Assembly (NCBI RefSeq): GCF_000328705.1
Contig: NC_019673.1
Location: 1,612,001-1,676,000 of the forward strand
Origin: Saccharothrix espanaensis DSM 44229
GTDB lineage: Bacteria; Actinomycetota; Actinomycetes; Mycobacteriales; Pseudonocardiaceae
Direction of reading: 5' to 3'
Length of the DNA: 64,000 bases
Positions 1 through 64,000 of this stretch are shown one piece after another (the first letter of the stretch is position 1; each line of letters begins with the position of its first letter). Under the pieces are notes generated by a model. The model was not told the DNA's origin and ran no database searches. It saw only the letters and a program-made list of their open reading frames with translations. Position numbers and translations under genes: made by a program.

Positions 1-288
1 GCGCGCGAGGCGGGCCTGGACATCCGGGTGGTGGACCTGGACATCGCGGTGGCCGGGTCGTCGCTGCACGCGGACGGCTACCGGGGCAAGGCGCGGATGA
101 TCGTGGACGAGCGGCGGCGCACCCTGGTCGGTGTCACGTTCGCCGGCCCGGACACCGCGGAGCTGGTGCACGCCGCGACGATCGCGATCGTCGGCGAGGT
201 GACCGTGGACCGGCTGTGGCACGCGGTCCCGGCGTACCCGACGATCAGCGAGGTGTGGCTGCGGCTGCTGGAGGCCTACGGTCTCTGA
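1..288 (+). CDS. NAD(P)/FAD-dependent pyridine nucleotide-disulfide oxidoreductase, C-terminal part
   Basis: The frame is open from the first base of the window to the stop at 286-288, so the gene begins upstream. The 95 visible residues look like the C-terminal dimerisation domain of the lipoamide dehydrogenase/mercuric reductase class: a segment ending GTFAGPDTAEL-like (here GVTFAGPDTAEL), then a helix with HAATIAIVGE, then HAVPAYPTISE near the end. In this family that closing PTxSE segment sits at the dimer interface. The FAD and NAD domains and the redox cysteines are outside the window, so substrate and subclass cannot be decided. It ends about 120 bp before a small membrane protein gene on the same strand. 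Confidence 0.85.
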   Translation, partial: AREAGLDIRVVDLDIAVAGSSLHADGYRGKARMIVDERRRTLVGVTFAGPDTAELVHAATIAIVGEVTVDRLWHAVPAYPTISEVWLRLLEAYGL

Positions 289-393
289 CCGCCGGTAGAC
301 CGCCGCTCACGCACCGAGATCAGCGGTACGCCGAGTGCCGTACGTCTTGTGCCCCATTAGGTGCCAACTCCGAAATTTCGCGGTCTGCCTCAT

Positions 394-399
394 TACACT
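394..399 (+). promoter_or_regulatory. Candidate -10 box of a leaderless promoter
   Basis: TACACT fits the actinobacterial TANNNT -10 pattern and ends 7 bases before the GTG at 407. That is the spacing expected if transcription starts at the start codon. No Shine-Dalgarno sequence is visible before 407, which agrees with a leaderless transcript. No convincing -35 box was found. Confidence 0.4.
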
Positions 400-406
400 G
401 AGACAA

Positions 407-778
407 GTGACCAGAGGAACCGTTGCCCTCGCGACCGCGGCGGTCCTCTGGTGCGCGTTCCTGATCGGCACGACGTTGACGCCCGGCGGGCCCGAGTTCA
501 CGCCGTTCGTGGTGCACCTGCCGGGTTTCCTGGTCGCCCCGGTGGTGTTGTTCACCCTGCTCCGCGCCCGGTCCAACGCCGTGCTCTGCCTGGCTCACGT
601 GCCGAAGTCGTTGCTGGGTCTGGGTTTCGCGGTGGCGGTCGCGGGGTGGCTGTTCTCCTGCGGCGCGCTGACCGGCCGGCCGGGCACCGAGATGCTGTGC
701 ACGGTGGCGGGCCTGGCGATCGTGCTGCACGTGGCGTTCGGGCTGATCGCGGTCGGCCTGGTCCGCACCGGCCGCTGA
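407..778 (+). CDS. Small integral membrane protein of unknown function
   Basis: The product is a 123-residue hydrophobic protein with about four predicted membrane segments: residues about 5-24, 38-58, 72-92 and 98-118. Short charged loops lie between them (LRARS, HVPKS, TGRPGTE). No enzymatic motif or known family was recognised. The GTG at 407 was preferred over the upstream in-frame ATG at 335, because the intervening region encodes an unlikely cysteine-rich tail and a good -10 box lies just before 407. It is convergent with the gene at 918-2258. Function unknown. Confidence 0.65.
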   Translation: MTRGTVALATAAVLWCAFLIGTTLTPGGPEFTPFVVHLPGFLVAPVVLFTLLRARSNAVLCLAHVPKSLLGLGFAVAVAGWLFSCGALTGRPGTEMLCTVAGLAIVLHVAFGLIAVGLVRTGR

Positions 779-917
779 CCGCCAACCCGACCCCGCACCA
801 CTCCGTACCACGCTCGACACCTGTCCCGAACGGCGTAGCACCCGTCACCGCAACGGACTACCGCGACCAGCACGGATCACGGCAACCGAAACGCCGTGAC
901 CGACACCCCGCAAGCGG

Positions 918-2258
918 CTACTGGGTGGAGGGCAGGCGCAGCGCTTGGTCGGCGAGTGCGGTCAACGCCGGGTCGGCGGGGTCGGACTCGCCTTCGGCCC
1001 ACACGACCTGGGCGATGCGGACCTGGTTGGTCTTCGTCGCCGTCCGGATCGCCGACCGGTCGAACGACACCGGGCCGCCCGGCCACGTCCGGCCGTCCTT
1101 GACCAGCGCGGTCACCCCGCCGGAGCCGGCCGCCGACGCCACCTGGCGCAGCTCGCCCGCCCGTGCCGCGTCCGGCAGGTTCAGCTCCGACACCGCGACG
1201 CCGACCTTGCGGCCGTCCACCACCGTCTCGTACTGCGCCCGCCGCAGCTGCATGCACATGTGCCCGGACAACCACACCTGCACGTCGCCGAACGCGTGCT
1301 TCGCGCAGTCCTCGCTCCGGTCCGCGCCCTTGGGGGTGAAGTTCCGGCCGTCCACGACCACCGTCGTCGGCTGCGGTGTGGAGCTCGCGGACTGCGTCGC
1401 CGCGGACTCCCCGCCGGAGGTCAGCGTCACGACCAGCCCCACCACCAGCAGCACCGCGACCACGCCCGCCGCCGCGTACGGGAGCCACCGGGGCCGGCGC
1501 GGCGCGGGCGGCACCTTGGGCAGCAGCATGGTGCTGGCCGACGCCAGGTCGGCCGCCGCGTCCGGGAACCCCTCGGCGCGCAACTGCCGGGTGTCCGGCG
1601 GGATGCCGGTGGGCGCGAGGACGGCCAGCAGCTTGGCGGCGTGCTCGGCGGAGCACGGGCGGTCGCTGGTGGCCAGTTCACGGGCCGCCGCGAGCAGCGT
1701 GGTGGGCTTGGGGTGCAGCACCCGCACGCCGCGGTTGAGGTCGCCGGTCGGCTGCACGACGTGCGCCACGTAAGGCCCCACCGCGACCACCGTCGTCACC
1801 GGCAGCGGTTCGCCGCGCATGTCCTGGATCCGCCGGGCCACGGCGGTGGTCGCCGCCAGCGCCTCGGCGGCCGGGCTGGTCGCGCCGTCCGGGCGGGTCA
1901 GCGGCCAGCCGTCGATCCGCCACTGGCCGGCCAGCGGCGCTTCCAGCCGCATCGCGGGGTCCGGCAGGTCGACGCCGACCACCACGAGCACGCCGCGAGG
2001 CAGCACGATCACCGCGTCGAGGGTGCGCGGGCAGTCCGGCGGGGTCACGCCGAGCATGGCCACCCCGCCCAGCACGGAGTCGCCGGTGCCCCACGTGCTC
2101 AGCGCGGCACGCACGTCCACACCGATCTGGGTCGGCTCGGCTCCGAGCCGGATCAGCCGCACAAGATCACACCGTTCCACACGGTCGAACACGGTAGCGC
2201 CGCCGGGGGTGGCTGTGCCCGTGGATCGGCGGTAGACGCGGGTGGGGTTCGACTTCAC
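918..2258 (-). CDS. Single-pass membrane protein of unknown function with large cytoplasmic domain
   Basis: The product has up to 446 residues. The first ~255 form a soluble domain with several beta-rich stretches (LDAVIVLPRGVLVVVGVDL, VTTVVAVGPYVAHVV). One membrane helix follows at about residues 262-283, preceded by PRRPRW. A Ser/Thr-rich stalk then leads to an outer domain with two cysteines (EDCAKHAFG, GHMCMQL) that could form a disulfide. This layout is seen in actinomycete proteins of unknown role, and no catalytic motif was identified. The start is uncertain: the GTG at 2258 lacks a clear ribosome site, and GTG codons about 22-31 residues further in are alternatives. Confidence 0.7.
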   Translation of the reverse strand: MKSNPTRVYRRSTGTATPGGATVFDRVERCDLVRLIRLGAEPTQIGVDVRAALSTWGTGDSVLGGVAMLGVTPPDCPRTLDAVIVLPRGVLVVVGVDLPDPAMRLEAPLAGQWRIDGWPLTRPDGATSPAAEALAATTAVARRIQDMRGEPLPVTTVVAVGPYVAHVVQPTGDLNRGVRVLHPKPTTLLAAARELATSDRPCSAEHAAKLLAVLAPTGIPPDTRQLRAEGFPDAAADLASASTMLLPKVPPAPRRPRWLPYAAAGVVAVLLVVGLVVTLTSGGESAATQSASSTPQPTTVVVDGRNFTPKGADRSEDCAKHAFGDVQVWLSGHMCMQLRRAQYETVVDGRKVGVAVSELNLPDAARAGELRQVASAAGSGGVTALVKDGRTWPGGPVSFDRSAIRTATKTNQVRIAQVVWAEGESDPADPALTALADQALRLPSTQ

Positions 2259-2565
2259 CGCGATGGCGGTGACCCGCGCCGAGGTCCACCGGCCGGTCGT
2301 GGTGCTACCGGAGCGGGCCCGCGTTGATCACGCGAGCGTGACGAAGTGATCTCGGAATGTGACCTCTTCGGAGCTGTCGCACGCGCTGAGGTTGCACTTT
2401 AGGGTCGAAAGTCCTGTATCTGACCCGCCCGGGTGATGAACGTGCTGGTTCTTCTGGCGGACCGCACCGCCAGCGGGCAGAATGACCATGTCGGGAATTC
2501 ACCGGATCGTCCGCGTCGACAGGCCGTAGGGGAAGACGTCCCTCGTCGAGTAGCGGAGGTCAGCT
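2259..2565. other. Intergenic region between divergent genes
   Basis: This 307-bp gap separates the divergent membrane protein (minus) and DUF3145 gene (plus). It is less GC-rich around 2340-2440. A possible plus-strand promoter is TTGCAC near 2392 followed about 18 bases later by GTATCT, but this is weak. No RNA gene, palindrome or small reading frame with actinomycete-like codon use was seen. Confidence 0.4.
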
Positions 2566-3066
2566 GTGAGCACCCGCAGCACCAGTGGCGTGGTCTACGT
2601 CCACTCGTCGCCGTCTGCGGTCTGTCCGCACGTCGAGTGGGCCATCTCGGGCACCCTCGGTGAGCGAGCGGACCTGAAGTGGGCGGCACAGCCCGCCGCT
2701 CCGGGCCAGTTGCGCGCCGAGTGCGCCTGGGACGGGGACGCCGGTACCGGCGCCCGGCTGGTGGCCGCGCTGCGCGCGTGGCCGATGGTGAGGTTCGAGG
2801 TCACCGAGGACCCGAGCCCCGGAGTCGACGGCGTCCGCTACTGCTTCGCGCCCGTGTTGGGCCTGTGGCACGCCCGGACCAGCGCGAACGGCGACATCGT
2901 CGTGTCCGAGGACCAGCTGCGCGCGCTGGCCGCGCGCAGCCGGGGCGGCGAGTCGTTCGCCCACGGCGTCGACGAGATCCTGGGCGCGGCCTGGGACGAC
3001 GCGCTGGAACCGTTCCGCCGGGCGGGCGACGGCGCGCCGGTCACCTGGCTGCACCGCGTCGGCTGA
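2566..3066 (+). CDS. DUF3145 family protein
   Basis: The 166-residue protein starts with the family's typical N-terminus (GVVYVHSSPSAVCPHVEWA) and keeps the central WAAQPAAPGQLRAE stretch and the C-terminal region ending in TWLHRVG. DUF3145 proteins are nearly universal in Actinobacteria; their function is not established. GTG at 2566 is supported by GGAGG six bases upstream. Cytosolic, with no signal peptide or membrane segment. Confidence 0.9.
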   Translation: MSTRSTSGVVYVHSSPSAVCPHVEWAISGTLGERADLKWAAQPAAPGQLRAECAWDGDAGTGARLVAALRAWPMVRFEVTEDPSPGVDGVRYCFAPVLGLWHARTSANGDIVVSEDQLRALAARSRGGESFAHGVDEILGAAWDDALEPFRRAGDGAPVTWLHRVG

Positions 3067-3345
3067 CCCGACCGCGTCCACCCCGGACGCGGTCGGACCC
3101 GACCCGCCCCACCGGGTCCCGGCCGACCACGTCCCGAGCCACCACGTCCCGAGCCACCATGTCCCGATCCGCCGAACCCCCGCTGCCGGCTCCCGACCGA
3201 CAGGATCCCGACCAGCTTCCGACCGACCAGCTTCCGACTGGGTCGTCCCGCCCGTACCGGCACGCGGCCCGCCGCCGCGCGCCCGGAACCCGCCGCGCTC
3301 GACCACCCGGTACGCGCCGGGCCCACTGCATCCCGGGGTTCGTCC
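3067..3345. repeat. Degenerate short tandem repeats in intergenic DNA
   Basis: Between two convergent genes lie about three near-copies of a 15-base unit (CCGAGCCACCACGTC and variants, about 3130-3175). Two copies of CGACCAGCTTCCGAC follow at about 3208-3238. No credible gene is seen. The stretch is likely slippage-prone spacer DNA. Confidence 0.5.
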
Positions 3346-4308
3346 TCAGCGGACCCAGACGTGCGAGTACACCCGGTAGGCCGGGGGCCGCCGGTCGGCG
3401 AGCCGGCCGAGCACCAGGTACCCGAGGTCGCCCTCCGCGGTCTTCACGCAGGCCACCGTCAGGTCGTCGGTGAAGTCCCCGTCGGCGAACGACTCGCGCC
3501 AGTCGCCGGTCTCGCCGCACTCCTTCTCGCCGGGCAGGCTCTGGGCGTCGAGGTTGCGCCACAGGTCCCGGACGCCGTAGTTCTCGATCCGCCCGATCCG
3601 CGCCCCGTTGATCGCCTTCAGCTCGCCGCTGATGTGGTTGTAGGCCAGGTCCGAGCGGTACCCGGACCGCGAGCGCTCCAGGTCGACCTCGGTGTCCTGC
3701 CCGGTGGCGTGGAACTTGAACTCCTCGATGTCGACCCGCGCGGGGCCGGGCGTCCCGGTCACCGGGGCCGGGCCGTCGTCGGTCACCTTGATCCTGGTGC
3801 CGGGCGCGGTGAACAGCACCTGCCGCCGGGTGTCGATGTGCTGGACGACCTTGCCGTCGATGGCGACCCGCAGCTTGCGGCCGGTGTGGATGGTGTACCG
3901 GTCGCACCGGGTCGGCGTCTGCTCGGCGGGGCAGATGATCACCTCGCGCTCGTCGGCCGGCGGCGGGGGCAGCTCGCGGTCCTCCTCGTCGGTGACGGTG
4001 TCCTCGTCGAGCCGCTGGTTCACGCCGACCTTCACCTTGCCGAACGGTGTCACGATCTCCGCGCTGACCGCCACCGAGATCTCGCCCTTGGTGTTGATCG
4101 TAAAAGTGATGGGCACGATCGGCGGCTGGAAGCCGATGTGGCCGATCGGGGCTTTTCCGCCCTTTTCGGAGTCCCCGGGCAGGGCGGGCAGGCCGTTCTC
4201 GCCGGGCAACGGCGGTGCGACGTCTCCGATCTCGTCGGTCTTCCCGCAGGCAGTGACCGTGGTGGCGCAGACGGCGAGCACCACGAGGGGCTTGATCCAG
4301 GAATGCAT
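3346..4308 (-). CDS. Secreted lipoprotein of unknown function
   Basis: The 320-residue product starts with a short basic-hydrophobic signal (MHSWIKPLVVLAVCATTV) and a lipobox ending TVTAC, so Cys about 20 is the likely lipidated residue. The mature part has an acidic, Pro-rich segment, then beta-rich sequence with repeated statements such as FGKVKVGVN and GTRIKVTDDG, and several cysteines in the C-terminal half. No family was recognised. ATG at 4308 was chosen because the lipoprotein signal begins there and GAGG lies 8 bases upstream; a longer frame to 4359 would bury the signal. Confidence 0.75.
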   Translation of the reverse strand: MHSWIKPLVVLAVCATTVTACGKTDEIGDVAPPLPGENGLPALPGDSEKGGKAPIGHIGFQPPIVPITFTINTKGEISVAVSAEIVTPFGKVKVGVNQRLDEDTVTDEEDRELPPPPADEREVIICPAEQTPTRCDRYTIHTGRKLRVAIDGKVVQHIDTRRQVLFTAPGTRIKVTDDGPAPVTGTPGPARVDIEEFKFHATGQDTEVDLERSRSGYRSDLAYNHISGELKAINGARIGRIENYGVRDLWRNLDAQSLPGEKECGETGDWRESFADGDFTDDLTVACVKTAEGDLGYLVLGRLADRRPPAYRVYSHVWVR

Positions 4309-4413
4309 GGGCAGTGCCTCGACGTGTCCGGAGGGGATGGCTGCCCACAGGTTAGACAATTTCTTCCCGATACCACCGGAGAAACCCCGGTCAGGCCTGC
4401 CGTGTCAGCCGAA

Positions 4414-4446
4414 AGAAATCCCCATTAATCGTGTTCTCCGATTTCT
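4414..4446 (-). terminator. Weak hairpin downstream of the lanthipeptide operon
   Basis: On the minus strand AGAAATC and GATTTCT can pair across a 19-base loop, and the second arm runs on into TTTC. It lies just after the stop of the last transporter gene, so it may terminate the operon. The short stem keeps confidence low. Confidence 0.3.
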
Positions 4447-4452
4447 GCGGTG

Positions 4453-6153
4453 TCACGCGGCGGTGGCCGGCTGCCAGGCCGCCATCAGGTCCGCGTAGGT
4501 CGGGGACTCCGCCATCAGCCGCTCGTGCGTCCCGAGCAGCGGCGGCCCGCCGTCCATCACCAGCACCTGCCCGGCCCGCAGCGCCGACGACAGCCGGTGC
4601 GCGATCACCACCAGGATGCCGTCCCGCGCCGCGAACGCCCGCTCCACGACGGCCTCCGCCGCCGGGTCCAGGTTGGACGTCGCCTCGTCCAGGACCACCA
4701 CGTCCGCCGGGCACGCGTAGACCCGCGCCACCGCCAGCAACTGGGCCTCGCCCGCGGACAGGCTGCCGCCCGCGTGGCCCACCGACCCGTCGAGCCCGCC
4801 CAACCGCGCCACCACGTCCGCCGCGCCCACCGCCGTCACCGCGGCCAGCAGGTCGTCGTCGCCGGCCGTCGGCGCGAACAGCGCCAGGTTCTCCCGCACG
4901 GTCCCGGTGAACAGGTAGGTCTCCTGCGGCACCAGCGCGATCCGCGCGTGCCGCACGTCCGGCCGCACCTCGCGCACCGGGGCCCCGCCGAGCAGCACCG
5001 TCCCGGCCTGCGGGGCGACCAGCCCGGTGACCAGCCCGGCCAGCGTCGACTTGCCGATCCCGCTGGGCCCCACCACGGCCAGGTGCGCGCCGCGGGCCAG
5101 GTCCAGGTCGAGGTCGCGCACCACGGGCTCGGCGTGCTCGCCCCACCCGAACGTGACGCCGCGCAGCACCACCCCGCCCTCGCCCGGCACCAGGTCGCCG
5201 GCCTCCTCGGGCACCTCGGGCGCGGCCTCGGCGAGCCGCCGCAGCGCCACCGCCAGCCGCAGCACCACCGTGCTCGTGGTGTCCGCGAGCCGCCGCAGCG
5301 CGGGCTGCACGCTGGTGCTCAGGTAGACGACGGCGGCCAGCACCTCGCCGGCGGTGAGCGTGCCGGCGGCGACCATGCCGGGCGTGAGCACCAGCAGCAG
5401 CACCAGCGGCAGGAACCCGCCGACCGCGATCACGATGCCGCGCAGCGCCGTCGACCACGCCATCCGCACGGTGGCCCGCGCCTGCCGGTCGACCTGCCGC
5501 CCGACGTCCTCGGCGGCCCGGGACCGCCCGCCGCACGCGACGACGTCCCGCATCCCGAGCAGCACCGTGCCGGCCGCCTCGGCCGCGTCCTCGTCGGCCA
5601 TCACCAGCGCCCGCTGCCCGCGTGCCAGCGACGGCAGCAGCAGGCCGAACAGCACCAGCGCCGCCACCACGGGCAGCACCACCAGCCACGCCAGCGGGGA
5701 CACCGCGGTGGCCAGGCCGACCAGCGCGGCGGTGGTCGTCACGAGCAGCGCGCGGGCCTGGATGAGCAGTCCGGCGGTCGCGTCGCGCACCACCTCGACG
5801 TGCCGGGTGATCCGGGCGACCGCGCTCGCGTCCGGCTGCCGGCGGTGCGACCGGCCGTCGCGCAGGACGCCCCGCACGATCGCGGTGACCAGCCCGTCCC
5901 GCAACGGTTCCACCACGTCGCCGAGCCGGGTGAACACCTGCCGCAGCCCGAACCCGCCGAGCACCGCCAGCACCGCGAACGCCACCAGCCACGCCACGCC
6001 GGTCCGCACGTCGCCGACCGCGAACCCGCGGTCCACGGCCAGCCCGACCAGCCGGCCGCCCAGCAGCGCCGGCACGCCCTCCAGCACCGACCAGCCCAGC
6101 AGCGCCAGCACCGCGCGCCGCCGCCCGGCCAACGCCCGCAGGTAAGGACCCAT
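4453..6153 (-). CDS. ABC exporter half-transporter of the lanthipeptide operon (RamB/RamA-like)
   Basis: This 566-residue protein fuses a six-helix exporter membrane domain (about residues 10-300) to a nucleotide-binding domain. The latter has Walker A GPSGIGKST near residue 364, an atypical signature LSAGE near 466 and Walker B VVVLDEATSNLD near 484, followed by the switch histidine in IAHRLSS. No N-terminal C39 peptidase domain is present, so it should move peptide without cleaving a leader. The ATG at 6153 overlaps the stop of the preceding transporter (TGATG), showing tight coupling. With its partner it probably forms a heterodimer exporting the class III lanthipeptide. Confidence 0.9.
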   Translation of the reverse strand: MGPYLRALAGRRRAVLALLGWSVLEGVPALLGGRLVGLAVDRGFAVGDVRTGVAWLVAFAVLAVLGGFGLRQVFTRLGDVVEPLRDGLVTAIVRGVLRDGRSHRRQPDASAVARITRHVEVVRDATAGLLIQARALLVTTTAALVGLATAVSPLAWLVVLPVVAALVLFGLLLPSLARGQRALVMADEDAAEAAGTVLLGMRDVVACGGRSRAAEDVGRQVDRQARATVRMAWSTALRGIVIAVGGFLPLVLLLVLTPGMVAAGTLTAGEVLAAVVYLSTSVQPALRRLADTTSTVVLRLAVALRRLAEAAPEVPEEAGDLVPGEGGVVLRGVTFGWGEHAEPVVRDLDLDLARGAHLAVVGPSGIGKSTLAGLVTGLVAPQAGTVLLGGAPVREVRPDVRHARIALVPQETYLFTGTVRENLALFAPTAGDDDLLAAVTAVGAADVVARLGGLDGSVGHAGGSLSAGEAQLLAVARVYACPADVVVLDEATSNLDPAAEAVVERAFAARDGILVVIAHRLSSALRAGQVLVMDGGPPLLGTHERLMAESPTYADLMAAWQPATAA

Positions 6154-7745
6154 CAGCCGAACACCGCCCGGTACTCCGCGTTCTCCCACAGCGACAGGTG
6201 CGAGGCCATCGCGCGCACCCGGCCGTCTTCCAGCCACACCACGGCGTCCGCCCGGCGCGCGGTCGCGGCCCGGTGCGTCACAACCACCCGGGTCCGGCCC
6301 GGCAGCGCCGAGGCGATCGCTCGCTCGACAGCGGACTCGGTGACCGTGTCCAGGCTGGCCGTCGCGTCGTCGAGCACCAGCACCTGCGGGTCGCGGACCA
6401 CCGCCCGCGCCAGCCCGAGCCGTTGCGCCTCACCGCCGGACAGCGGCGTGTCGGCCATCGGCGTGTCGTAGCCGTCGGGCAGTCGCACCACCACGTCGTG
6501 CACCCGCACCGCCCGGCACGCCTCCTCGACCTCCGGCCGGCCCAGCGAGGTCCCGTAGGCCACGGTGTCCGCGACGGTCGCGCCGAGCAGCGCCGGCCGT
6601 TCGAACGCGTAGCCGACCGACCCGCCGCGCGCGACCCGCCCGGCCGAGGGCGCGGTCAGCCCGCCGATCACCGCCGCCAGCGCCGACTTGCCCGAGCCGG
6701 AGCGCCCGACCACCGCCAGGAACATCCCGGAGGGCACCAGCAGGTCCACGTCGTGCAGGGCGTCCGGCACGCACACCCCGCGCAGCTCCACCGCGCCGGG
6801 CGGCGCGTACCCGGGGGCGCCCGCCGCGACCGGCTCCTGCGCCAGCACCTCGTCGATCCGCCCGGCCGACGCGCGCGCCCGCTGCACGGCGGTCAGCACG
6901 GCCGCCTGGCCGACCACCGTCATGCCCAGGGCCGCGTAGGCCATGGCGGCCAGCACGTCACCGATGCTCAACCGCCCGGCCACCACGCCGAACCCGGCCG
7001 CGGTCAGCACCGCGAGCTCCACGGCGGGCAGCAGCAGACCGGCCCGCCAGATCATCTTCGCCTGGGTGCGCCACATCCCGACCCCGGCCGCGGCGAGCCG
7101 GGGCAGCGGCCGCAGCACGCGGTCCGCCTCCTGGTCGGCCCGACCGGACGCGGCGATCGTGCGCAGCCCGCCCACGGCGTCCAGCAGCCGCGCCGACAGC
7201 TCGCCGGACACCTCCTGGTAGGTGGCCACGTCGTCGGCGGTCAGCCGCAGGTGCGAGCGCACCAGCAGCAGCGCCAGCGGCACGCTCAGCAGGAACACCG
7301 CCGCCAGCCGCCAGTCCAGCAGCGTCAACGCCACCACCGCGCCGCCCGCGGTCATCACGGTGATCCCCAGGTTGACCAGCAGCACCGCGAAGTTCCCGGC
7401 GATCGCGCTGTCCCCGGTCAGCCGGCTCACCGCGTCACCGGCCTCGAACCGGCCCGGGTGCCCGAGCCCGACCAGCTTGCCGATCACCTTGCGGCGCAGG
7501 AACGCGGTGCCGCGCGCGGCGATCGCCGCCGCCAGCACCACGCCGATCGCGTCGCCCACCACCTCCACGCCCACCAGGCCGGCCAGCCACAGCACGGTCC
7601 CGGGGTCGAGCCGCCCGCCCAGCGCCATGTCCACCGCGCCCGCGAGCGCGGTCGGCAGCAGCAGCCCGGCGGTGGTGGCCAGCAGGGCGTTGCCGGCCAG
7701 CAGCAGCCAGCGCGGATCGCGCAGGACGACCGTTCTCAGCAGCAT
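6153..7745 (-). CDS. ABC exporter half-transporter of the lanthipeptide operon (RamA/RamB-like)
   Basis: The 530-residue product has an N-terminal exporter membrane domain (about 1-300) and a C-terminal ATPase. The ATPase shows Walker A GRSGSGKSA near residue 351, signature LSGGEAQ near 435 and Walker B VLVLDDATASLD. In the last motif the residue after Walker B is Asp rather than the usual catalytic Glu, so this ATP site may be degenerate, as in many heterodimeric exporters. The ATG at 7745 has GGAG six bases upstream; ATG codons at 7772 and 7775 are possible but lack a good ribosome site. It follows the precursor gene after a 154-bp gap with a hairpin. Confidence 0.88.
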   Translation of the reverse strand: MLLRTVVLRDPRWLLLAGNALLATTAGLLLPTALAGAVDMALGGRLDPGTVLWLAGLVGVEVVGDAIGVVLAAAIAARGTAFLRRKVIGKLVGLGHPGRFEAGDAVSRLTGDSAIAGNFAVLLVNLGITVMTAGGAVVALTLLDWRLAAVFLLSVPLALLLVRSHLRLTADDVATYQEVSGELSARLLDAVGGLRTIAASGRADQEADRVLRPLPRLAAAGVGMWRTQAKMIWRAGLLLPAVELAVLTAAGFGVVAGRLSIGDVLAAMAYAALGMTVVGQAAVLTAVQRARASAGRIDEVLAQEPVAAGAPGYAPPGAVELRGVCVPDALHDVDLLVPSGMFLAVVGRSGSGKSALAAVIGGLTAPSAGRVARGGSVGYAFERPALLGATVADTVAYGTSLGRPEVEEACRAVRVHDVVVRLPDGYDTPMADTPLSGGEAQRLGLARAVVRDPQVLVLDDATASLDTVTESAVERAIASALPGRTRVVVTHRAATARRADAVVWLEDGRVRAMASHLSLWENAEYRAVFG

Positions 7746-7844
7746 TCGGTGCTCCAGGCGGGCGGGGCGCATCATGGGCGAGGGCCCGACGCCGGCCACC
7801 CCGGGTGTGAGCCGGGAGGCCGTCGCCGGACCCTCGTGGGACCG

Positions 7845-7877
7845 GGTGAGCGGCGCACTTCGCCTGCGCCGCTCACC
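7845..7877 (-). terminator. 13-bp perfect hairpin between lanthipeptide precursor and transporter genes
   Basis: GGTGAGCGGCGCA (7845-7857) pairs exactly with TGCGCCGCTCACC (7865-7877) across a 7-base loop. It sits 22 bases after the precursor stop and 100 bases before the first transporter start. No T-run follows, so partial termination or 3-prime-end protection of the precursor message is more likely than complete termination. Comparable hairpins after RiPP precursor genes raise precursor mRNA over downstream genes. Confidence 0.65.
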
Positions 7878-7899
7878 TCGTTCTCGTCCGCGGGCGAGA

Positions 7900-8061
7900 T
7901 CAGCAGAGCAGCAGGCTCGCGGAGGAGTGGCTGCACGGGAGCAGCAGGGAGACGCTGGACGCGGTCGTGCTGCCGCCACCGCCGCTGCTGCCGCCGCTGG
8001 CCATCGCGTTGGACTGGACCTCGGGGGTGTCCATGTCCTGAAGGTCGAGGATGAACTCCAT
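7900..8061 (-). CDS. Class III lanthipeptide (SapB-like) precursor peptide
   Basis: A 53-residue precursor starts at ATG 8061, with AAGGAG five bases upstream. The leader MEFILDLQDMDTPEVQ carries the ILDLQ motif, matching the LxLQ-type recognition helix of class III leaders such as RamS (NLFDLQSMET). The core region contains two Ser-x2-Ser-x(3-4)-Cys units, SSVSLLLPC and SSASLLLC, the pattern that gives (methyl)labionin or lanthionine rings. The LLLC ends closely resemble the SapB core. Between leader and core lies an unusual Gly/Ser-rich stretch (about residues 22-31). It lies between lanKC and the exporters, exactly where ramS lies in ramCSAB. Confidence 0.92.
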   Translation of the reverse strand: MEFILDLQDMDTPEVQSNAMASGGSSGGGGSTTASSVSLLLPCSHSSASLLLC

Positions 8062-8106
8062 GTCGACTCCTTGGTGCTCGTCGGGGGGAACTGTGGGGGA
8101 AACGGG

Positions 8107-10638
8107 TTACTGCAACCGGCCCGCGAGGGCCGGGGCTGTGAGGAACGGCAGTGCGGGCACGCCGTCCACGGCGGACGCGAGCGCGAGCAGCACGCCCGCC
8201 CCGCCGGTGTTGAGGTCCATCGACAGCCGGCGCAGCTGGACGCCCGGGAACGCCAGCCCTTCCTGGTAGGGCACGGCGTGCCAGGCCAGCGCCGACAGGT
8301 GCCGGTCGACCGCCTCGCGGGTCCCGCCCGCCTGGGCGAGCGTGGCCAGCAGGCCCGCCCGGCCCACCATGAACGCGGGCTGGATGACGAACTCGCAGGT
8401 CAGCCCGGAGACCAGTTCGGGCAGCCGGGCCGAGCACGCGGCGTCCGGCGCGACCCGGGCGAACTCGTCGAGCGCCAGCGCGATCCCGGCGCTGCCGATG
8501 CCCACGTAGGGCAGGGTGCGCAGGGTGCCGTCGCGGACCTGGGTCGAGCCGTCCAGCGCGGTCATGCACTCGGCGAGGTCGCGTTCCAGCGCGCGCTCGG
8601 CGTGGTCGAGCCACCGCCGTTCGCCGGTCAGCTCGTGCAGCCGGGTGAACAGCAGCGCCGGGCCGGACCAGCCGTGCAGCAGGCCCGCGCGGGCCTTGTC
8701 GCCGGGCGGCGGCGCGTCGGCGAGCATCCCGACCAGCCGGTCGCCCAGGTCCAGCGCCCGGTCGGCGAACGACTCGTCGTCCCGGCGCACCGCGAAGTGC
8801 AGCAGGTTCAGCGCGACCCCGGACAGGCCCGCGTTGAGGCCGTGGTCCTTGGTGTCGGGCAGCAGCTCGGCGTACTCGCGGACCAGCTCGTCGGCCTCGT
8901 CGTGGTAGCCGAAGTTCTCCAGCACGTGGGCGATCCCGTGCGCGCCGGTGTAGAAACCGGGCTCCTTCGGCGGGTCGCGGCGCAGCGAGTCCAGCAGCCA
9001 CCGCTCGTGCTCGGGGAACCGGCCCTCGCCGGCGACGTCGAGCGCGTGCAGCACACCGGCCGCCCCGTAGGCGAAGCACGCGCCGCCCACCTCGAACTGC
9101 TCCACGTCACCGGGGAACAGCCGGTCGTGGCGCTGCGGCGTGGCGCTGGCCAGGATCGCCGCGGCGATCGACTTGCGCACGACCGCCCAGTCCGGCGTCG
9201 GCTCGTCCAGCGCCGTCGACACCCGCACCGGCGGGTCGACGCGCGGCGTGAGCACCTCCACGATCCGGTCGCAGTAGTCGTCCGGCAGGCCGAACCGCCG
9301 GCGGATGAACTCCACGTGGTGGCGCAGCTTCGCGGGGGACAGCTCGATCACCGCGTTGAGCGGCAGGAACACGTACAGCCGCAGCGCGGCCAGCGCGTAG
9401 TCGTCGATCTCGAACCCGGAGCGGTCCGGCGGGGCCTGGAAACCGGGGGAGCCCAGCGTTGGCCTGCGGTCCTCCTCGACCCGGAACGCGAGCTCGAAGT
9501 CGATCAGCGACACCGCGTCGTCGTCGTCCACGAGCACGTTCAACGGGTGCAGGTCGCTGAACACCACGCCGCGCGCGTGCACGTCGGCCACGATCCGCTC
9601 GACGTCGGCCACGATCGCCAGCGCCCGCGCGGTGTACTCGGACAGGTCGCCGACGTCGTAGTGGGTCAACGGGTAGTGCTGGCCCAGCCACTGGCCGATC
9701 GGCCGGCCCGGCACCGGTTGCATCGCGAAGAACTCGTGCTCCCACGCGCTGAACAGCTCGTGGGCCGCGGGCACCCCGGGCACGCCGGACAGCAGGGTGA
9801 GGATGTCGTGCTCGCGGCGCAGCCGGGCCACCGCGTCGACGTTGTCCCGGTCCAGCCCGGCGTGCGGTCGGGCCTCCTTCAGCACCACGTCCGCGCCGTC
9901 GGACTTGCGGGTCGCCCGGTACACGCCGCCGCCGTTGGAGAAGTGCAGCGACTGCGTCACCCGGTAGGGGAACGAGTCGGCGTCACCGCCCTTGCGGGCC
10001 GCGAGGTGTTCTTCCAGGCACTTCGGCAGGGTGATCCAGTCGGGCACCCAGAAGGTCGGTTTGCGCTGGTCGGGAACCAGTTCGCCGGTCGCGCCCTCGA
10101 TCGCCAGGACGCGTCTGCCGTCGACTTCCAGCCACTGCTCGACAAAGCCGCCGTAACGCACGAACAACGGTCCCGCGGCGTACCGGAGATCGCTCAGGAT
10201 GTACGCGCCGGGCTGACCCGCGAGCAGTTCGTCGAGCTCGCGCAGGGTCTTTTCCAACTGCGCCTCGTCGGCCGGGTAGATGGTGATCAGCTTGCCGCTC
10301 GCCTCGCGCGGGGCGTATTTCGAGTTGCGGGCCAGCACGATCGACCGGGTGCGCAGGTACTTGAACGGGATGCGCCGCGCGACCAGGTGCTCGTAGCAGG
10401 CCAGGAGCACCTCGCCGGCGTTGCCGACGGTGGCCGAGACGTGGATCTTCCAGCCCTGGCGGGGCAGCACCGCGCCGGCCGGCTGGAGGTAGCGCCAGAT
10501 CGTGAGATCGGCCCGCGCCCAGTCCGCCGGAAGCTCCGGGAGCACCTGCGAAAAATCATCGGCAGCGATTTCCGTGGAGCTTTGCACGTCGTAGAAGAGA
10601 CGGTCCGCGAAGCAGTAAGCCTCATAGCGGAGATCCAC
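8107..10638 (-). CDS. lanKC: Class III lanthionine synthetase LanKC (RamC-like)
   Basis: The 843-residue protein has the three-part class III layout. An N-terminal phospho-Ser/Thr lyase-like region (about 1-210) begins VDLRYEAYCFADRLFYD, the hallmark of RamC/LabKC. A Ser/Thr kinase domain follows, with Lys in VVLKEARPH near 252, catalytic SDLHPLN near 361 and DFE replacing DFG. The C-terminal LanC-like cyclase (about 520-843) has GHGIAHVLEN near 567 and LLHGWSGPAL near 652. The zinc ligands of true LanC (the CHG and WCYG type cysteines) are absent, as expected for class III. GTG at 10638 was chosen because GGGAGG lies 9 bases upstream. It should phosphorylate, dehydrate and cyclise the 53-residue precursor encoded 45 bp downstream. 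Confidence 0.95.
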   Translation of the reverse strand: MDLRYEAYCFADRLFYDVQSSTEIAADDFSQVLPELPADWARADLTIWRYLQPAGAVLPRQGWKIHVSATVGNAGEVLLACYEHLVARRIPFKYLRTRSIVLARNSKYAPREASGKLITIYPADEAQLEKTLRELDELLAGQPGAYILSDLRYAAGPLFVRYGGFVEQWLEVDGRRVLAIEGATGELVPDQRKPTFWVPDWITLPKCLEEHLAARKGGDADSFPYRVTQSLHFSNGGGVYRATRKSDGADVVLKEARPHAGLDRDNVDAVARLRREHDILTLLSGVPGVPAAHELFSAWEHEFFAMQPVPGRPIGQWLGQHYPLTHYDVGDLSEYTARALAIVADVERIVADVHARGVVFSDLHPLNVLVDDDDAVSLIDFELAFRVEEDRRPTLGSPGFQAPPDRSGFEIDDYALAALRLYVFLPLNAVIELSPAKLRHHVEFIRRRFGLPDDYCDRIVEVLTPRVDPPVRVSTALDEPTPDWAVVRKSIAAAILASATPQRHDRLFPGDVEQFEVGGACFAYGAAGVLHALDVAGEGRFPEHERWLLDSLRRDPPKEPGFYTGAHGIAHVLENFGYHDEADELVREYAELLPDTKDHGLNAGLSGVALNLLHFAVRRDDESFADRALDLGDRLVGMLADAPPPGDKARAGLLHGWSGPALLFTRLHELTGERRWLDHAERALERDLAECMTALDGSTQVRDGTLRTLPYVGIGSAGIALALDEFARVAPDAACSARLPELVSGLTCEFVIQPAFMVGRAGLLATLAQAGGTREAVDRHLSALAWHAVPYQEGLAFPGVQLRRLSMDLNTGGAGVLLALASAVDGVPALPFLTAPALAGRLQ

Positions 10639-11139
10639 CGGAATTCGCCTCCCTGTAATTTGTGGGACCGGCATATTCCCGCATGTGAGTGCACTGGAGG
10701 CCAATCCGCCAGATCGGGGAGCCGACTAGGCCGTCCGTGCTGCCCGAGACGGCCCGAACAGGTACTTTGCGTTGTGTCGGATGCAGCCGAACCACCCGTT
10801 TGCCAGGTTTGCCGCTGGGCTATTCGGAGTCCTTGGGGGAGCGCCGCTAAACGGCACGGAATCGTTCTGCTTTCCCCGTGCGGCCGGCCTGCGGAATCGG
10901 CTGAACTTCCGCTGTTTTGCGGTTCCGGTCACCCGCCGTGGTGGTCTAGGCCTATCAGGGGGTTACTCGGCTATCAGGTGTGGTCGGCGTCCGATGGGGT
11001 GTGGATCAGGGGCCGAAATTCGGGTTTAACCCATTGTTCACCAAACTCGCGCCCCATCCCGACCGCACGGATCGGGTTTCGCCCTGGGCTGATCGGGTGG
11101 TCAATCATGCGTTCGGCCGCATATGGCACGCTGATAGGT
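10639..11139. other. Regulatory intergenic region between lanKC and a divergent secreted-protein gene
   Basis: This 501-bp gap is more AT-rich than its surroundings and holds no convincing gene. It contains CTATCAGG at 10952-10959 and again at 10971-10978 (19 bases apart, same orientation) and its inverse CTGATAGG at 11131-11138. It also has the 11-bp palindrome GGGTTTAACCC at 11022-11032. These are candidate binding sites for a regulator of lanKC or of the gene at 11140. No ramR-like response regulator gene lies nearby. Confidence 0.45.
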
Positions 11140-11712
11140 GTGTCGTCCCGGCTGCTGCTGCCCGCGGTGCTGGTGGTCGCCGCGCTGACCGCGGCCACCG
11201 GCGCACTGGCCCGCGAGGTCTACCAACGCCCCGCGCAGGCGGTCGGCGACCGCATCGCCCTGCCGTCCGACTCGTCCCCCGTGCCGCGCGCCGACCAGCC
11301 CGGCAGCCCCACCGTGCAGCGCAGCCCGGACGCCGCCCTGCACCCGGACGGCGAACGCGTCCGAGCCCTGCTCCAGCGCTACTTCGACGCCATCAACGCC
11401 CGCGACTACGACCAGTGGGCCACCACCGTCACCACCGAACGGGTCGCCCGCACCCCGCGCGCCCGCTGGGAGTCCGACTACGAGACCACCCGCAACGGCA
11501 CCATCCTGGTGCACCGCGTGGAAACCGTGTCACCGACCCGGGTGCGCGTGCTGATGACGTTCGTCAGCACCCAGGCCCTGGCCAAGGCCCCCGCCGACCT
11601 GCAAGCCGACTGCATCCGCTGGCGGGTCGTCTACCCCGTCCAAGAGGAAGCAGGCAACCTGCGCGTCGACTTCGGCACCGAGGGCTCCAGCTCCCAGTTC
11701 ACCGCCTGCTGA
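11140..11712 (+). CDS. Membrane-anchored or secreted protein with an NTF2-like outer domain (tentative)
   Basis: The 190-residue product has an N-terminal hydrophobic segment (about residues 4-22, LLLPAVLVVAALTAATGALA), a Pro-rich spacer, and a soluble domain starting ERVRALLQRYFDAINARDY. That start is typical of NTF2/SnoaL-like folds (a helix with YFDAINARDYDQW). Two cysteines near the C-terminus (LQADCIRW and the final FTAC) could pair. GTG at 11140 was chosen because the signal starts right after it; an in-frame ATG at 11107 is an alternative. Function unknown; the fold assignment is an inference from the pattern. Confidence 0.65.
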   Translation: MSSRLLLPAVLVVAALTAATGALAREVYQRPAQAVGDRIALPSDSSPVPRADQPGSPTVQRSPDAALHPDGERVRALLQRYFDAINARDYDQWATTVTTERVARTPRARWESDYETTRNGTILVHRVETVSPTRVRVLMTFVSTQALAKAPADLQADCIRWRVVYPVQEEAGNLRVDFGTEGSSSQFTAC

Positions 11713-11849
11713 CCCCAAGAACCCAGCCGACATCCCGCCCGACGCCCACCACCCAGACCTGCGGCACCTTCCCAGACGACCGGATCATCGCCGACACCAT
11801 CAGGCCCATCAGGCCCGTCCGGTCCATCCGGCAACTCCGCAAAGCCGTA

Positions 11850-11879
11850 CGCCCGACCGACCCTCAGGTCGCTCGGGCG
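11850..11879. terminator. Hairpin terminator between convergent genes
   Basis: CGCCCGA-c-CGACC pairs with GGTCG-c-TCGGGCG around a CTCA loop, with one C-C mismatch. It lies between the secreted-protein gene (plus) and fabF (minus) and could terminate both. Confidence 0.55.
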
Positions 11880-11897
11880 CTGGTGGACAGGGACAGA

Positions 11898-13133
11898 TCA
11901 GCCGTTGGTGAAGACCAGGGACACGTTGTGCCCGCCGAACCCGAACGAGTTGTTCACCGCCGCGACCAGGTCGATCTTGCGCGGTTCGCCGGTGACCACC
12001 TCCAACTGCACCTTCGGGTCCTGGTTCTCCAGGTTCAGCGTCGGCGGCACGACGCCGTCGCGCACCGAGAGCAGCGTGGTGATCGCCTCCACCGCGCCGG
12101 ACGCGCCGAGCAGGTGACCGTGGTTGCCCTTCGGCGCGGTCAGCACCGGGTGGTCGCCGATCGCCCGGCGCACGGCCAGCGGCTCGATCACGTCGCCCAC
12201 CTGGGTGGACGTGGCGTGGCAGTTGACGTGGCCCACGTCGGACGCGTCGACACCCGCGTTGCGCAGCGCCGTCGCGATCGCCCGCGACTGGCCCAGGCCC
12301 TCCGGGTCGGCCGCCGTGATGTGGTGGCCGTCGGAGCTGGTGCCGATGCCCGCGAGCGTGCCGTAGACCCGGGCACCGCGGGCGCGGGCGAAGTCGCCGC
12401 GCTCCAGCACCAGGATCCCGGCGCCCTCGCCGAGCACGAAGCCGTCCCGGTTGACGTCGAACGGGCGGGAGGCCCGCTCGGGCTCGTCGTTGCGGGTGCT
12501 CATGGTCCGGGCCTGGATGAAGCCCGCCATGGTGATCGTGGTGATGCACGCCTCCGCGCCGCCCGCCACGACCACGTCGGCCTCGCCGGCGCGCAGCATC
12601 CGCCACGCCCAGGCCAGGGCCTCGGCGCCGGACGCGCACGCCGAGACCGGGGCGTGCACCCCGGCCCGCGCCTTCAGGTCCAGGCCGACGTGCGCGGCCG
12701 GGCCGTTGGGCATGAGCATGGGCACGGTCAGCGGGGACACCTTGCGCAGCCCCGAGGCCTCGATCAGGTCGTCCTGGTCCAGCAGCGTCATCGCGCCGCC
12801 GATGCCGGTGCCGACGACCACGCCGAGCCGCTCGGGCTCGACCCCGTCGTCACCGAGCCCGGAGTCCGCCCACGCCTGGCGGGCGGCGACCACCGCGACC
12901 TGCTCGCAGCGGTCCAGTCGGCGCGCCTCGACGCGCGGCAGGATCTCGGTCGGTTCGACCGCCAGCCGCGCGGCGATCCGCACGGGCAGCTCGAACCGCT
13001 CCACCCAGTCCGTCACCAGCGGCTTCACGCCACTGCGGCCGGCGAGCAGAGCATCCCAGGTGGAGGCGACGTCGCCACCGAGCGGGGTGGTGGCACCCAG
13101 CCCGGTGACGACGACGTCGTTGACAGTGGTCAT
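11898..13133 (-). CDS. fabF: Beta-ketoacyl-ACP synthase II (FabF/KasA-type)
   Basis: The 411-residue condensing enzyme elongates acyl-ACP with malonyl-ACP. The active-site Cys is in APVSACASGAEA, and the two histidines are in HVNCHATSTQVGD and, near the end, in NNSFGFGGHN. The N-terminus VVVTGLGATTPLGGD is typical of the family. The start overlaps the stop of acpP by ATGA, so it is the last gene of fabD-fabH-acpP-fabF. In mycobacteria the corresponding kasA follows acpM. Only one KS gene is present here, so the kasA/kasB duplication is absent. Confidence 0.96.
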   Translation of the reverse strand: MTTVNDVVVTGLGATTPLGGDVASTWDALLAGRSGVKPLVTDWVERFELPVRIAARLAVEPTEILPRVEARRLDRCEQVAVVAARQAWADSGLGDDGVEPERLGVVVGTGIGGAMTLLDQDDLIEASGLRKVSPLTVPMLMPNGPAAHVGLDLKARAGVHAPVSACASGAEALAWAWRMLRAGEADVVVAGGAEACITTITMAGFIQARTMSTRNDEPERASRPFDVNRDGFVLGEGAGILVLERGDFARARGARVYGTLAGIGTSSDGHHITAADPEGLGQSRAIATALRNAGVDASDVGHVNCHATSTQVGDVIEPLAVRRAIGDHPVLTAPKGNHGHLLGASGAVEAITTLLSVRDGVVPPTLNLENQDPKVQLEVVTGEPRKIDLVAAVNNSFGFGGHNVSLVFTNG

Positions 13134-13369
13134 GCGTTGCTGGCGATGTAGTTCACCGCATCGCCCACGGTCTTGAGGTTGGCCAGCTCGTCGTCCGGGA
13201 TCTTCACGCCGAACTTGTCCTCGGCCTGCACGGCGATCTCCACCATGGACAGCGAGTCGATGTCCAGGTCGTCCACAAAGGACTTGTCCACCGTCACGTC
13301 GGCCGCCTCGACACCGGCGACCTCCTCGACGATGTCGGCGAGCCCCTTCTGGATGTCCTCGTTGCTCAC
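13130..13369 (-). CDS. acpP: Acyl carrier protein
   Basis: The 79-residue acidic protein has the phosphopantetheine attachment Ser in the motif DLDIDSLSMVEI. GTG at 13369 is preceded by a strong AGAAGGAAGGG ribosome site, fitting the high output needed for ACP. It carries acyl chains between FabD, FabH and FabF and is the likely octanoyl donor for LipB encoded at 38060-38803. Its stop overlaps the fabF start. Confidence 0.96.
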   Translation of the reverse strand: MSNEDIQKGLADIVEEVAGVEAADVTVDKSFVDDLDIDSLSMVEIAVQAEDKFGVKIPDDELANLKTVGDAVNYIASNA

Positions 13370-13433
13370 TGAAAATCCCTTCCTTCTTCTTGCTTCCGCC
13401 GGCCGGGCTGTCCCACCGGAGTCTGGTGTCGGG

Positions 13434-14411
13434 TCACGGCAGTCGGACGACCTGTCCCGCGTAGGACAGGCCGGCTCCGAAGCCGACGAGCAGGGCGACG
13501 TCCCCGCTGCGCACCTCGCCCGCCGCGCGCATGTGGTCCAGCGCGAGCGGGATGGAGGCGGAGGAGGTGTTGCCGGAGTCCACGATGTCACGTGCGACCA
13601 CGAGGTCTTCACGCGCACCCTTGGCGCGCAACCGCTTCGCGATGGCCTCGATGATCCGCAGGTTCGCCTGGTGCGGCACGAAGACGTCCACTTCGGACAC
13701 CTCGATGCCGGCCAGCTCCACGGCCCGCAGGGCGATCGGCGCGATCTGCGTGGTGGCCCAGCGGAAGACCGACTGGCCCTCCTGGAAGATGAACGAGTGC
13801 CGGTCGGGCACCTGGATCATCTCCGAGTGCTCACCGGCGCTGCCCCACGCGACCGGCCCGATGCCGGGTTCGTCGGACGGCCCGACGACCGCCGCGCCCG
13901 CCCCGTCGCCGAAGATGATCGCGGTGGACCGGTCGACCGGGTTCACCCAGTCGGTGAGCTTCTCCGCGCCGATCACCAGCACGTGCTTCGCGGTGCCGGC
14001 GCGGACCAGGTCGGAGGCCGTGGCCAGGCCGTAGCAGAAGCCCGCGCACGCGGCGTTGAGGTCGAACGCGGCACCGGCCGGCACGCCGAGCCGGTAGGCG
14101 ACCTGCGCCGCCGCGTTCGGGATCATCGACGGCATGGTGCAGGTCGCGACCAGCACCGCCTCGATGTCGGCGGGTTCGAGGCCCGCGTCCGCGATGGCCT
14201 TCGCCCCGGCCGCGACCGTCATGTCGACCAGGAGCTCGTCGGGCTTGGCGAACCGCCGGTTGGCGATCCCGACGCGGTCCCGGATCCACTCGTCGGAGGT
14301 GTCCATGGTCTGCGCGAGGTCGTCGTTGCTGACGATGGTCTCGGGCTGGTAGCTGCCCAGCCCCAGGATGCGGGTGCCGGCGGGCCCGGTGCGGGCGGTG
14401 AGGGAGGTCAT
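13434..14411 (-). CDS. fabH: Beta-ketoacyl-ACP synthase III
   Basis: The 325-residue KAS III starts fatty acid synthesis by condensing an acyl-CoA primer with malonyl-ACP. The catalytic Cys lies in NAACAGFCYGL, the His in VPHQANLRII and the Asn in DSGNTSSASIPLAL. The start ATG at 14411 overlaps the fabD stop. In streptomycetes fabH also sits in the fabD-fabH-acpP-fabF operon, whereas M. tuberculosis has moved it elsewhere. So this operon is streptomycete-like in gene content, while its neighbours are mycobacterium-like in order. Confidence 0.96.
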   Translation of the reverse strand: MTSLTARTGPAGTRILGLGSYQPETIVSNDDLAQTMDTSDEWIRDRVGIANRRFAKPDELLVDMTVAAGAKAIADAGLEPADIEAVLVATCTMPSMIPNAAAQVAYRLGVPAGAAFDLNAACAGFCYGLATASDLVRAGTAKHVLVIGAEKLTDWVNPVDRSTAIIFGDGAGAAVVGPSDEPGIGPVAWGSAGEHSEMIQVPDRHSFIFQEGQSVFRWATTQIAPIALRAVELAGIEVSEVDVFVPHQANLRIIEAIAKRLRAKGAREDLVVARDIVDSGNTSSASIPLALDHMRAAGEVRSGDVALLVGFGAGLSYAGQVVRLP

Positions 14412-15373
14412 GCGGACGCCTCCAGCAGCTCCACGAGCGCGTCGAGCTGGTCCGGGGTCTTCACTGCCAACGTGGGGGTGCCCTTCAGTTCGCGCTTCGC
14501 CAGGCCGGTCAACGTGCCCGCGGGCGGCAGTTCGGCCACCGCGGTCACGGCGCGCGCGCCCAGCGTCGCCTGGCAGGAGTCCCACCGCACGGGGCGGGTC
14601 ACCTGGGAGATGAGTCGGTTCAGCACGTCGGGGCCGGAGGTCACCACGGCGCCGTCGGCGTTGGAGAGCAGCGGCAGCGCCGGGTCGGCCACCGCGATCG
14701 TGGCGGCACGGGCGCGCAGCGCCTCCTCGGCGGGTGCCATGTACTCGGTGTGGAACGCACCCGCGACCTGGAGCTTGCGGATCTTCGCCCGCTCCGGGGG
14801 GTTCTCGACCAGCTTGTCCAGCGCGTCCAGCGACCCGGCGGCCACGATCTGCCCCGCGCCGTTGCGGTTCGCGCCGACCAGGCCCAGCTCGTCGAGCCGG
14901 GCCAGCACCACGTCCTGCTCGCCGCCGAGCACGGCGGCCATGCCGGTCGGCGCGAGCGCGCAGGCGGCGGCCATCTCGGCCCCCCGCACGGCGGCCAGCG
15001 CCACGGCGTCGTCGGTGCTCAGCACGCCGGCGATGGCCGCGGCCGCGAGCTCGCCGACGGAGTGCCCGCCCACCACCGTGTCGACGGGAAGCGGAACCCG
15101 GCGGCGCAGCTCCTCGAACGCGAGCAGTGCCAGCGCCACGACCAGCGGCTGGGTGACGGCGGTGTCCTTGATCTCGTCGGCCTCCGCGGTGGTGCCCAGC
15201 CGCAGCAGGTCCAGTCCGGTCGCCTCGGACCAGGCCGCGACACGCTCGGCGGCCCCCTCGACGTCGAGCCAGGGGGTGAACATGCCGGGCGTCTGGGACC
15301 CCTGTCCGGGGGCGAGGAGCGCGATCACCCGCTCACTGAACACGTTTTCGGCGGTCTCACGGGATGCCGCCAC
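14408..15373 (-). CDS. fabD: Malonyl-CoA:ACP malonyltransferase
   Basis: The 321-residue transacylase loads malonyl groups onto ACP. It has the oxyanion motif ALLAPGQGSQTPGM near the N-terminus, the nucleophile in VVGGHSVGELAAA (GHSxG), and the His in GAFHTEYM. The GTG at 15373 gives an N-terminal extension of about 15 residues; the GTG in VIALLAPGQ is an alternative start closer to other FabD proteins. A 25-bp inverted repeat lies just upstream at 15392-15416. Confidence 0.95.
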   Translation of the reverse strand: MAASRETAENVFSERVIALLAPGQGSQTPGMFTPWLDVEGAAERVAAWSEATGLDLLRLGTTAEADEIKDTAVTQPLVVALALLAFEELRRRVPLPVDTVVGGHSVGELAAAAIAGVLSTDDAVALAAVRGAEMAAACALAPTGMAAVLGGEQDVVLARLDELGLVGANRNGAGQIVAAGSLDALDKLVENPPERAKIRKLQVAGAFHTEYMAPAEEALRARAATIAVADPALPLLSNADGAVVTSGPDVLNRLISQVTRPVRWDSCQATLGARAVTAVAELPPAGTLTGLAKRELKGTPTLAVKTPDQLDALVELLEASA

Positions 15374-15391
15374 TGACGAAACGAGCGGGCA

Positions 15392-15416
15392 ACGTTTGTA
15401 GGGTCTCTACAAACGT
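15392..15416 (-). promoter_or_regulatory. Inverted-repeat operator upstream of fabD (candidate fab regulator site)
   Basis: ACGTTTGTAG and CTACAAACGT form a perfect 10-bp inverted repeat with a 5-base spacer. It is centred about 30 bp before the fabD start and 100 bp after the end of the PucR-type regulator gene. The TTTGT...ACAAA core resembles the inverted-repeat operators reported for PucR-type fab regulators (FasR/MabR). Assignment to the neighbouring regulator is an inference from position and symmetry. Confidence 0.65.
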
Positions 15417-15513
15417 GACTCAAAGATGAACGTCGAACGACGTCGCGTGTTGTGGGGCACGGCCCATCCGGGGCCAAATGGGACGTGCGTCGTCCATCAC
15501 ACCTGATCGAGGG

Positions 15514-16701
15514 TCACCACAACCCGCGAGCCCGCGCCAGGCGTCCCACGGACAGGGCCACGCGGAGCACCAGAGCGTCACGGGGGTCGTTGGCGTTCCT
15601 CCCGGTGAGCTCGGTCACCCGGCGAAGCCGGTAACGAACCGTGTTCGGGTGCACGAACAGGCGCCGCGCGCAGGCCTCCAGCACACCCCCCACCTCCAGG
15701 AAGGCGTCCACGGTCTCCAGCAGCGCCCCGCCCGACTCCTCCAGGGGGCGGGCGATCCGGTCGACCAGCTGCCACTCCGCCTCCGGGTCGCCCGCCAACG
15801 CCCGTTCCGGCAGCAGGTCCAAGGACCGGACCGGTCGGGGGGCGGCGGGCCACCCGACGACGGCACGCAGCCCGGACAGCGCGTCACTGGCGCTGCGGTG
15901 GGCGTCCGCGAGACTCGACACCGACGGCCCGGCGACCACCGCCCCGGCCCCGAACGCGTCGGCCAGGCGCACCAGCGCGTCACCGGACTCGGTCTCCCCG
16001 CCGAGCACCACCACGAGCCGGGAGCCCTGCACGCTCAACAGCACCGGTCGGGAGATCCGGGCGGCCCGGCTGCGAACCTCGAAGATGACCGCCGGCGGGT
16101 CGTCGGACGGCGGATTGCCGACCAGGACGGTCGCCTCCGCGGCCGGGTCCCACCCCAACGCCGTGGCGCGGGACAACAACGACTCCTCGGCGTCCCCACG
16201 CACGATCCCGTCGACCACCAGGGCTTCGAGCCGGGCATCCCAAGCCCCCCGGGCCTCCGCCGCCGCCGCATAGGACGTAGCCGCGGAAAAAGCGATCTCC
16301 CGCCCGTAGCGCAGCACACCCTCGGTCAACAAAGCCCGCTCGGCATCCCCGTCGGCCAATTTCGGCAACAACTGCTCGAACAACTCCAGGGCGATCCGGA
16401 CCAACTCGACGGTCTGCCGCAGACTCACCCACCGGGAAAGATCCTTGGGCGCGGACCGGAACGCCTCGGCGGTCAGCCGAATGGCCTGCTGGGGATCGTG
16501 CAACCAGGAAACGAACCCGGCCACCCCACTCTGGATGAGCAACAAAACCCCGGCCCGCTGATCGGCGGGCATCCGCCGGAACCAGGGCAGCCGCTCCTCC
16601 ATCTCGGCAACACTGGCCGCCGCCAGATCCCCGGAAGCCCGCTGCAAAGTCCGCAACGTCCCCCGGGACAACTCCGGCACCACCCCGTCAGACCCGCTCA
16701 T
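15514..16701 (-). CDS. fasR: PucR-family transcriptional regulator of the fab operon (FasR/MabR type)
   Basis: The 395-residue protein has no N-terminal DNA-binding domain. Instead it ends with the PucR C-terminal helix-turn-helix, recognisable in ACARRLFVHPNTVRYRLRRVTELTG (about residues 340-365), with a GGDEF-like central region ahead of it. It lies directly upstream of fabD on the same strand, as FasR does in Streptomyces and MabR (Rv2242) in M. tuberculosis, both activators of the fab genes. ATG at 16701 was chosen over upstream frames because the conserved sequence begins there. It probably binds the inverted repeat at 15392-15416. Confidence 0.88.
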   Translation of the reverse strand: MSGSDGVVPELSRGTLRTLQRASGDLAAASVAEMEERLPWFRRMPADQRAGVLLLIQSGVAGFVSWLHDPQQAIRLTAEAFRSAPKDLSRWVSLRQTVELVRIALELFEQLLPKLADGDAERALLTEGVLRYGREIAFSAATSYAAAAEARGAWDARLEALVVDGIVRGDAEESLLSRATALGWDPAAEATVLVGNPPSDDPPAVIFEVRSRAARISRPVLLSVQGSRLVVVLGGETESGDALVRLADAFGAGAVVAGPSVSSLADAHRSASDALSGLRAVVGWPAAPRPVRSLDLLPERALAGDPEAEWQLVDRIARPLEESGGALLETVDAFLEVGGVLEACARRLFVHPNTVRYRLRRVTELTGRNANDPRDALVLRVALSVGRLARARGLW

Positions 16702-17518
16702 GCCCACCACGATCGCACGAGCCACCCCACCCCCTCCCGCCACCACCTACAACACCCCCCGACGAGCACAAACCCCCACACCCCAGGCGACACAAACCCC
16801 CGCACCCCAGGCGAGCACAAACCCCTACACCCCCAAGGCAAGCCCACACCACGCAAATCCCACCAGCGCGTCGTGTTCTCCCCGTATGGCCTGCGCGCAG
16901 CGAACCGCGCTTGAGCAGGTAGTGCAAGCACGCTTTTCGCTTGCACTACCTGCTCAAGGGTGGTTGTCTCCCGACCAGGCCATACGGGGAGAACACGACG
17001 CTTTTCCTCCCCCGGCGGCCTGCCCAGCGGCGAGCGTCGCTTTTCGCTTTCAAAAACCAAACCCCGGCCTCTGGCCCCCAACACCATTATCCCACAACAC
17101 CCCGACACTCACCCTCTCCTCTCCCCGCCCCCGCCTCCGTCCCCGCCTGGCCCGCTCTCCGCCCCCGCGCTCCCGCCCGCTCCCACCCGGCCCCGCGCTT
17201 CAGCCAGCTTCGCCGCGTTCCGCCGCGCTTCGCCCCACGCCCGTGCTCCAGCCCCGTAAACGGCGAACTGCATCCGAAACGGGCGAACTGCGTCCGTGAC
17301 GACATGTCGCACCTGCGACCCGTGACCGTGAACGGCGAATACGAAACGCAACGGCAAACCGCGACGGCGACGCCACCGTGCACGGTGATCATGGGTGTGA
17401 CTGGGCACCGAGTCGGTAGTCGCCAAGCTGCCCACTCCAACGAGTGACACACCCTGACTCCCCACCCTCAACCGTCCTACCTTCGGGTGGCCATCCGCCA
17501 TCACCCGGGAGGTTCGCC
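16702..17518. other. Long gene-free region with a large palindromic element
   Basis: This 817-bp stretch separates the fab regulator from a secreted peptidase. It carries the 134-bp palindromic element at 16868-17001. The rest is C-rich, low-complexity sequence on the plus strand (for example repeated CCCCCGCACCCCAGG near 16770-16830). Short frames here cross the palindrome and do not look like genes. Confidence 0.6.
16868..17001. repeat. Long palindromic repeat element, copy 1
   Basis: The outer arms 16868-16893 and 16976-17001 are a perfect 26-bp inverted repeat starting GCGTCGTG. An inner hairpin has 20-bp arms at 16910-16929 and 16939-16958 with a 9-base loop. Between outer and inner stems lie two non-pairing segments of 16 and 17 bases. 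A second element with the same layout, in the opposite orientation, lies at 54102-54231. The stems differ between copies but stay paired, whereas the unpaired segments are conserved in sequence. No coding capacity is evident. Confidence 0.85.
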
Positions 17519-19189
17519 GTGCGCAGGCACGTGTCAGCCGGCTTGGTCCTAATCACCGCACTGTCCGTCCAACTCCCCGCATCCGCCAACACCGCCGCCA
17601 ACACCGCCGCCAACACCGCCGCCAACACCGCCGCCAACACCGCCGCTACCACCACCGCCGACACCGCCGCTACCACCACCGCCGACGCGCCCGACCTGAC
17701 ACCGTTCACCACCCAGCAACTGACCTGGACCCCCTGCGAGACCGTCCTCCAATGCGCCGACGTGGTCCTCCCGCTCGACTACAAGAACCCCGCCACCGAC
17801 CGCATCACCGTGCGCATCAGCCGCCGGCAGGCCACCGACCGGGCCGCCCGGCGCGGCATCCTCGTGCTCAACCCCGGTGGTCCGGGTGGTTCCGGGCTCA
17901 CGATGCCGTCGTTCCTGGCCCAGTCCGCACCCGCCGCCGTCTACGACCTGATCGGGTTCGACCCGCGCGGTGTCGGTGCGTCGACCGCTCTCAACTGCCG
18001 CACGTCACCGGAGTTCGCGACGCCCGACACCCGGCCTTCCGACGCCGACTTCCCGAAGTGGGCCGCCGAGGCGCGGGCCGCGGAGGACTCGTGCCAACGG
18101 TCGGGCGGCGCGATCCGGCCGCACATCAACACCGCCAACACCGCGCGCGACCTGGACGTCATCCGCGCGGTCCTGGGGGAGGAGAAGCTCAGCTACCTGG
18201 GCTACTCGTACGGCACCTACCTCGGCGCGGTCTACGGCAGCCTGTTCCCGAGCCGGCTGGACCGCAGCGTCCTGGACTCCGCCGTCCACCCCGACTGGGT
18301 GTGGCGCGGCCAGTTCCGCGCCCAGGCGATCGCCATGCGCCGCAACGTCGACCAGTGGGCCGAGTGGGTCGCCGCCCGCGACCGCCGGTACTCCCTGGGC
18401 AAGTCCGGCTCCGACGTGATGGCCACCGTCGAACGGATCGCCGCCCGGCTGGCCGCCAACCCGACCCCCAGCGACACCCGCACCACCTTCGACGCCGCGA
18501 TCGGCGTCGGCACGCGCTACCGCCCGCTGTGGGCCGAGCTCGCCGACGCCGTCAACGACCTCAAGGACCCCGCCCCGCCCACCGACGGCGCGCTTTCCCC
18601 CGCCGGCACCTCGCCCCTCTCCCTGATGGCGCGTGCCGCACAGGACGAACTGGTCTCCGGCGTGTTCAACACCGTCGTCTGCGAGGTCGACTGGCCGACC
18701 GAGATCGACACCTACTACGAGGACATGCGGATCTTCCGCGACCGTTACCCGTACGGGTACGGGGTGGTCCGCGCGGCACCCACGACGTGCACGTACCGTT
18801 CCTTCACCCCGCCCGAGCCGCCCGTCCGGCTCCACCGCGACGGGTACCCGATCGGGGTGGTGGTGCAGGCGGAGGGTGACACGCAGACCCAGTACGAGAG
18901 CGGTCCGGCGATGGCGTCCCGGCTGGGCCACAGCCTGATCACCGTCAAGGACGAGGGCAAGCACGGCGTCTACGGCAGCAGCAACAAGTGCGTCAACACC
19001 GCCGTGAACCGCTACCTGGTGGACGGCATCCTCCCGGGCAGCAGTTCCGAGTGCCCCGGCTCGCCCCGTCCCGACGAAACCAAGCCCGGCACGTCCGGGG
19101 TCGCCACCGTCCAGTCCTTTCTGGACGAACGCGGCCTGCTCGCGTGGACCAAACCAGGCGCGCCCCGCCCGCCGCGCCCCCGCCCCTGA
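17519..19189 (+). CDS. Secreted alpha/beta-hydrolase peptidase, tripeptidyl aminopeptidase (TAP)-like
   Basis: The 556-residue product has a Sec signal (VRRHVSAGLVLITALSVQLPASA) and then a low-complexity Ala/Asn/Thr linker. The alpha/beta-hydrolase domain follows, with the oxyanion loop NPGGPGGSG, the nucleophile Ser in GYSYGTYLG, and the late His in KDEGKHGVYG typical of the TAP-like C-terminal domain. Secreted actinomycete enzymes of this type (Tap, SlpD/SlpE) cleave short peptides from the N-terminus. GTG at 17519 follows GGGAGG by six bases and starts the signal peptide. No partner genes are adjacent. Confidence 0.88.
   Translation: MRRHVSAGLVLITALSVQLPASANTAANTAANTAANTAANTAATTTADTAATTTADAPDLTPFTTQQLTWTPCETVLQCADVVLPLDYKNPATDRITVRISRRQATDRAARRGILVLNPGGPGGSGLTMPSFLAQSAPAAVYDLIGFDPRGVGASTALNCRTSPEFATPDTRPSDADFPKWAAEARAAEDSCQRSGGAIRPHINTANTARDLDVIRAVLGEEKLSYLGYSYGTYLGAVYGSLFPSRLDRSVLDSAVHPDWVWRGQFRAQAIAMRRNVDQWAEWVAARDRRYSLGKSGSDVMATVERIAARLAANPTPSDTRTTFDAAIGVGTRYRPLWAELADAVNDLKDPAPPTDGALSPAGTSPLSLMARAAQDELVSGVFNTVVCEVDWPTEIDTYYEDMRIFRDRYPYGYGVVRAAPTTCTYRSFTPPEPPVRLHRDGYPIGVVVQAEGDTQTQYESGPAMASRLGHSLITVKDEGKHGVYGSSNKCVNTAVNRYLVDGILPGSSSECPGSPRPDETKPGTSGVATVQSFLDERGLLAWTKPGAPRPPRPRP
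17588..17695 (+). repeat. In-frame tandem repeats encoding a secreted linker
   Basis: About five copies of a 12-base unit (GCCAACACCGCC, encoding ANTA) are followed by two copies of a 24-base Thr-rich unit. They lie between the signal peptide and the hydrolase domain of the TAP-like peptidase. Unit lengths are multiples of three, so copy-number changes would keep the frame. Confidence 0.8.
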
Positions 19190-19665
19190 CCGTCGTCCCG
19201 GCGCGCCCGCCCGGTCGCCGCATCCCGGCGACCGGGCTTCGCCCTCCAGGGCTTCGCCCGCCAGGCATCGGACCCGGCCCCGCCCGCCAAACACAGCACC
19301 GGGCCTCGCCCGCCAGGAAACGCAGCGGCTCCGCCCACCAGACAAGGCACCGGCTCGCCCGCCAGGCAAGCGATCGGGGCTCCGGCCGGCCCAGCGAGCC
19401 GCCGCGCGAAGCCCGGCGACCCCTGCGGCGCCGTGGCGGATCGGGCCGCCGCCGCTCGTGCCCCGAAACCGGAAACGCCCGACGCGCTAGAAGCGCATCG
19501 GGCGTTTCCCTCTCCCCGGTCCCCACCGGTGATTCCACTCTGGACTGTCCCGGCGATTCGCGCCACGTCAGTCACTCTTTCGTGCCACTGCTTCAGGTTG
19601 CCGGGTGATGCCGCCTGGGAAACGATCTCGTCAAGCAACATCGAACGACTTTGAGGAGGGGCGTC
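19190..19665. other. Intergenic region with degenerate GC-rich repeats
   Basis: At 19200-19400 a unit resembling GGCTTCGCCCGCCAGGC recurs about six times with drift. No gene with plausible composition is seen. A strong hairpin terminator follows at 19471-19509, then about 150 bp leading to the next gene, with GAGGAGG at 19653-19659. Confidence 0.5.
19471..19509. terminator. Strong 12-bp hairpin terminator
   Basis: GGAAACGCCCGA pairs perfectly with TCGGGCGTTTCC, and the 15-base interior can fold further (GCGC-tagaa-GCGC). It is the first strong terminator after the TAP-like peptidase gene and isolates the next gene. Confidence 0.75.
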
Positions 19666-20478
19666 GTGGGCTCCCAGATCACCGATGGGCTCGGGCAGGC
19701 GTGGGCGATGATCGCCACGTTCGTACCGAAGCTCCTCGGCTTCCTGCTGGTGCTGTTCGTGGGCTGGCTCATCGCGAAGGCGCTCGCCAAGGGAGTCGGG
19801 TTCCTGTTGAAGCGGGTGGGCTTCGACCGCCTGGTGGAGAAGTCGGGCCTGGGCGGCGCCATGGCCCAGTCGCCGATCGACGCGTCCGGCCTGATCGTCA
19901 AGATCGTCTACTACTTCGTGCTGCTGATCGCGCTGCAGCTCGCGTTCGGCGTGTTCGGCACCGGCAACGCGGTGAGCGCCCTGCTCAACGACGTGATCGC
20001 GTACCTGCCGCGGATCGTCGTGGCGATGGTGCTCGTGCTGGTCGCCGCGGCGATCGGCAAGGCGCTGCGCGGCCTGGTCACCGGCGCGCTCGGCAACCGG
20101 CCGTACACCAAGGCGCTCGGCGGCATCACCTACGGCTTCATCGTCGCGCTCGGCGTGATCGCCGCGCTGAACCAGCTCGGCATCGCCGTCTCGGTCACCA
20201 TGCCGGTGCTGATCACCGTGCTGGCCACGGTGGCCGGCGTCATCGTGATCGGTGTCGGCGGCGGCCTGGTGCGGCCGATGCAGCAGCGGTGGGAGGGCTG
20301 GCTCCAGCGGATGCAGCAGGAGACGGCCGGCCACGCCCCCGCGCCGCGCCAGTCGCAGGACCCGGTGGCACCGCCCCGTCCGACGGCCTCCGCGACGGCC
20401 CGGCCGACCTCCCGCCAGGGCCCGGTCGACCCGCCGACCCCGCCCGCCGGCATCCAGATGCCGCAGACGGACCGCTGA
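19666..20478 (+). CDS. Membrane protein with MscS/CmpX-type transmembrane-helix repeats
   Basis: The 270-residue protein has about five membrane helices: near residues 18-38, 75-95, 110-130, 145-165 and 170-195. The amphipathic repeat FVGWLIAKALAKGVGFLLKRVGFDRLVEKSGL is typical of the TM-helix repeat family related to mechanosensitive channels (CmpX-like); the beta domain of MscS is absent. The C-terminus is a Pro/Ala/Thr-rich cytoplasmic tail. GTG at 19666 follows GAGGAGG by six bases. A role in membrane tension or envelope stress is only a family-based guess. Confidence 0.75.
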   Translation: MGSQITDGLGQAWAMIATFVPKLLGFLLVLFVGWLIAKALAKGVGFLLKRVGFDRLVEKSGLGGAMAQSPIDASGLIVKIVYYFVLLIALQLAFGVFGTGNAVSALLNDVIAYLPRIVVAMVLVLVAAAIGKALRGLVTGALGNRPYTKALGGITYGFIVALGVIAALNQLGIAVSVTMPVLITVLATVAGVIVIGVGGGLVRPMQQRWEGWLQRMQQETAGHAPAPRQSQDPVAPPRPTASATARPTSRQGPVDPPTPPAGIQMPQTDR

Positions 20479-20505
20479 TCCGCCCGTCCGCGAAGTACAC
20501 GAACA

Positions 20506-20552
20506 GTTGAACAAGGAGCCCCGCCCATCCCGGGCGGGGCTCCTTGTTCAAC
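20506..20552 (+). terminator. Very strong 21-bp hairpin terminator
   Basis: GTTGAACAAGGAGCCCCGCCC (20506-20526) pairs perfectly with its complement at 20532-20552 around a 5-base loop. It lies 27 bp after the membrane protein stop and between convergent genes, so it may serve the phytase gene too. Confidence 0.85.
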
Positions 20553-20615
20553 GACTGGCCGACCCCGAACTCCCCGCTCTCGCTCTTCGCGACCGGCGGA
20601 TGTCCGATCGACGGA

Positions 20616-22253
20616 TCAGTCCACGGTCTTCAGCACGTCACCCCAGCTCACGTAGGAGAACCCGGTGGTGGGCAGGTCCCCGGACGCCGGTCGTCGTTCG
20701 CCGTCGTGCACGACCAGCAGTCCGCGCCGGAACTCGCCGCCCAGGTCGGCCGTCACGACCTGCGCCCCGTCCGAGTGCTCCACGGAGTCGTTGCCCCGCC
20801 CGGCGCCCACCGTGAACGTCCCCGCGTACCGGTTGCGCCCGGTCCGCTCGTAGGCCACGAACCGCGAGTCACCTTGGCTGGACGCCAGCAGGTACCCGTC
20901 GCCCACGGTCAGCCCCTCGGCGTCGGCGGTCAGGTGTCGTCCGCCGTACCCAGGGTCGATCCCGGACACCGAGCACTCCTCGGTTTCCGGGTCGTACGTC
21001 TGCGGCACGCCGTAGGACCGCACCCGGTCGATCAGCACCGGTGGCCCGAAACCGTCGGCCTGCAACGGGATCCGCCAGATGCCGACGTCCTCCTGCGCCG
21101 CGTACAGCACGCCGTGCGCGGAGTCCACGACCATGCCCTCCGGCTGTGGTCCCTCGCCCGGCTCGCCGCACGGCGTCCACGTCGTCCCGTCCGGCAGCGT
21201 AAACTGCCGGGGCAGGTCCACAGTGGACACGACGCGCGTGCCGACCGACCCGCCCGCCGCCGGGACAACGTGCAGCAGCGCGACCCGGGTCTCGCTGCGC
21301 CGGTTCGTCACCACGACCGGCGTGCGCCCGACGAACCCGGACGCCAGCCCGTACGCCGTGTGCTGCTCGTCCACCTCCGCCTCGGACGCGGAGAACACCG
21401 GGCGCGCCGCCGGGTCCGTCACGTCCCGCACCACGGAGGCACCGGCCGCCGACCCGCGACCGTCCACTTCGTACACCCGGATCCGGTCCCGACCCCGGTC
21501 GCTGACGAACGCCAGGTCACGGGCCCGTCCGCCGACCAGGACCTTGCTCAGCACGTCCACGTTGTTGAACCGGCCGGGCTTGGCGTCCGGCGTCGGTGCG
21601 GCGGGTGCCGGGTAGAGGCCGAGCGTGCGCCCCTTCAGGTCGAACGCGGCCAGCCCGCCCTCCTTCAACGCCCCGAGCACCACGCTGCGCTCGGCGACGC
21701 GCGGGTGCACCCAGATGGCCGGGTCGTCCGCGTCCGCGTTCGCGGGCACGCCCGCTCCGTCGTCCACGAACGCACGGGTCTGCGCCACCGGCACAACCAC
21801 ATTCCCCGACCCCGACCCAGCCCCCGATCCGGACCCAGCCCCCCATCCGGACCCAGCCCCCGATCCGGACCCAGCCCCCGATCCGGACCCAGCCCCCGAT
21901 CCGGACCCAGCCCCCGATCCGGACCCAGCCCCCGATCCGGACCCAGCCCCCGATCCGGACCCAGCCCCCGATCCGGACCCAGCCCCCGATCCGGACCCAG
22001 CCCCCGATCCGGACCCAGCCCCCGATCCGGACCCAGCCCCCGATCCGGACCCAGCCCCCGATCCGGACCCAGCCCCCGATCCGGACCCAGCCCCCGATCC
22101 GGACCCAGCCCCCGATCCGGACCCAGCCCCCGATCCGGACCCAGCCCCCGATCCGGACCCAGCCCCGGACCCGGGCCCGGCTCCCGCCCCGGACGCCGGG
22201 ACGGGGACGGCGGCGACAAAGAGAGCAACCAGAGCCAAAGCGACGGTTCTCAT
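20616..22253 (-). CDS. Secreted beta-propeller phytase (3-phytase family)
   Basis: The 545-residue product has a signal peptide (MRTVALALVALFVAAVPVPASG). A roughly 120-residue linker of GAGSGS repeats follows, then a six-bladed propeller domain. Family marks include DADDPAIWVHP at the start, GRFNNVDV, RDLAFVSDRGRDRIRVYE, and GEGPQPEGMVVD and QADGFGPPVLID-type blade sequences; the acidic side chains bind calcium and phytate. These enzymes release phosphate from inositol phosphates outside the cell. ATG at 22253 starts the signal peptide. The linker is the coding side of a 20-copy minisatellite. Confidence 0.85.
   Translation of the reverse strand: MRTVALALVALFVAAVPVPASGAGAGPGSGAGSGSGAGSGSGAGSGSGAGSGSGAGSGSGAGSGSGAGSGSGAGSGSGAGSGSGAGSGSGAGSGSGAGSGSGAGSGSGAGSGSGAGSGSGAGSGSGAGSGSGAGSGWGAGSGSGAGSGSGNVVVPVAQTRAFVDDGAGVPANADADDPAIWVHPRVAERSVVLGALKEGGLAAFDLKGRTLGLYPAPAAPTPDAKPGRFNNVDVLSKVLVGGRARDLAFVSDRGRDRIRVYEVDGRGSAAGASVVRDVTDPAARPVFSASEAEVDEQHTAYGLASGFVGRTPVVVTNRRSETRVALLHVVPAAGGSVGTRVVSTVDLPRQFTLPDGTTWTPCGEPGEGPQPEGMVVDSAHGVLYAAQEDVGIWRIPLQADGFGPPVLIDRVRSYGVPQTYDPETEECSVSGIDPGYGGRHLTADAEGLTVGDGYLLASSQGDSRFVAYERTGRNRYAGTFTVGAGRGNDSVEHSDGAQVVTADLGGEFRRGLLVVHDGERRPASGDLPTTGFSYVSWGDVLKTVD
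21808..22185. repeat. 18-bp minisatellite, 20 copies plus one degenerate, inside the phytase gene
   Basis: The unit GATCCGGACCCAGCCCCC repeats in register from 21808 to 22167, with only the first, third and last copies differing by one or a few bases; a degenerate copy runs to 22185. On the coding minus strand it encodes GAGSGS. The near identity of copies shows recent slippage or strong homogenisation. Because 18 is a multiple of three, all frames stay open and the length can vary without frameshift. Confidence 0.95.
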
Positions 22254-22386
22254 GCGGTGGGAAGGTAGGCCCCGGTGATGTACTCCGGCTGAAGTCAAGG
22301 TGTCCACGAGGGCTGTGGTCAGCGTTACGTCGGGAATCCGATGACGGGGCCGGGTGTTCCCCGCGAAGAGACGATGGGAGAGCGCG

Positions 22387-23010
22387 ATGCGGGCCCTGAT
22401 GGACCACGGCTTCACCATGTTCGGCCAGTTCGTGTCTTACGCCGAGTTCATCGGTCAGGTGTTCGCGCTGGTCGTGGTGTACCTGGCGCAACGCCGGACG
22501 CTCTGGACGTGGCCCGTGCAGCTCGTCTCCGTCACGCTGCTCTTCGTCGTCTACATGTCCGCCCACCTCGGCGGCACCGCCGCGCGGCAGGTCGTGATCG
22601 CGCTGATCACCGTGTACGGCTGGTGGGCGTGGACCCGGCGGCGCGACCCGGTGTTCGGCGTGGTCGTCCGCAAGGGCACGCTCTGGGAGCGGCTGGCCGT
22701 GGTGGCGGTCTTCGTCGTCGGCACGACGGGGTTCGCGCTGGCGCTGACGGCGCTGGACGCCTCGCGCGCCCCGTGGCCGGACGCGGCGATCTTCGTCGGC
22801 ACCGTCCTGGCGTTCGCCCTCCAGGGTCTTGGCCTGGTGGAGTTCTGGCTGGTCTGGCTCGTGGTGGACGCGATCGGCGTCCCGCTGCAACTCGACGCCG
22901 GCCTGTACTTCAGCGCCGCCGTCTACTCGGTGTTCGCCGTCCTCGTGGTCCGCGGCTGGATCGACTGGAACCGCGAAGCCAAACGAGCCGCCCTCGCCGC
23001 AACCCGCTGA
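22387..23010 (+). CDS. pnuC: PnuC-family nicotinamide riboside/mononucleotide transporter
   Basis: The 207-residue protein has about seven membrane helices and the PnuC signatures: an N-terminal SYAEFIGQVFALVVVYLA segment, YGWWAWTRRR after helix 3, and a C-terminal LVEFWLVWLVVDAIGVPL with tryptophans lining the substrate path. PnuC proteins take up nicotinamide riboside or related vitamins by facilitated diffusion, trapped by phosphorylation. ATG at 22387 has GGGAGA upstream. No NadR or other NAD-salvage gene is next to it, so the vitamin transported is not fixed by context. Confidence 0.85.
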   Translation: MRALMDHGFTMFGQFVSYAEFIGQVFALVVVYLAQRRTLWTWPVQLVSVTLLFVVYMSAHLGGTAARQVVIALITVYGWWAWTRRRDPVFGVVVRKGTLWERLAVVAVFVVGTTGFALALTALDASRAPWPDAAIFVGTVLAFALQGLGLVEFWLVWLVVDAIGVPLQLDAGLYFSAAVYSVFAVLVVRGWIDWNREAKRAALAATR

Positions 23011-23040
23011 CCCCTCCCGCGCTCCGCCTGCCCTCGCGCT

Positions 23041-23147
23041 CGCCCGACACCGCCCGCGCTCGCCCGACACCGCCCGCGCTCGCCCGACACCGCCCGCGCT
23101 CGCCCGACACCGCCCGCGCTCGCCCGACACCGCCCGCGCTCGCCCGA
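23041..23147. repeat. 20-bp tandem repeat, five copies plus partial
   Basis: CGCCCGACACCGCCCGCGCT repeats perfectly five times from 23041 to 23140 and starts a sixth copy. It lies in the short intergenic space after pnuC. It is not in a gene. Confidence 0.9.
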
Positions 23148-23219
23148 CTCGTTCGCCTGACCCCCGTGTTCGCCTGACCTTGCCGGAAGCCGCGAGCGTC
23201 GGTGTCCCGCGAACCGGTG

Positions 23220-23237
23220 CCACGCTGACGAGCGTGG
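23220..23237. terminator. Short hairpin between convergent genes
   Basis: CCACGCT pairs with AGCGTGG around GACG, immediately before the stop of the minus-strand lipoprotein gene. Possible terminator for it and pnuC. Confidence 0.4.
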
Positions 23238-24563
23238 TCAGCGGCCGCTCTTCGCGCGGGTGACGTCGGCCGCGAGCTGTCTCAGCTCCGCCTCCAGCGA
23301 GCCCGGGTTGCGCAGACTGGCGTGCACCGCCCCCTGCACCACCCGCGTCACCTCGTCGTAGTGCGCCGACCGCGGCCGGTTGCGGGCGTTCTCGACCGCT
23401 GTGCGGAGCACGCCCAGGTGCGGCAGGCGCGCGTTCAGCTCCGGTTCCCGGTACAGCGCGCGCAACGTCGGCGGGTACCCGGCCTGCTCCAGCAGTGCCC
23501 GCTGGCTGTCCTCGTCGGTCAGGAACCGGATGAACTTCCGCGCCGTGGCCTGGTGCTTCGAGCACCGCGACACCGCGACGTTCCACCCGCCCAGCGCGCC
23601 CGGTCCGGGCAGCGCCGCCATCTTGAACCTGCCCTTGAGCGGCGACGACTCCAGCAGCACCCGCGCGTACGGCCAGTTGCGCAGGAACAGCGCCCGGCCC
23701 TCCATGAACTCCTTGAGGCTGTCGGACTCCTTGTAGGTCAGCGCCTCCGGTGGGATCCACCCCTCCTCGACGCCCCGGACCAGCGTGCCGATCCCGGCCC
23801 GCACCTCCGGCGAGTCCCAGCGCACGTCGGCGTCGCCCCCGTGCGCCCATATCGCTTCCAGGGCGTTCACCGTCAGCCCCTCGTACCGGTCGAGCTGCCC
23901 GACGTACCCGGCCAGCCCGTGCTCCGGGCCCAACCGCTCGGCCATCCGCTCCAGCTCCGGCCACGTCGTCGGCCATCCGAGGCCCTTGCCGGACAGCACG
24001 TCGGACCGGTAGTAGAGCACTCCGACGTCGGCCCGCCACGGCACCGCCCACAGCCGACCGCGCTCGTCCACCGTCGAGGCCACGGCCGCCGACAGGTACC
24101 GGTCCATCCCGAACTCGTCGGGCGTCAGCGGGGCCAGGTAACCCGATTCGGCGAACTCCGCCGTCCACACCACGTCCAGCGTCATCACGTCGTAGCACTG
24201 CGCCTGCACGTCACCCCGTGCGCCGACGAGGTCTTGCGCGCGGGCCATCAGCTGGGCCCGGTAGGCGTCCGTGGGCGACGGCAACGGCAGGTAGGTCACC
24301 TGTTGGTGTCGGCCGGCCTGGGCGTTCCACTGGTCCACCCGCAGCTTGATCTGCCGGTTCGACAGGTCCTGGCTGTCCACGAACGTGATCCGCCCTTGGC
24401 CGTTGCGCACCGGGTCCACCACCGGCGCGGCACACGCCGCCACCACAACCCCGACCACCACCACCCACCACCACGCGCCCGCACGCTTCCCAAGACCCCG
24501 CCAAGCCGCACGCTTCCCGAACCTCCGCGAAGCCACGCGCTCCCCGAACCGCCACCTAGCCAC
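23238..24563 (-). CDS. Extracellular solute-binding lipoprotein (ABC transporter family 1 type)
   Basis: The product has up to 441 residues. After an unusual basic N-terminus come a hydrophobic segment and lipobox (VVVVGVVVAAC, Cys near 44). The rest is a family 1 solute-binding fold: ITFVDSQDLSN at the start, LDVVWTAEFAESGYLAPL, DERGRLWAVPWRADVGVLYYRSDV and AAHGGDADVRWDS-like hinge segments. Sugars are the usual ligands. No ABC permease or ATPase lies nearby. Instead it overlaps by 8 bases the end of a fusion protein that also carries a binding-protein domain, which suggests a joint sensing role rather than transport. Confidence 0.8.
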   Translation of the reverse strand: MARWRFGERVASRRFGKRAAWRGLGKRAGAWWWVVVVGVVVAACAAPVVDPVRNGQGRITFVDSQDLSNRQIKLRVDQWNAQAGRHQQVTYLPLPSPTDAYRAQLMARAQDLVGARGDVQAQCYDVMTLDVVWTAEFAESGYLAPLTPDEFGMDRYLSAAVASTVDERGRLWAVPWRADVGVLYYRSDVLSGKGLGWPTTWPELERMAERLGPEHGLAGYVGQLDRYEGLTVNALEAIWAHGGDADVRWDSPEVRAGIGTLVRGVEEGWIPPEALTYKESDSLKEFMEGRALFLRNWPYARVLLESSPLKGRFKMAALPGPGALGGWNVAVSRCSKHQATARKFIRFLTDEDSQRALLEQAGYPPTLRALYREPELNARLPHLGVLRTAVENARNRPRSAHYDEVTRVVQGAVHASLRNPGSLEAELRQLAADVTRAKSGR

Positions 24564-24567
24564 GCGC
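24483..24567 (-). repeat. Three 27-bp repeats at the start of the solute-binding lipoprotein gene
   Basis: Near-copies of CGCTTCCCGAACC...CGAAGCCA (about 27 bp each) encode ARWRFGERV, ASRRFGKRA and AWRGLGKRA, a basic 9-residue repeat before the lipoprotein signal. The repeats may be a recent expansion, or the true start may lie after them. Confidence 0.65.
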
Positions 24568-26592
24568 GCCCCACAATCCGTCCGCCACCAGGTCCAGAGC
24601 CCGGTCCACGTCCTGTTCGGCGAAGCAGTTGCCCCGGTACGCGGCCCGGAAGACGCCCAGTTGGCTGACCGCCGAGCACGCCCCGGCCGCGAACCCGACC
24701 CCGTACACGGTCACCGGTGAGGCCAGCACCGCCGGGCGTTCCGTCGCGGCCGTCGTGGTGTCGCTGAGGATCACGATCGGCTGGTCCGCCCCGTGTTCGG
24801 CGACGCCGCGCTCCACGACGCCCGCCAGCTCGCCGGGCCCGAACGGCAGCAGCCGCACCTCGCCGCGCGGTCCGATCCGCTCGGTGAGGCGCTCGGCCAG
24901 CCGTCGCGCCCGCTCCGACCCGTCGACCGCGAGCACCACCCGGGTCGGCCGGTCGGCGGCCTGCCACGCCGCGCGCACCGCCGCCGCGTCCACCCGCACC
25001 GGCAGTTCCGGCTGCCGCTCGGGCCGGATGCCGTCGTGCGTCTCGGGCGTCCAGTCCCGGTCGCGGAAGCCGGCGTGCCGGAACGCCTCCTGGGCGGGCG
25101 GGTCCAGCAGGTGGTCCCGGAACCGCTCGACCACCGCGTCCCGCCGCACGTTGCGCGGCCGGTCGTGCCGGCCGATCGACACGAACGGGTGGTTCAGGTG
25201 CACGGTGCCCTCAGCCGGGTAGACCGGCTGGAGGCAGGTCAGGTCGCGGATCGCCTTCTCCGAGCCGAGCACGGCCAGGTCGGCGGCCGGGCACGCGTCG
25301 CCGGGCTCCGCCGCCGTGCGCAGCACCACGTCCCGCAGCCGGCGGGCCACGTCCGGGCCGGCCAGCACCGTCGCGTCCAGCACCTCGCCGCCCAGTTCGG
25401 CCCGCGCCAGGGCGACCGCCGCCGCCAGGCCCGCGCCCGTCGTGGCCGCGTCGACCGGCGCGAGGGTCCGGAACGCGGCCAGCTCGCGCCACTCGAACGT
25501 GCGGTCCCGTGCCCGGTCCGGGGCGACGCCGAGGACCAGGGGCGAGTACGCCACCGGCCCGCGGTCGGCCAGTTCCACGTCCGTGCGCCCGCTGCCCGCG
25601 AGGATGCCGCGCACCTCGTCCACCTCCCACCGGGTGTCCGGCAGCCACACGTGCGGCTCGGGGCTCAGCGCGGCCACGTCGCCGTCCGGCCACCCCCGGC
25701 CCAGCGCCGCCACGCTCCACTCGGACACGCCCACCGCGACGTGCGCGTTCACCTGCTTGCACCCGGACGCGTCGAACGTCCGCGACCGGTCCTCGAACTC
25801 GGCCACCAGCGTCCGCACCACGTCCGCCTTCTCCTCCGACGTGAGAACGTTGAGCTGCACCGGGTCCGGGCACGGCAGCTCCGGCGCGGGCGCGCCCAGC
25901 AGCGCGTCGCAGGACAGCGGGGCGACCAGCAGCACCGCCAGCGCCGGCACCGCCCACCGGATCCGCGGCAGCGCCGGGCGGGTCCGGGCCCGCTGCGGCG
26001 TGCGCGGGTGGTCGGGCCGGCCGATCCACGCCGTGCCGTGGACCTCTTTCACGTCCACCGTGACCCGCCGGTACGAGTCCGGGTCGCAGCCCGCGTCCTG
26101 CCGGATCACGTCCTGGTAGAACCGGTCGGACACGATCAGCGCCAGCTCGCCCGGCCGGCGCTTGAGCTCCTCGCGCAGCGCGGCGCAGTCCAGCAGCCGG
26201 AACGCCAGCACCAGCCCGGCGCCCATCACGCCGTTGCCGTCGTTGAGCACCTCGCCCGCGGTGATCGCGGCGCGCAGCCGGATGCCGGTCTGCGGCCGGA
26301 ACATCGCGTTGTACCGGCGCAACTGGCCGACCAGGGCGTGCGGCAGCGCGCTGACCACCCGGCTGTTCGGCACCCCGGCGGGCACCAGCACGAACAGCCC
26401 GTCGCCGCGGTCCTCGTGGTAGGTGCCGTCCCAGTCGTCGCCCCACGGCACGCCGCACTCGGCGAACGCGGCCTCCAGCGCCCCGTACAGCCCGTGCCGG
26501 ACCGCCCGCTGCTGGCTGAGGCCGAGCGCGCCGAACCCCGAGACGTCCACCGCCAGCATCGTCCGGTGGACCGCGGGCCGCGGCGTCCCCAT
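24556..26592 (-). CDS. Fusion of a nucleotide cyclase-like domain, a membrane helix and an extracellular substrate-binding/VWA-like region
   Basis: The product has 678 residues. Residues about 1-190 resemble class III nucleotidyl cyclase homology domains: MLAVDVSGFGALG provides the first metal-site Asp region and HEDRGDGLFVLVPAG the GDG loop. The ring of other catalytic residues is not clearly present, so activity is uncertain. One membrane helix follows near 222-242 (WAVPALAVLLVAPLSC). The outer part (about 255-520) looks like a periplasmic binding protein (LPDTRWEVDEV, AVALARAELGGEV, VPADLAVLGSEKA-like segments) and ends in a VWA-like region with VVLAVDGSERAR and PIVILSDTTTAATE. ATG at 26592 has GAGGGGGG upstream. 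It is coupled to the downstream solute-binding lipoprotein. Confidence 0.75.
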   Translation of the reverse strand: MGTPRPAVHRTMLAVDVSGFGALGLSQQRAVRHGLYGALEAAFAECGVPWGDDWDGTYHEDRGDGLFVLVPAGVPNSRVVSALPHALVGQLRRYNAMFRPQTGIRLRAAITAGEVLNDGNGVMGAGLVLAFRLLDCAALREELKRRPGELALIVSDRFYQDVIRQDAGCDPDSYRRVTVDVKEVHGTAWIGRPDHPRTPQRARTRPALPRIRWAVPALAVLLVAPLSCDALLGAPAPELPCPDPVQLNVLTSEEKADVVRTLVAEFEDRSRTFDASGCKQVNAHVAVGVSEWSVAALGRGWPDGDVAALSPEPHVWLPDTRWEVDEVRGILAGSGRTDVELADRGPVAYSPLVLGVAPDRARDRTFEWRELAAFRTLAPVDAATTGAGLAAAVALARAELGGEVLDATVLAGPDVARRLRDVVLRTAAEPGDACPAADLAVLGSEKAIRDLTCLQPVYPAEGTVHLNHPFVSIGRHDRPRNVRRDAVVERFRDHLLDPPAQEAFRHAGFRDRDWTPETHDGIRPERQPELPVRVDAAAVRAAWQAADRPTRVVLAVDGSERARRLAERLTERIGPRGEVRLLPFGPGELAGVVERGVAEHGADQPIVILSDTTTAATERPAVLASPVTVYGVGFAAGACSAVSQLGVFRAAYRGNCFAEQDVDRALDLVADGLWGARG

Positions 26593-26976
26593 TGCCCCCC
26601 TCGTCGGAACTCTCCCACCCGATTGTATGACCCGGATCACAGTCGCGCGGGGTGGAACGACGCGAACGGTCGCCACCCGACCCGCCGGGCGCACCTGACC
26701 GCCGCTGAGAGGCCCGTGGCGGTCCGGACCCCTCCCCGGGTCCACTCCCGCCGCCTCGCGAAGCCTGAGCGCCTCCCAGGGGCCACCACGGGCACCACGC
26801 GGCCGCTCCCCGCCCGGTCCCACCCCGCTGAGATCCGTGACGCAGATCGTAGGAGCGCGCACCGCCCGCCAACCCGCAAAAAGGCGCGTGGGGCCCGACC
26901 CGATCGGGTGGAGCCCCACACGCCCTTCGTCACAACCCGCCCGCGGGCCGACCTTCCGCCCAGCCGCGGGGTGCGG
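26593..26976. other. Intergenic region between aceE and the fusion-protein gene
   Basis: This 384-bp minus-strand gap starts with the aceE terminator (26881-26927). It then holds about 280 bp with no gene but presumably the promoter of the fusion-protein operon. On the minus strand the ribosome site GAGGGGGG lies just before 26592. No clear -10/-35 pair was identified. Confidence 0.45.
26881..26927 (-). terminator. Rho-independent terminator of aceE
   Basis: On the minus strand AAGGGCG-t-GTGGGGC pairs with GCCCCAC-g-CGCCTT, with an inner CCCGATCGGG stem. The second arm runs into a TTTTTG tract, a rare classical T-run in this GC-rich genome. It lies 50 bp after the aceE stop. Confidence 0.85.
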
Positions 26977-29724
26977 TTACGCCAGGCCGGCGTCCGAGGT
27001 GGACGGGCCGGCCGCGTTCACGTCGTCCAAGCGGTACTTGCGCGCCGCCTGCACCACGAGCGACTGCTGGACCTCGCCGCGCTTGGCGAGTGCCGCCAGC
27101 GTGGCGACCGTGATCGACTCCGCGTCGACCAGGAAGTGCCGCCGGGCCGCCGGCCGGGTGTCGGAGAAGCCGAAGCCGTCCGTGCCCAGCGTCGTCATGT
27201 CGGTCGGCACGTACGGCCGGATCAGGTCCGGCACGGCCGTCATCCAGTCGGACACCGCGACCACCGGGCCGGCCGCCTCCGCCAGCACCTGCGTCACGTA
27301 AGGCACCCGCGGCTCCTGGTCGGGGTGCAGCAGGTTGTGCCGGTCCACCTCGACCGCCTCGCGGCGCAGCTCGGAGTACGACGTCGCGGACCAGACGTCG
27401 GCCTGCACGCCCCACTCCTCGGCCAGCAGCCGCTGCGCCTTGAGCGCCCACGGCATCCCCACGCCCGAGGCCAGCACCTGCGCGCGCGGGCCCGTGCCGG
27501 CCGCCACCTGGTAGCGGTACAGGCCCTTGAGCAGGCCCTCCACGTCCAAGTCCGCCGGCTCGGCCGGCTGCTGGTAAGGCTCGTTGTACACGGTCATGTA
27601 GTAGAAGATGTTCTCGGCGTTCTCGCCGTACATCCGCCGCAGGCCGTCCCGCACGATGTGCGCCACCTCGAACGACCACGCCGGGTCGTAGGCGACCACC
27701 GCCGGGTTGGTGTGCGCGAGCAGCAGCGAGTGCCCGTCGGCGTGCTGGAGGCCCTCGCCGGTCAGCGTGGTGCGGCCCGCCGTCGCGCCCAGCACGAAGC
27801 CGCGCGCCATCTGGTCGGCCGCCGCCCACAGGCCGTCACCGGTGCGCTGGAACCCGAACATCGAGTAGAAGATGTAGATCGGGATCATCGGCTCGCCGTG
27901 CGTGGCGTAAGACGTGCCCGCCGCGGTGAACGACGCCGTCGAGCCGGCCTCGTTGATGCCCTCGTGCAGGATCTGGCCCTGCTCGGACTCCTTGTACGCC
28001 AGCATGAGCTGCGCGTCCACGGACGTGTAGAGCTGGCCGTTCGGGTTGTAGATCTTCTGCGCCGGGAACATCGAGTCCATGCCGAACGTGCGCGCCTCGT
28101 CCGGGATGACCGGCACGATCCGGTTGCCGATCTCCGGGTCCTTGGCCAGGTCGCGGACCAGCCGGACGAACGCCATCGTGGTGGCGACCTCCTGCTTGCC
28201 CGAGCCGCGCCGGATCACGTCGTAGACCTTGTCACCGGGCAGCACCAGCGCCTTGGCCTTGGTGCGGCGCTCCGGCACGTAGCCGCCGAGCTGCTTGCGG
28301 CGCTCCAGCAGGTACTGGATCTCCGGGGAGTCCTGGCCGGGGTGGTAGTACGGCGGCAGGTACGGGTCGAGGTCGGCGTCCGCGATCGGGATGCGCAGGC
28401 TGTCGCGGAACAGCTTCAGGTCCTCGTGGGTCATCTTCTTCATCTGGTGCGTGGCGTTGCGCCCGGCGAAGTGCGGGCCCAGGCCGTAGCCCTTGATGGT
28501 CTTGGCGAGGATGACCGTCGGCTGGCCGTGGTGCTCGGTGGCCGCCTTGTACGCCGCGTAGACCTTGCGGTAGTCGTGACCGCCGCGCTTGAGGTTCCAC
28601 ACCTCGTCGTCGGTCATCGGCGCGACCAGCTCCTTGGTCCGCGGGTCGCGGCCGAAGAAGTGCTCCTTGACGTACGCGCCGTCGTTGGCCTTGTAGGTCT
28701 GGTAGTCGCCGTCCGGCGTCTGGTTCATCAGGTTGACCAGCGCGCCGTCGCGGTCCGCGTGCAGCAGCGAGTCCCACTCGCGGCCCCAGATGACCTTGAT
28801 GACGTTCCAGCCGGCGCCCCGGAAGAACGCCTCCAGCTCCTGGATGATCTTGCCGTTGCCGCGGACCGGGCCGTCGAGGCGCTGCAGGTTGCAGTTGACC
28901 ACGAAGGTCAGGTTGTCCAGCTGCTCGTTCGCGGCGATCTGGAGCAGGCCGCGCGACTCCGGCTCGTCCATCTCGCCGTCGCCCAGGAACGCCCAGACGT
29001 GCTGGTCGGAGGTGTCCTTGATGCCCCGGTCGCGCAGGTACCGGTTGAACCGGGCCTGGTAGATCGCGTTCATCGGGCCCAGACCCATGGAGACGGTCGG
29101 GAACTCCCAGAAGTCCGGCATCAGCCGCGGGTGCGGGTAGGACGGCAGGCCGCCGCCGGGGCCCGCGTGCGAGTACTCCTGGCGGAAGCCGTCGAGCTGC
29201 TCGGCCGAGAGCCGGCCCTCCAGGAACGCGCGCGCGTACACGCCGGGGGAGGCGTGGCCCTGGATGAACACGTGGTCGCCGCCGCCGGGGTGGTCCTTGC
29301 CGCGGAAGAAGTGGTTGAAGCCGACCTCGTAGAGGCTCGCCGACGAGGCGTAGGTCGAGATGTGGCCGCCCACGCCCACGCCGGGCCGCTGCGCGCGGTG
29401 CACCGTCATGGCCGCGTTCCACCGGATCCACGCCCGGTAGCGGCGCTCCACCTCTTCGTCGCCGGGGAACCACGGCTCACGCTCGGTGGCGATCGTGTTG
29501 ACGTAGTCCGTGCTGGTCAGCGACGGTACACCGACGTGGCTCTCCCTCGCCCGCTCGAGCAGCCGCAGCATCAGGTAGCGGGCCCGCTGCTGCCCGCCGC
29601 CCTTGAGCGCGGCGTCGAAGGACTCCAGCCACTCCGCGGTCTCCTCCGGGTCGATGTCCGGGAGGTGGGCTGCCAGACCGTCACGGATGACGTGCACCCG
29701 TTCGGGAGTGTTCTGGGGGCTCAA
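26977..29724 (-). CDS. aceE: Pyruvate dehydrogenase E1 component, homodimeric type
   Basis: The 915-residue thiamine-diphosphate enzyme decarboxylates pyruvate and acetylates the lipoyl groups of E2. The family marks include [23 protein letters not shown]-type sequence, the ThDP/Mg motif beginning GDGEMDEPE and ending about 30 residues later in VVNCNLQ, and a C-terminal transketolase domain. Length matches actinobacterial AceE (about 900-930). The start is TTG at 29724, with GAGGAG upstream. E2 (40603-42432) and E3 (42487-43857) are in the same window, and the lipoate enzymes LipA and LipB that activate E2 are too. Confidence 0.97.
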
Positions 29725-30018
29725 GGGATCTCCTCGTTCCGGGGTCTCTGACTCCCATCGTCGCCCGAGGCACCCGATCCGGGCAGTGCTACCCGTGAGT
29801 AGTTCTGGATCGTGTCTCTCGCGCGCGCGAATAGGAGGTATGTACAGCGTGCCTCATCCGGATGGTGGAACGCATCCCGGGGTACCCGATGCGGCGTGTC
29901 CCGCCTGTTACGGTTGCGCTTGGCAGGTCCGACAGTGTTCGCTAACCGCGACTGGTAGTGACATCGCGCGGCAGTCGAACCCGGCTGCCGCTCTTGTGTA
30001 CTTGGAGGAGTGGAAGCC

Positions 30019-30450
30019 GTGGTCGCCGCGGAAGACGCCGGCAAGATCGGTGTCGCCGACAGGCTCGGGATCGATCCGGGCAGCGTGGTCCAGGAGATCG
30101 GCTGGGACGAGGACGTCGACGACGACCTGCGTGCCGCGATCGAAGAACGCGTCGGCGGTGAGCTGCTCGACGAGGACTCCGACGAGGTCATGGACGTGGT
30201 CGTGCTGTGGTGGCGCGACGACGACGGTGACCTGACCGACGCCCTGATCAGCGCCACCACGTCGCTGGCCGACGAGGGCGTGATCTGGGTCCTGACGCCC
30301 AAGACCGGGCGCGAGGGTCACGTCGAGCCCAGTGAGATCGCCGAGAGCGTGTCCACCGCGGGGCTCGCCCAGACCTCCAACATCACCGTGAGCCCGGACT
30401 GGACGGCCACCAGACTGGTGTCGCCGAAGTCGGCCAAGACGAAGCGCTGA
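30019..30450 (+). CDS. DUF3052 family protein
   Basis: The 143-residue acidic protein has the family's N-terminal KIGVADRLGIDPGSVVQEIGWDEDVDDDL and the DVVVLWWRDDDGDLTDAL segment, ending in a basic tail. It matches the neighbour of ahpE and aceE in M. tuberculosis (Rv2239c). GTG at 30019 was chosen since GGAGG at 30004-30008 is well spaced for it; the GTG at 30010 is too close. Function unknown; cytosolic. Confidence 0.88.
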   Translation: MVAAEDAGKIGVADRLGIDPGSVVQEIGWDEDVDDDLRAAIEERVGGELLDEDSDEVMDVVVLWWRDDDGDLTDALISATTSLADEGVIWVLTPKTGREGHVEPSEIAESVSTAGLAQTSNITVSPDWTATRLVSPKSAKTKR

Positions 30451-30541
30451 CCACGTCCCGACCGCGCGGCCGCTAGGCTCGACGGCGGGCTCCGCAGGTG
30501 TGGAGCCCGTCTTGTCGGGCGGGTGCGCGGAAGGGTGTGGC

Positions 30542-31006
30542 ATGGCGGTCGAGGTCGGTTCGGAGGCTCCGGACTTCACGCTCAACGACTACAACAAGCA
30601 GCCGGTGGCGCTGTCGTCGTTCCGCGGCGAGCGCAACGTGCTGCTGGTGTTCTACCCGTTCGCGTTCAGCGGGATCTGCACCGGCGAGCTGTGCCAGGTG
30701 CGGGACGAACTGGCGGCGTACGAGGACGAGAACGTGCAGGTCCTCGGGGTGTCGGTGGACACGCCGTTCAGCCTCAAGGCGTGGGCCGAGCAGCAGGGCT
30801 ACCCGTTCCCGCTGCTGTCGGACTTCTGGCCGCACGGCGCGGTCGCGGCCGAGTACGGCGTGTTCAACGAGACCGCGGGCCTGGCCAACCGCGGCACGTT
30901 CCTGATCGACACCGCGGGTGTGGTGCGCTACGCCGAGGTCAACGCGCCCGGCGAGCCGCGCGACCAGGAGGCCTGGAAGAAGGCAGTGGCCGCGCTGAAG
31001 TCCTGA
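30542..31006 (+). CDS. ahpE: AhpE-type 1-Cys peroxiredoxin
   Basis: The 154-residue peroxiredoxin reduces peroxides and peroxynitrite. The thioredoxin fold starts GSEAPDFTLNDYNKQPVALS. The peroxidatic Cys lies in PFAFSGICTGEL, and LLSDFWPHGAVAAEYGVFNE and ANRGTFLID match M. tuberculosis AhpE closely. An additional Cys (GELCQVRD) follows the active site four residues later. It is preceded by the DUF3052 gene, the same pairing as Rv2239c/ahpE, with a 91-bp gap. Confidence 0.93.
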   Translation: MAVEVGSEAPDFTLNDYNKQPVALSSFRGERNVLLVFYPFAFSGICTGELCQVRDELAAYEDENVQVLGVSVDTPFSLKAWAEQQGYPFPLLSDFWPHGAVAAEYGVFNETAGLANRGTFLIDTAGVVRYAEVNAPGEPRDQEAWKKAVAALKS

Positions 31007-31047
31007 TAGCGTTTCCGGCGCCGTCCCCCGTCGGGGCCGGCGTCCCC

Positions 31048-31122
31048 GGGCGTGTAGCTCAGCGGAAGAGCACTCGGTTTACACCCGAGCGGTCGCAGGT
31101 TCGAATCCTGTCGCGCCCACCA
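31048..31122 (+). tRNA. tRNA-Val (anticodon TAC)
   Basis: A full cloverleaf is visible. Acceptor GGGCGTG pairs with CGCGCCC, the D arm is GCTC...GAGC, and the anticodon stem CTCGG/CCGAG has loop TTTACAC (anticodon TAC). The T arm has GTTCGAATC, and the encoded end is ACCA. It reads GTA and, by wobble, GTG valine codons. Confidence 0.97.
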
Positions 31123-31281
31123 CTGTGTGCAGGTTCACAGACAACCCCCGAATATGATCGAAATCTGGCCGTAATCCGTCCGGTGGGTCACTGCGAACGA
31201 TTCCGCTATCGCCTGCTCAATCATTCGGGATTCCACTATCAGGGCATTGCGTGACCGTCTGCCTGCCGGGACGCTGGACTC

Positions 31282-31461
31282 ATGCACAAGCCGGAGCTAC
31301 ACGTCAAGCTCCCGTCGGGCCTGCCGACCGAGAGCTACGAGGGCATCCGGCAAGCCGTCGCCAGCCTGCTGGAACTCTGGGGAGTCCAGGACGCGGGAAC
31401 CCGATTGATCAGCACGGAAGTCGAGTCGACCGCGATCACCACAAACGGAACCACCGAGTAG
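31282..31461 (+). CDS. Small protein of unknown function (59 residues)
   Basis: A 60-codon frame runs from ATG 31282 to TAG 31461, with almost every third position G or C, as in the neighbouring real genes. The product starts MHKPELHVKLPSGLPTES, has a predicted helix (GIRQAVASLLELWG) and ends in a Thr-rich strand. It has no signal peptide. The ribosome site is weak. It stands alone after the tRNA. Confidence 0.5.
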   Translation: MHKPELHVKLPSGLPTESYEGIRQAVASLLELWGVQDAGTRLISTEVESTAITTNGTTE

Positions 31462-31756
31462 TGAAATCGCGGTGGCCGGGTGGTGAACGTCGTCGCGGAC
31501 AACCGCGATCGCGCATTCTCGGGCCGCTCCCACCGCCTCGTTGTGATCGGTTTCACCTGGGTTCTGGATCGCCCGTTTCGCCGCTGACCGCAGCAGGGCG
31601 CGACGAGCCTGTGCGACGAGCCGAGGCGAGGCGAGACGGGGCGGGAAGGGACGGGACGGGGCCGGGCTCGGTGAGGCGTTCCGCGGGCGCGGCGGGGAGA
31701 CGAGTCAGGGGTCTGATCCCCTGGGCCGAGGAACGCCCGACCCGTAGCTTGTCGCC

Positions 31757-32065
31757 ATGTCGCCCAGGACGGTCGCCGTGGTGGTGGGGGTCGCGTTCCT
31801 GTCGGCGGGGCTGCTGATCCTGCTCCTGCCGTCGACCACGAGTTCGCCCGCCGGGTTCCCGGTGGCCTGCGGCAACGGCGTCGGGCTCGGGTTCGACGCG
31901 GTGGCGGTCAAGGCGCAGGGCGCCGCGCTGGTCGAGATCTGCGCCCGGCTGCGCGCCGGCCGGCTCGGCTGGGCGGTGCCGGTCCTCGTGGTCGGCGCGC
32001 TGGTCGCGGTGGGCGGCCTGGTCGTGCGGCGGAGGTCGCCCGGACAGCACGAACGCCCGGCCTGA
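31757..32065 (+). CDS. Small two-helix membrane protein of unknown function
   Basis: The 102-residue product has membrane helices near residues 5-25 and 72-92, separated by an outer loop with two cysteines (VACGNG and VEICARL) that could pair. It ends in a basic tail. Convergent with lipA; its stop lies in a bidirectional terminator. No family recognised. Confidence 0.65.
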   Translation: MSPRTVAVVVGVAFLSAGLLILLLPSTTSSPAGFPVACGNGVGLGFDAVAVKAQGAALVEICARLRAGRLGWAVPVLVVGALVAVGGLVVRRRSPGQHERPA

Positions 32066-32079
32066 TCGAGGCCGGGCGT
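32053..32079. terminator. Bidirectional hairpin terminator
   Basis: ACGCCCGGCCT pairs perfectly with AGGCCGGGCGT around GATCG. It overlaps the end of the small membrane protein gene and lies 18 bp after the lipA stop. Confidence 0.8.
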
Positions 32080-32097
32080 CCGTCGGACGAGTGGGGA

Positions 32098-33099
32098 CTA
32101 GCGGGCGAGCAGGGAGGTGATCTCCTGTGCCGCGCTGCCCGCCTCCAGCAGGTGGTGCAGGTTGTCCGGGAGCACGTCACCGCGCTTCTGCACGGCCTGC
32201 GCGTAGAGCCTGCCCGCGCGGTACGAGGAGCGGACCAGCGGCCCGGCCATCACCCCGGAGAAGCCGATGCCCTCGGCGGTCTCCTTGTGGGTCACGAACT
32301 CCTCGGGCTTCACCCAGCGCTCGACCGGGTGGTGCCGGGGCGACGGGCGCAGGTACTGGGTGATCGTGATGATCTCGCAGCCCGCCTCGTGCAGGTCGCG
32401 CAGCGCCTCGGCGACCTCCTCCGGGGTCTCGCCCATGCCCAGGATCAGGTTCGACTTGGTGACCAGGCCGGCCTCGCGGGCCTTCGTGATCACCTCCAGC
32501 GACCGCTCGTAGCGGAACGCCGGGCGGATGCGCTTGAAGATCCGCGGCACGGTCTCCAGGTTGTGCGCGAGCACCTCGGGCCGGGACTCGAACACCTCGG
32601 CCAGCTGCTCGGGCACCGCGTTGAAGTCCGGGATCAGCAGCTCGACGCCCGTGCCGGGGTTGAGCGCGTGGATCTGCCGGACGGTCTCGGCGTAGAGCCA
32701 CGCGCCGCCGTCGGCCAGGTCGTCCCGGGCCACGCCGGTCACCGTCGAGTACCGCAGGCCCATCGCCTGCACGGACTCGGCCACCCGGCGCGGCTCGTCG
32801 CGGTCCAGGTCGGCGGGCTTGCCGGTGTCGATCTGGCAGAAGTCACACCGCCGGGTGCACTGCTCGCCACCGATCAGGAAGGTGGCTTCGCGGTCTTCCC
32901 AGCACTCGTAGATGTTGGGACAGCCGGCCTCTTCGCACACCGTGTGCAGGCCCTCGCGTTTGACCAGGCCCTTGAGCTCCCGGTACTCGGGGCCCATCTT
33001 CGCCTTGGTCTTGATCCACGAGGGCTTCTTCTCGATGGGCGTTTGACTGTTGCGGACTTCTAGTCGCAGCAGCTTCCGACCCTCAGGTACGACGGTCAC
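32098..33099 (-). CDS. lipA: Lipoyl synthase
   Basis: The 333-residue radical-SAM enzyme inserts two sulfurs into octanoyl groups on E2 and related proteins. Both iron-sulfur sites are intact: [12 protein letters not shown] (auxiliary cluster) and CTRRCDFCQ (CxxxCxxC, radical SAM cluster). The C-terminal RSSYRAG serine that ligates the auxiliary cluster is also present. It follows a short-chain dehydrogenase gene by only 14 bp on the same strand, so read-through from the TetR-flanked promoter near 34.6 kb is possible. In M. tuberculosis lipB lies next to it, whereas here lipB is 5 kb away. Confidence 0.96.
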
Positions 33100-33113
33100 C
33101 TGCCAACCCTACG

Positions 33114-34034
33114 TCACGAGGGGTCGGGCGTGACGCCCGTGAGTTCGGCGGTCAGGTCCCACAACCGGCTGGCCGCGAGTTCGTCCCGGGAGGCCGCGGT
33201 GGAGCCGGCGCGGGCGGGGTGGCCGCGCATGCCGCGGAACCCGCCGGGGCCGTAGTAGCCGCCGCCCTCAACGCCGGGCGACGTCGCGGCGTAGAGCTGC
33301 GGCAACGCGCCCATCGCGACGTTCTGGGAGATCAGCGCGGTGATCTTCGCGCCCACGGTCAGCAGCGGGTTGCGGTGCGCGCGGGCCATCGTGGAGCTGA
33401 GTTCGGTGACGGTCAGGCCGGGGTGCGCGGCGACGGACGTCACGTCCGCGCCCGTCGCCCGGCAGCGCCGGTCGAGCTCCCTGGCGAACAGCAGGTTGGC
33501 CAGCTTGGACTGCCCGTACGCGCCCCACGCGGAGTACTTGCGCACCTCGTAGTTCGGGTCGGCCAGGTCCACCGCGCCCTGCTGGTGGGCGAGGCTGGAC
33601 ACGGTGACCACGCGGGCCCCCGGCGTCGCGCGCAGCAGCGGCATCAGCCGCCAGGTCAGCGCGGCGTGGCCGAGGTGGTTGGTGCCGAACTGGCGCTCGA
33701 AGCCGTCGACGGTGCGCTCCTGCGGGCACGCCATCACGCCGGCGTTGTTGATCAGCACGTCCACCCGGTCGGCGCGGTCGCGCACCTCGGCGGCGGCGTC
33801 GCGGACCGAGGTGAGGTCGGCCAGGTCCAGCGTGAGCAGTTCCGCCTCGCCGCCGCCCGCGAGCACGCGCTCCAGTGCGCGCTGCCCGCGTTCGGTGGAC
33901 CGGCAGGCCATCAGCACCCGGGCGCCCTTGGCGGCCAGCACCTCGGCGGTGCGCAGGCCGAGCCCCGAGTTCGCCCCCGTCACCAGCACGGTGCGGCCGG
34001 TCTGGTCGGGGATGTCCGCTTCGGTCCACTTCAT
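33114..34034 (-). CDS. Short-chain dehydrogenase/reductase
   Basis: The 306-residue SDR has the NAD(P)-binding motif TGANSGLG, NNAGVM, the Ser in VVTVSSLAHQQG and the YGQSK catalytic Tyr-Lys motif. The sequence is of the retinol dehydrogenase/protochlorophyllide reductase-like group. ATG at 34034 has AGGTGG upstream; a GTG nine bases earlier is possible. It follows a small unknown gene by 19 bp and precedes lipA, all probably transcribed from the TetR-controlled promoter region. Confidence 0.88.
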   Translation of the reverse strand: MKWTEADIPDQTGRTVLVTGANSGLGLRTAEVLAAKGARVLMACRSTERGQRALERVLAGGGEAELLTLDLADLTSVRDAAAEVRDRADRVDVLINNAGVMACPQERTVDGFERQFGTNHLGHAALTWRLMPLLRATPGARVVTVSSLAHQQGAVDLADPNYEVRKYSAWGAYGQSKLANLLFARELDRRCRATGADVTSVAAHPGLTVTELSSTMARAHRNPLLTVGAKITALISQNVAMGALPQLYAATSPGVEGGGYYGPGGFRGMRGHPARAGSTAASRDELAASRLWDLTAELTGVTPDPS

Positions 34035-34053
34035 GGTGACCACCTAACCGGCG

Positions 34054-34503
34054 TCAGGCGCTCTTGGCGAGCTTGCGCGGCTGGGCCGGCGCGTCCGGGC
34101 CGGTGCGGATCAGCGTGGCGAACGCCGCGCCGACCCGGGTGATCTCGTCGCTCGGCTCGGACAGCTCGGCCAGGCCCGCGGTGAGCGCCAGCAGGCGCTG
34201 CTCGCGCTCGACGGCGTCGGTGGCGGTCAGGTGCTCGTCCAGCACGGCGCGCAGCACGGGCTGCTGGGCGGCCAGGGTGCGCCACGTGCGGGTGACGATC
34301 TCCACGCGGTCGTCGTCGCTGTTCTCCAGCGCGACGCCGAGCCGGCCGGTGAGCTGCTGCATCCACCGGTAGTGCAGGGCCAGCAGGAGCTCGTCCTCGG
34401 TGGCGAACAGGGCGCGGTCGAAGGTCAGGGGAGCCGCGGGGGCCGCGGTGCGGAGCACGGCGTCCAGAGCGTCGCGCCGCCGGTAGAAGTCGTTCCAACT
34501 CAT
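34054..34503 (-). CDS. Conserved hypothetical protein next to a TetR regulator
   Basis: The 149-residue, mostly helical cytosolic protein starts MSWNDFYRRRDALDAVLRTA and has LFATEDELLLALHYRWMQQLTGRL and a coil around TDAVEREQRLLALTAGLAEL. No cofactor or catalytic motif was recognised. ATG at 34503 has GGGAGG upstream. It is the first gene after a divergent promoter region with TetR-type operators, so it is probably repressed by the neighbouring TetR protein together with the SDR. Confidence 0.72.
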   Translation of the reverse strand: MSWNDFYRRRDALDAVLRTAAPAAPLTFDRALFATEDELLLALHYRWMQQLTGRLGVALENSDDDRVEIVTRTWRTLAAQQPVLRAVLDEHLTATDAVEREQRLLALTAGLAELSEPSDEITRVGAAFATLIRTGPDAPAQPRKLAKSA

Positions 34504-34566
34504 GATCACGCCTCCCTCTCGGTGGTCGGCCCGGTCGGTGACCGGCGTCATACCCCAGGTCTTTGG

Positions 34567-34624
34567 CATACCGCCGGTATGGCCGATGGGGCGAACATAC
34601 CACGGGTACGTACCGTCGGTATGT
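34567..34624. promoter_or_regulatory. TetR-type operators in a divergent promoter
   Basis: CATACCGCCGGTATG (34567-34581) is a 15-bp palindrome. ACATACC...GGTATGT (34595-34624) repeats the same half-sites at wider spacing, around an inner GGTACGTACC. The shared CATACC half-site and the position between a TetR gene and the operon it faces indicate autorepression and operon control. Confidence 0.7.
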
Positions 34625-34633
34625 CGTACGGTT

Positions 34634-35287
34634 GTGAACGTGGTGACAGTGCGGTCGAGGCGTGTCGATTACTCCGAGTCCACGAGGCAGGCCCTCGTGG
34701 ACAGTGCCGTGGAGCTGTTCACCAAACGCGGCTACGCGGGCACGTCGCTCGACGAGGTGGCCAAGCGGGCACGGCTGACCAAGGGCGCGCTGTACCACCA
34801 CTTCAGCGGCAAGCAGGCGTTGTTCGAGGCGGCCTTCGACTCGGTCGAGAACGCGTTCATGCGCAAGCTCGGCGAGATCGTCAGCGCGCCCGGGGACCCG
34901 TGGGACACCGCGATCGCCGGGCTGCGGGCGTACGTGCGGGTCTGCCTGGAGCCGTCCTACCAGCGGATCGTCATCCACGAGGCGCCGGTGGTGATGGGCT
35001 GGGAGCGGTGGCGCGAGGCGGAGGAGCACTTCAGCTACGGCCTGCTGCGCTCGACCATCGAGGTGCTGATCACCAGCGGCGAGCTGGAGCAGCTGCCGGT
35101 GGAGACGATGGCCCGGCTGCTGTTCGGGGCGCTGTCGGCGGGCGCGAGTACGATCGCCGGCGCGGCCGACCCGCGCAAGGCGAGCGCCGAGGTCGAGCGC
35201 ACCATCGTCCGGGTGGTCGAGGGCCTGCGGGTCACCGAGCCGCCGCCCCGCGTGATTCCTGAGCGCTCCCGCTCCCGCCGCCGCTGA
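34634..35287 (+). CDS. TetR/AcrR family transcriptional regulator
   Basis: The 217-residue protein has the N-terminal DNA-binding domain with the typical helix-turn-helix pattern (LFTKRGYAGTSLDEVAKRA, then KGALYHHFSGKQALFEA) and a helical ligand-binding domain with VRVCLEPSYQRIVIHEAPVV. It is divergent from the unknown gene/SDR/lipA group. Several GTG codons are possible starts (34634, 34640, 34643, 34649); the first gives a leaderless or very short leader, with the operators covering the promoter. Confidence 0.88.
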   Translation: MNVVTVRSRRVDYSESTRQALVDSAVELFTKRGYAGTSLDEVAKRARLTKGALYHHFSGKQALFEAAFDSVENAFMRKLGEIVSAPGDPWDTAIAGLRAYVRVCLEPSYQRIVIHEAPVVMGWERWREAEEHFSYGLLRSTIEVLITSGELEQLPVETMARLLFGALSAGASTIAGAADPRKASAEVERTIVRVVEGLRVTEPPPRVIPERSRSRRR

Positions 35288-35477
35288 CCCGCCGAACGCC
35301 GCCGGCCGACACCGGTATGACGTGCTCGGTCTTCGCGGCGCTCGACCACGCCGGGCACGTCGACCTGGACTCGTTGGCCGCGAGCTTCGCGCACCCCGGA
35401 CGGCGTGGCCGGCGCACGGGCGCGTGGTTTCGGGCGTCGGATCGCGGGGTGCGGTGGGCGGCGATTAGCGTTGAGCC

Positions 35478-36419
35478 GTGGAACTGGAGCTTCGCATCTT
35501 CACCGAGCCCCAGCAGGGGGCTTCCTACGACGACCTGCTGCGCGTCGCCCGCACCGCCGAGGACGCGGGCTACGGCGCGTTCTTCCGGTCCGACCACTAC
35601 CTGCGGATGGGGCCCGGCGACGGGCTGCCCGGCCCGACCGACGCGTGGATCACGCTGGCCGGCCTGGCCCGCGAGACCACGACCATCCGGCTGGGCACGC
35701 TGGTCACCGCCGCGACCTTCCGCCACCCCGGCCCGCTGGCGATCTCGGTCGCCCAGGTCGACGTGATGTCCGGCGGTCGGGTCGACTTCGGTCTCGGGTC
35801 CGGCTGGTTCGAGGAGGAGCACGCCGCCTACGGCCTGCGCTTCCCGTCGCTGGGGGAGCGGTTCGAGCTGTTCGAGGAGCAGCTCGCGATCATCACCGGC
35901 CTGTGGGGCACGCCGTCGGGCGAGAAGTTCTCCTTCGACGGCAAGCACTACGCGCTGACCGACGCGCCCGCGCTGCCCAAGCCCGCGCAGTCCCCGGTCC
36001 CCGTGGTCATCGGTGGCAAGGGCGCCAAGCGCACGCCGGCGCTGGCCGCGAAGTACGCCACCGAGTTCAACCTGCCGTTCGTGGACACCGCGTTCGCGGC
36101 CGAGCAGTTCGAGCGGGTCGACGCGGCCTGCCGGGAGATCGGCCGCGACCCGGCCACGATGACCCGGTCTGCCGGTCTGGTGCTGTGCGTGGGCCGGGAC
36201 GACGCCGAGGTGGCCCGCCGGGCCGCGGCGATCGGCCGCGAGGTGGCCGAGCTCAAGGAGAACGGCCTGGCCGGCACGCCCGCCGAGGTCGTCGAGCGGT
36301 TGGGCACGTGGCACGCGGAGACCGGCATCAGCCGGGTGTACCTGCAGGTGCTGGACCTGGCCGACCTCGACCACCTGGAGCTGGTGGCGGCCGAGGTCGC
36401 GCCTCAGGTCCGGGTGTGA
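35478..36419 (+). CDS. LLM-class flavin or F420-dependent oxidoreductase
   Basis: The 313-residue TIM-barrel protein belongs to the luciferase-like monooxygenase superfamily. Markers include GYGAFFRSDHYLRMG near the N-terminus, TIRLGTLVTAATFRHPG, DVMSGGRVDFGLGSGWFEEEHAAYG, and PVVIGGKGAKRTPALAA. In actinomycetes most members use F420. The substrate is unknown. GTG at 35478 was chosen since the family N-terminus (LELRIFTEPQQGASYDD) starts there. Monocistronic on the plus strand. Confidence 0.87.
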   Translation: MELELRIFTEPQQGASYDDLLRVARTAEDAGYGAFFRSDHYLRMGPGDGLPGPTDAWITLAGLARETTTIRLGTLVTAATFRHPGPLAISVAQVDVMSGGRVDFGLGSGWFEEEHAAYGLRFPSLGERFELFEEQLAIITGLWGTPSGEKFSFDGKHYALTDAPALPKPAQSPVPVVIGGKGAKRTPALAAKYATEFNLPFVDTAFAAEQFERVDAACREIGRDPATMTRSAGLVLCVGRDDAEVARRAAAIGREVAELKENGLAGTPAEVVERLGTWHAETGISRVYLQVLDLADLDHLELVAAEVAPQVRV

Positions 36420-36478
36420 TCCGGAGCCGGCCACAGGGCTGATCCGGAGGCCGGCCAGGGAGCTGGTCGGGGGACGGG

Positions 36479-36964
36479 TCAGGTGCCGAGCTGGCCCGCC
36501 ACGTCGGACGCGGCGGCGAGCAGGACGAGCACGGGGATGGTGGCGGCGCTGCGCAGCCGGTAGCTCCCGCGCTTGTCCTGCTCGACCACGCCGGAGCCGG
36601 TGAGCGCCTTGAGGTGGTGGTAGAGCTGACCGGTCGAGCCGAGCCGGGCGGCCTCCTGGAGCGCCGCCGCCGGCTGCGGCCCCTGCGCCAGCAGGGACCG
36701 CACGATGTCCACCCGCACCGGGTGCGCCAACGCGGCCAGCACCTCGATCCGCGGCCGGTCGGCCAGGGCCAGCGCGCGCTCCGGCGTGACGTCGACCTGC
36801 CACGTCACCCGCCCGCCGCCCAGCGACACCCGCCCGCCGTAGCCGACCGCGCCGCCGCCGTCCTCGGTCTCGGGCAGCACCACGGTCTCGCGCTCGTCGC
36901 CCTCCAGGGCGGCCACGCGCTGCTCCAGCTCGGCAAGTCGCTGCACCAGGTCCACCGTGGTCAT
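36479..36964 (-). CDS. ArsR-like winged-helix regulator
   Basis: The 161-residue protein has an N-terminal short coiled coil (LVQRLAELEQRVAALEGDE). A linker then leads to a winged helix-turn-helix with RIEVLAALAHPVRVDIVRSLL, STGQLYHHLKALTGSGVVEQDKRGSYRL. It starts one base after the stop of the upstream serine-hydrolase-like gene, so the two are translationally linked. Metal-binding cysteines are not evident. A palindrome at 38023-38037 before that operon is a candidate operator. Confidence 0.82.
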   Translation of the reverse strand: MTTVDLVQRLAELEQRVAALEGDERETVVLPETEDGGGAVGYGGRVSLGGGRVTWQVDVTPERALALADRPRIEVLAALAHPVRVDIVRSLLAQGPQPAAALQEAARLGSTGQLYHHLKALTGSGVVEQDKRGSYRLRSAATIPVLVLLAAASDVAGQLGT

Positions 36965-36965
36965 C

Positions 36966-37997
36966 CTACGAGAGGCTCACCTGGAATACCCCCAGCGCAG
37001 CGGGGTCCAGCAGGGCGTCGAGCACGAGGTCCACGAGTTCCGCCGCCCGCGCGTACCGGGCTTCGTCCACCTCCTCGACCAGCAGGGCCGCCGCGGCGAC
37101 CCGACCGTCGTACCACCGGACGCGGCACCCGACGGTGAGCACGCCGGGCAGCGAACCACCCCGCACCGCGATCCCGGCCACGCCCGCCGGCGCGGTCCGG
37201 CCGCCTTCCCGGTGTCCCTGGTGTTCAAGGTGCTCCAGCGCGCGGGGGAACCGGTCCAGCGCGCGGTGCAGCCGGTGCAGGCCGGCGGCGGTGCCGCGCC
37301 ACGTGGTGCGCGCGAACGGCCGTTGTCCCCCGTAGGTCCGGGGCACGTCCGGCAGCCGCCCGATCACCTCCAGTTGCAGGCGCGGGTCGGTCAGGTACCG
37401 CCGCACGTCGACCTCGCGGCCCAACACCTCCCGCAGCCGGTGGCCGAGCAGCGACGGGATCGGCGCGTCCGGCCACCCCGCCCGGATCGCGGCCGTGCGC
37501 AGGGTCGGCTCGCCCAGCCGGTGCCGCAGGTGGTCGGCCGCCGCGTCGTCGCCGTACCGGGCCGCGACCGCCGCCAGGTCGTCCAGGGCGACGGTGGCGT
37601 TGGGGTCGTCGGCGGTGACACCGTTGGAGGACTTCAGGTTCAGCGCCGCCAGCGCGCGCTGGTGCGCGCCGCCGTCGGAGGCGAGGCAGTACCGCTCCCA
37701 GTCGCCGAGGCGGACGCGTTCGCCCGGGTCGGCCGTGCCCCGCCGCACCGCGAGGTCGTAGCCGGCCAGGTGCACGGCGTGCACCGCCGACGCCAGCGGT
37801 TGCGGTTCGTGGGGCCGGTGGGCCAGCCGGCCGCCCCTGCCGTCGTCGAACACCGCGGCGACGTGACCGCGGTTCGCGCGTAACCACCCCAGCCAGTCGT
37901 CGGGGCCGGGGTCGGCCGCCGCGGGCAGGGCGGGCAGCAGCAGGGTGCCGCCCGCCACACCACAGGCGGAGAGCAGGTGCCGTCGAGTCAGGAGCAC
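36966..37997 (-). CDS. Exported beta-lactamase-like serine hydrolase homologue, probably inactive
   Basis: The 343-residue protein has a twin-arginine type signal (TRRHLLSACGVAGG... ending AAADP) and the fold of actinomycete class A beta-lactamase-like proteins. Where active members have PLASAxK, this one has PLASAVH, so the catalytic Lys is His. Where they have SDN, it has YGDDAA. Two of three catalytic motifs are therefore changed, although the rest (SLLGHRLREVLG, RTTWRGTAAGL, GVAGIAVRGGS) is well kept. GTG at 37997 has GAGGGGAG upstream. It could be a binding or sensing protein, co-transcribed with the ArsR-like regulator. Confidence 0.72.
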   Translation of the reverse strand: MLLTRRHLLSACGVAGGTLLLPALPAAADPGPDDWLGWLRANRGHVAAVFDDGRGGRLAHRPHEPQPLASAVHAVHLAGYDLAVRRGTADPGERVRLGDWERYCLASDGGAHQRALAALNLKSSNGVTADDPNATVALDDLAAVAARYGDDAAADHLRHRLGEPTLRTAAIRAGWPDAPIPSLLGHRLREVLGREVDVRRYLTDPRLQLEVIGRLPDVPRTYGGQRPFARTTWRGTAAGLHRLHRALDRFPRALEHLEHQGHREGGRTAPAGVAGIAVRGGSLPGVLTVGCRVRWYDGRVAAAALLVEEVDEARYARAAELVDLVLDALLDPAALGVFQVSLS

Positions 37998-38022
37998 GAC
38001 GAGATCTCCCCTCTGGTAGTCC

Positions 38023-38037
38023 GTAATTCCGGAATAC
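38023..38037 (-). promoter_or_regulatory. Palindrome in the promoter of the serine-hydrolase/ArsR operon
   Basis: GTAATTCCGGAATAC has a perfect 10-bp core, ATTCCGGAAT, 29 bp before the GTG at 37997. AT-rich flanks (TAGTAT on the minus strand) could form the -10 region. A natural candidate site for the ArsR-like protein encoded downstream. Confidence 0.5.
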
Positions 38038-38059
38038 TAGAGGGGGCGATTCGGGCTTG

Positions 38060-38803
38060 TCAGGGGGTTCGCACCGCGAACGTGACGCCGGCGGCGACCG
38101 GTTGTTCACGGATGAGCGTGCGCTCGGTCAACGGCAGGTCGCCGTTGAGCGCGTCGATCACCGCCTGGCGGGCCAGCGGGCGCACCTCGTCCACCGTGAC
38201 GTCGCGGTCCAGCTCGCCGGACAGCGACGCGACGCCCGCGTCCCGGATGCCGCACGGGATGATCGCGCCGAACCCGGCCAGGTCCGCGTTGCAGTTGATC
38301 TCGAAGCCGTGCATGGTCACGCCGCGCTGCACCCGGATGCCGATCGCCGCGATCTTGCGCTCCACGCCCCGGTCGTCCGCCGCGATCCACACGCCGCTGC
38401 GGCCCTCGACCCGGCCGGTGCGCACGCCGAGCTGGTCGCACACGTGGATCAGCGCCTGCTCCAGGCGGCGCACGTACTGCACCACGTCCATCGGCTCGGC
38501 CAGCCCGATGATCGGGTAGCCGACCAGCTGGCCGGGGCCGTGCCAGGTGATCTTGCCGCCGCGGTCGACGTCGATCACCGGGATGTCGCCGCCGCGCGGG
38601 CGCTCCTCGTCCTCGGTGCGCCGACCGCAGGTGTAGACCTCGGGGTGCTCCAGCAGCAGCATCGTGTCGCCGATGTCGCCGTCCGCGCGGGCGTCGTTCA
38701 GCTCGCGCTGCAGGTCCCACGCGGCCAGGTAGTCGATGGTGCCCAGCTCGCGCACGTCGATCGGATCCGTCGAGGTGCGGCAGGAGAGTTCGGGACTGCT
38801 CAC
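38060..38803 (-). CDS. lipB: Octanoyl-ACP:protein N-octanoyltransferase
   Basis: The 247-residue transferase moves octanoyl from ACP to the lipoyl domains of E2. The conserved [16 protein letters not shown], the Lys-containing [18 protein letters not shown] and the nucleophile Cys in [12 protein letters not shown] are all present. Its GTG start overlaps the stop of the PAP2 gene, which in turn overlaps the TIGR01777 gene, so these three form one tight operon. LipA, its partner, is at 32098-33099. Confidence 0.96.
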
Positions 38804-39441
38804 GGCTCGACCCTACGCCTGCCGGCGGGGCCCGCGGGGCGAGGGCCGCCGGGCCAGGGCAGCAGCCGGAGCACCAGGGCCGCGAGCAGCCCGACGCCCG
38901 TCGTGGCCAGCGCCGCGCCCACCGTGTCGGTGAACCAGTGCATCGTCAGCGCCACCCGGCTGGCCGCCGTGAGGACCACTGCGACGACCGCCAGCAGCAC
39001 GGCTTTGCGCAGGTGGCGGCGGGCGAGGTGGGCGCACAGCACGACCCCGGTGAACGCCACCGCGGTCACCGCCGTCACGTGCCCGCTCGGGTAGGACGGC
39101 AGGTCGAACACGACCGGCCGCACCCGGTCGTACCCGAACCGGAGCAGGATCGTGCACCACGCGACGCCGAGCAAGACCGCGGCCTTGAACACCAGCAGCT
39201 CGCGGGCGAGGATCGCGCGCAACCCCAGCGACACCACCGTGATCACGGCCATGCCGGGGCTGAGCAGGAAGCTGACCACGTCCGCCGCCTGCACGAACAA
39301 CGGCCCCAGCTCACGGGCCCGGTCGCGCAGCGCGACGTCCGGTCCCGCCGGGCCGCCGCGCACCGCGATCCCGAGCGCGACCGACGCCAGCACCAGGGCC
39401 ACGCCGATCGCGCAGAGCACCGCGCGCGGGCTGCCGGTCAT
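38800..39441 (-). CDS. PAP2-family membrane phosphatase
   Basis: The 213-residue protein has about six membrane helices and the phosphatase signature in three parts: [10 protein letters not shown] (KxxxxxxRP-like, with Arg in the first position), SYPSGHVTA (PSGH) and [16 protein letters not shown] (SRxxxxxHxxxD). Such enzymes dephosphorylate lipid phosphates such as undecaprenyl pyrophosphate or phosphatidic acid on the outer face of the membrane. Both ends overlap neighbouring genes by 4 bases. This gene is not between lipB and the TIGR01777 gene in M. tuberculosis, so it is a lineage addition. Confidence 0.88.
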
Positions 39442-40322
39442 CCGGCGACGGCCGCCGCCACCGCCGCGCCCAACGCCGGGTGCAGGAAGTGGAAGCCGTG
39501 GCGCTCCAACGCCTTCGGCACCGCGCGCTGGCCCGCCAGGACGCCCTCCTCGGCGATCCCGCCGAGCACCGCCTTGAGCGCGAACCCGGGCACCACCCAC
39601 GGCGTCGGCCGGCGCAGCGCGTGACCGACCGTGCGGGTGAACTCGGCGTTGGTCACCGGGCTCGGCGCGGTCAGGTTCACCGGGCCCTCGACGGTGTCGT
39701 GCTCCAGCACGAACTGGATCGCCGAGATCGCGTCGTCCAGCGAGATCCACGGCATGTACTGCCGGCCGTCGCCGAGCCGCCCGCCCAGGAAGAACTGGAA
39801 CAGCGGTTTGACCTTGCCGAACAGCCCGCCGGCCGGGCTGATCACCAGGCCGGTGCGCAGCCGCACCACCCGCCGGGACGCCGCCGCCCCGGTGGCCGCC
39901 TCCCACTGCCGGCACATGTCGGCCAGGAACCCGGTGCCCGACGGCGTGGACTCGTCCACCACCTCGTCGCCGGTGTCGCCGTAGTAGCCGACCGCGCTCG
40001 CGTTCACCAGGGTCGGCACGCCGTGCTCGACCACCGCCGCCGCCAGCACCTCGGTGGGCACGGTTCGGGAGTCCAGCAGCACCTGCTTGCGGGCGTGGTC
40101 CCAGCGCTTGTCCGCCACCCCGGCGCCGCACAGGTTGACCACCGCGTCCGCGCCGTCGAGCGCGCCGGGGTCGAGGTGCCCGGCGGGCGGATCCCAGCCG
40201 CGCTCGTCGGGCGCGGTGGGGCGGCGGCGGACCAGCCGGACGACCTCGTGCTCCGCGCCGCGCAACGCGGCTACCAGACTGGTGCCGATGAAACCGGACG
40301 AACCCGCGACGACTACCCGCAT
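39438..40322 (-). CDS. TIGR01777 family (YfcH-like) epimerase-type protein
   Basis: The 294-residue Rossmann protein begins MRVVVAGSSGFIGTSLVAAL (nucleotide-binding GxxGxxG). It has the family segments WDPPAG, DAVVNLCGAGVADKRW, SASAVGYYGD-type Tyr motif (NASAVGYYGDTGDE), RTGLVIS and a C-terminal DUF1731 domain ending HPALGAAVAAA. It corresponds to Rv2216 beside lipB in M. tuberculosis. The physiological substrate is unknown; members of this family act in very varied processes. Confidence 0.88.
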   Translation of the reverse strand: MRVVVAGSSGFIGTSLVAALRGAEHEVVRLVRRRPTAPDERGWDPPAGHLDPGALDGADAVVNLCGAGVADKRWDHARKQVLLDSRTVPTEVLAAAVVEHGVPTLVNASAVGYYGDTGDEVVDESTPSGTGFLADMCRQWEAATGAAASRRVVRLRTGLVISPAGGLFGKVKPLFQFFLGGRLGDGRQYMPWISLDDAISAIQFVLEHDTVEGPVNLTAPSPVTNAEFTRTVGHALRRPTPWVVPGFALKAVLGGIAEEGVLAGQRAVPKALERHGFHFLHPALGAAVAAAVAG

Positions 40323-40439
40323 GGGGATGATCGTCTCGCAGTGACCGGCCTGGTGCACAGTGGCCCCGGTGTAGCGCCCACCACTGCGGCCGGCGGCGTC
40401 CCTCGGCTGGTTCGCAACCGTGACGCGGACCGGCCGGTG

Positions 40440-40540
40440 CGGGGGCTTGAGGCGGGCGGAGCGTGGGCGTGGAACGGCCGGAGCTTGGGCGTGCGACGGG
40501 CGGAGTCAGGGCGTGCGACGGGGGAGCGTGGGCGTGGAAT
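40440..40540. repeat. Degenerate GC-rich repeats in intergenic DNA
   Basis: Variants of GGAGCGTGGGCGTGGAACGGCC and GGGCGTGCGACGGG recur three to four times over about 100 bp between two operons. No gene is seen. Confidence 0.45.
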
Positions 40541-40541
40541 G

Positions 40542-40582
40542 GCCGAAGCCGCCCCTGGAGGTGGTCCCGGGGCGGCTTCGGC
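40542..40582 (-). terminator. Hairpin terminator of the sucB gene
   Basis: GCCGAAGCCGCCCC pairs with GGGGCGGCTTCGGC across a 13-base loop, 21 bp beyond the sucB stop. Confidence 0.75.
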
Positions 40583-40602
40583 TTCGGCTTCGGTGGCGGG
40601 GG

Positions 40603-42432
40603 CTAGAGGCCGAGGTCGGCCTCGAACGAGCCCTCTTCGAGGCGGTTCTTGACCGTGGTGAGGAAGCGGCCCGCGTCCGCGCCGTCCACCAGGCGGTGGT
40701 CGTAGGTGAGGGCCAGGTAGGCCATCGAGCGGATCGCGATGGTGTCGTCACCGTTCTCGTCGGTGATCACCACCGCGCGCTTCTTGACCACGCCGACACC
40801 CAGGATGCCGACCTGCGGCTGCTGGATGATCGGGGTGTCGAACAGCGCGCCGTTGCTGCCCAGGTTGGTCAGCGAGAACGTGCCGCCGGTCAGCTCGTCC
40901 GGGGTCAGCTTGTTGCTGCGCGCCCGTGCGGCGAGGTCGCCGATCTTGTGCGACAGTCCGGCCAGGTTGAGGTCGCCCGCGTTCGCGATCACGGCGTTGA
41001 GCAGGCCGCGCTCGGTGTCGATCGCGATACCCAGGTGCTCGGCACCGTGGTACACGACCTCCTTCTTCTCCTCGTCGATCGACGCGTTGAGCACCGGGTG
41101 CTGCTTGAGCGCTTCGACGGCGGCCTTCGCGAAGAACGGCAGGAACGTGAGCTTGGTGCCCTCGCGCTGCTCGAACGCCGCCTTGGCGCGGTTGCGCAGC
41201 CGGGCGATCTTGGTGACGTCCACCTCGAACACCTGGGTGAGCTGCGCCGACACCTGGAGCGACTCGCGGGTCCGCTGCGCCACGATCTGCCGCAGGCGGG
41301 GCAGCTTCTGCACGGTGCCGCGCTTGCCGCTGGTGTCCGCGGGCGCGGTCGCGACCCGCTGCGCCGGGGCCGAGGGTGCCGCGGCGGCCGGCGCGGGAGC
41401 CGGGGCCTTGGCGGCCTCGACGGCGGCCAGCACGTCCTGCTTGCGGATCCGACCGCCGACGCCGGTGCCCTTGAGGGACCCCAGGTCGATGCCGTTCTCC
41501 GAGGCCAGCTTGCGGACCAGCGGCGTCACGTACGGCGCGCCGTTGGCGTCGTCCGACGCGGCGGGCTCGGCCTGGGCGGGCTCGGACTTCGCGGGCTCGG
41601 ACTTCGCGGGCTCGGACTTGGCCGGCTGGGCCTGCGTCGGCTGCGGCTGGGTCTGCGCGGGCTGGGCCGGGGCCTGCTGCGCGGGCTTGGGGGCCTCCTC
41701 GGCGGGCGCGGACTGGGCCGGTGCCTGCTCGGCGGGCTTCGGGTCCTGCTGCGCGTGCTTCGGGGCGGCCGGCGCGGGGGAGCCCGAGCCGACGACCGCG
41801 AGCTGGCCGCCGACCTCGACGGTCTCGTCCTCGCCCGCGGTGATCTCCAGCAGGGTGCCGGCGACCGGCGACGGGATCTCGGTGTCGACCTTGTCGGTGG
41901 ACACCTCCAGCAGCGGCTCGTCGACCTCGACCGGGTCGCCGACCTGCTTGAGCCAGCGGGTCACGGTGCCCTCGGTGACGCTCTCGCCGAGCGCCGGCAT
42001 GGTCACCGGGGTGCCTTCGGCGGCACCGGACTCCTGCTGCCCGGACTGCTGGGGCGCGGATTCCTGCTGCCCCGACTGCTGGGGTGCGGACTGCTGGGCG
42101 GGTGCCTGCTCCTGCGCCGGGGCCTGCTCGGCCGGGGCCTCGGGCTCCGGGGCGGCCTGCGGCTCGGGTGCGGACTCCTGGGCCGGGGCCGCGTCGCCGT
42201 CGCCGATGACGGCGAGCTCCGCGCCGACCTCGACGGTCTCGTCCTCCTGGGCGACGATCTTCTGGAGCACACCCGCCGCCGGCGACGGGATCTCGGTGTC
42301 GACCTTGTCGGTGGACACCTCCAGCAACGGCTCGTCGACCTCGACGCGGTCACCCTCCTGCTTCAACCAGCGGGTGACCGTGCCCTCGGTGACGCTTTCG
42401 CCGAGTGCGGGCATTTGGACGGAGAAGGCCAT
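40603..42432 (-). CDS. sucB: Dihydrolipoamide acyltransferase, E2 component (DlaT/SucB type)
   Basis: The 609-residue protein has two N-terminal lipoyl domains, each with [14 protein letters not shown] where Lys carries lipoate. An E1/E3-binding domain follows ([35 protein letters not shown]-type, about residues 300-335), and then the acyltransferase core with [12 protein letters not shown] (HxxxDG). The domains are joined by long Gln/Pro/Ala/Glu linkers with internal repeats ([10 protein letters not shown] twice; PAKSE three times). In actinobacteria this protein is often named SucB but serves as the pyruvate dehydrogenase E2. It works with AceE and with Lpd encoded just upstream. Confidence 0.95.
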
Positions 42433-42486
42433 CGTTCGCTGACTCCTCGTGCGTGGGTCGGGGATCGGCTGACTGGGGTGCGACGG

Positions 42487-43857
42487 TCAGCCGTGCACGT
42501 GCAGCGGCTTGCCGGCCAGGGCGAGGAAGGCCTCGCCGAGGGCTTCTGTCTGGGTCGGGTGGGCGTGGATCAGCGGAGCCACGTCCTCGGGGTAGGCCTC
42601 CCAGCTGTAGATCAGCTGGGCTTCACCGATCAGCTCGCCGACCCGCTCGCCGACCATGGTGACGCCGACCACCGGGCCGTCCGGCGCCTTGACCAGCTTG
42701 ACGCCGCCGGCGGTCTTGAGGATCTGCGACTTGCCGTTGCCCGCGAGGTCGTAGACGAACGTCTCCACCGAACCGTACTTCTCCTTGGCCGCTGCCTCGG
42801 TCAGACCCACCGAGGCGACCTCGGGCTTGCAGTAGGTCACCCGCGGGATGCCGGCCTCGTCGATGACCTTCGGGTTCTGCCCGGCGATCTCCTCCGCGAC
42901 GAAGATCCCCTGCTGGAAGCCGCGGTGCGCGAGCTGGAGGCCGGGCACGATGTCGCCGACGGCGTACACGTCGGGCAGGTTCGTGCGCAGCCGCTCGTCG
43001 GTGATGACGAAGCCGCGCTCGATCGTGACGCCGGCTTCCTCGTAGCCGTGGCCTGCGGTGTTCGGGCCGCGGCCGACGGCGACCAGCAGCACGTCGGCGT
43101 CGAGCACGTCGCCGGACTCCAGCTTCACCGACACGGTCGTGTCGGTCTGGGTCGCGCCGGTGAACCTGACGCCGGTCTTGAACTTGATGCCGCGCCGGCG
43201 GAACGCGCGTTCGAGCTGCTTGGAGGCGTACTCGTCCTCGGCGGGGACCAGGCGGGGCAGCGCCTCCACGATGGTCACGTCCGCGCCGAACGAGGCCCAC
43301 ACGCTGGCGAACTCCACGCCGATCACGCCGCCGCCGAGCACGACGACCTTCTCCGGCACGTAGTCCAGGTTCAGCGCCTGGTCGCTGGTGATGATCCGGC
43401 CGCCGATCTCCAGGCCGGGCAGGCTGCGCGCGTAGGAACCGGTGGCCAGCACGACGTTCTTGCCGGTGTACCGGTCGCCGCCCACCTCGACGGTGTTCGG
43501 GCCGACGAACGTGCCCGCGCCCTCCACGAGGGTGACCTTGTTCGCCTTCGCCAGGCCCTGAAGCCCCTTGTACAGGCGGCTGACCACACCGTCCTTGTAG
43601 GAGTTCACGCCGGCCATGTCGATGCCCTCCAGGGAGGACTTCACGCCGAACTGGTCGCCTTCGCGGGCGTTGTCCGCGACCTCCGCCGCGTGCAGCAGCG
43701 CCTTGGTCGGGATGCAGCCCCGGTGCAGGCAGGTGCCGCCCAGCTTGTCCTTCTCGACCAGGACGACGGACAGGCCGAGCTCGGCCGCGCGGAACGCGCA
43801 GGCGTAGCCGCCCGAGCCGCCACCGAGGATCACAAGGTCGGCGGAGGTGTCGGTCAC
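42487..43857 (-). CDS. lpdA: Dihydrolipoamide dehydrogenase, E3
   Basis: The 456-residue flavoprotein reoxidises dihydrolipoamide with NAD. It has the FAD motif LGGGSGGYACA, the redox disulfide in GGTCLHRGCIPTK (CxxxxC), the NAD motif VLGGGVIGVEFA and the catalytic His-Glu in HAHPTQTEALGEA. GTG at 43857 was chosen because AGGGAG is six bases upstream and the family N-terminus starts there. It lies 54 bp upstream of sucB on the same strand, forming an E3-E2 operon. Confidence 0.96.
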   Translation of the reverse strand: MTDTSADLVILGGGSGGYACAFRAAELGLSVVLVEKDKLGGTCLHRGCIPTKALLHAAEVADNAREGDQFGVKSSLEGIDMAGVNSYKDGVVSRLYKGLQGLAKANKVTLVEGAGTFVGPNTVEVGGDRYTGKNVVLATGSYARSLPGLEIGGRIITSDQALNLDYVPEKVVVLGGGVIGVEFASVWASFGADVTIVEALPRLVPAEDEYASKQLERAFRRRGIKFKTGVRFTGATQTDTTVSVKLESGDVLDADVLLVAVGRGPNTAGHGYEEAGVTIERGFVITDERLRTNLPDVYAVGDIVPGLQLAHRGFQQGIFVAEEIAGQNPKVIDEAGIPRVTYCKPEVASVGLTEAAAKEKYGSVETFVYDLAGNGKSQILKTAGGVKLVKAPDGPVVGVTMVGERVGELIGEAQLIYSWEAYPEDVAPLIHAHPTQTEALGEAFLALAGKPLHVHG

Positions 43858-44032
43858 GGGATCTCCCTGGAGGGCTTGTTGCCTTACATCGCGCGGGTGC
43901 GCGCGGGTGATTGCCATCTTGTCACTACTTCGCGGAGGACGGCGACGCGGTGTCCTCTTGGGAGGATTTGCCCACACCTTCACACGGACGCCGGCACCAT
44001 GGTCCGCAGGAGTCCCGTCAGGAGGTGGCCCG

Positions 44033-44353
44033 GTGGGCCTGTTCGACCGTTTTCGCAGGAAGCAGCGCCCCGGCGTGCTGCGGTCGTCCACGTCCTCGGA
44101 CACCGGGCACCTGGAGCAGTGGGCGGCCGAGCGGCGCGGGGTCGAGGCGTACGTCGAGCCCAAGACCACCGTGACGGAAACCACGGTAGTGCTGGTCGCG
44201 CACGACGGCGAGTGGACGCGGCGGCGCATCGACGGTGCCGACGGCGCGAAGAAGCTGGCGAAGAAGCTGGGCATCCCGATCTACGACGCGGGCATCGTGG
44301 GCTACCCGAAGCGGATGCGCGAGTACTCGCGGCGCAAGAACCAGAACGGCTGA
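44033..44353 (+). CDS. Conserved actinobacterial hypothetical protein
   Basis: The 106-residue basic protein begins VGLFDRFRRKQRP, has a beta-strand segment TVTETTVVLVAHDGEWTRRRID and ends in KRMREYSRRKNQNG. Proteins with this C-terminal GIPIYDAGIVGYPKRM pattern are seen near the lpd/E2 genes in relatives. GTG at 44033 has a strong AGGAGG seven bases upstream. Function unknown; likely cytosolic. It is divergent from lpdA. Confidence 0.75.
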   Translation: MGLFDRFRRKQRPGVLRSSTSSDTGHLEQWAAERRGVEAYVEPKTTVTETTVVLVAHDGEWTRRRIDGADGAKKLAKKLGIPIYDAGIVGYPKRMREYSRRKNQNG

Positions 44354-44354
44354 G

Positions 44355-44582
44355 TCGGCCCGGCAGGTCGGACCGGAGTGCGTCGACGATTTTGTGCGGG
44401 TCGGCCGGCCACGTGGTTGACAAGCCCAGAAAAACGTCGTAGTGGCACGCGCCGCGGTGTCGGAGAAGTTCGTTGTGCGCGGCCGGCAGGGTCGGCTCGG
44501 AAAAGGCCGAAGCGGTGACCGGGAACGTTTCGGTGTAGATGCCGACGGCTGTTCGGGCGGCTTCCACGAGGTTTTCCCGGAC
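44355..44582 (-). pseudogene. Possible remnant of a TetR-family regulator (C-terminal domain)
   Basis: On the minus strand a frame with actinomycete-like third positions encodes ENLVEAARTAVGIYTETF, PVTASAFSEPTLPAAHNELL and RHRGACHYDVF. This resembles the ligand-domain pattern of some TetR proteins (TFP-TASxFSEPxLLAAH followed by GAGPH). There is no start or DNA-binding domain upstream, where a terminator-like palindrome lies, and downstream the frame runs antisense into the neighbouring gene. It looks like a decayed fragment. Confidence 0.35.
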
Positions 44583-44612
44583 GCCGGCCCCCTGCCGGCA
44601 GGGGGCCGGCGT
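44581..44612. repeat. Perfect 32-bp palindrome
   Basis: ACGCCGGCCCCCTGCC is followed directly by its exact reverse complement, with no spacer. It is the most GC-rich palindrome in the window and stands 19 bp from the pepA terminator. It may be a second terminator or a site for a recombinase or regulator. Confidence 0.8.
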
Positions 44613-44630
44613 GACGCAGAAGAGGGAAAG

Positions 44631-44663
44631 CACGAAGGGGCCCGCGGCGGGGGCCCCTTCGTG
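44631..44663 (-). terminator. Terminator of pepA
   Basis: CACGAAGGGGCCC pairs perfectly with GGGCCCCTTCGTG around a 7-base loop. On the minus strand it is followed by CTTTCCCTCTTC. It lies 17 bp after the pepA stop. Confidence 0.8.
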
Positions 44664-44679
44664 GTGGGAAAAAGGTGTA

Positions 44680-46176
<1,497 letters not shown>

Positions 46177-46373
46177 TGCGGCTCCTTGACGGGGGTCCTC
46201 CCGGCACTTCCTGGTCGTGCGGCGGGAACGGGGGTGGATCGTGACGAATGCTAAAGGTCTTGTTCACAGCCGGGGCCGCCGCACCTTCCATAGCGGGGAG
46301 TAACAATTAACACGATCGTGGGTCAACTGGCCGGGCGTTAGTTGGCGCTCGGGCTCTGTGGGACCGTGTAGCG

Positions 46374-47624
46374 GTGACAGTCACGCCCCGTGCCGGGGCC
46401 GTGGTGCTCGCTCTCGGCGCGACCCTGGGTGCCGGAATCCTCGTCGGATTCGCCCCCGCCGCCGCCGTCGCGGGTCCCTGGTTCCTCCTCGCGCTCGTGC
46501 TCGCCGCGCTGACCGCGCTGTGCTGTGCCTACTCCACCGCCGACCAGCACCGGGCCTACCCGGACGCGGCCGGCGGCTACGCCTACATCCGCAACCAGCT
46601 CGGGCCGTGGCCGGGGCGGATCGGCGCGAGCGCTCACCTGATCGGGCGGGCCGGGCTGGCGGCGGCGGTGGCCGGGGCGTTCGGCGCGTACGCGTTCCCC
46701 TCCGATCGGGTGCTCGCGGGGCTGGGCGTGCTGGTGGTGACGGCGGTGGTCGGCAGGTACCTGGCCGGGTACGTCGCCTGGGCCGCCGTGCTGGTGGTGC
46801 TCGCCGTGCTGGCGGTCGTGGTGCTGGTGTGCTTCTCGGTGACGCCGGCGGTGAGCCCGGTCGGGGCGGCCGAGTCGGCTGGAGCGGTCGGGGCGGCTGG
46901 AGCGGTCGGGGCGGCTGGAGCGGTCGGGTCGCCCGGGTTCGACGGGATCATGGGCGCGGCCGGGCTGATGTTCGCCGCGTTCACCGGGTTCGAGCGGATC
47001 ACCGCGCCGGGGCGGGGCGACCGGGTGTTCCCGGCATCGGTGTTGAAGGTGGCCGTGCCGGTGCTGGTCGGCGTGGTGTTCGTGGTCGTGGCGGGTGTCG
47101 GCGCGGCGGTCCTCCACCAGCTCGGGGCGGCGCGGGTGGCGTTGTCGCCGGCTCCGCTGCGGGACGCGTTGGTGGCGGCGGACGGGCGGGCGCTGGTGCC
47201 GGTGCTCGCGGTGGGGGCGGCGGTCGCGGCGGTGTCGGTGCTGGTGTTCGTGCTGGCCGGCGCGCGGCGCACGCTGGTGGGGTTGGTGGAGAACGGAGAC
47301 CTGCCGAACATCCGCGCCCGGTGGCCGTTGGAGGTCGTCGCGGTCGGGTTGGCCCTGGTGGCGTTCCTGGCGTTGCCGACGTCCACGGCGTTCGCGGTCG
47401 GAGCGTGCGGCACGGCCTTCTATTACGGGTTCACGAACGCGTCGGCGCGAGTCCTGCTCCAAGAAGACCGGACGTGGCCGATGCGCACGGCGTGCCTGGG
47501 TTTGGGGCTGTCGGTGCTGTTGGCGATGAGCGCGCCGGCCGACGCGTTGGTGATCACCGGGGTCGGCTTGGTGGTCGGCACCGGGTTGTTGGGGTTGGGG
47601 CGGATTCGTCACTCGGTCGGGTGA
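46374..47624 (+). CDS. APC-superfamily amino acid permease
   Basis: The 416-residue protein has about 11-12 membrane helices. The first helix contains LGATLGAGILVGFAPAAAVAG, the GxGxI-type substrate-binding turn of APC transporters, and the second region has DAAGGYAYIRNQLGPWPG. GTG at 46374 was chosen as the start of the first helix; no ribosome site is visible. Amino acid specificity cannot be told from the sequence. A loop has three GAVGAA repeats. Confidence 0.85.
   Translation: MTVTPRAGAVVLALGATLGAGILVGFAPAAAVAGPWFLLALVLAALTALCCAYSTADQHRAYPDAAGGYAYIRNQLGPWPGRIGASAHLIGRAGLAAAVAGAFGAYAFPSDRVLAGLGVLVVTAVVGRYLAGYVAWAAVLVVLAVLAVVVLVCFSVTPAVSPVGAAESAGAVGAAGAVGAAGAVGSPGFDGIMGAAGLMFAAFTGFERITAPGRGDRVFPASVLKVAVPVLVGVVFVVVAGVGAAVLHQLGAARVALSPAPLRDALVAADGRALVPVLAVGAAVAAVSVLVFVLAGARRTLVGLVENGDLPNIRARWPLEVVAVGLALVAFLALPTSTAFAVGACGTAFYYGFTNASARVLLQEDRTWPMRTACLGLGLSVLLAMSAPADALVITGVGLVVGTGLLGLGRIRHSVG
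46877..46930 (+). repeat. Three 18-bp repeats inside the permease gene
   Basis: GCTGGAGCGGTCGGGGCG and close variants occur three times in tandem and encode repeated AGAVGA in a loop between membrane helices. Another example of in-frame repeat growth. Confidence 0.65.
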
Positions 47625-47740
47625 GTGCCGGGAAGGGCGAACAGTGAGGTGGCCTCGTACGTGAGTGGCCACGGGAAGTCGGACGTCCGAGCGTCGGGAC
47701 AGCGATTTTCCGAAGTCGCACCGGGAGCTAGTGTGCTGTC

Positions 47741-48841
47741 ATGACGACCGCGTTGCCTTTCACCCGGACCCCCAACACCCAGCCGGCCACCCCGGAGCGG
47801 GTCGCGGAGGTACTCGCCAAGCCGGGCTTCGGGCAGCACTTCACCGACCACATGGTGACGATCCGCTGGAACCGCGAACAGGGCTGGCACGACGCCGCAG
47901 TCGAGCCCTACCACTCGCTGGAGCTGGACCCGGCGGCAATGGTGCTGCACTACGGCCAGGCCATCTTCGAAGGGCTCAAGGCGTACCGCCGGCCCGACGG
48001 ATCGATCGCGTCCTTCCGCCCGGAGGCGAACGCCGAGCGCTTCCGCGCCTCCGCGCGTCGGATCGCCATGCCGGAGCTGCCGGACGAGCTGTTCCTCGAC
48101 TCGGTCCGCGAGCTGCTCGCCGTGGACGGCCGGTGGGTGCCCTCGGCCGCCGAGGAGTCGCTGTACCTGCGGCCGTTCATGTACTCGTCGGAGAAGGGCC
48201 TCGGTGTGCGGCCCGCGTCCGAGTACGTCTACGTGCTCATCGCCTCGCCCGCCGGGTCGTACTTCGCGGGCGGCCTCAAGCCGGTGACGGTGTGGCTGTC
48301 CGCCGAGTACGTGCGCGCGTCGCCGGGCGGCACCGGCGCGGCCAAGTTCGCGGGCAACTACGCGGCGTCGCTGGTGGCCCAGGCCCAGGCCGCCGAGCAG
48401 GGCTGCGACCAGGTCGTGTGGCTCGACGCGGTGGAACGGCGGTGGGTCGAGGAGATGGGCGGGATGAACCTGTTCTTCGTCCTCGGCTCCGGTGCCGACG
48501 CGCGGGTCGTCACGCCCGAGCTGTCCGGCGCGCTGCTGCCCGGCATCACCCGGGACTCGCTGCTGCGGCTCGCCGCCGACTTCGGCTACGGGGTCGAGGA
48601 GCGGCGGATCTCCACCGAGGAGTGGGAGAAGAAGGCCGAGTCCGGCGAGCTGACCGAGGTCTTCGCCTGCGGCACGGCGGCGGTGATCACGCCGGTCGGG
48701 CACGTCAAGCACGCGGGCGGTGAGTTCAGCGTGTCGGGCGGGGCCACCGGTGAGGTGACGCTGAAGCTGCGGGAGCGGCTGACGGGGATCCAGCAGGGGC
48801 TGGTCGAGGACCCGCACGGGTGGATGACCCCGCTGGGCTGA
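47741..48841 (+). CDS. ilvE: Branched-chain amino acid aminotransferase
   Basis: The 366-residue fold-type IV PLP enzyme carries out the last step of Leu, Ile and Val synthesis. The [14 protein letters not shown] motif, the PLP Lys region in [12 protein letters not shown], and [11 protein letters not shown] are diagnostic of bacterial class II-type BCATs, as is [16 protein letters not shown] at 47741 fits the family's N-terminus. Rv2210c (ilvE) lies in the same neighbourhood in M. tuberculosis. Confidence 0.96.
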
Positions 48842-48873
48842 GCTGGTCGACGGGCGTCGGGCGGGCCTGGGGA

Positions 48874-48954
48874 TTCGGGCTCGCCCGGGTTCGGGTTTGG
48901 CTGGATTCGGGCTTGGTTGGGTTCGGGTTTGGCTGGGGTTTGGGTTTGGCTGGA
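48874..48954. repeat. Five degenerate 16-bp G/T-rich tandem repeats
   Basis: TTCGGGTTTGGCTGGR and variants repeat five times between convergent ilvE and cobS. The plus strand is strongly G/T-biased with many GGG runs, so G-quadruplex formation is possible. Not coding. Confidence 0.7.
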
Positions 48955-48971
48955 GAGCCGAGCGAGGCAGG

Positions 48972-49685
48972 TCAAGCGAGGGAGCAGACGGCGAGCACGG
49001 TGAGGCTCGCCGTTTCGCATGCCGCGCCGAGAACGTCGCCGGTGATGCCGCCGAACCTGCGGCGGGTGTGCCGGACCAGCAGGAGGACGAGCGCGCCGGC
49101 GAGCACGACGGCTGCCGGGCCGTGCCACGGGTGCACGAAGTAGCCCGCTGCGGTGAGCACCAGCCACCACGTGATGGCGACTGCCCTCGACTGGGTGCCG
49201 GCCACCAGCGCGCCCAGCCCTTCGGGGCGTGCGGCGGGGACGCCTTGCAGGCAGCAGAGGACGAACGCGGCTCGGCCTGTGGTGAGGGCGAGTACCACCG
49301 CGGTCCACGAGACCGCGGGCAGAGCTGCCGCTTGACCGCCCAGGACGACGATCAGAGCGACCACCGCGAACGGGCCCGCGCCGCCCTGTCGCATGACTTC
49401 CAGAGCGCGTTCCGGAGGGCCGTAGCAGCCCAGGCCGTCGGCGGTGTCGGCCAGGCCGTCGAGGTGCATGCCGCGGGTCGCCAGCGCCAACCCGCCGACC
49501 ACGAGGAAGCCGGCCAGCAGCGGTGGGGCGTTGGTGTGGGACAACCCGTAGAGCGCCGCAGCCGTGAACAGGCCCAGCAGCGTGCCGACGAGCGGTGCGG
49601 AAGTGATGGCGCGCCTGGCCGACCGCGCGTCCACGGTGGAGACGTGGACGGGGAGCACGGTCAGCCAGGACAGGGCCAGGCGCAT
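48972..49685 (-). CDS. cobS: Adenosylcobinamide-GDP ribazoletransferase
   Basis: The 237-residue membrane enzyme joins adenosylcobinamide-GDP with alpha-ribazole in the final part of cobalamin assembly. It has the metal-binding motif GMHLDGLADTADG (DGxxDxxDG) after a first helix beginning SWLTVLPV, and about six membrane helices. ATG at 49685 is the best family start. Downstream of cobU and cobT on the same strand. Confidence 0.93.
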   Translation of the reverse strand: MRLALSWLTVLPVHVSTVDARSARRAITSAPLVGTLLGLFTAAALYGLSHTNAPPLLAGFLVVGGLALATRGMHLDGLADTADGLGCYGPPERALEVMRQGGAGPFAVVALIVVLGGQAAALPAVSWTAVVLALTTGRAAFVLCCLQGVPAARPEGLGALVAGTQSRAVAITWWLVLTAAGYFVHPWHGPAAVVLAGALVLLLVRHTRRRFGGITGDVLGAACETASLTVLAVCSLA

Positions 49686-49734
49686 CAGGCGGTCCCGGAA
49701 GGGTGTGGGGGTGAGGGGAGGGCGATGGTGGGTA

Positions 49735-50772
49735 TCAGGCGGGTCCGGAGACGCCTGCGCCGTCGAAGGTCGCCATCTCGGCGAGCACCTTCGTCGCCAT
49801 CGCGACCAGCGGGAACGCGGCGACCGCGCCGGACCCCTCGCCCAGGCGCAGGTCGAAGTCGAGCAGCGGCTCCAGGCTGAGGTGGTTGAGCGCCAAGGCG
49901 TGCGCGGGCTCGGCGGACTTGTGCCCGGCCACCCACCACTCGCGGGCACCGGGGGCCAGTTCCTCGGCGACGATCGCCGCGGCACCCACGACGACGCCGT
50001 CCAGGATCACCGGGGTGCGGCGGACGGCGGCCTGCGCGAGGAAGCCCGCCATCGCGGCGATGTCCGCGCCGGAGGAGGTGGCGAGCAGCTGCACGGGGTC
50101 GCTGATCACCGGGCGGGCCCGGCGCAGCGCGTCCCGGATGGCGGCGGTCTTGCGCATCCAGCCCCGGTCGTCCACGCCCGTGCCGCGGCCGACGACGGCC
50201 ACCGGCTCGGACCCGGTGAGGGCGGCGATCAGCACGGCCGACGGGGTGGTGTTGCCGATCCCCATGTCGCCCGCGATCAGGACGTCCGCGCCGCCGTCGA
50301 CCTCGTCGTCGACCAGCTTGCGGCCGAGTTCGATCGCCTGCTCGGCCTCCGCGCGGGTCAGCGCGTCCTCGCGGTCGATGGAACCCGAGCCGCGGCGGAC
50401 CTTGGAGTCGCCGACGGAGGTGTCGGAGTCGACCGACACGTCGACCACCCGGACGGTCGCGCCGGCGACCGTGGCCAGCACGTTCACCGCCGCGCCGCCG
50501 GCCAGGAAGTTCGCCACCATCTGGCCGGTGACCTCGCTGGGGTACGCGGACACGCCGTGCTGGGCCACGCCGTGGTCGCCGGCGAAGACGATCACCCGGG
50601 GCCGGGTGAACGGGCGCGGCGGGCACACGCCCTGGCACGCGGCCACCCAGACGCCCAGCTCCTCCAGCTTGCCCAGCGACCCGGCGGGCTTGGTCAGCAC
50701 CCCGTGCCGGGCCACGGCCTCGCGGCGGGCGTCCTCGTTCGGCGGCTCCACGGGCGGGAACTCGATGGTCAC
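49735..50772 (-). CDS. cobT: Nicotinate-nucleotide:dimethylbenzimidazole phosphoribosyltransferase
   Basis: The 345-residue enzyme makes alpha-ribazole phosphate. It shows the family's [47 protein letters not shown] and the catalytic Glu in [15 protein letters not shown]. The GTG start overlaps the cobU stop by GTGA. cobU-cobT-cobS form one minus-strand operon, enough for nucleotide-loop assembly. Confidence 0.95.
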
Positions 50773-51326
50773 CGACTACCTCCGGCTTCGCGCAGTCGCA
50801 GTGGGATTCCGGCGACGACCAGCAGCACCTCGTCGCAGACCTCGGCCAGCCGCGCGTTGAGCGAACCGAGGTGATCGCGGAAGAGCCTGCCAGAATGCGT
50901 GCTCGGCACAACGCCCAGCCCGACTTCCGCCGACACCAGGATCAGCCGGGCCCGGGTCTGGGACACCGCGTCGACCAGCGCGCCGCACTGCCGCTCCACC
51001 TCGCCGATGCCGTGGCCCTCCCACGCGCCGGCGTCGTCCAGCGCGCCGGCCAGCCACGTGGCCACGTCGTCCACCAGGATCGGCGGGTCGCTCTCGGCGG
51101 TGGCGGTGAGCAGGGCGGTCAGGTCGTTCGGGGCGGGGGCCTCGACGGTGTGCCAGGTCGTGGGCCGGCGCGCCACGTGCTGGGCGATGCGCAGCTCCCA
51201 GTCCGCGTCGTCGGGGTAGCGGCGGGCGGTGGCCACGTACGTGACGACCTCGTCCGAGACCAGGCCCTCGGCGTGGGCCGACTTGCCTGATCGCGCGCCG
51301 CCCAGAACCAGTGTCCGACGCGTCAC
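50769..51326 (-). CDS. cobU: Adenosylcobinamide kinase/guanylyltransferase
   Basis: The 185-residue enzyme phosphorylates and guanylylates adenosylcobinamide. It has the P-loop [12 protein letters not shown], a [15 protein letters not shown] segment, the guanylylated-His region ([12 protein letters not shown]) and the late [22 protein letters not shown] at 51326 was chosen because GGAG lies six bases upstream; an ATG at 51338 is less likely. First gene of the cob operon. Confidence 0.94.
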
Positions 51327-51465
51327 ACCGCACTCCATCCGGGTTGGGAAGACATAGCCTGACCAGGCAACGTTACCTGGAATACATCATCTGGAAGGCG
51401 ACGACGCCGACGACGTCGGTTCGGCGGACGAACGTCGCCTCCGAGGACATCGTGGGGAGGCCGTC

Positions 51466-51666
51466 GTGGAGTACCGCTGGCGGTACCAGGACGAGCAGGG
51501 CCGGGAGATCGACGGGCCCGCCGTGGCGTTCGCGGACCAGGGCGAGGCCGAGGAGTGGTTCAGCGCCTCGTGGGAGTCGCTGGCTTCGACGGGGATCGCC
51601 CAGGTGACCCTGCTGCGCAGCGAGTCCGAGGTGTACGGCCCGATGTCGCTGTCCCCTGCGGAGTGA
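51466..51666 (+). CDS. Small conserved protein of unknown function
   Basis: The 66-residue acidic protein starts MEYRWRYQDEQGREIDGP, then has EAEEWFSASWESLASTGIAQVTLL. It is divergent from cobU. GTG at 51466 follows GGGGAGG by six bases. Small proteins of this type occur widely in actinomycetes, without known function. No signal or membrane segment. Confidence 0.75.
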   Translation: MEYRWRYQDEQGREIDGPAVAFADQGEAEEWFSASWESLASTGIAQVTLLRSESEVYGPMSLSPAE

Positions 51667-51736
51667 GCCGGTAGGTGTTTCGCGAGGCTCGGGTGGTGCC
51701 GGTGAGGTGTTTCGCAGGGTGTTTGGCGAGGCTGAA

Positions 51737-51764
51737 GAAGGCCCCCGCGAGTGCGGGGGCCTTC
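51737..51764. terminator. Hairpin terminator between convergent genes
   Basis: GAAGGCCCCCGC pairs perfectly with GCGGGGGCCTTC around GAGT. It lies nine bases after the aldo-keto reductase stop and 70 bp after the small protein gene. Confidence 0.85.
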
Positions 51765-51772
51765 GGGTCACG

Positions 51773-52759
51773 TCACGGGGTGACGGTGAGGCGTGGGTCG
51801 GTCTCCACGACGCCGTCGAGGACGTCGTCGATCTTCTGCAGGAGTTCGGCGTCGAGCTTCACGCCGGCGGCCTTGACGTTCTCGGTGACCTGCTCCGGGC
51901 GGGACGCGCCGATGATCGCGGACGCCACGTTCGGGTTCTGGAGCACCCACGCGACGGCGAGCTGGGCGAGGCTCAGGCCCGCCTCGTCGGCGATCGGCTT
52001 CAGCTTCTGGACCCTGGTGAGCACGTCGTCGTCGAGGAAGCGCGCGACGAACTTCGAGCCGTTCTCGTCGGTGGCGCGGGAGCCGGCCGGAACGGGCTGA
52101 CCGGGCAGGTACTTGCCGGTGAGCACGCCCTGCGCGATCGGCGACCAGACGATCTGGGAGATGCCCTCTTGCTCCGAGGTCGGGACGACCTGGGACTCGA
52201 TGATCCGCCACAGCATGGAGTACTGGGGCTGGTTCGAGATGAACGGGACGTTCAGCTCACGGGCGAGGGCGGCGCCCCGCGCGATCTGCTCGGCGTTCCA
52301 CTCGGAGACGCCGATGTAGAGCGCCTTGCCCTGGCGCACGATGTCCGCGAACGCCTGCATGGTCTCTTCCAGCGGGACCGTGCGGTCGAAGCGGTGCGCC
52401 TGGTAGAGGTCGACGTAGTCGGTCTGGAGCCGCTGGAGGGAGCCGTTGATCGACTCGGCGATGTGCTTGCGACCCAGACCCTTGTCGTTGGGGCCACCGG
52501 GGCCGGTCGGCCAGAAGACCTTCGTGAAGATCTCCAGGGACTCGCGGCGCTCGCCCTTCAGCGCACGGCCGAGGACCGCTTCGGCCTTGGTGTTGGCGTA
52601 GACGTCGGCGGTGTCGTAGGTGGTGATGCCGGCGTCGAGCGCGGCGCGGACGCAGGCGGTGGCCTGGTCCTCCTCGACCTGCGAGCCGTGGGTGAGCCAG
52701 TTGCCGTACGAGATCTCACTGATGTTCAGGCCGCTGCGGCCGAGACGTCGGAACTCCAT
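51773..52759 (-). CDS. Aldo/keto reductase
   Basis: The 328-residue TIM-barrel NADPH oxidoreductase is of the AKR6/AKR14-like (potassium-channel beta-like) group. The catalytic Asp and Tyr lie in YDTADVYAN, Lys in IFTKVFW and His in LYQAHRFD. SNQPQYSMLWR and SPIAQGVLTGKY are further marks. ATG at 52759 gives the usual MEFRRLGRSGLNIS start. A 49-bp piece of its 5-prime part (52653-52701) is duplicated at 53979-54027, upstream of the toxin gene. Confidence 0.93.
   Translation of the reverse strand: MEFRRLGRSGLNISEISYGNWLTHGSQVEEDQATACVRAALDAGITTYDTADVYANTKAEAVLGRALKGERRESLEIFTKVFWPTGPGGPNDKGLGRKHIAESINGSLQRLQTDYVDLYQAHRFDRTVPLEETMQAFADIVRQGKALYIGVSEWNAEQIARGAALARELNVPFISNQPQYSMLWRIIESQVVPTSEQEGISQIVWSPIAQGVLTGKYLPGQPVPAGSRATDENGSKFVARFLDDDVLTRVQKLKPIADEAGLSLAQLAVAWVLQNPNVASAIIGASRPEQVTENVKAAGVKLDAELLQKIDDVLDGVVETDPRLTVTP
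52653..52701. repeat. 49-bp direct repeat, copy within the aldo/keto reductase gene
   Basis: It starts CAGGCGGTGGCC and is identical base for base to 53979-54027. It is the native copy, encoding LTHGSQVEEDQATA on the minus strand. The two copies flank the toxin-immunity module. Confidence 0.9.
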
Positions 52760-52787
52760 ACCTTCAGCGTAGTACGGAGTCCTTCGT

Positions 52788-53201
52788 CTAGCTAAGGACG
52801 TGCAGGTCGGGGGAGTCCTCCGGGATGCGGGCGTCGTGGGCGAGGAACGCCGCGAGCACCCGGCGCACCACGTCCAGGGGCACCTCCTGACCAGCCGGTA
52901 TGTCGACCCCGGTTCCCTGGTCGTCGTACACGATGGGGTCGGCGACCTCGGTGGTGGTCCCAGTGGCACGCATCGGCGTCGAGTTCTCCCGAACGAAGCC
53001 GCGTTCCTTCCCGATGCCGACTTCCAGGATGGCGTGACCCCAGGGGTTGTCGGCGTGGGAGATCTCGGCGACGGCAGGGCACTCCTGCGCAACCGCGAGC
53101 GTCCGCACCCGCTCCACAAAAGCGTCCAACTCGACCAGGGTGTGGATCAGGACCGGGCGCGCGCCGGTTTCTCGATCGAAGATCGCTTTCAGCGTCGCCA
53201 C
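52788..53201 (-). CDS. Imm1-family immunity protein
   Basis: The 137-residue protein matches the Imm1 pattern: ELDAFVERV near the start, PAVAEISHADNPWGHAILEVGIG with conserved Trp-Gly, and VYDDQGTGVDIPAGQEVPLD-type sequence in the middle. Imm1 proteins neutralise nucleic-acid deaminase and other polymorphic toxins. It overlaps by 13 bases the deaminase toxin gene upstream, the expected toxin-then-immunity order. Confidence 0.85.
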   Translation of the reverse strand: MATLKAIFDRETGARPVLIHTLVELDAFVERVRTLAVAQECPAVAEISHADNPWGHAILEVGIGKERGFVRENSTPMRATGTTTEVADPIVYDDQGTGVDIPAGQEVPLDVVRRVLAAFLAHDARIPEDSPDLHVLS

Positions 53202-53935
53202 GGTGGCTTCTGCCCTCCTTTGAAGGTGCGCCGGTACCCGCCCGTGCCGTGGACCGTCAGCGAATAGCCGGCGGGGAGTACGACACCGATGAGATTCTCA
53301 CAACCGAGTAGCTTGGCACAGGGTACGTTGTCGATCACCAGGGTTGCTTCGCGGATTCCATCGCGGCGCATCTGGCCGGCAATCTTCATCTCCACGTGGG
53401 TCGTGACGATCGGTGCTCCCGAGTGCGGGTAGCCCTCTTCACGCAGGGCGTCATGGACCATCCGTGCATCTGGCCCGTCCCCGCTGACCTGTGCCCTGAC
53501 CGGTCCTCGCGCGGTGAACCACCGCCCGTTCGTCTTCGTCCCTGCGGCCGGTCGCCGTGGTTCGGGCAATTCCCGCCGGATCTCGGCGATTCGTTCTTCG
53601 TCGGTGAGGGGAGGTGACGTGGGGGTGCTACTCGGCGTCGGCTCCAAGAGGGGCTTGGCGGGGACGACTACCCCAAGGGACTTGATGATTCGGTAGACCG
53701 TCTGTAGCGCCGCATCCAAATCTCGGCCGACGGCCTGGTCCGCGTCGTATGCGACCTCTCGGAACGCTGCGGAGGTGATCAGCACGTCTGCCTGATTACT
53801 GCCGGCACCGGCGATCTCGATCATGTCGGCGGCTTCGGCGGCGAGGTCTGCGGCCTGCGAAAGCGATGCCTGTGCCCTGGTGGTCGTGTCTACGACCTGG
53901 TGGAGCGTCGCTCCGACCTCTCCCAGTGACGGCAC
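53189..53935 (-). CDS. SCP1.201/DddA-like deaminase toxin
   Basis: The 248-residue protein has a helical N-terminal domain (about 1-95, with alternating Ala-rich heptads), a Pro/Thr linker (about 96-125) and a C-terminal deaminase. The zinc and catalytic residues are seen in THVEMKIAGQMRRDG (HxE) and NVPCAKLLGCENL (PCxxxxGC), and the end GYSLTVHGTGGYRRTFKGG is typical of SCP1.201-like deaminases. DddA, the known member, deaminates cytosine in double-stranded DNA. No signal peptide is seen; the helical N-terminus suggests type VII or related export. It starts at GTG 53935. Confidence 0.85.
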   Translation of the reverse strand: MPSLGEVGATLHQVVDTTTRAQASLSQAADLAAEAADMIEIAGAGSNQADVLITSAAFREVAYDADQAVGRDLDAALQTVYRIIKSLGVVVPAKPLLEPTPSSTPTSPPLTDEERIAEIRRELPEPRRPAAGTKTNGRWFTARGPVRAQVSGDGPDARMVHDALREEGYPHSGAPIVTTHVEMKIAGQMRRDGIREATLVIDNVPCAKLLGCENLIGVVLPAGYSLTVHGTGGYRRTFKGGQKPPWRR

Positions 53936-53978
53936 GGCGCGCCCGTTCCTCGGTGTTCAGGCCGTGGCCACCGGACGC

Positions 53979-54027
53979 CAGGCGGTGGCCTGGTCCTCCT
54001 CGACCTGCGAGCCGTGGGTGAGCCAGT
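53979..54027. repeat. 49-bp direct repeat, displaced copy
   Basis: It is identical to 52653-52701. On the minus strand it still reads as a reductase fragment (LTHGSQVEEDQATA), then leaves the reductase sequence and reaches a stop within nine codons. It is therefore a recent duplicated fragment, not a gene. Confidence 0.9.
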
Positions 54028-54101
54028 GGTGCGGGAAAGCTTGAAAAGCGTCCTCGCCGGACGGGCGAGCCGCCAAGGATGACGGCGGTGGTGCGGTGGG
54101 T

Positions 54102-54231
54102 GTCGTGTCATCCCCGTATGGCCCGGTCGGAGACAACCACCCTTGGGCAGTGAGGGCAAGCGAAGGGCGTGCTTGCCCTCACTGCCCAAGCGCGGTTCGC
54201 TGGCGCGCGGGCCATACGGGGATGACACGAC
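54102..54231. repeat. Long palindromic repeat element, copy 2
   Basis: The outer arms 54102-54125 and 54208-54231 form a perfect 24-bp inverted repeat. The inner hairpin has 20-bp arms at 54142-54161 and 54171-54190 and a 9-base loop. The unpaired segments between (54126-54141 and 54191-54207) match those of copy 1 read on the other strand (for example GAGACAACCACC and GCGCGGTTCGCTG). Overall size is 130 bp against 134 bp for copy 1. Confidence 0.85.
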
Positions 54232-54282
54232 GCGGCAGGTGGATGTGGGGGGTGCGGTTGGGTGGTGCGTGTGTGTGGGGCT

Positions 54283-54912
54283 TTAGACCTTTGCGCCGTA
54301 GGTCACTCGGGGCTTGGGGACGCGCAGGCGGCGTAGCTGGCTGGCTCGGATGAACGAGTACCAGCCGATCGAGAGGCCGCGGGTGGTGTTGTCCGGGAAC
54401 TTGGCCCTGACGCGCTTGGCGACCATGCGGCCCAGGACCACGCCTTCCACGACCATGGCGAGGAGCATGAAGGTCGTGAGCAGGGTCGCGTACTGCTGCA
54501 CCTGGGGCTGCGGGACCAGGAGGGCGACGAAGACGAGGATCGCCAGGGGCATGAACAGGCCCATGAGGTTGCGGCGGGAGTCGACGATGTCGCGGATGTA
54601 CGCCTTGACCGGCCCGCGGTCGCGGGGGAGCAGGTACTTGTCCTCGCCGGCCATCATGCGCTGACGGCGTTCGACCGAGGCGGCTCGGCGTTCTTCCTTG
54701 CTCTGCTTGTTGCCGCGCATCCGCTTGAGCGCCTCGCGCTGCGTGCGGGGCGGCGGCGGGACCGGGCCGCGGCGCTTGCTCTCCGCCTCCCGGCGTTTGG
54801 GGGTCGGCTTGCCCTTCGCCGGAGTGCGCGCGGGGTCGACGGGCGTCACCTCCGCCGGGGTGTCTTCGGCGGTCGGGGCGGCTTCGTCGGCGTTGCGGCG
54901 CAGGAACCTCAC
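54283..54912 (-). CDS. DUF3043 family membrane protein
   Basis: The 209-residue protein has a basic, Pro-rich cytoplasmic N-terminus (about 1-115, with KRREAESKRRGPVPPPPRTQREALKRMRGNK-like sequence broken by charged repeats). Two membrane helices follow near 117-135 and 142-162, then a conserved C-terminal segment (RGLSIGWYSFIRASQLRRLRVPKP). DUF3043 is restricted to Actinobacteria; function unknown. It is divergent from the glycerate kinase gene, as Rv2206 and Rv2205c are in M. tuberculosis. Confidence 0.9.
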   Translation of the reverse strand: MRFLRRNADEAAPTAEDTPAEVTPVDPARTPAKGKPTPKRREAESKRRGPVPPPPRTQREALKRMRGNKQSKEERRAASVERRQRMMAGEDKYLLPRDRGPVKAYIRDIVDSRRNLMGLFMPLAILVFVALLVPQPQVQQYATLLTTFMLLAMVVEGVVLGRMVAKRVRAKFPDNTTRGLSIGWYSFIRASQLRRLRVPKPRVTYGAKV

Positions 54913-54963
54913 CCGGCAAGAGTAGGAGATGGGCGTCGTGGGGGGTTACGTACCCTTCGCGAG

Positions 54964-55986
54964 GTGCGCGTTGTTGTTGCTCCGGACTGCTTCGGTGGGA
55001 CCTTGACCGCTCGGGAAGCCGCCGAGGCGATCGGGCGCGGGTGGCGGTCGGCTGCTCCCGGTGACGAACTGCTGCTGCGGCCGTTGGCCGACGGCGGGCC
55101 TGGGTTCGTCGATGTCCTGCACGGTGCACTGGGCGGGGTGCTGCACTCGTCGGTGGTGTCCGGGCCACGGGGGGAAGCCGTCGAAGCCCGATGGCTCGTT
55201 GCCGACGACGGGACCGCCTACGTCGAGTCGGCGCAGGCCTGCGGGCTGCACCTGGTCCCGGTGAACGAGCGGGCCGCGTCCGTGGAGTCCGCCACCACCC
55301 GTGGGGTGGGGGAGTTGGTGGCGGCGGCGGACGGGCTTGGGTGTCACACGATCGTGGTGGGGTTGGGCGGATCGGCGACCACGGATGGTGGCGCTGGATT
55401 GCTGTCCGTGGTGTCGTCGGTGTCCGCTCGTGTGGTTGCGGCCTCTGATGTGGAGAACCCGTTGCTGGGGCCGCACGGGGCGGCGGCGACGTTCGGGCCG
55501 CAGAAGGGGGCGTCCGCGTGGGTGGTGGCGCGGTTGGAGGACCGGCTGGCGGCGATGGACGTGCTGGAGCCGGTGCGGGACCTGCCGGGGGCGGGGGCCG
55601 CCGGTGGGCTGGGTGCGGCGCTGCTGGCGCTGGGGGCCTCGGTGGTGTCGGGGGCCGGGCTGGTCCGGTCGCTGACCCGGCTGGACCCGGCGTTGGACGG
55701 TGCGGACCTCGCGGTGACGGGCGAAGGCAGTTTCGACTGGCAGTCGTTGCGCGGGAAGTTGATCACGGCGGTGGCCGGTGGGGCCGCCGAGCGCGGGATT
55801 CCCTGCGTTGTACTGGCTGGTCAGGTGAGTGTGGGACGCCGTGAGGCGGGTGCGGCCGGAGTGCAGGAGTCGTACTCGGTCACCGAGCACGCCGGGTCCG
55901 TGGAGAAGTCCATGGCCGACCCGGCCGGCACCTTGACGGCACTCGCCGCGGACGTGGCGAGGCAGTGGTCACACTCCCGTCCCTGA
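54964..55986 (+). CDS. glxK: Glycerate kinase
   Basis: The 340-residue enzyme of the glycerate kinase 1 family phosphorylates glycerate. It begins VVVAPDCFGGTLTAREAAEAI with the family's DxFKGT-like motif (here DCFGGT). It also has RPLADGGPGFVDVL, VVGLGGSATTDGGAGLL and the ATP-site-like GAGAAGGLGAALLALGA and VTGEGSFDWQSLRGK. GTG at 54964 is the natural start, immediately after the divergent promoter. The Lys usual in DSFKGT is Gly, as in some actinobacterial homologues. Confidence 0.9.
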   Translation: MRVVVAPDCFGGTLTAREAAEAIGRGWRSAAPGDELLLRPLADGGPGFVDVLHGALGGVLHSSVVSGPRGEAVEARWLVADDGTAYVESAQACGLHLVPVNERAASVESATTRGVGELVAAADGLGCHTIVVGLGGSATTDGGAGLLSVVSSVSARVVAASDVENPLLGPHGAAATFGPQKGASAWVVARLEDRLAAMDVLEPVRDLPGAGAAGGLGAALLALGASVVSGAGLVRSLTRLDPALDGADLAVTGEGSFDWQSLRGKLITAVAGGAAERGIPCVVLAGQVSVGRREAGAAGVQESYSVTEHAGSVEKSMADPAGTLTALAADVARQWSHSRP

Positions 55987-56076
55987 CGACTGTGCGACCA
56001 TGAGGTAAGGAACAAAGCGGGTGCCGCCCGTGTTTCCAGGGAACAGATGCCCGCAAAGGACCTCCGAGGGAGAGCT

Positions 56077-56457
56077 ATGACGACCGCTCAGGACCAGGAC
56101 GCAGTCACCCCGACTCCTGACGCACCGCCCACCCACGGCGTGACGCTGACCGACTCGGCGGCCGTGAAGGCAAAGGCGCTGCTCGACCAGGAGGGCCGCG
56201 ACGACATGCACCTGCGCATCGCCGTCCAGCCCGGTGGTTGCGCGGGTCTGCGCTACCAGCTGTTCTTCGACGAGCGCACGCTCGACGGTGACGCGCTGCG
56301 CGACTTCGGCGGTCTCAAGGTCGCGGTGGACCGGATGAGCGCTCCGTACGTCGAGGGCGCGGTGATCGACTTCGTGGACACGATCGAGAAGCAGGGCTTC
56401 ACGATCGACAACCCGAACGCGGGCGGTTCGTGCGCCTGCGGTGACTCCTTCCACTGA
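56077..56457 (+). CDS. erpA: ErpA/HesB-type iron-sulfur cluster insertion protein
   Basis: The 126-residue A-type carrier delivers Fe-S clusters to target enzymes. The three cluster cysteines are in PGGCAGLRYQ and GSCACGDSF (Cx(n)CxC). The rest (VTLTDSAAVKAKALLDQEG, VEGAVIDFVDTIEKQGFTIDNPNAGGS) matches the family. ATG at 56077 has GAGGGAGAG upstream. LipA, which needs two 4Fe-4S clusters, is one plausible client. Confidence 0.93.
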   Translation: MTTAQDQDAVTPTPDAPPTHGVTLTDSAAVKAKALLDQEGRDDMHLRIAVQPGGCAGLRYQLFFDERTLDGDALRDFGGLKVAVDRMSAPYVEGAVIDFVDTIEKQGFTIDNPNAGGSCACGDSFH

Positions 56458-56512
56458 GTCGCGACGGACAGCTGCGGACTGTGTGATCGTCGGGTCCGTG
56501 ACAGTGCTCGAC

Positions 56513-56550
56513 ATGCGAACGGCCCCCGCTTCGGTGGGGGCCGTTCGCAT
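56513..56550. terminator. Strong hairpin terminator after erpA
   Basis: ATGCGAACGGCCCCC pairs perfectly with GGGGGCCGTTCGCAT. The loop folds as GC-TTCG-GT, a stabilising TTCG tetraloop. It can serve erpA and the small minus-strand gene at 56593. Confidence 0.9.
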
Positions 56551-56592
56551 TGCTCGGGGTGGGGCTGGGCGGTTGCCGAGGTGGGCCGGGGG

Positions 56593-56763
56593 TCAGACGT
56601 AGGTGTCGAGACCGGCTACCTGGGCCACGCAGTCGTCGGTGACCTGCCACGGGGTGGCGGGGCGGGGCTCGGGGAGGGTGTCGGCCCGGCCGCGCAGTTC
56701 CGCCGGCATGGCGGTGCAGTCGTCGATCAGTTCGTCCAGCGTGTCCGCTTCAGTGTTCCTCAC
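56593..56763 (-). CDS. Small protein of unknown function (56 residues)
   Basis: The frame from GTG 56763 to TGA 56593 has actinomycete-like third positions and encodes VRNTEADTLDELIDDCTAMP, a Pro-rich middle (PEPRPATPWQ), and VTDDCVAQVAGLDTYV. The acidic, two-cysteine product has no signal. TAACGT lies seven bases before the start, so a leaderless transcript is possible. It sits between two terminator hairpins, consistent with a separate unit. Confidence 0.55.
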   Translation of the reverse strand: MRNTEADTLDELIDDCTAMPAELRGRADTLPEPRPATPWQVTDDCVAQVAGLDTYV

Positions 56764-56800
56764 CCGGCCGACGTTAGGCGGACTTCGGCCGTGCGGACAG

Positions 56801-56829
56801 CCCTACCGGGCGGTAGCCGCCCGGTAGGG
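56801..56829 (-). terminator. Hairpin terminator of the MFS transporter gene
   Basis: CCCTACCGGGCGG pairs perfectly with CCGCCCGGTAGGG around TAG. It lies 11 bp after the transporter stop on the minus strand. Confidence 0.75.
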
Positions 56830-56840
56830 GTTGTCGCTGG

Positions 56841-58025
56841 TCACGCGTGTGCGTAGGTGGTTGCGTTCGGCTCGGTGGCGGGTGCGGCTCCCCGGCGCAC
56901 CAGTCGGGAGATGACCAGGGCCACGAGCACGCCCAGGAGGGTCGGGACCGCGCCGACGGCGGCGATCCACTGGAAGCCGAAGCCGCCGGCGATGACGGCT
57001 CCGCCGATCATCGGGCCCAGCGCCGCCGCCACGTTGAACGCCGAGATGTTCACCGAGGCGACCAGGCCCGCCGCCGAACCCGCCTGGCCCATCAGGAACG
57101 TGTGCAGCAGCGGACCCGAGGCGAAGGCCGCCGCGCCGAGCACGAACACCGCGATCACGGCCGTCACCTTGGTCTCCAGCAGGAAGCCCTGGGCCAGCAG
57201 GAGCACGGTGAGGCCGATCAGCGGGATCGGCAGGACCTTGGCGATGGACCCCGGCCGGACGCGGCCGGCGATCGTGCTGCCGACCATCGTCCCCAGGCCG
57301 TAGACCAGCAGGACGCCGGTCACCCAGGCCGGGCTGAAGCCCGTGACGTCGCGCAGCGCGGGCGCCACGTAGGTGAACGCGGTGATCATGCCGGTGAACG
57401 ACAGGATCGTCGTCAGCAGGCCCAGCAGGACGGTGCGCTTGCCGAACGCGAACAGGCTGGCGCGCACGCCCGCGTCCGGCTCGTGCTCGACCTTCGGGGC
57501 ACCCAGGGCGACGCCGATCAGGCCGATCAGGGTCAGGGCTGCGACCAGGGCGAACGACGCCCGCCAGCCGTAGTTCTGGCCGACGAGCGTGCCGACCGGG
57601 ATGCCGAGGATGGTGGACAGCGCCACGCCGTTGACCACCTTGGCGATGGCGGCGGTCTGCTTCTCCGGCGGCACGGCGGCCACCGCGACCTGGGAGGCGA
57701 CCGCGAAGAACAGGCCCTGGGACAGCGCCGCGACCATGCGGGCGGCCATCAGGGTGGTGTAGTCGCCGGCCAGGGCGCAGGCCGAGGCGGCCAGCAGCGC
57801 GAGCACCATGACGGCGATCAGCAGGGACCGGCGCGGCAGGCGGCCGGTCAGGACGGTGAGGACTGGACCGCCGACCGCGACGGACACCGCGTAGGCGGTG
57901 ACCAGCAGGCCCGCGGTGGGCAGGGTCACGTCGAGGTCCGCGGCGACCTCGGGCAGCACGCCGACGACGATGAACTCGGAGGTTCCGACGGCGAACGCGC
58001 ACAACATCAGCACGAGTGCGATCAC
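56841..58025 (-). CDS. MFS drug-efflux-type transporter (DHA1/AraJ-like)
   Basis: The 394-residue protein has 12 membrane helices with the DHA1 marks GTSEFIVVGVLPEVAADLDV in helix 1 and GRLPRRSLL (motif A) after helix 2, and with LGIPVGTLVGQNYGWRASF (motif C region) in helix 5. Such transporters export drugs or arabinose-like compounds by proton antiport. It starts with GTG at 58025, with no leader, right after a -10 TACCGT. It is divergent from a MerR regulator, whose operator overlaps this promoter. Confidence 0.9.
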   Translation of the reverse strand: MIALVLMLCAFAVGTSEFIVVGVLPEVAADLDVTLPTAGLLVTAYAVSVAVGGPVLTVLTGRLPRRSLLIAVMVLALLAASACALAGDYTTLMAARMVAALSQGLFFAVASQVAVAAVPPEKQTAAIAKVVNGVALSTILGIPVGTLVGQNYGWRASFALVAALTLIGLIGVALGAPKVEHEPDAGVRASLFAFGKRTVLLGLLTTILSFTGMITAFTYVAPALRDVTGFSPAWVTGVLLVYGLGTMVGSTIAGRVRPGSIAKVLPIPLIGLTVLLLAQGFLLETKVTAVIAVFVLGAAAFASGPLLHTFLMGQAGSAAGLVASVNISAFNVAAALGPMIGGAVIAGGFGFQWIAAVGAVPTLLGVLVALVISRLVRRGAAPATEPNATTYAHA

Positions 58026-58031
58026 GGGACG

Positions 58032-58063
58032 ACGGTAAAGTGTGACACTGACGTCAGGGTCAA
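58032..58063 (-). promoter_or_regulatory. MerR-type promoter and operator of the MFS gene
   Basis: On the minus strand, -35 TTGACC (58058-58063) and -10 TACCGT (58032-58037) are separated by 20 bp, longer than the usual 17. This is the stretched spacing typical of MerR-controlled promoters. A near-perfect 20-bp palindrome TGACaCTGACGTCAGgGTCA (58043-58062) lies over the -35 and spacer. Transcription would start at about the GTG 58025. Confidence 0.7.
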
Positions 58064-58138
58064 GGATTGCGTGACCGAGGGCTCTTTTGCCCTGACGTGG
58101 GAATACGTCGATAAAACGGGTTGACGGGGGTGGCCGGG

Positions 58139-58567
58139 GTGCTGATCGGCGAGTTGAGCGAGCGGACCGGGGCGACTGTGCGGATGCTGCGCTACTACGA
58201 CCAGCACGGGTTGTTGCAGCCCCAGCGCACGGAGTCCCGGTACCGCGTGTACGACGAGTCCGATGTGGAGCGTGTGCGCAGCGTGCGCTGCCTGATCGCG
58301 TCCGGCCTGAACGTGCGGTTGGTGCGGTTGGTGCTGGCGCACGCCTTCGGGCAGCAGATCGAACTGCCGGACGACGAGGCGGGCTGCGTGCCGTTGCTGG
58401 AGATGCTGAGCGACGAGCTCTCGGCGGTGGAGCAGCGGATCGAGTCGCTGGAGCGCAGCAAGACCCACCTGGCCCGGCTGGTGTCGGATGTCGGGCTGAT
58501 CATGGAAGCCAGGCGTGCCGCGCATGACGGGCCGTGCGCGGAAGCCCGGGTTGCCGCCGGGGGGTGA
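58139..58567 (+). CDS. MerR-family transcriptional regulator
   Basis: The 142-residue protein has the MerR DNA-binding start VLIGELSERTGATVRMLRYYDQHGLLQPQRTESRYRVYDESDVERV-type sequence, then a dimerisation coiled coil (LSDELSAVEQRIESLERSK). Cysteines occur late (AGCVP, DGPCAEAR) but no CxxC metal or redox motif is complete. It probably senses a small molecule and activates the divergent MFS efflux gene. GTG at 58139 is the best family start; TTG at 58121 is possible. Confidence 0.85.
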   Translation: MLIGELSERTGATVRMLRYYDQHGLLQPQRTESRYRVYDESDVERVRSVRCLIASGLNVRLVRLVLAHAFGQQIELPDDEAGCVPLLEMLSDELSAVEQRIESLERSKTHLARLVSDVGLIMEARRAAHDGPCAEARVAAGG

Positions 58568-58598
58568 CGAGAGCCCCCGGGGTCGCCGGGGGCTCTCG
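58568..58598. terminator. Bidirectional hairpin terminator
   Basis: CGAGAGCCCCCGG pairs perfectly with CCGGGGGCTCTCG around GGTCG. It starts right after the MerR stop and lies nine bases beyond the asnB stop on the other strand. Confidence 0.85.
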
Positions 58599-58607
58599 GG
58601 GGTGTGA

Positions 58608-60536
58608 CTAGAGCTTGACGGGGTAGTGCGGCTCGGGGACGACCGGGCGGATGCGGCCCTCGATGAAGATGCCGTGCCAGAGCATGAACACGATCAGGGC
58701 CCAGATCCGGCGGCTGTTGTCGGCCACGCCGGAGCGGTGCTCCTCGATGACGCGCAGCACCGCGGTCTTGTCGATGTACTGGTCGGTCTGCGACTGGCGG
58801 ACGATGTCGACCGCCCAGTCGTGCATCTCGTCCTTCAGCCAGTGCCGGATCGGCACCGGGAAGCCCAGCTTGCGGCGGTTGAGGACGTGCGCGGGGACGA
58901 TGTCGCGGATCGCCCGGCGCAGGGCGTGCTTGGTCGTCTCCTTGGTGAGCTTGAGCTCCGAGGGGATCTGGGAGGCGATCTTGAAGACCTCGGGGTCCAG
59001 GAACGGCACCCGCAGCTCCAGCGAGTTGGCCATCGTCATCTTGTCGGCCTTGACCAGGATGTCGCCGCGCAGCCAGGTGAACAGGTCGACGTGCTGCATC
59101 CGGGTCACCGGGTCCCACTGCTGGGACTCGCGGTACGGCTTCGCGGTCACGTCCTGGTGCGACACGTTCGGGTCGTAGGTGCGCAGGACCTGGCGCAGCT
59201 GGTCGTCCAGGAAGATCCGGGCGTTGCCGTAGTAGCGCTCCTCCAGGGTCAGCGCGCCCCGCCGCAGCAGGTCCTTGCCGCGCACGCCCTGCGGGATCTT
59301 GGTCGACACCCGGCCCATGGCCTTGCGCAGCGCGCCGGGCACCTTCTCGAACGGCGCCAGCGACAGCGGCTCGCGGTAGATCGTGTAGCCGCCGAACAGC
59401 TCGTCCGCGCCCTCGCCGGACAGCACGACCTTCACGTGCTCGCGTGCCTCGCGGGCGATGAACCACAGCGGCACCAGCGCCGGGTCGGCCACCGGGTCGT
59501 CCAGGTACCAGGTGATCAGCGGCAGCGCGTCCATCATCTCCTGCGCGGTCACCGCCCGGACCACGTGCTTGACCCCGATCGCGGCGGCGGACTCGGCCGC
59601 CACGTCGATCTCGGAGTAGCCGGAGCGCTCGAAACCGGTGGTGAAGGTGATCAGGTCCGGGTTGTGCTCCTTGGCCAGCGCCGCGACCACGGTCGAGTCG
59701 ATGCCGCCGGACAGGAACGAGCCGACGGTGACGTCCGCCCGCATGTGCTTGGCGACCGAGTCGCGCAGCGCGGCGGTGATCTCGTCGTACAGGCGGTTCT
59801 CGTCCGCCGCGCCGTGCACCGCGCGCGGCCGGAAGGTGGCCGGGAAGTAGCGCTCCGCGACCACCTGGCCGCCGGGCTGGACGGTGAACGACGTGCCGGA
59901 CTCGACCCGGTGGACCTGGCCGTGCAGCGACTCCGGCTCGGGCACGTACTGCAGGATCAGGTAGTGCTGGAGGGCCTTGCGGTCCAGCTCCGGGCGGATG
60001 CCGAGGGTGGGCGCGAGCTCCAGCACGGACTTCTTCTCGCTGGAGAACGCCACACCGCCGGGACCGGAGGCGAAGTACAGCGGCTTGATGCCGAACGGGT
60101 CGCGCGCGCCGAAGACGACCTTGTGCTCGGAGTCCCAGATGAGGAACGCGAACATCCCTCGCAGCTTGCCGACGGCGGCGGGCCCCCAGTAGTGGTAGGC
60201 CGCCACGATCGTCTCGGTGTCGCCGTCGGTGGCGAACACCGCGCCGAACTGCTTGGTCAGCTCGGCGCGCAGCTCCAGGTAGTTGTAGATCTCGCCGTTG
60301 AAGTTGATGGTGTACCGGCCGGGCAGTTCCGGCGGCCCCCAGTGCAACGGCTGGTGCGAGTGCTCGATGTCGATGATGGCCAGGCGGTTGAAGCCGAAGA
60401 CGACCTCGCCGCCCTGCCAGGTGCCCGTCTCGTCAGGGCCGCGGTGGCGCTGGCAGCGCATGGCGGCCGCCACCGCCGCGCGCGAGTGGTGCGCTTCGTT
60501 CTCGCCAGGGCAAACCAGTCCAACCAGGCCGCACAC
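58608..60536 (-). CDS. asnB: Asparagine synthase, glutamine-hydrolysing
   Basis: The 642-residue enzyme makes asparagine or amidates a related carboxylate. Cys2 of MCGLVGLVCPGE is the glutaminase nucleophile, and RHRGPDETG and NGEIYNYLELRAEL belong to that domain. The synthetase domain has the PP-loop SFLSGGIDSTVVAAL and LSGEGADELFGGY. It matches Rv2201 (asnB) beside ctaC in M. tuberculosis. It is divergent from ctaC with a 190-bp gap. Confidence 0.95.
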   Translation of the reverse strand: MCGLVGLVCPGENEAHHSRAAVAAAMRCQRHRGPDETGTWQGGEVVFGFNRLAIIDIEHSHQPLHWGPPELPGRYTINFNGEIYNYLELRAELTKQFGAVFATDGDTETIVAAYHYWGPAAVGKLRGMFAFLIWDSEHKVVFGARDPFGIKPLYFASGPGGVAFSSEKKSVLELAPTLGIRPELDRKALQHYLILQYVPEPESLHGQVHRVESGTSFTVQPGGQVVAERYFPATFRPRAVHGAADENRLYDEITAALRDSVAKHMRADVTVGSFLSGGIDSTVVAALAKEHNPDLITFTTGFERSGYSEIDVAAESAAAIGVKHVVRAVTAQEMMDALPLITWYLDDPVADPALVPLWFIAREAREHVKVVLSGEGADELFGGYTIYREPLSLAPFEKVPGALRKAMGRVSTKIPQGVRGKDLLRRGALTLEERYYGNARIFLDDQLRQVLRTYDPNVSHQDVTAKPYRESQQWDPVTRMQHVDLFTWLRGDILVKADKMTMANSLELRVPFLDPEVFKIASQIPSELKLTKETTKHALRRAIRDIVPAHVLNRRKLGFPVPIRHWLKDEMHDWAVDIVRQSQTDQYIDKTAVLRVIEEHRSGVADNSRRIWALIVFMLWHGIFIEGRIRPVVPEPHYPVKL

Positions 60537-60728
60537 GCCGTCGCACCTTTCGTGGGGTGTGGAGAAGTACCCAGTATGCCGGGACCCCTTTGTGTGACCG
60601 AAACTGCACCGTGCGGGTGCGGCCCCCGAGGGGTGCTCGCGTGGTGGCTGGGCTACGCTCCCGCATGATCCGGCGAGGACAGGAAGTCCGTCCTCGCCTG
60701 CGAGCTTTCAACGAGGAGGCGGCGAGCA

Positions 60729-61682
60729 GTGGGCCTGAAGGAGGGCACCAGGGCAGCGCGGCTGGCGAAGGTCGTCGGGCTGGTCGGCCTGGTCGGCGTC
60801 GGGGCCACGGGTTGCTCCACGGAAGAGGTGTTGCGCTTCGGCTGGCCCGTGGGCGTGACGGAGCAGGCTCACCGGATGCAGGAGCTGTGGACCTGGTCGG
60901 TCGTCGCCGCGCTCGCGGTCGGTGCGATCGTCTGGGGCCTGATCCTCTGGTCGGTCGCCTTCCACCGCAAGAAGAGCGAGGACCTGCCCCGCCAGGTGGC
61001 CTACAACCTGCCGCTGGAGCTCGTCCTCATCGTCGTGCCGACGATCATCGTCGCGGTCCTGTTCTACTTCACCGCGGTCACCCAGAACTTCGTCACGAAG
61101 AAGACCGGTGACGCGGACGTGACGGTCGACGTGGTCGCGTTCCAGTGGAACTGGGAGTTCAAGTACCCGGAGTTCAAGCTCCCGGGCGCGGAACCCGTGG
61201 ACGGGAAAGAGCCCGTCGTGAGCACCATCGGCTCGTCCGGTGAAGTGCCGCTGATGGTGCTGCCCCAGGGCAAGCGGGTCCTGTTCAACCTGGAGTCCAC
61301 GGACGTCATCCACTCGTTCTACGTGCCGGAGTTCCACTTCAAGCGGGACGTGTTCCCGATGCCGAAGAAGAACAACCAGGACAGCTCGTTCGAGATCAGC
61401 CCGATCGACCGGACGGGGTCGCTGGTCGGCCGGTGCGCCGAGCTGTGCGGCAGCTTCCACGCGGTGATGAACTTCGAGATCCGCGTGCTGGAGCCGGGCG
61501 ACTTCGACCGGTACATGAAGCTGCGCCAGGAGAAGAACCCGAAGACGGGGCAGTTCCACACCGCGGCCGAGGCGCTGACCGAGATGAAGTGCGGCGAGCT
61601 GTGCACCCCCTACGCCGTCACGACCAAGCCCTTCGACACCGACCGGACCGCCCGCGAGGCGTCGTCCGGCGGCGGTCGGTAG
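60729..61682 (+). CDS. ctaC: Cytochrome c oxidase subunit II
   Basis: The 317-residue aa3 oxidase subunit has a lipoprotein-type signal ([15 protein letters not shown]), two membrane helices (about 55-78 and 98-120) and the CuA domain. The domain has VVAFQWNWEFKYPEF, VIHSFYVPEF and the copper ligands in GRCAELCGSFHAVMNF (CxxxCxxxH). Actinobacteria pass electrons from the bcc complex directly to this subunit. GTG at 60729 is preceded by GAGGAGG. It is followed 12 bp later by ctaF. Confidence 0.95.
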   Translation: MGLKEGTRAARLAKVVGLVGLVGVGATGCSTEEVLRFGWPVGVTEQAHRMQELWTWSVVAALAVGAIVWGLILWSVAFHRKKSEDLPRQVAYNLPLELVLIVVPTIIVAVLFYFTAVTQNFVTKKTGDADVTVDVVAFQWNWEFKYPEFKLPGAEPVDGKEPVVSTIGSSGEVPLMVLPQGKRVLFNLESTDVIHSFYVPEFHFKRDVFPMPKKNNQDSSFEISPIDRTGSLVGRCAELCGSFHAVMNFEIRVLEPGDFDRYMKLRQEKNPKTGQFHTAAEALTEMKCGELCTPYAVTTKPFDTDRTAREASSGGGR

Positions 61683-61694
61683 GAGGGACCTGCG

Positions 61695-62111
61695 ATGAAG
61701 ATCGAAGCGCGCATTTTCGACCTGGTGATGGCGTTCTCGTTCCTGGTGGCCGTGGTGTACGGCTACTGGACCTGGGCCGACACCGGCCACGTGGAGCCGA
61801 CCGGGACGGTGGCCCTGGCGCTGACCGGTGGGCTGGCGCTCATCGTGGGCACGTACTTCCGGTTCGTCGCCCGCCGGATCGAGGTCCGGCCGGAGGACAA
61901 CGCCGAGGCCGAGGTGTCCGACGGTGCCGGTGAGCTGGGCTTCTTCAGCCCCGGGTCGTACTGGCCGATCGGACTGGCGGCGTCGGCGGCCCTGGCGGCC
62001 GTGGCGCTGGCGTTCTGGTACGTGTGGCTGTTGGTGATCGCCATCGTGGTGCTGCTGGTCATGGTGGGTGGACTGGTGTTCGAGTACCACACCGGGCCGA
62101 ACCACGACTGA
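61695..62111 (+). CDS. ctaF: Cytochrome c oxidase subunit IV (actinobacterial)
   Basis: The 138-residue protein has four membrane helices and the family N-terminus MKIEARIFDLVMAFSFLVAV-type sequence, with GFFSPGSYWPIGLAASAALA in the middle. It is a small accessory subunit of the actinobacterial bcc-aa3 supercomplex. AGGAGG lies 12 bases upstream of the ATG. Translationally close to ctaC. Confidence 0.93.
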   Translation: MKIEARIFDLVMAFSFLVAVVYGYWTWADTGHVEPTGTVALALTGGLALIVGTYFRFVARRIEVRPEDNAEAEVSDGAGELGFFSPGSYWPIGLAASAALAAVALAFWYVWLLVIAIVVLLVMVGGLVFEYHTGPNHD

Positions 62112-62131
62112 GGTTTCGTCGGGTTGTGCGG

Positions 62132-62160
62132 GGCCGCCTCTCCGGTCGGGGGAGGCGGCC
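62132..62160. terminator. Hairpin terminator between ctaF and the acyltransferase gene
   Basis: GGCCGCCTCTCC pairs with GGGGAGGCGGCC (one G-T wobble), and on the plus strand is followed by TCTTCGGTGTT. It serves ctaF and perhaps the convergent gene. Confidence 0.75.
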
Positions 62161-62197
62161 TCTTCGGTGTTCGCGGGGTGTGCGGCGGCCGCCGGGG

Positions 62198-62872
62198 TCA
62201 GGCGGCCGCGTCGCCGGCGCCGGCCTGGTAGCGGTCCACGTAGTCCTGGCCGGACAGGTCCAGGATGCGGTAGACGATCTCGTCGGTGACCGAGCGCAGG
62301 ACCGGCAGGGACTCGTGCATCCCGGCGTACCGGGAGAAGTCCAGCGGCGTGCCGAAGCGGATGGTCACCGGGCGGATGCGAGGCAGTTTCGCGTCCACCG
62401 GCTGGACCTTGTCGGTGCCGATCAGGCCCACCGGGATGACCGGGGCACCGGACTCGAGCGCCATCCTGGCCACGCCGGTGCGGCCGCGGTGCAGGTTGCC
62501 GTCCAGCGAGCGGGTGCCCTCGGGGTAGATCGCGAACGCGCCGCCGGAGGCCAGGATCCCGGCCGCGGTGTCCAGCGACGCCCTGGCGGCCCTCCCGATA
62601 CCCCGGCGTACCGGAACGTGGCCCAGCGAGCCGAAGAAGTACCGGGACAGGGCTCCCTTGACGCCGGTGCCCTCGAAGTACTCGGCCTTCGCCAGGAACG
62701 ACACCCGGCGGGGGACGACCATGGGGATCACGATGCTGTCGATGAACGACAGGTGGTTCGGGGCGAGGATCACCGGGCCGGTCGCCGGGATGTTCTCCAG
62801 GCCCTCGACCTTCGGCCGCCAGAGAAGTCTCGCGGTGGGGGCCACCACCCGCTTCATCACCGTGTAGAGCAT
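62198..62872 (-). CDS. 1-acyl-sn-glycerol-3-phosphate acyltransferase (PlsC type)
   Basis: The 224-residue enzyme of phospholipid synthesis has the PlsC motifs NHLSFIDSIV (HxxxxD), FFGSLGHVPVRRG and FAIYPEGTRS, plus a PVIPVGLIGT segment. A single membrane-associated N-terminal region is present. ATG at 62872 was chosen for its family-like start (MLYTVMKRVV); GTG at about 62887 would add five residues. It corresponds to Rv2182c-type genes near ctaC. Confidence 0.9.
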   Translation of the reverse strand: MLYTVMKRVVAPTARLLWRPKVEGLENIPATGPVILAPNHLSFIDSIVIPMVVPRRVSFLAKAEYFEGTGVKGALSRYFFGSLGHVPVRRGIGRAARASLDTAAGILASGGAFAIYPEGTRSLDGNLHRGRTGVARMALESGAPVIPVGLIGTDKVQPVDAKLPRIRPVTIRFGTPLDFSRYAGMHESLPVLRSVTDEIVYRILDLSGQDYVDRYQAGAGDAAA

Positions 62873-62960
62873 GGGAACAGCATCCACCCTCGTCGTTACC
62901 GGGCAGTAAAAAGGTGGCTGAAACCTCAGCCGCGATCGGGGCGGACCGGGGGTTCGCCGG

Positions 62961-63455
62961 TCAGGGCCCGAGTGCGCGGGGGACGGCGGGCGGGCCATCG
63001 GCGATCAGTGCCGCCAGCGGTGTGGCCAGGTCGCGGGGCGAGAACAGGTCGTGGCCGCGGTAGCCGGCGATCTCCGGCAACGACCACCAGCGCAGGCCGT
63101 CGATGTGCTCGGCCGCCAACTCCTGGTCGGTCATCGCGCCACGCGGTGCGAACGACCGGACCCGCAGGAGGAAGTAGTCGTTGACCGCCCCGTCGTAGCC
63201 CGCCGCGTACCCCGGTCCCACGACCTGCTGACGCCACACCGGCAGCGGTTCGACGGCGGAGGCGACGGGCCCGACCTCCTCGTGCAGCTCGCGGCGCAGG
63301 GCCGCGAGCCGCGTCTCGCCGGGTTCGACGCCACCTCCGGGAGCGGCCCATACCACCGTCGCACCGGCCGGCCCGGGGATGGCGTGGCGGCAGAGGAGGA
63401 CGCGATCGTCCTCGTCCAGGACGATCGCGCGGACCGAGTGGCGCAGCTTCGTCAC
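62961..63455 (-). CDS. NUDIX hydrolase
   Basis: The 164-residue hydrolase has an intact Nudix box, [23 protein letters not shown] (Gx5Ex7REUxEExGU), and starts [18 protein letters not shown]. Its substrate is a nucleoside diphosphate derivative of unknown nature. It lies four bases after the trpD stop and is followed by plsC on the same strand, suggesting co-transcription. Confidence 0.9.
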
Positions 63456-63459
63456 CCGG

Positions 63460-64000
63460 TCAGCCCTCGGCCAGGTCTTCCTTCAGCTCGGTCGAGCGGG
63501 CGGCCCACCTGCGCAGCAGGTCGGCGGCCTGGCCGGAGTCGATCGCCTCGCCGGCTCGGCCCAGGGCCGCCGCGACGTCCGCGTGCAGGTCCTCGCTCAG
63601 GCCGGTGTGGGCCGCGATCGCTCCGGCGGCGTTGAGCAGCACGGCGTCGCGCACCGCTCCGGGCTTGCCGCCCACCAGGTCGCGGACGACCTCGGCGTTG
63701 AACGCCGCGTCGCCGCCGCGCAGGTCGTCGGGCAGCGCGGGAGCGATGCCCAGGGTGGCGGGGTCGAGGGTGGTCTCACGGACCTCGCCGTCCTGGGTCA
63801 CCCAGACGGTCGTGGTGGTCGTGGTGGTGATCTCGTCCAAGCCGTCGTCACCGCGCACGACCAGCGCCGTGTTGCCCCGCCGGGCGAAGACGCCCGCGAT
63901 CAGGGGGGCGGCGGCGGCGCGGGCGCAGCCGATCAGGCCCACCTCGGGCAGAGCCGGGTTGGTCAGGGGGCCCAGCAGGTTGAACGAGGTGGGGATGCCC
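63460..64000 (-). CDS. trpD: Anthranilate phosphoribosyltransferase, C-terminal part
   Basis: The open frame continues beyond the window edge; about 179 residues are visible. [21 protein letters not shown] is the family's anthranilate-binding segment, [13 protein letters not shown] the catalytic DE region, and [30 protein letters not shown] the C-terminal part. It transfers phosphoribose to anthranilate in tryptophan synthesis. The N-terminal PRPP site is outside. It matches Rv2192c in the M. tuberculosis order. Confidence 0.95.

Follow-up and report, generated by a model that had tools for sequence, protein, structure and literature searches.

A SapB/AmfS-family class III lanthipeptide operon in Saccharothrix espanaensis, with a conserved hairpin between its precursor and exporter genes

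Introduction

SapB of Streptomyces coelicolor and AmfS of S. griseus are made by operons, ramCSAB and amfTSAB, that share one gene order: synthetase, precursor, exporter, exporter (PMC13380574). The SapB/AmfS family now exceeds 4,000 sequences (PMC13380574, 2026). Among its members is the precursor of durhapeptin, from the dur cluster of S. durhamensis, which carries two tandem SxxSxxxC units like those described below. A durhapeptin variant induced aerial hyphae in some species, a Leu-to-Thr exchange abolished the effect, and durhapeptin was inactive on its own producer (PMC13380574). A figure legend for the dur cluster points to a protease-domain transporter, and a response regulator gene flanks the cluster. 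Noursin-type (LanKC-Hbt) clusters bring a class III synthetase into the genus Saccharothrix itself, through TamKC of S. tamanrassetensis. They differ in having one Cys, a His-butyrine crosslink and, in the noursin cluster, an S9 peptidase gene. S. tamanrassetensis also has a SapB-type locus resembling the one that is our subject here.

That locus lies in the window, by which we mean the whole 64,000-nucleotide stretch analysed: bases 1612001-1676000 of one 9,360,653-base contig of Saccharothrix espanaensis DSM 44229. We describe the operon, its relatives, and a hairpin between its precursor and exporter genes that recurs, with compensatory changes, across the Pseudonocardiaceae.

The operon

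Four open frames and a set of upstream blocks make up the locus:

10670..10711, minus strand: promoter-like blocks TGGCGGATTGGC and TGCGGGAATA, from an alignment of the lanKC upstream regions of 22 genus loci
8107..10638, minus strand: lanKC (ramC/amfT-like), class III lanthipeptide synthetase, lyase-kinase-cyclase, 843 aa
7900..8061, minus strand: lanA (ramS/amfS-like), 53-residue precursor: ILDLQ leader, Gly/Ser linker, two S-x2-S-x(3-4)-C units
6153..7775, minus strand: abcA (ramA-like), exporter half whose nucleotide site is degenerate; start probably at 7745
4453..6153, minus strand: abcB (ramB-like), exporter half whose Walker B Glu is canonical and whose signature motif is degenerate

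An earlier note on this DNA had identified a SapB-like class III operon here, complete and with its genes in the ramCSAB order. That is correct, and the boundaries are the same; the strand, which that note left unnamed, is minus. An annotated Streptomyces plasmid has the equal order of synthetase, precursor and two ABC exporters on a single strand. lanKC starts with the GTG at 10638, downstream of GGGAGG, and stops at 8107. The gap to lanA, whose start has AAGGAG upstream, is 45 nt. From lanA to the abcA frame the gap is 124 nt, or 154 nt with a start at 7745, and abcA and abcB overlap by one base. Translation of abcA probably begins at the ATG at 7745, which has CTGGAG upstream. No Shine-Dalgarno-like sequence precedes 7775, and in several relatives the frame from the upstream ATGATG equivalent to 7775 meets a stop.

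The earlier note saw neither a regulator nor a leader peptidase gene in the operon, and we too found none inside it. A Pfam scan of the operon and ten flanking frames gave no linked RamR-type response regulator; the flanking frames that matched were DUF3145, ketoacyl synthase, PP-binding, acyltransferase and a PucR-type regulator. One review places ramR in streptomycetes only. Compared with SapB and AmfS, then, the operon has no ramR-like gene, no TTA codon in any of its four genes, and a hairpin of other sequence. Compared with the dur cluster, it contains neither the protease-domain transporter nor the response regulator gene.

Part of the promoter-like blocks, GGCGGATTGGC, recurs in a set of nine Amycolatopsis-group loci. 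Further genus-conserved blocks lie upstream of lanKC (window 10639-10830): AAACnTnGC...CGGGTG and AC-N5-GT. AC-N5-GT is BldD-like, and too short for us to claim a BldD site from the alignment. A sigma-70 consensus scan returned no promoter-like site. A simple terminator scan returned a single site, on the plus strand inside lanKC and at background level.

The precursor and its core

The lanA product (MEFILDLQDMDTPEVQSNAMASGGSSGGGGSTTASSVSLLLPCSHSSASLLLC) has two core units, SSVSLLLPC (S-x2-S-x4-C) and SSASLLLC (S-x2-S-x3-C). With SapB and AmfS it shares the leader motif, the two S-x2-S-xn-C units and a match to curated family models: 37.3 bits against Pfam RamS (PF19402, cut-off 24.3) and 46.6 bits against NCBIfam SapB/AmfS (NF033212, cut-off 25). 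Sequence and models thus bear out the 53-residue precursor with an ILDLQ leader and two core units that the earlier note had recognized. Its description of the precursor as previously unlisted is weak, since the NCBI SapB/AmfS model already matches the gene; the peptide adds one more member to an established family. Both core units are present in all 22 genus precursors listed. The curated-model scores, together with matches in 22 of 25 genus genomes, argue that the operon is no product of chance.

Precursor frames were obtained for 48 of 49 named loci (Actinocrispum gave none). The Gly/Ser stretch before the core had been read as unlike RamS and so as the sign of a distinct product. We rejected it as the mark of a new product class, because Gly-rich pre-core stretches are found repeatedly in the family. 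In the 22 genus precursors the stretch is mostly AMASGG(SS)GGGG(G)STTAS, and two of them carry HH/N variants. In Amycolatopsis, Lentzea and others it is rich in Gly and His and differs in length. Among class-level members with a near-SapB core some have GGGGG runs before the core and others have few Gly; a Gly-rich example from a class-set genome outside the Pseudonocardiaceae reads ...GELGHGGGGGSRASLLLCGDSS. The linker, longer here than in SapB and AmfS, is a variable spacer whose length drifts while the core is kept.

It is the core that departs from RamS. Ring 1 has a four-residue second loop (SLLLPC), the joint between the rings is CSHS(T/S), and nothing follows the last Cys. These traits are common to most of the Saccharothrix, Actinosynnema, Lentzea and Umezawaea members examined; the fuller pattern TAS(N/S)xSLLLPCSHS(T/S)xSLxxC describes most of the genus Saccharothrix, Lentzea and Umezawaea. 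A few Saccharothrix carry variants (LLGV, LLGCGAHS, LLSCRNHS, LFSCWNNS). For the window's peptide with four dehydrations, the predicted monoisotopic neutral mass is 1914.970 if the product begins at ASSV and 2204.097 if it begins at STTASS; its N-terminus would probably be ragged.

The synthetase and the exporters

The earlier note had asked for family searches of precursor and synthetase, and lanKC, like lanA, exceeds its curated cut-off: 1044.5 bits against the class III LanKC model NF038151 (cut-off 575). Against the class IV model it falls below the cut-off (375.6 against 650 bits). Its Pfam domains are RamC_N (251.9 bits), Pkinase and LANC_like. At the zinc-ligand positions of the cyclase we read Gly, Met and Val, in an alignment to the solved ThurKC (residue positions from PMC10604976). 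The protein thus has the lyase, kinase and zinc-ligand-free cyclase domains of a class III LanKC. We aligned 39 synthetases from 71 loci tried, a strict motif filter having removed the rest. Cys stands at none of the three zinc-ligand positions in any of the 39, and His at the last of them in one. All 39 keep the kinase Lys, the Asp of the catalytic loop and that of DFE. The closest relatives of lanKC are from Saccharothrix species, at no more than 85% identity.

Changing Asp771 of ThurKC to Ala cost the enzyme its cyclization activity (PMC10604976). The equivalent residue is Val in the window's lanKC and Leu in 35 of the 39 aligned synthetases, and so the synthetases of this branch seem to close their rings without it. 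What kind of ring they close is hard to predict from a synthetase sequence (PMC13380574).

Both exporters match ABC_membrane and ABC_tran above cut-off, at 540 or 530 aa for abcA and 566 aa for abcB, and Pfam lists a peptidase domain in neither. The earlier note called them leaderless-peptide exporters. Two ABC exporters there are, and the wording is better put as exporters without a leader-peptidase domain. We counted residues in the best tblastn match at 80 of 81 loci, a few genomes being counted twice. In abcA the catalytic Glu is Asp in 76 of the 80, and the Q-loop Gln is Glu in 65. In abcB the catalytic Glu is kept in 78 of 80, and the signature is non-canonical, its third residue being Ala in 58 of 80. 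The two halves thus look like partners in a heterodimer, one of whose ATP sites is degenerate.

Distribution and descent

Precursor and synthetase genes occur in 22 of the 25 genus genomes. The same three genomes (G006, G014, G024) have neither; their site is empty and the flanks adjacent, with about 90-260 bp separating the DUF3145 gene from the counterpart of window frame 11140-11712. Beyond the genus, the DUF3145 gene adjoins 48 of 70 loci (a count that includes some genomes twice), namely every Saccharothrix, Actinosynnema, Umezawaea and Lentzea locus. In 46 of these 48 the FabF side is present as well, and the other two are loci cut short. The remaining 22, from Amycolatopsis and others, sit at other sites, none beside DUF3145. 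Within the clade the operon has apparently been inherited vertically. In wider samples the SapB/AmfS model matches 143 of 297 family genomes and 51 of 394 class genomes.

At the same chromosomal site Umezawaea beigongshangensis has a near-SapB core, SRASLLLCGDSSLSLTTCN, and in a quick LanKC tree, with long branches flagged, its synthetase groups with that of Goodfellowiella (57 of 82 tblastn segments; one short segment dropped and 24 rows thinned by hand). The distance of its flanking genes from the window is within 4 identity points of that of U. endophytica's, while its operon genes are 7-11 points further away than U. endophytica's. Tree and distances suggested that a version with a SapB core had replaced the entire operon. 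The AU test lends this no support: placing the synthetase in the Saccharothrix-Umezawaea clade is not rejected (p 0.161). Either way, related lineages have two types of core at a single locus, which suggests that both serve the same purpose.

Some observations on synthetase genes stand apart. In one Saccharothrix (L129, G005:C4:304072-304634) a TGA splits the gene in its N-terminal domain, either a pseudogene or an assembly error. Several genus genomes, G020 and G021 among them, have extra class III synthetase genes away from the conserved locus; G020 has up to five RamC_N matches, one of them partial. The window's own genome has two 442-aa LanC-like frames with identical model scores, at G000:C1:6312164-6313276 (+) and 6407203-6408315 (-). 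Lying about 95 kb apart on opposite strands, they suggest an inverted duplication.

A hairpin between precursor and exporters

The stretch between lanA and abcA holds three elements:

7845..7877, minus strand: lanA-abcA hairpin, a 13-bp perfect stem (GGTGAGCGGCGCA / TGCGCCGCTCACC) with a 7-nt loop, GGCGAAG
7779..7836, minus strand: second predicted stem-loop just upstream of abcA, weaker and less conserved
7766..7776, minus strand: conserved block CATGATGCGCC, between hairpin and abcA

The earlier note made no mention of a hairpin here. It begins 22 nt past the lanA stop codon. Shuffling the 150 nt after lanA 1500 times gave no perfect stem longer than 12 bp, against the 13 bp observed. The minimum-energy fold of 7700-8060, with a z of -3.50 for the whole stretch, shows the second stem-loop; some relatives have a strong, perfect second stem, which the window lacks. 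The CATGATGCGCC block is exact in 14 of 22 genus loci and present as CAT[GC]ATG[CG]G in 21 of 22; variants occur elsewhere, such as CATTTTGCC in Amycolatopsis. The block is unlikely to be coding, because its frame meets stops in several relatives.

Searching the 25 genus genomes for the core pattern GAGCGGCGCA-N7-TGCGCCGCTC, with up to one mismatch allowed, gave exactly one site, free of mismatches, in each of the 22 operon-bearing genomes; the three that lack the operon have no site. Each site starts 25-33 nt past the precursor match. A reversed pattern, run as a control, matched in one genome. Over a broader set the element follows the precursor frame in 62 of 79 loci. The 17 without it are 15 class-set loci outside the family, L069, and L211, where the script picked a wrong frame and in whose genome (G046) the model matches weakly close to the precursor.

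We aligned 54 of the 62 rows, the eight omitted being identical in sequence to kept rows. Among 53 distinct rows, both sides have changed at 10 of 17 pairs, and 92.7% of pairing cells are complementary, against 30-55% when the arms are slid. Shuffles never reach the observed value in four of five measures; in the fifth, further pair types, 125 of 500 do. The outer pairs, notably 9-47, 12-44 and 14-42, carry the independent weight, because the inner arms belonged to the motif by which the sites were selected. Pairing is imperfect even so, with 8-48 and 10-46 unpaired in 22 and 11 of 53 rows.

A covariance model finds the element in 117 of 297 family genomes (E <=0.01). In the class sample 3 of 394 genomes match at E <=1e-4, one of them the window's own. 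Among the matches listed, 93 of 100 distinct model sites fall 16-74 nt after a SapB/AmfS match, with opposite-strand copies merged and the strand of the element ignored; among matches listed on both sides, 57 of 150 precursor sites have no hairpin match. We examined four of the seven stray sites. The G130 site lies by a divergent 44-aa precursor-like frame (L250:5580-5714, minus strand), MENVLALQGLESAPGCCGDPCDHGCGHGCDHIWISVILGGGVCL (MENVLALQGLES...), itself beside a LanKC gene and absent among the family-model matches listed. For G275 and G160 the fetched stretch contains no synthetase or exporter homologue, and near one of the G197 sites there is a distant ABC match alone.

Outside the family the picture is similar in form and different in sequence. 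Nine of 15 class-set SapB-type loci have a perfect stem of at least 13 bp, of other sequence, after the precursor; six do not. A shuffle test on 13 of the 15 (L207 and L208, both without a 13-bp stem, were omitted) found such stems in 9 of 13 loci and in 0 of 1040 shuffles. A hairpin after the precursor gene is thus a frequent habit of SapB-type operons, its sequence nearly frozen in the Pseudonocardiaceae.

Rfam gave a single match, at E 0.26 and far under the gathering score. Titles and the starts of abstracts, in a library with few subscription journals, yielded no report of a ramS-ramA or lanthipeptide-operon hairpin or terminator; older papers on ram transcription may describe one. Passages of PMC12096830 and PMC8079986 mention no intercistronic hairpin in lanthipeptide operons.

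What the hairpin may do

Read most simply, the hairpin would be a partial terminator or a protector of the mRNA 3' end. We infer a cis-acting RNA element that would hold precursor expression above that of the exporters. Lantibiotic operons such as that of nisin have intercistronic partial terminators after their precursor genes, which share with the hairpin a position between the precursor gene and downstream genes. Unlike those terminators, this hairpin keeps its stem sequence and its 7-nt loop length across a bacterial family. No T-run follows it in the window, where the simple terminator scan did not report it; most Saccharothrix copies are likewise without a clear T-run, and Amycolatopsis copies have a T-richer tail. 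It may have a specific binding partner, as its frozen inner arms and its asymmetric, often conserved loop hint. A tentative proposal, which we hold to be about as open to failure as to success and perhaps a little more so, is that Pseudonocardiaceae SapB-type operons have a dedicated cis-RNA element: a core GAGCGGCRYA-N7-TRYGCCGCTC, 16-74 nt after the precursor match, then a CATGATGCGCC-like block. It would set precursor against exporter expression, with a specific nuclease or RNA-binding protein as the probable agent, and perhaps in place of the missing RamR.

The rival we took most seriously, though we think it unlikely, gives RNA no part: the site would be a palindrome in the DNA, to which a dimeric protein binds that regulates the exporter genes. 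The inner 10-base arms are almost fixed, beyond what a plain terminator needs (though they were part of the selection motif), paired changes would be expected of any palindrome, and an A-C mismatch at pair 22-34 is kept in 13 rows. Yet the outer pairs vary by lineage and stay complementary (columns 9-47, 10-46, 12-44 and 14-42), and the spacer is asymmetric and often conserved, reading GNCGAAG in 30 of 54 rows. The stems of other sequence found at the same place outside the family also tell against a palindrome. A passive remnant or mobile repeat without a role in the operon, to which the 7 of 100 distinct model matches away from a precursor site (among those listed; three in G197) might point, is very unlikely given one exact core site in every operon-bearing genus genome and none in the others, and given that the stray G130 site adjoins a synthetase gene with a divergent precursor-like frame.

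The product and its role

Taking the locus whole, we think it likely that the operon makes and exports a class III lanthipeptide of the SapB/AmfS family, that its product is a resident, surface-active morphogen, and that the RNA hairpin favours precursor mRNA. LanKC would bind the ILDLQ leader, phosphorylate and then eliminate the core serines, and, needing no zinc, close two rings of the Lan or Lab type. Export would fall to a heterodimer of the two ABC proteins, one ATP site degenerate and one canonical, and a protease encoded elsewhere would remove the leader, with the Gly/Ser stretch serving as a flexible spacer. The hairpin would act on the transcript, as partial terminator or 3'-end protector, to leave precursor mRNA in excess of exporter mRNA. 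The product is most likely a hydrophobic two-ring morphogen that would help aerial growth by its surface activity, as SapB does.

Could it be an antimicrobial or some other competitive lanthipeptide instead? Class III lanthipeptides have several activities, antibacterial ones among them, and the strain's genome paper lists two putative lantibiotic clusters, one of which is perhaps this operon (PMC3469384). We consider it improbable, for patchy antibiotic clusters do not behave as this locus does, which in four genera keeps to a single site next to fatty-acid synthesis genes and has a core nearly fixed in the genus. In passing, we noticed no immunity gene. Such genus-wide conservation favours a resident morphogen or surfactant over a sporadic antibiotic: the apparently vertical inheritance beside fatty-acid synthesis genes and the nearly fixed hydrophobic two-ring core point the same way. 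There are counter-points: three genus members live without the operon, and the operon has no ramR-like gene.

Nor is another surfactant obvious. A chaplin model has no match in the window's genome. It passes the cut-off in 19 of 25 genus genomes at 22-30 bits, and all but one of the matches listed lie within frames of more than 1,000 aa.

The hairpin offers a concrete target, single-copy within the genus, for learning how such operons keep a small precursor in excess. Its model may help to find precursors that escape protein models, as a DNA-level marker of unusual ones. The peptide itself adds to the variety of SapB-type cores on record and shows them, apparently through vertical descent, across an entire clade of actinomycetes other than streptomycetes. 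Chaplins are not obvious in that clade, and so it would allow the role of a lanthipeptide surfactant in aerial growth to be tested outside Streptomyces.
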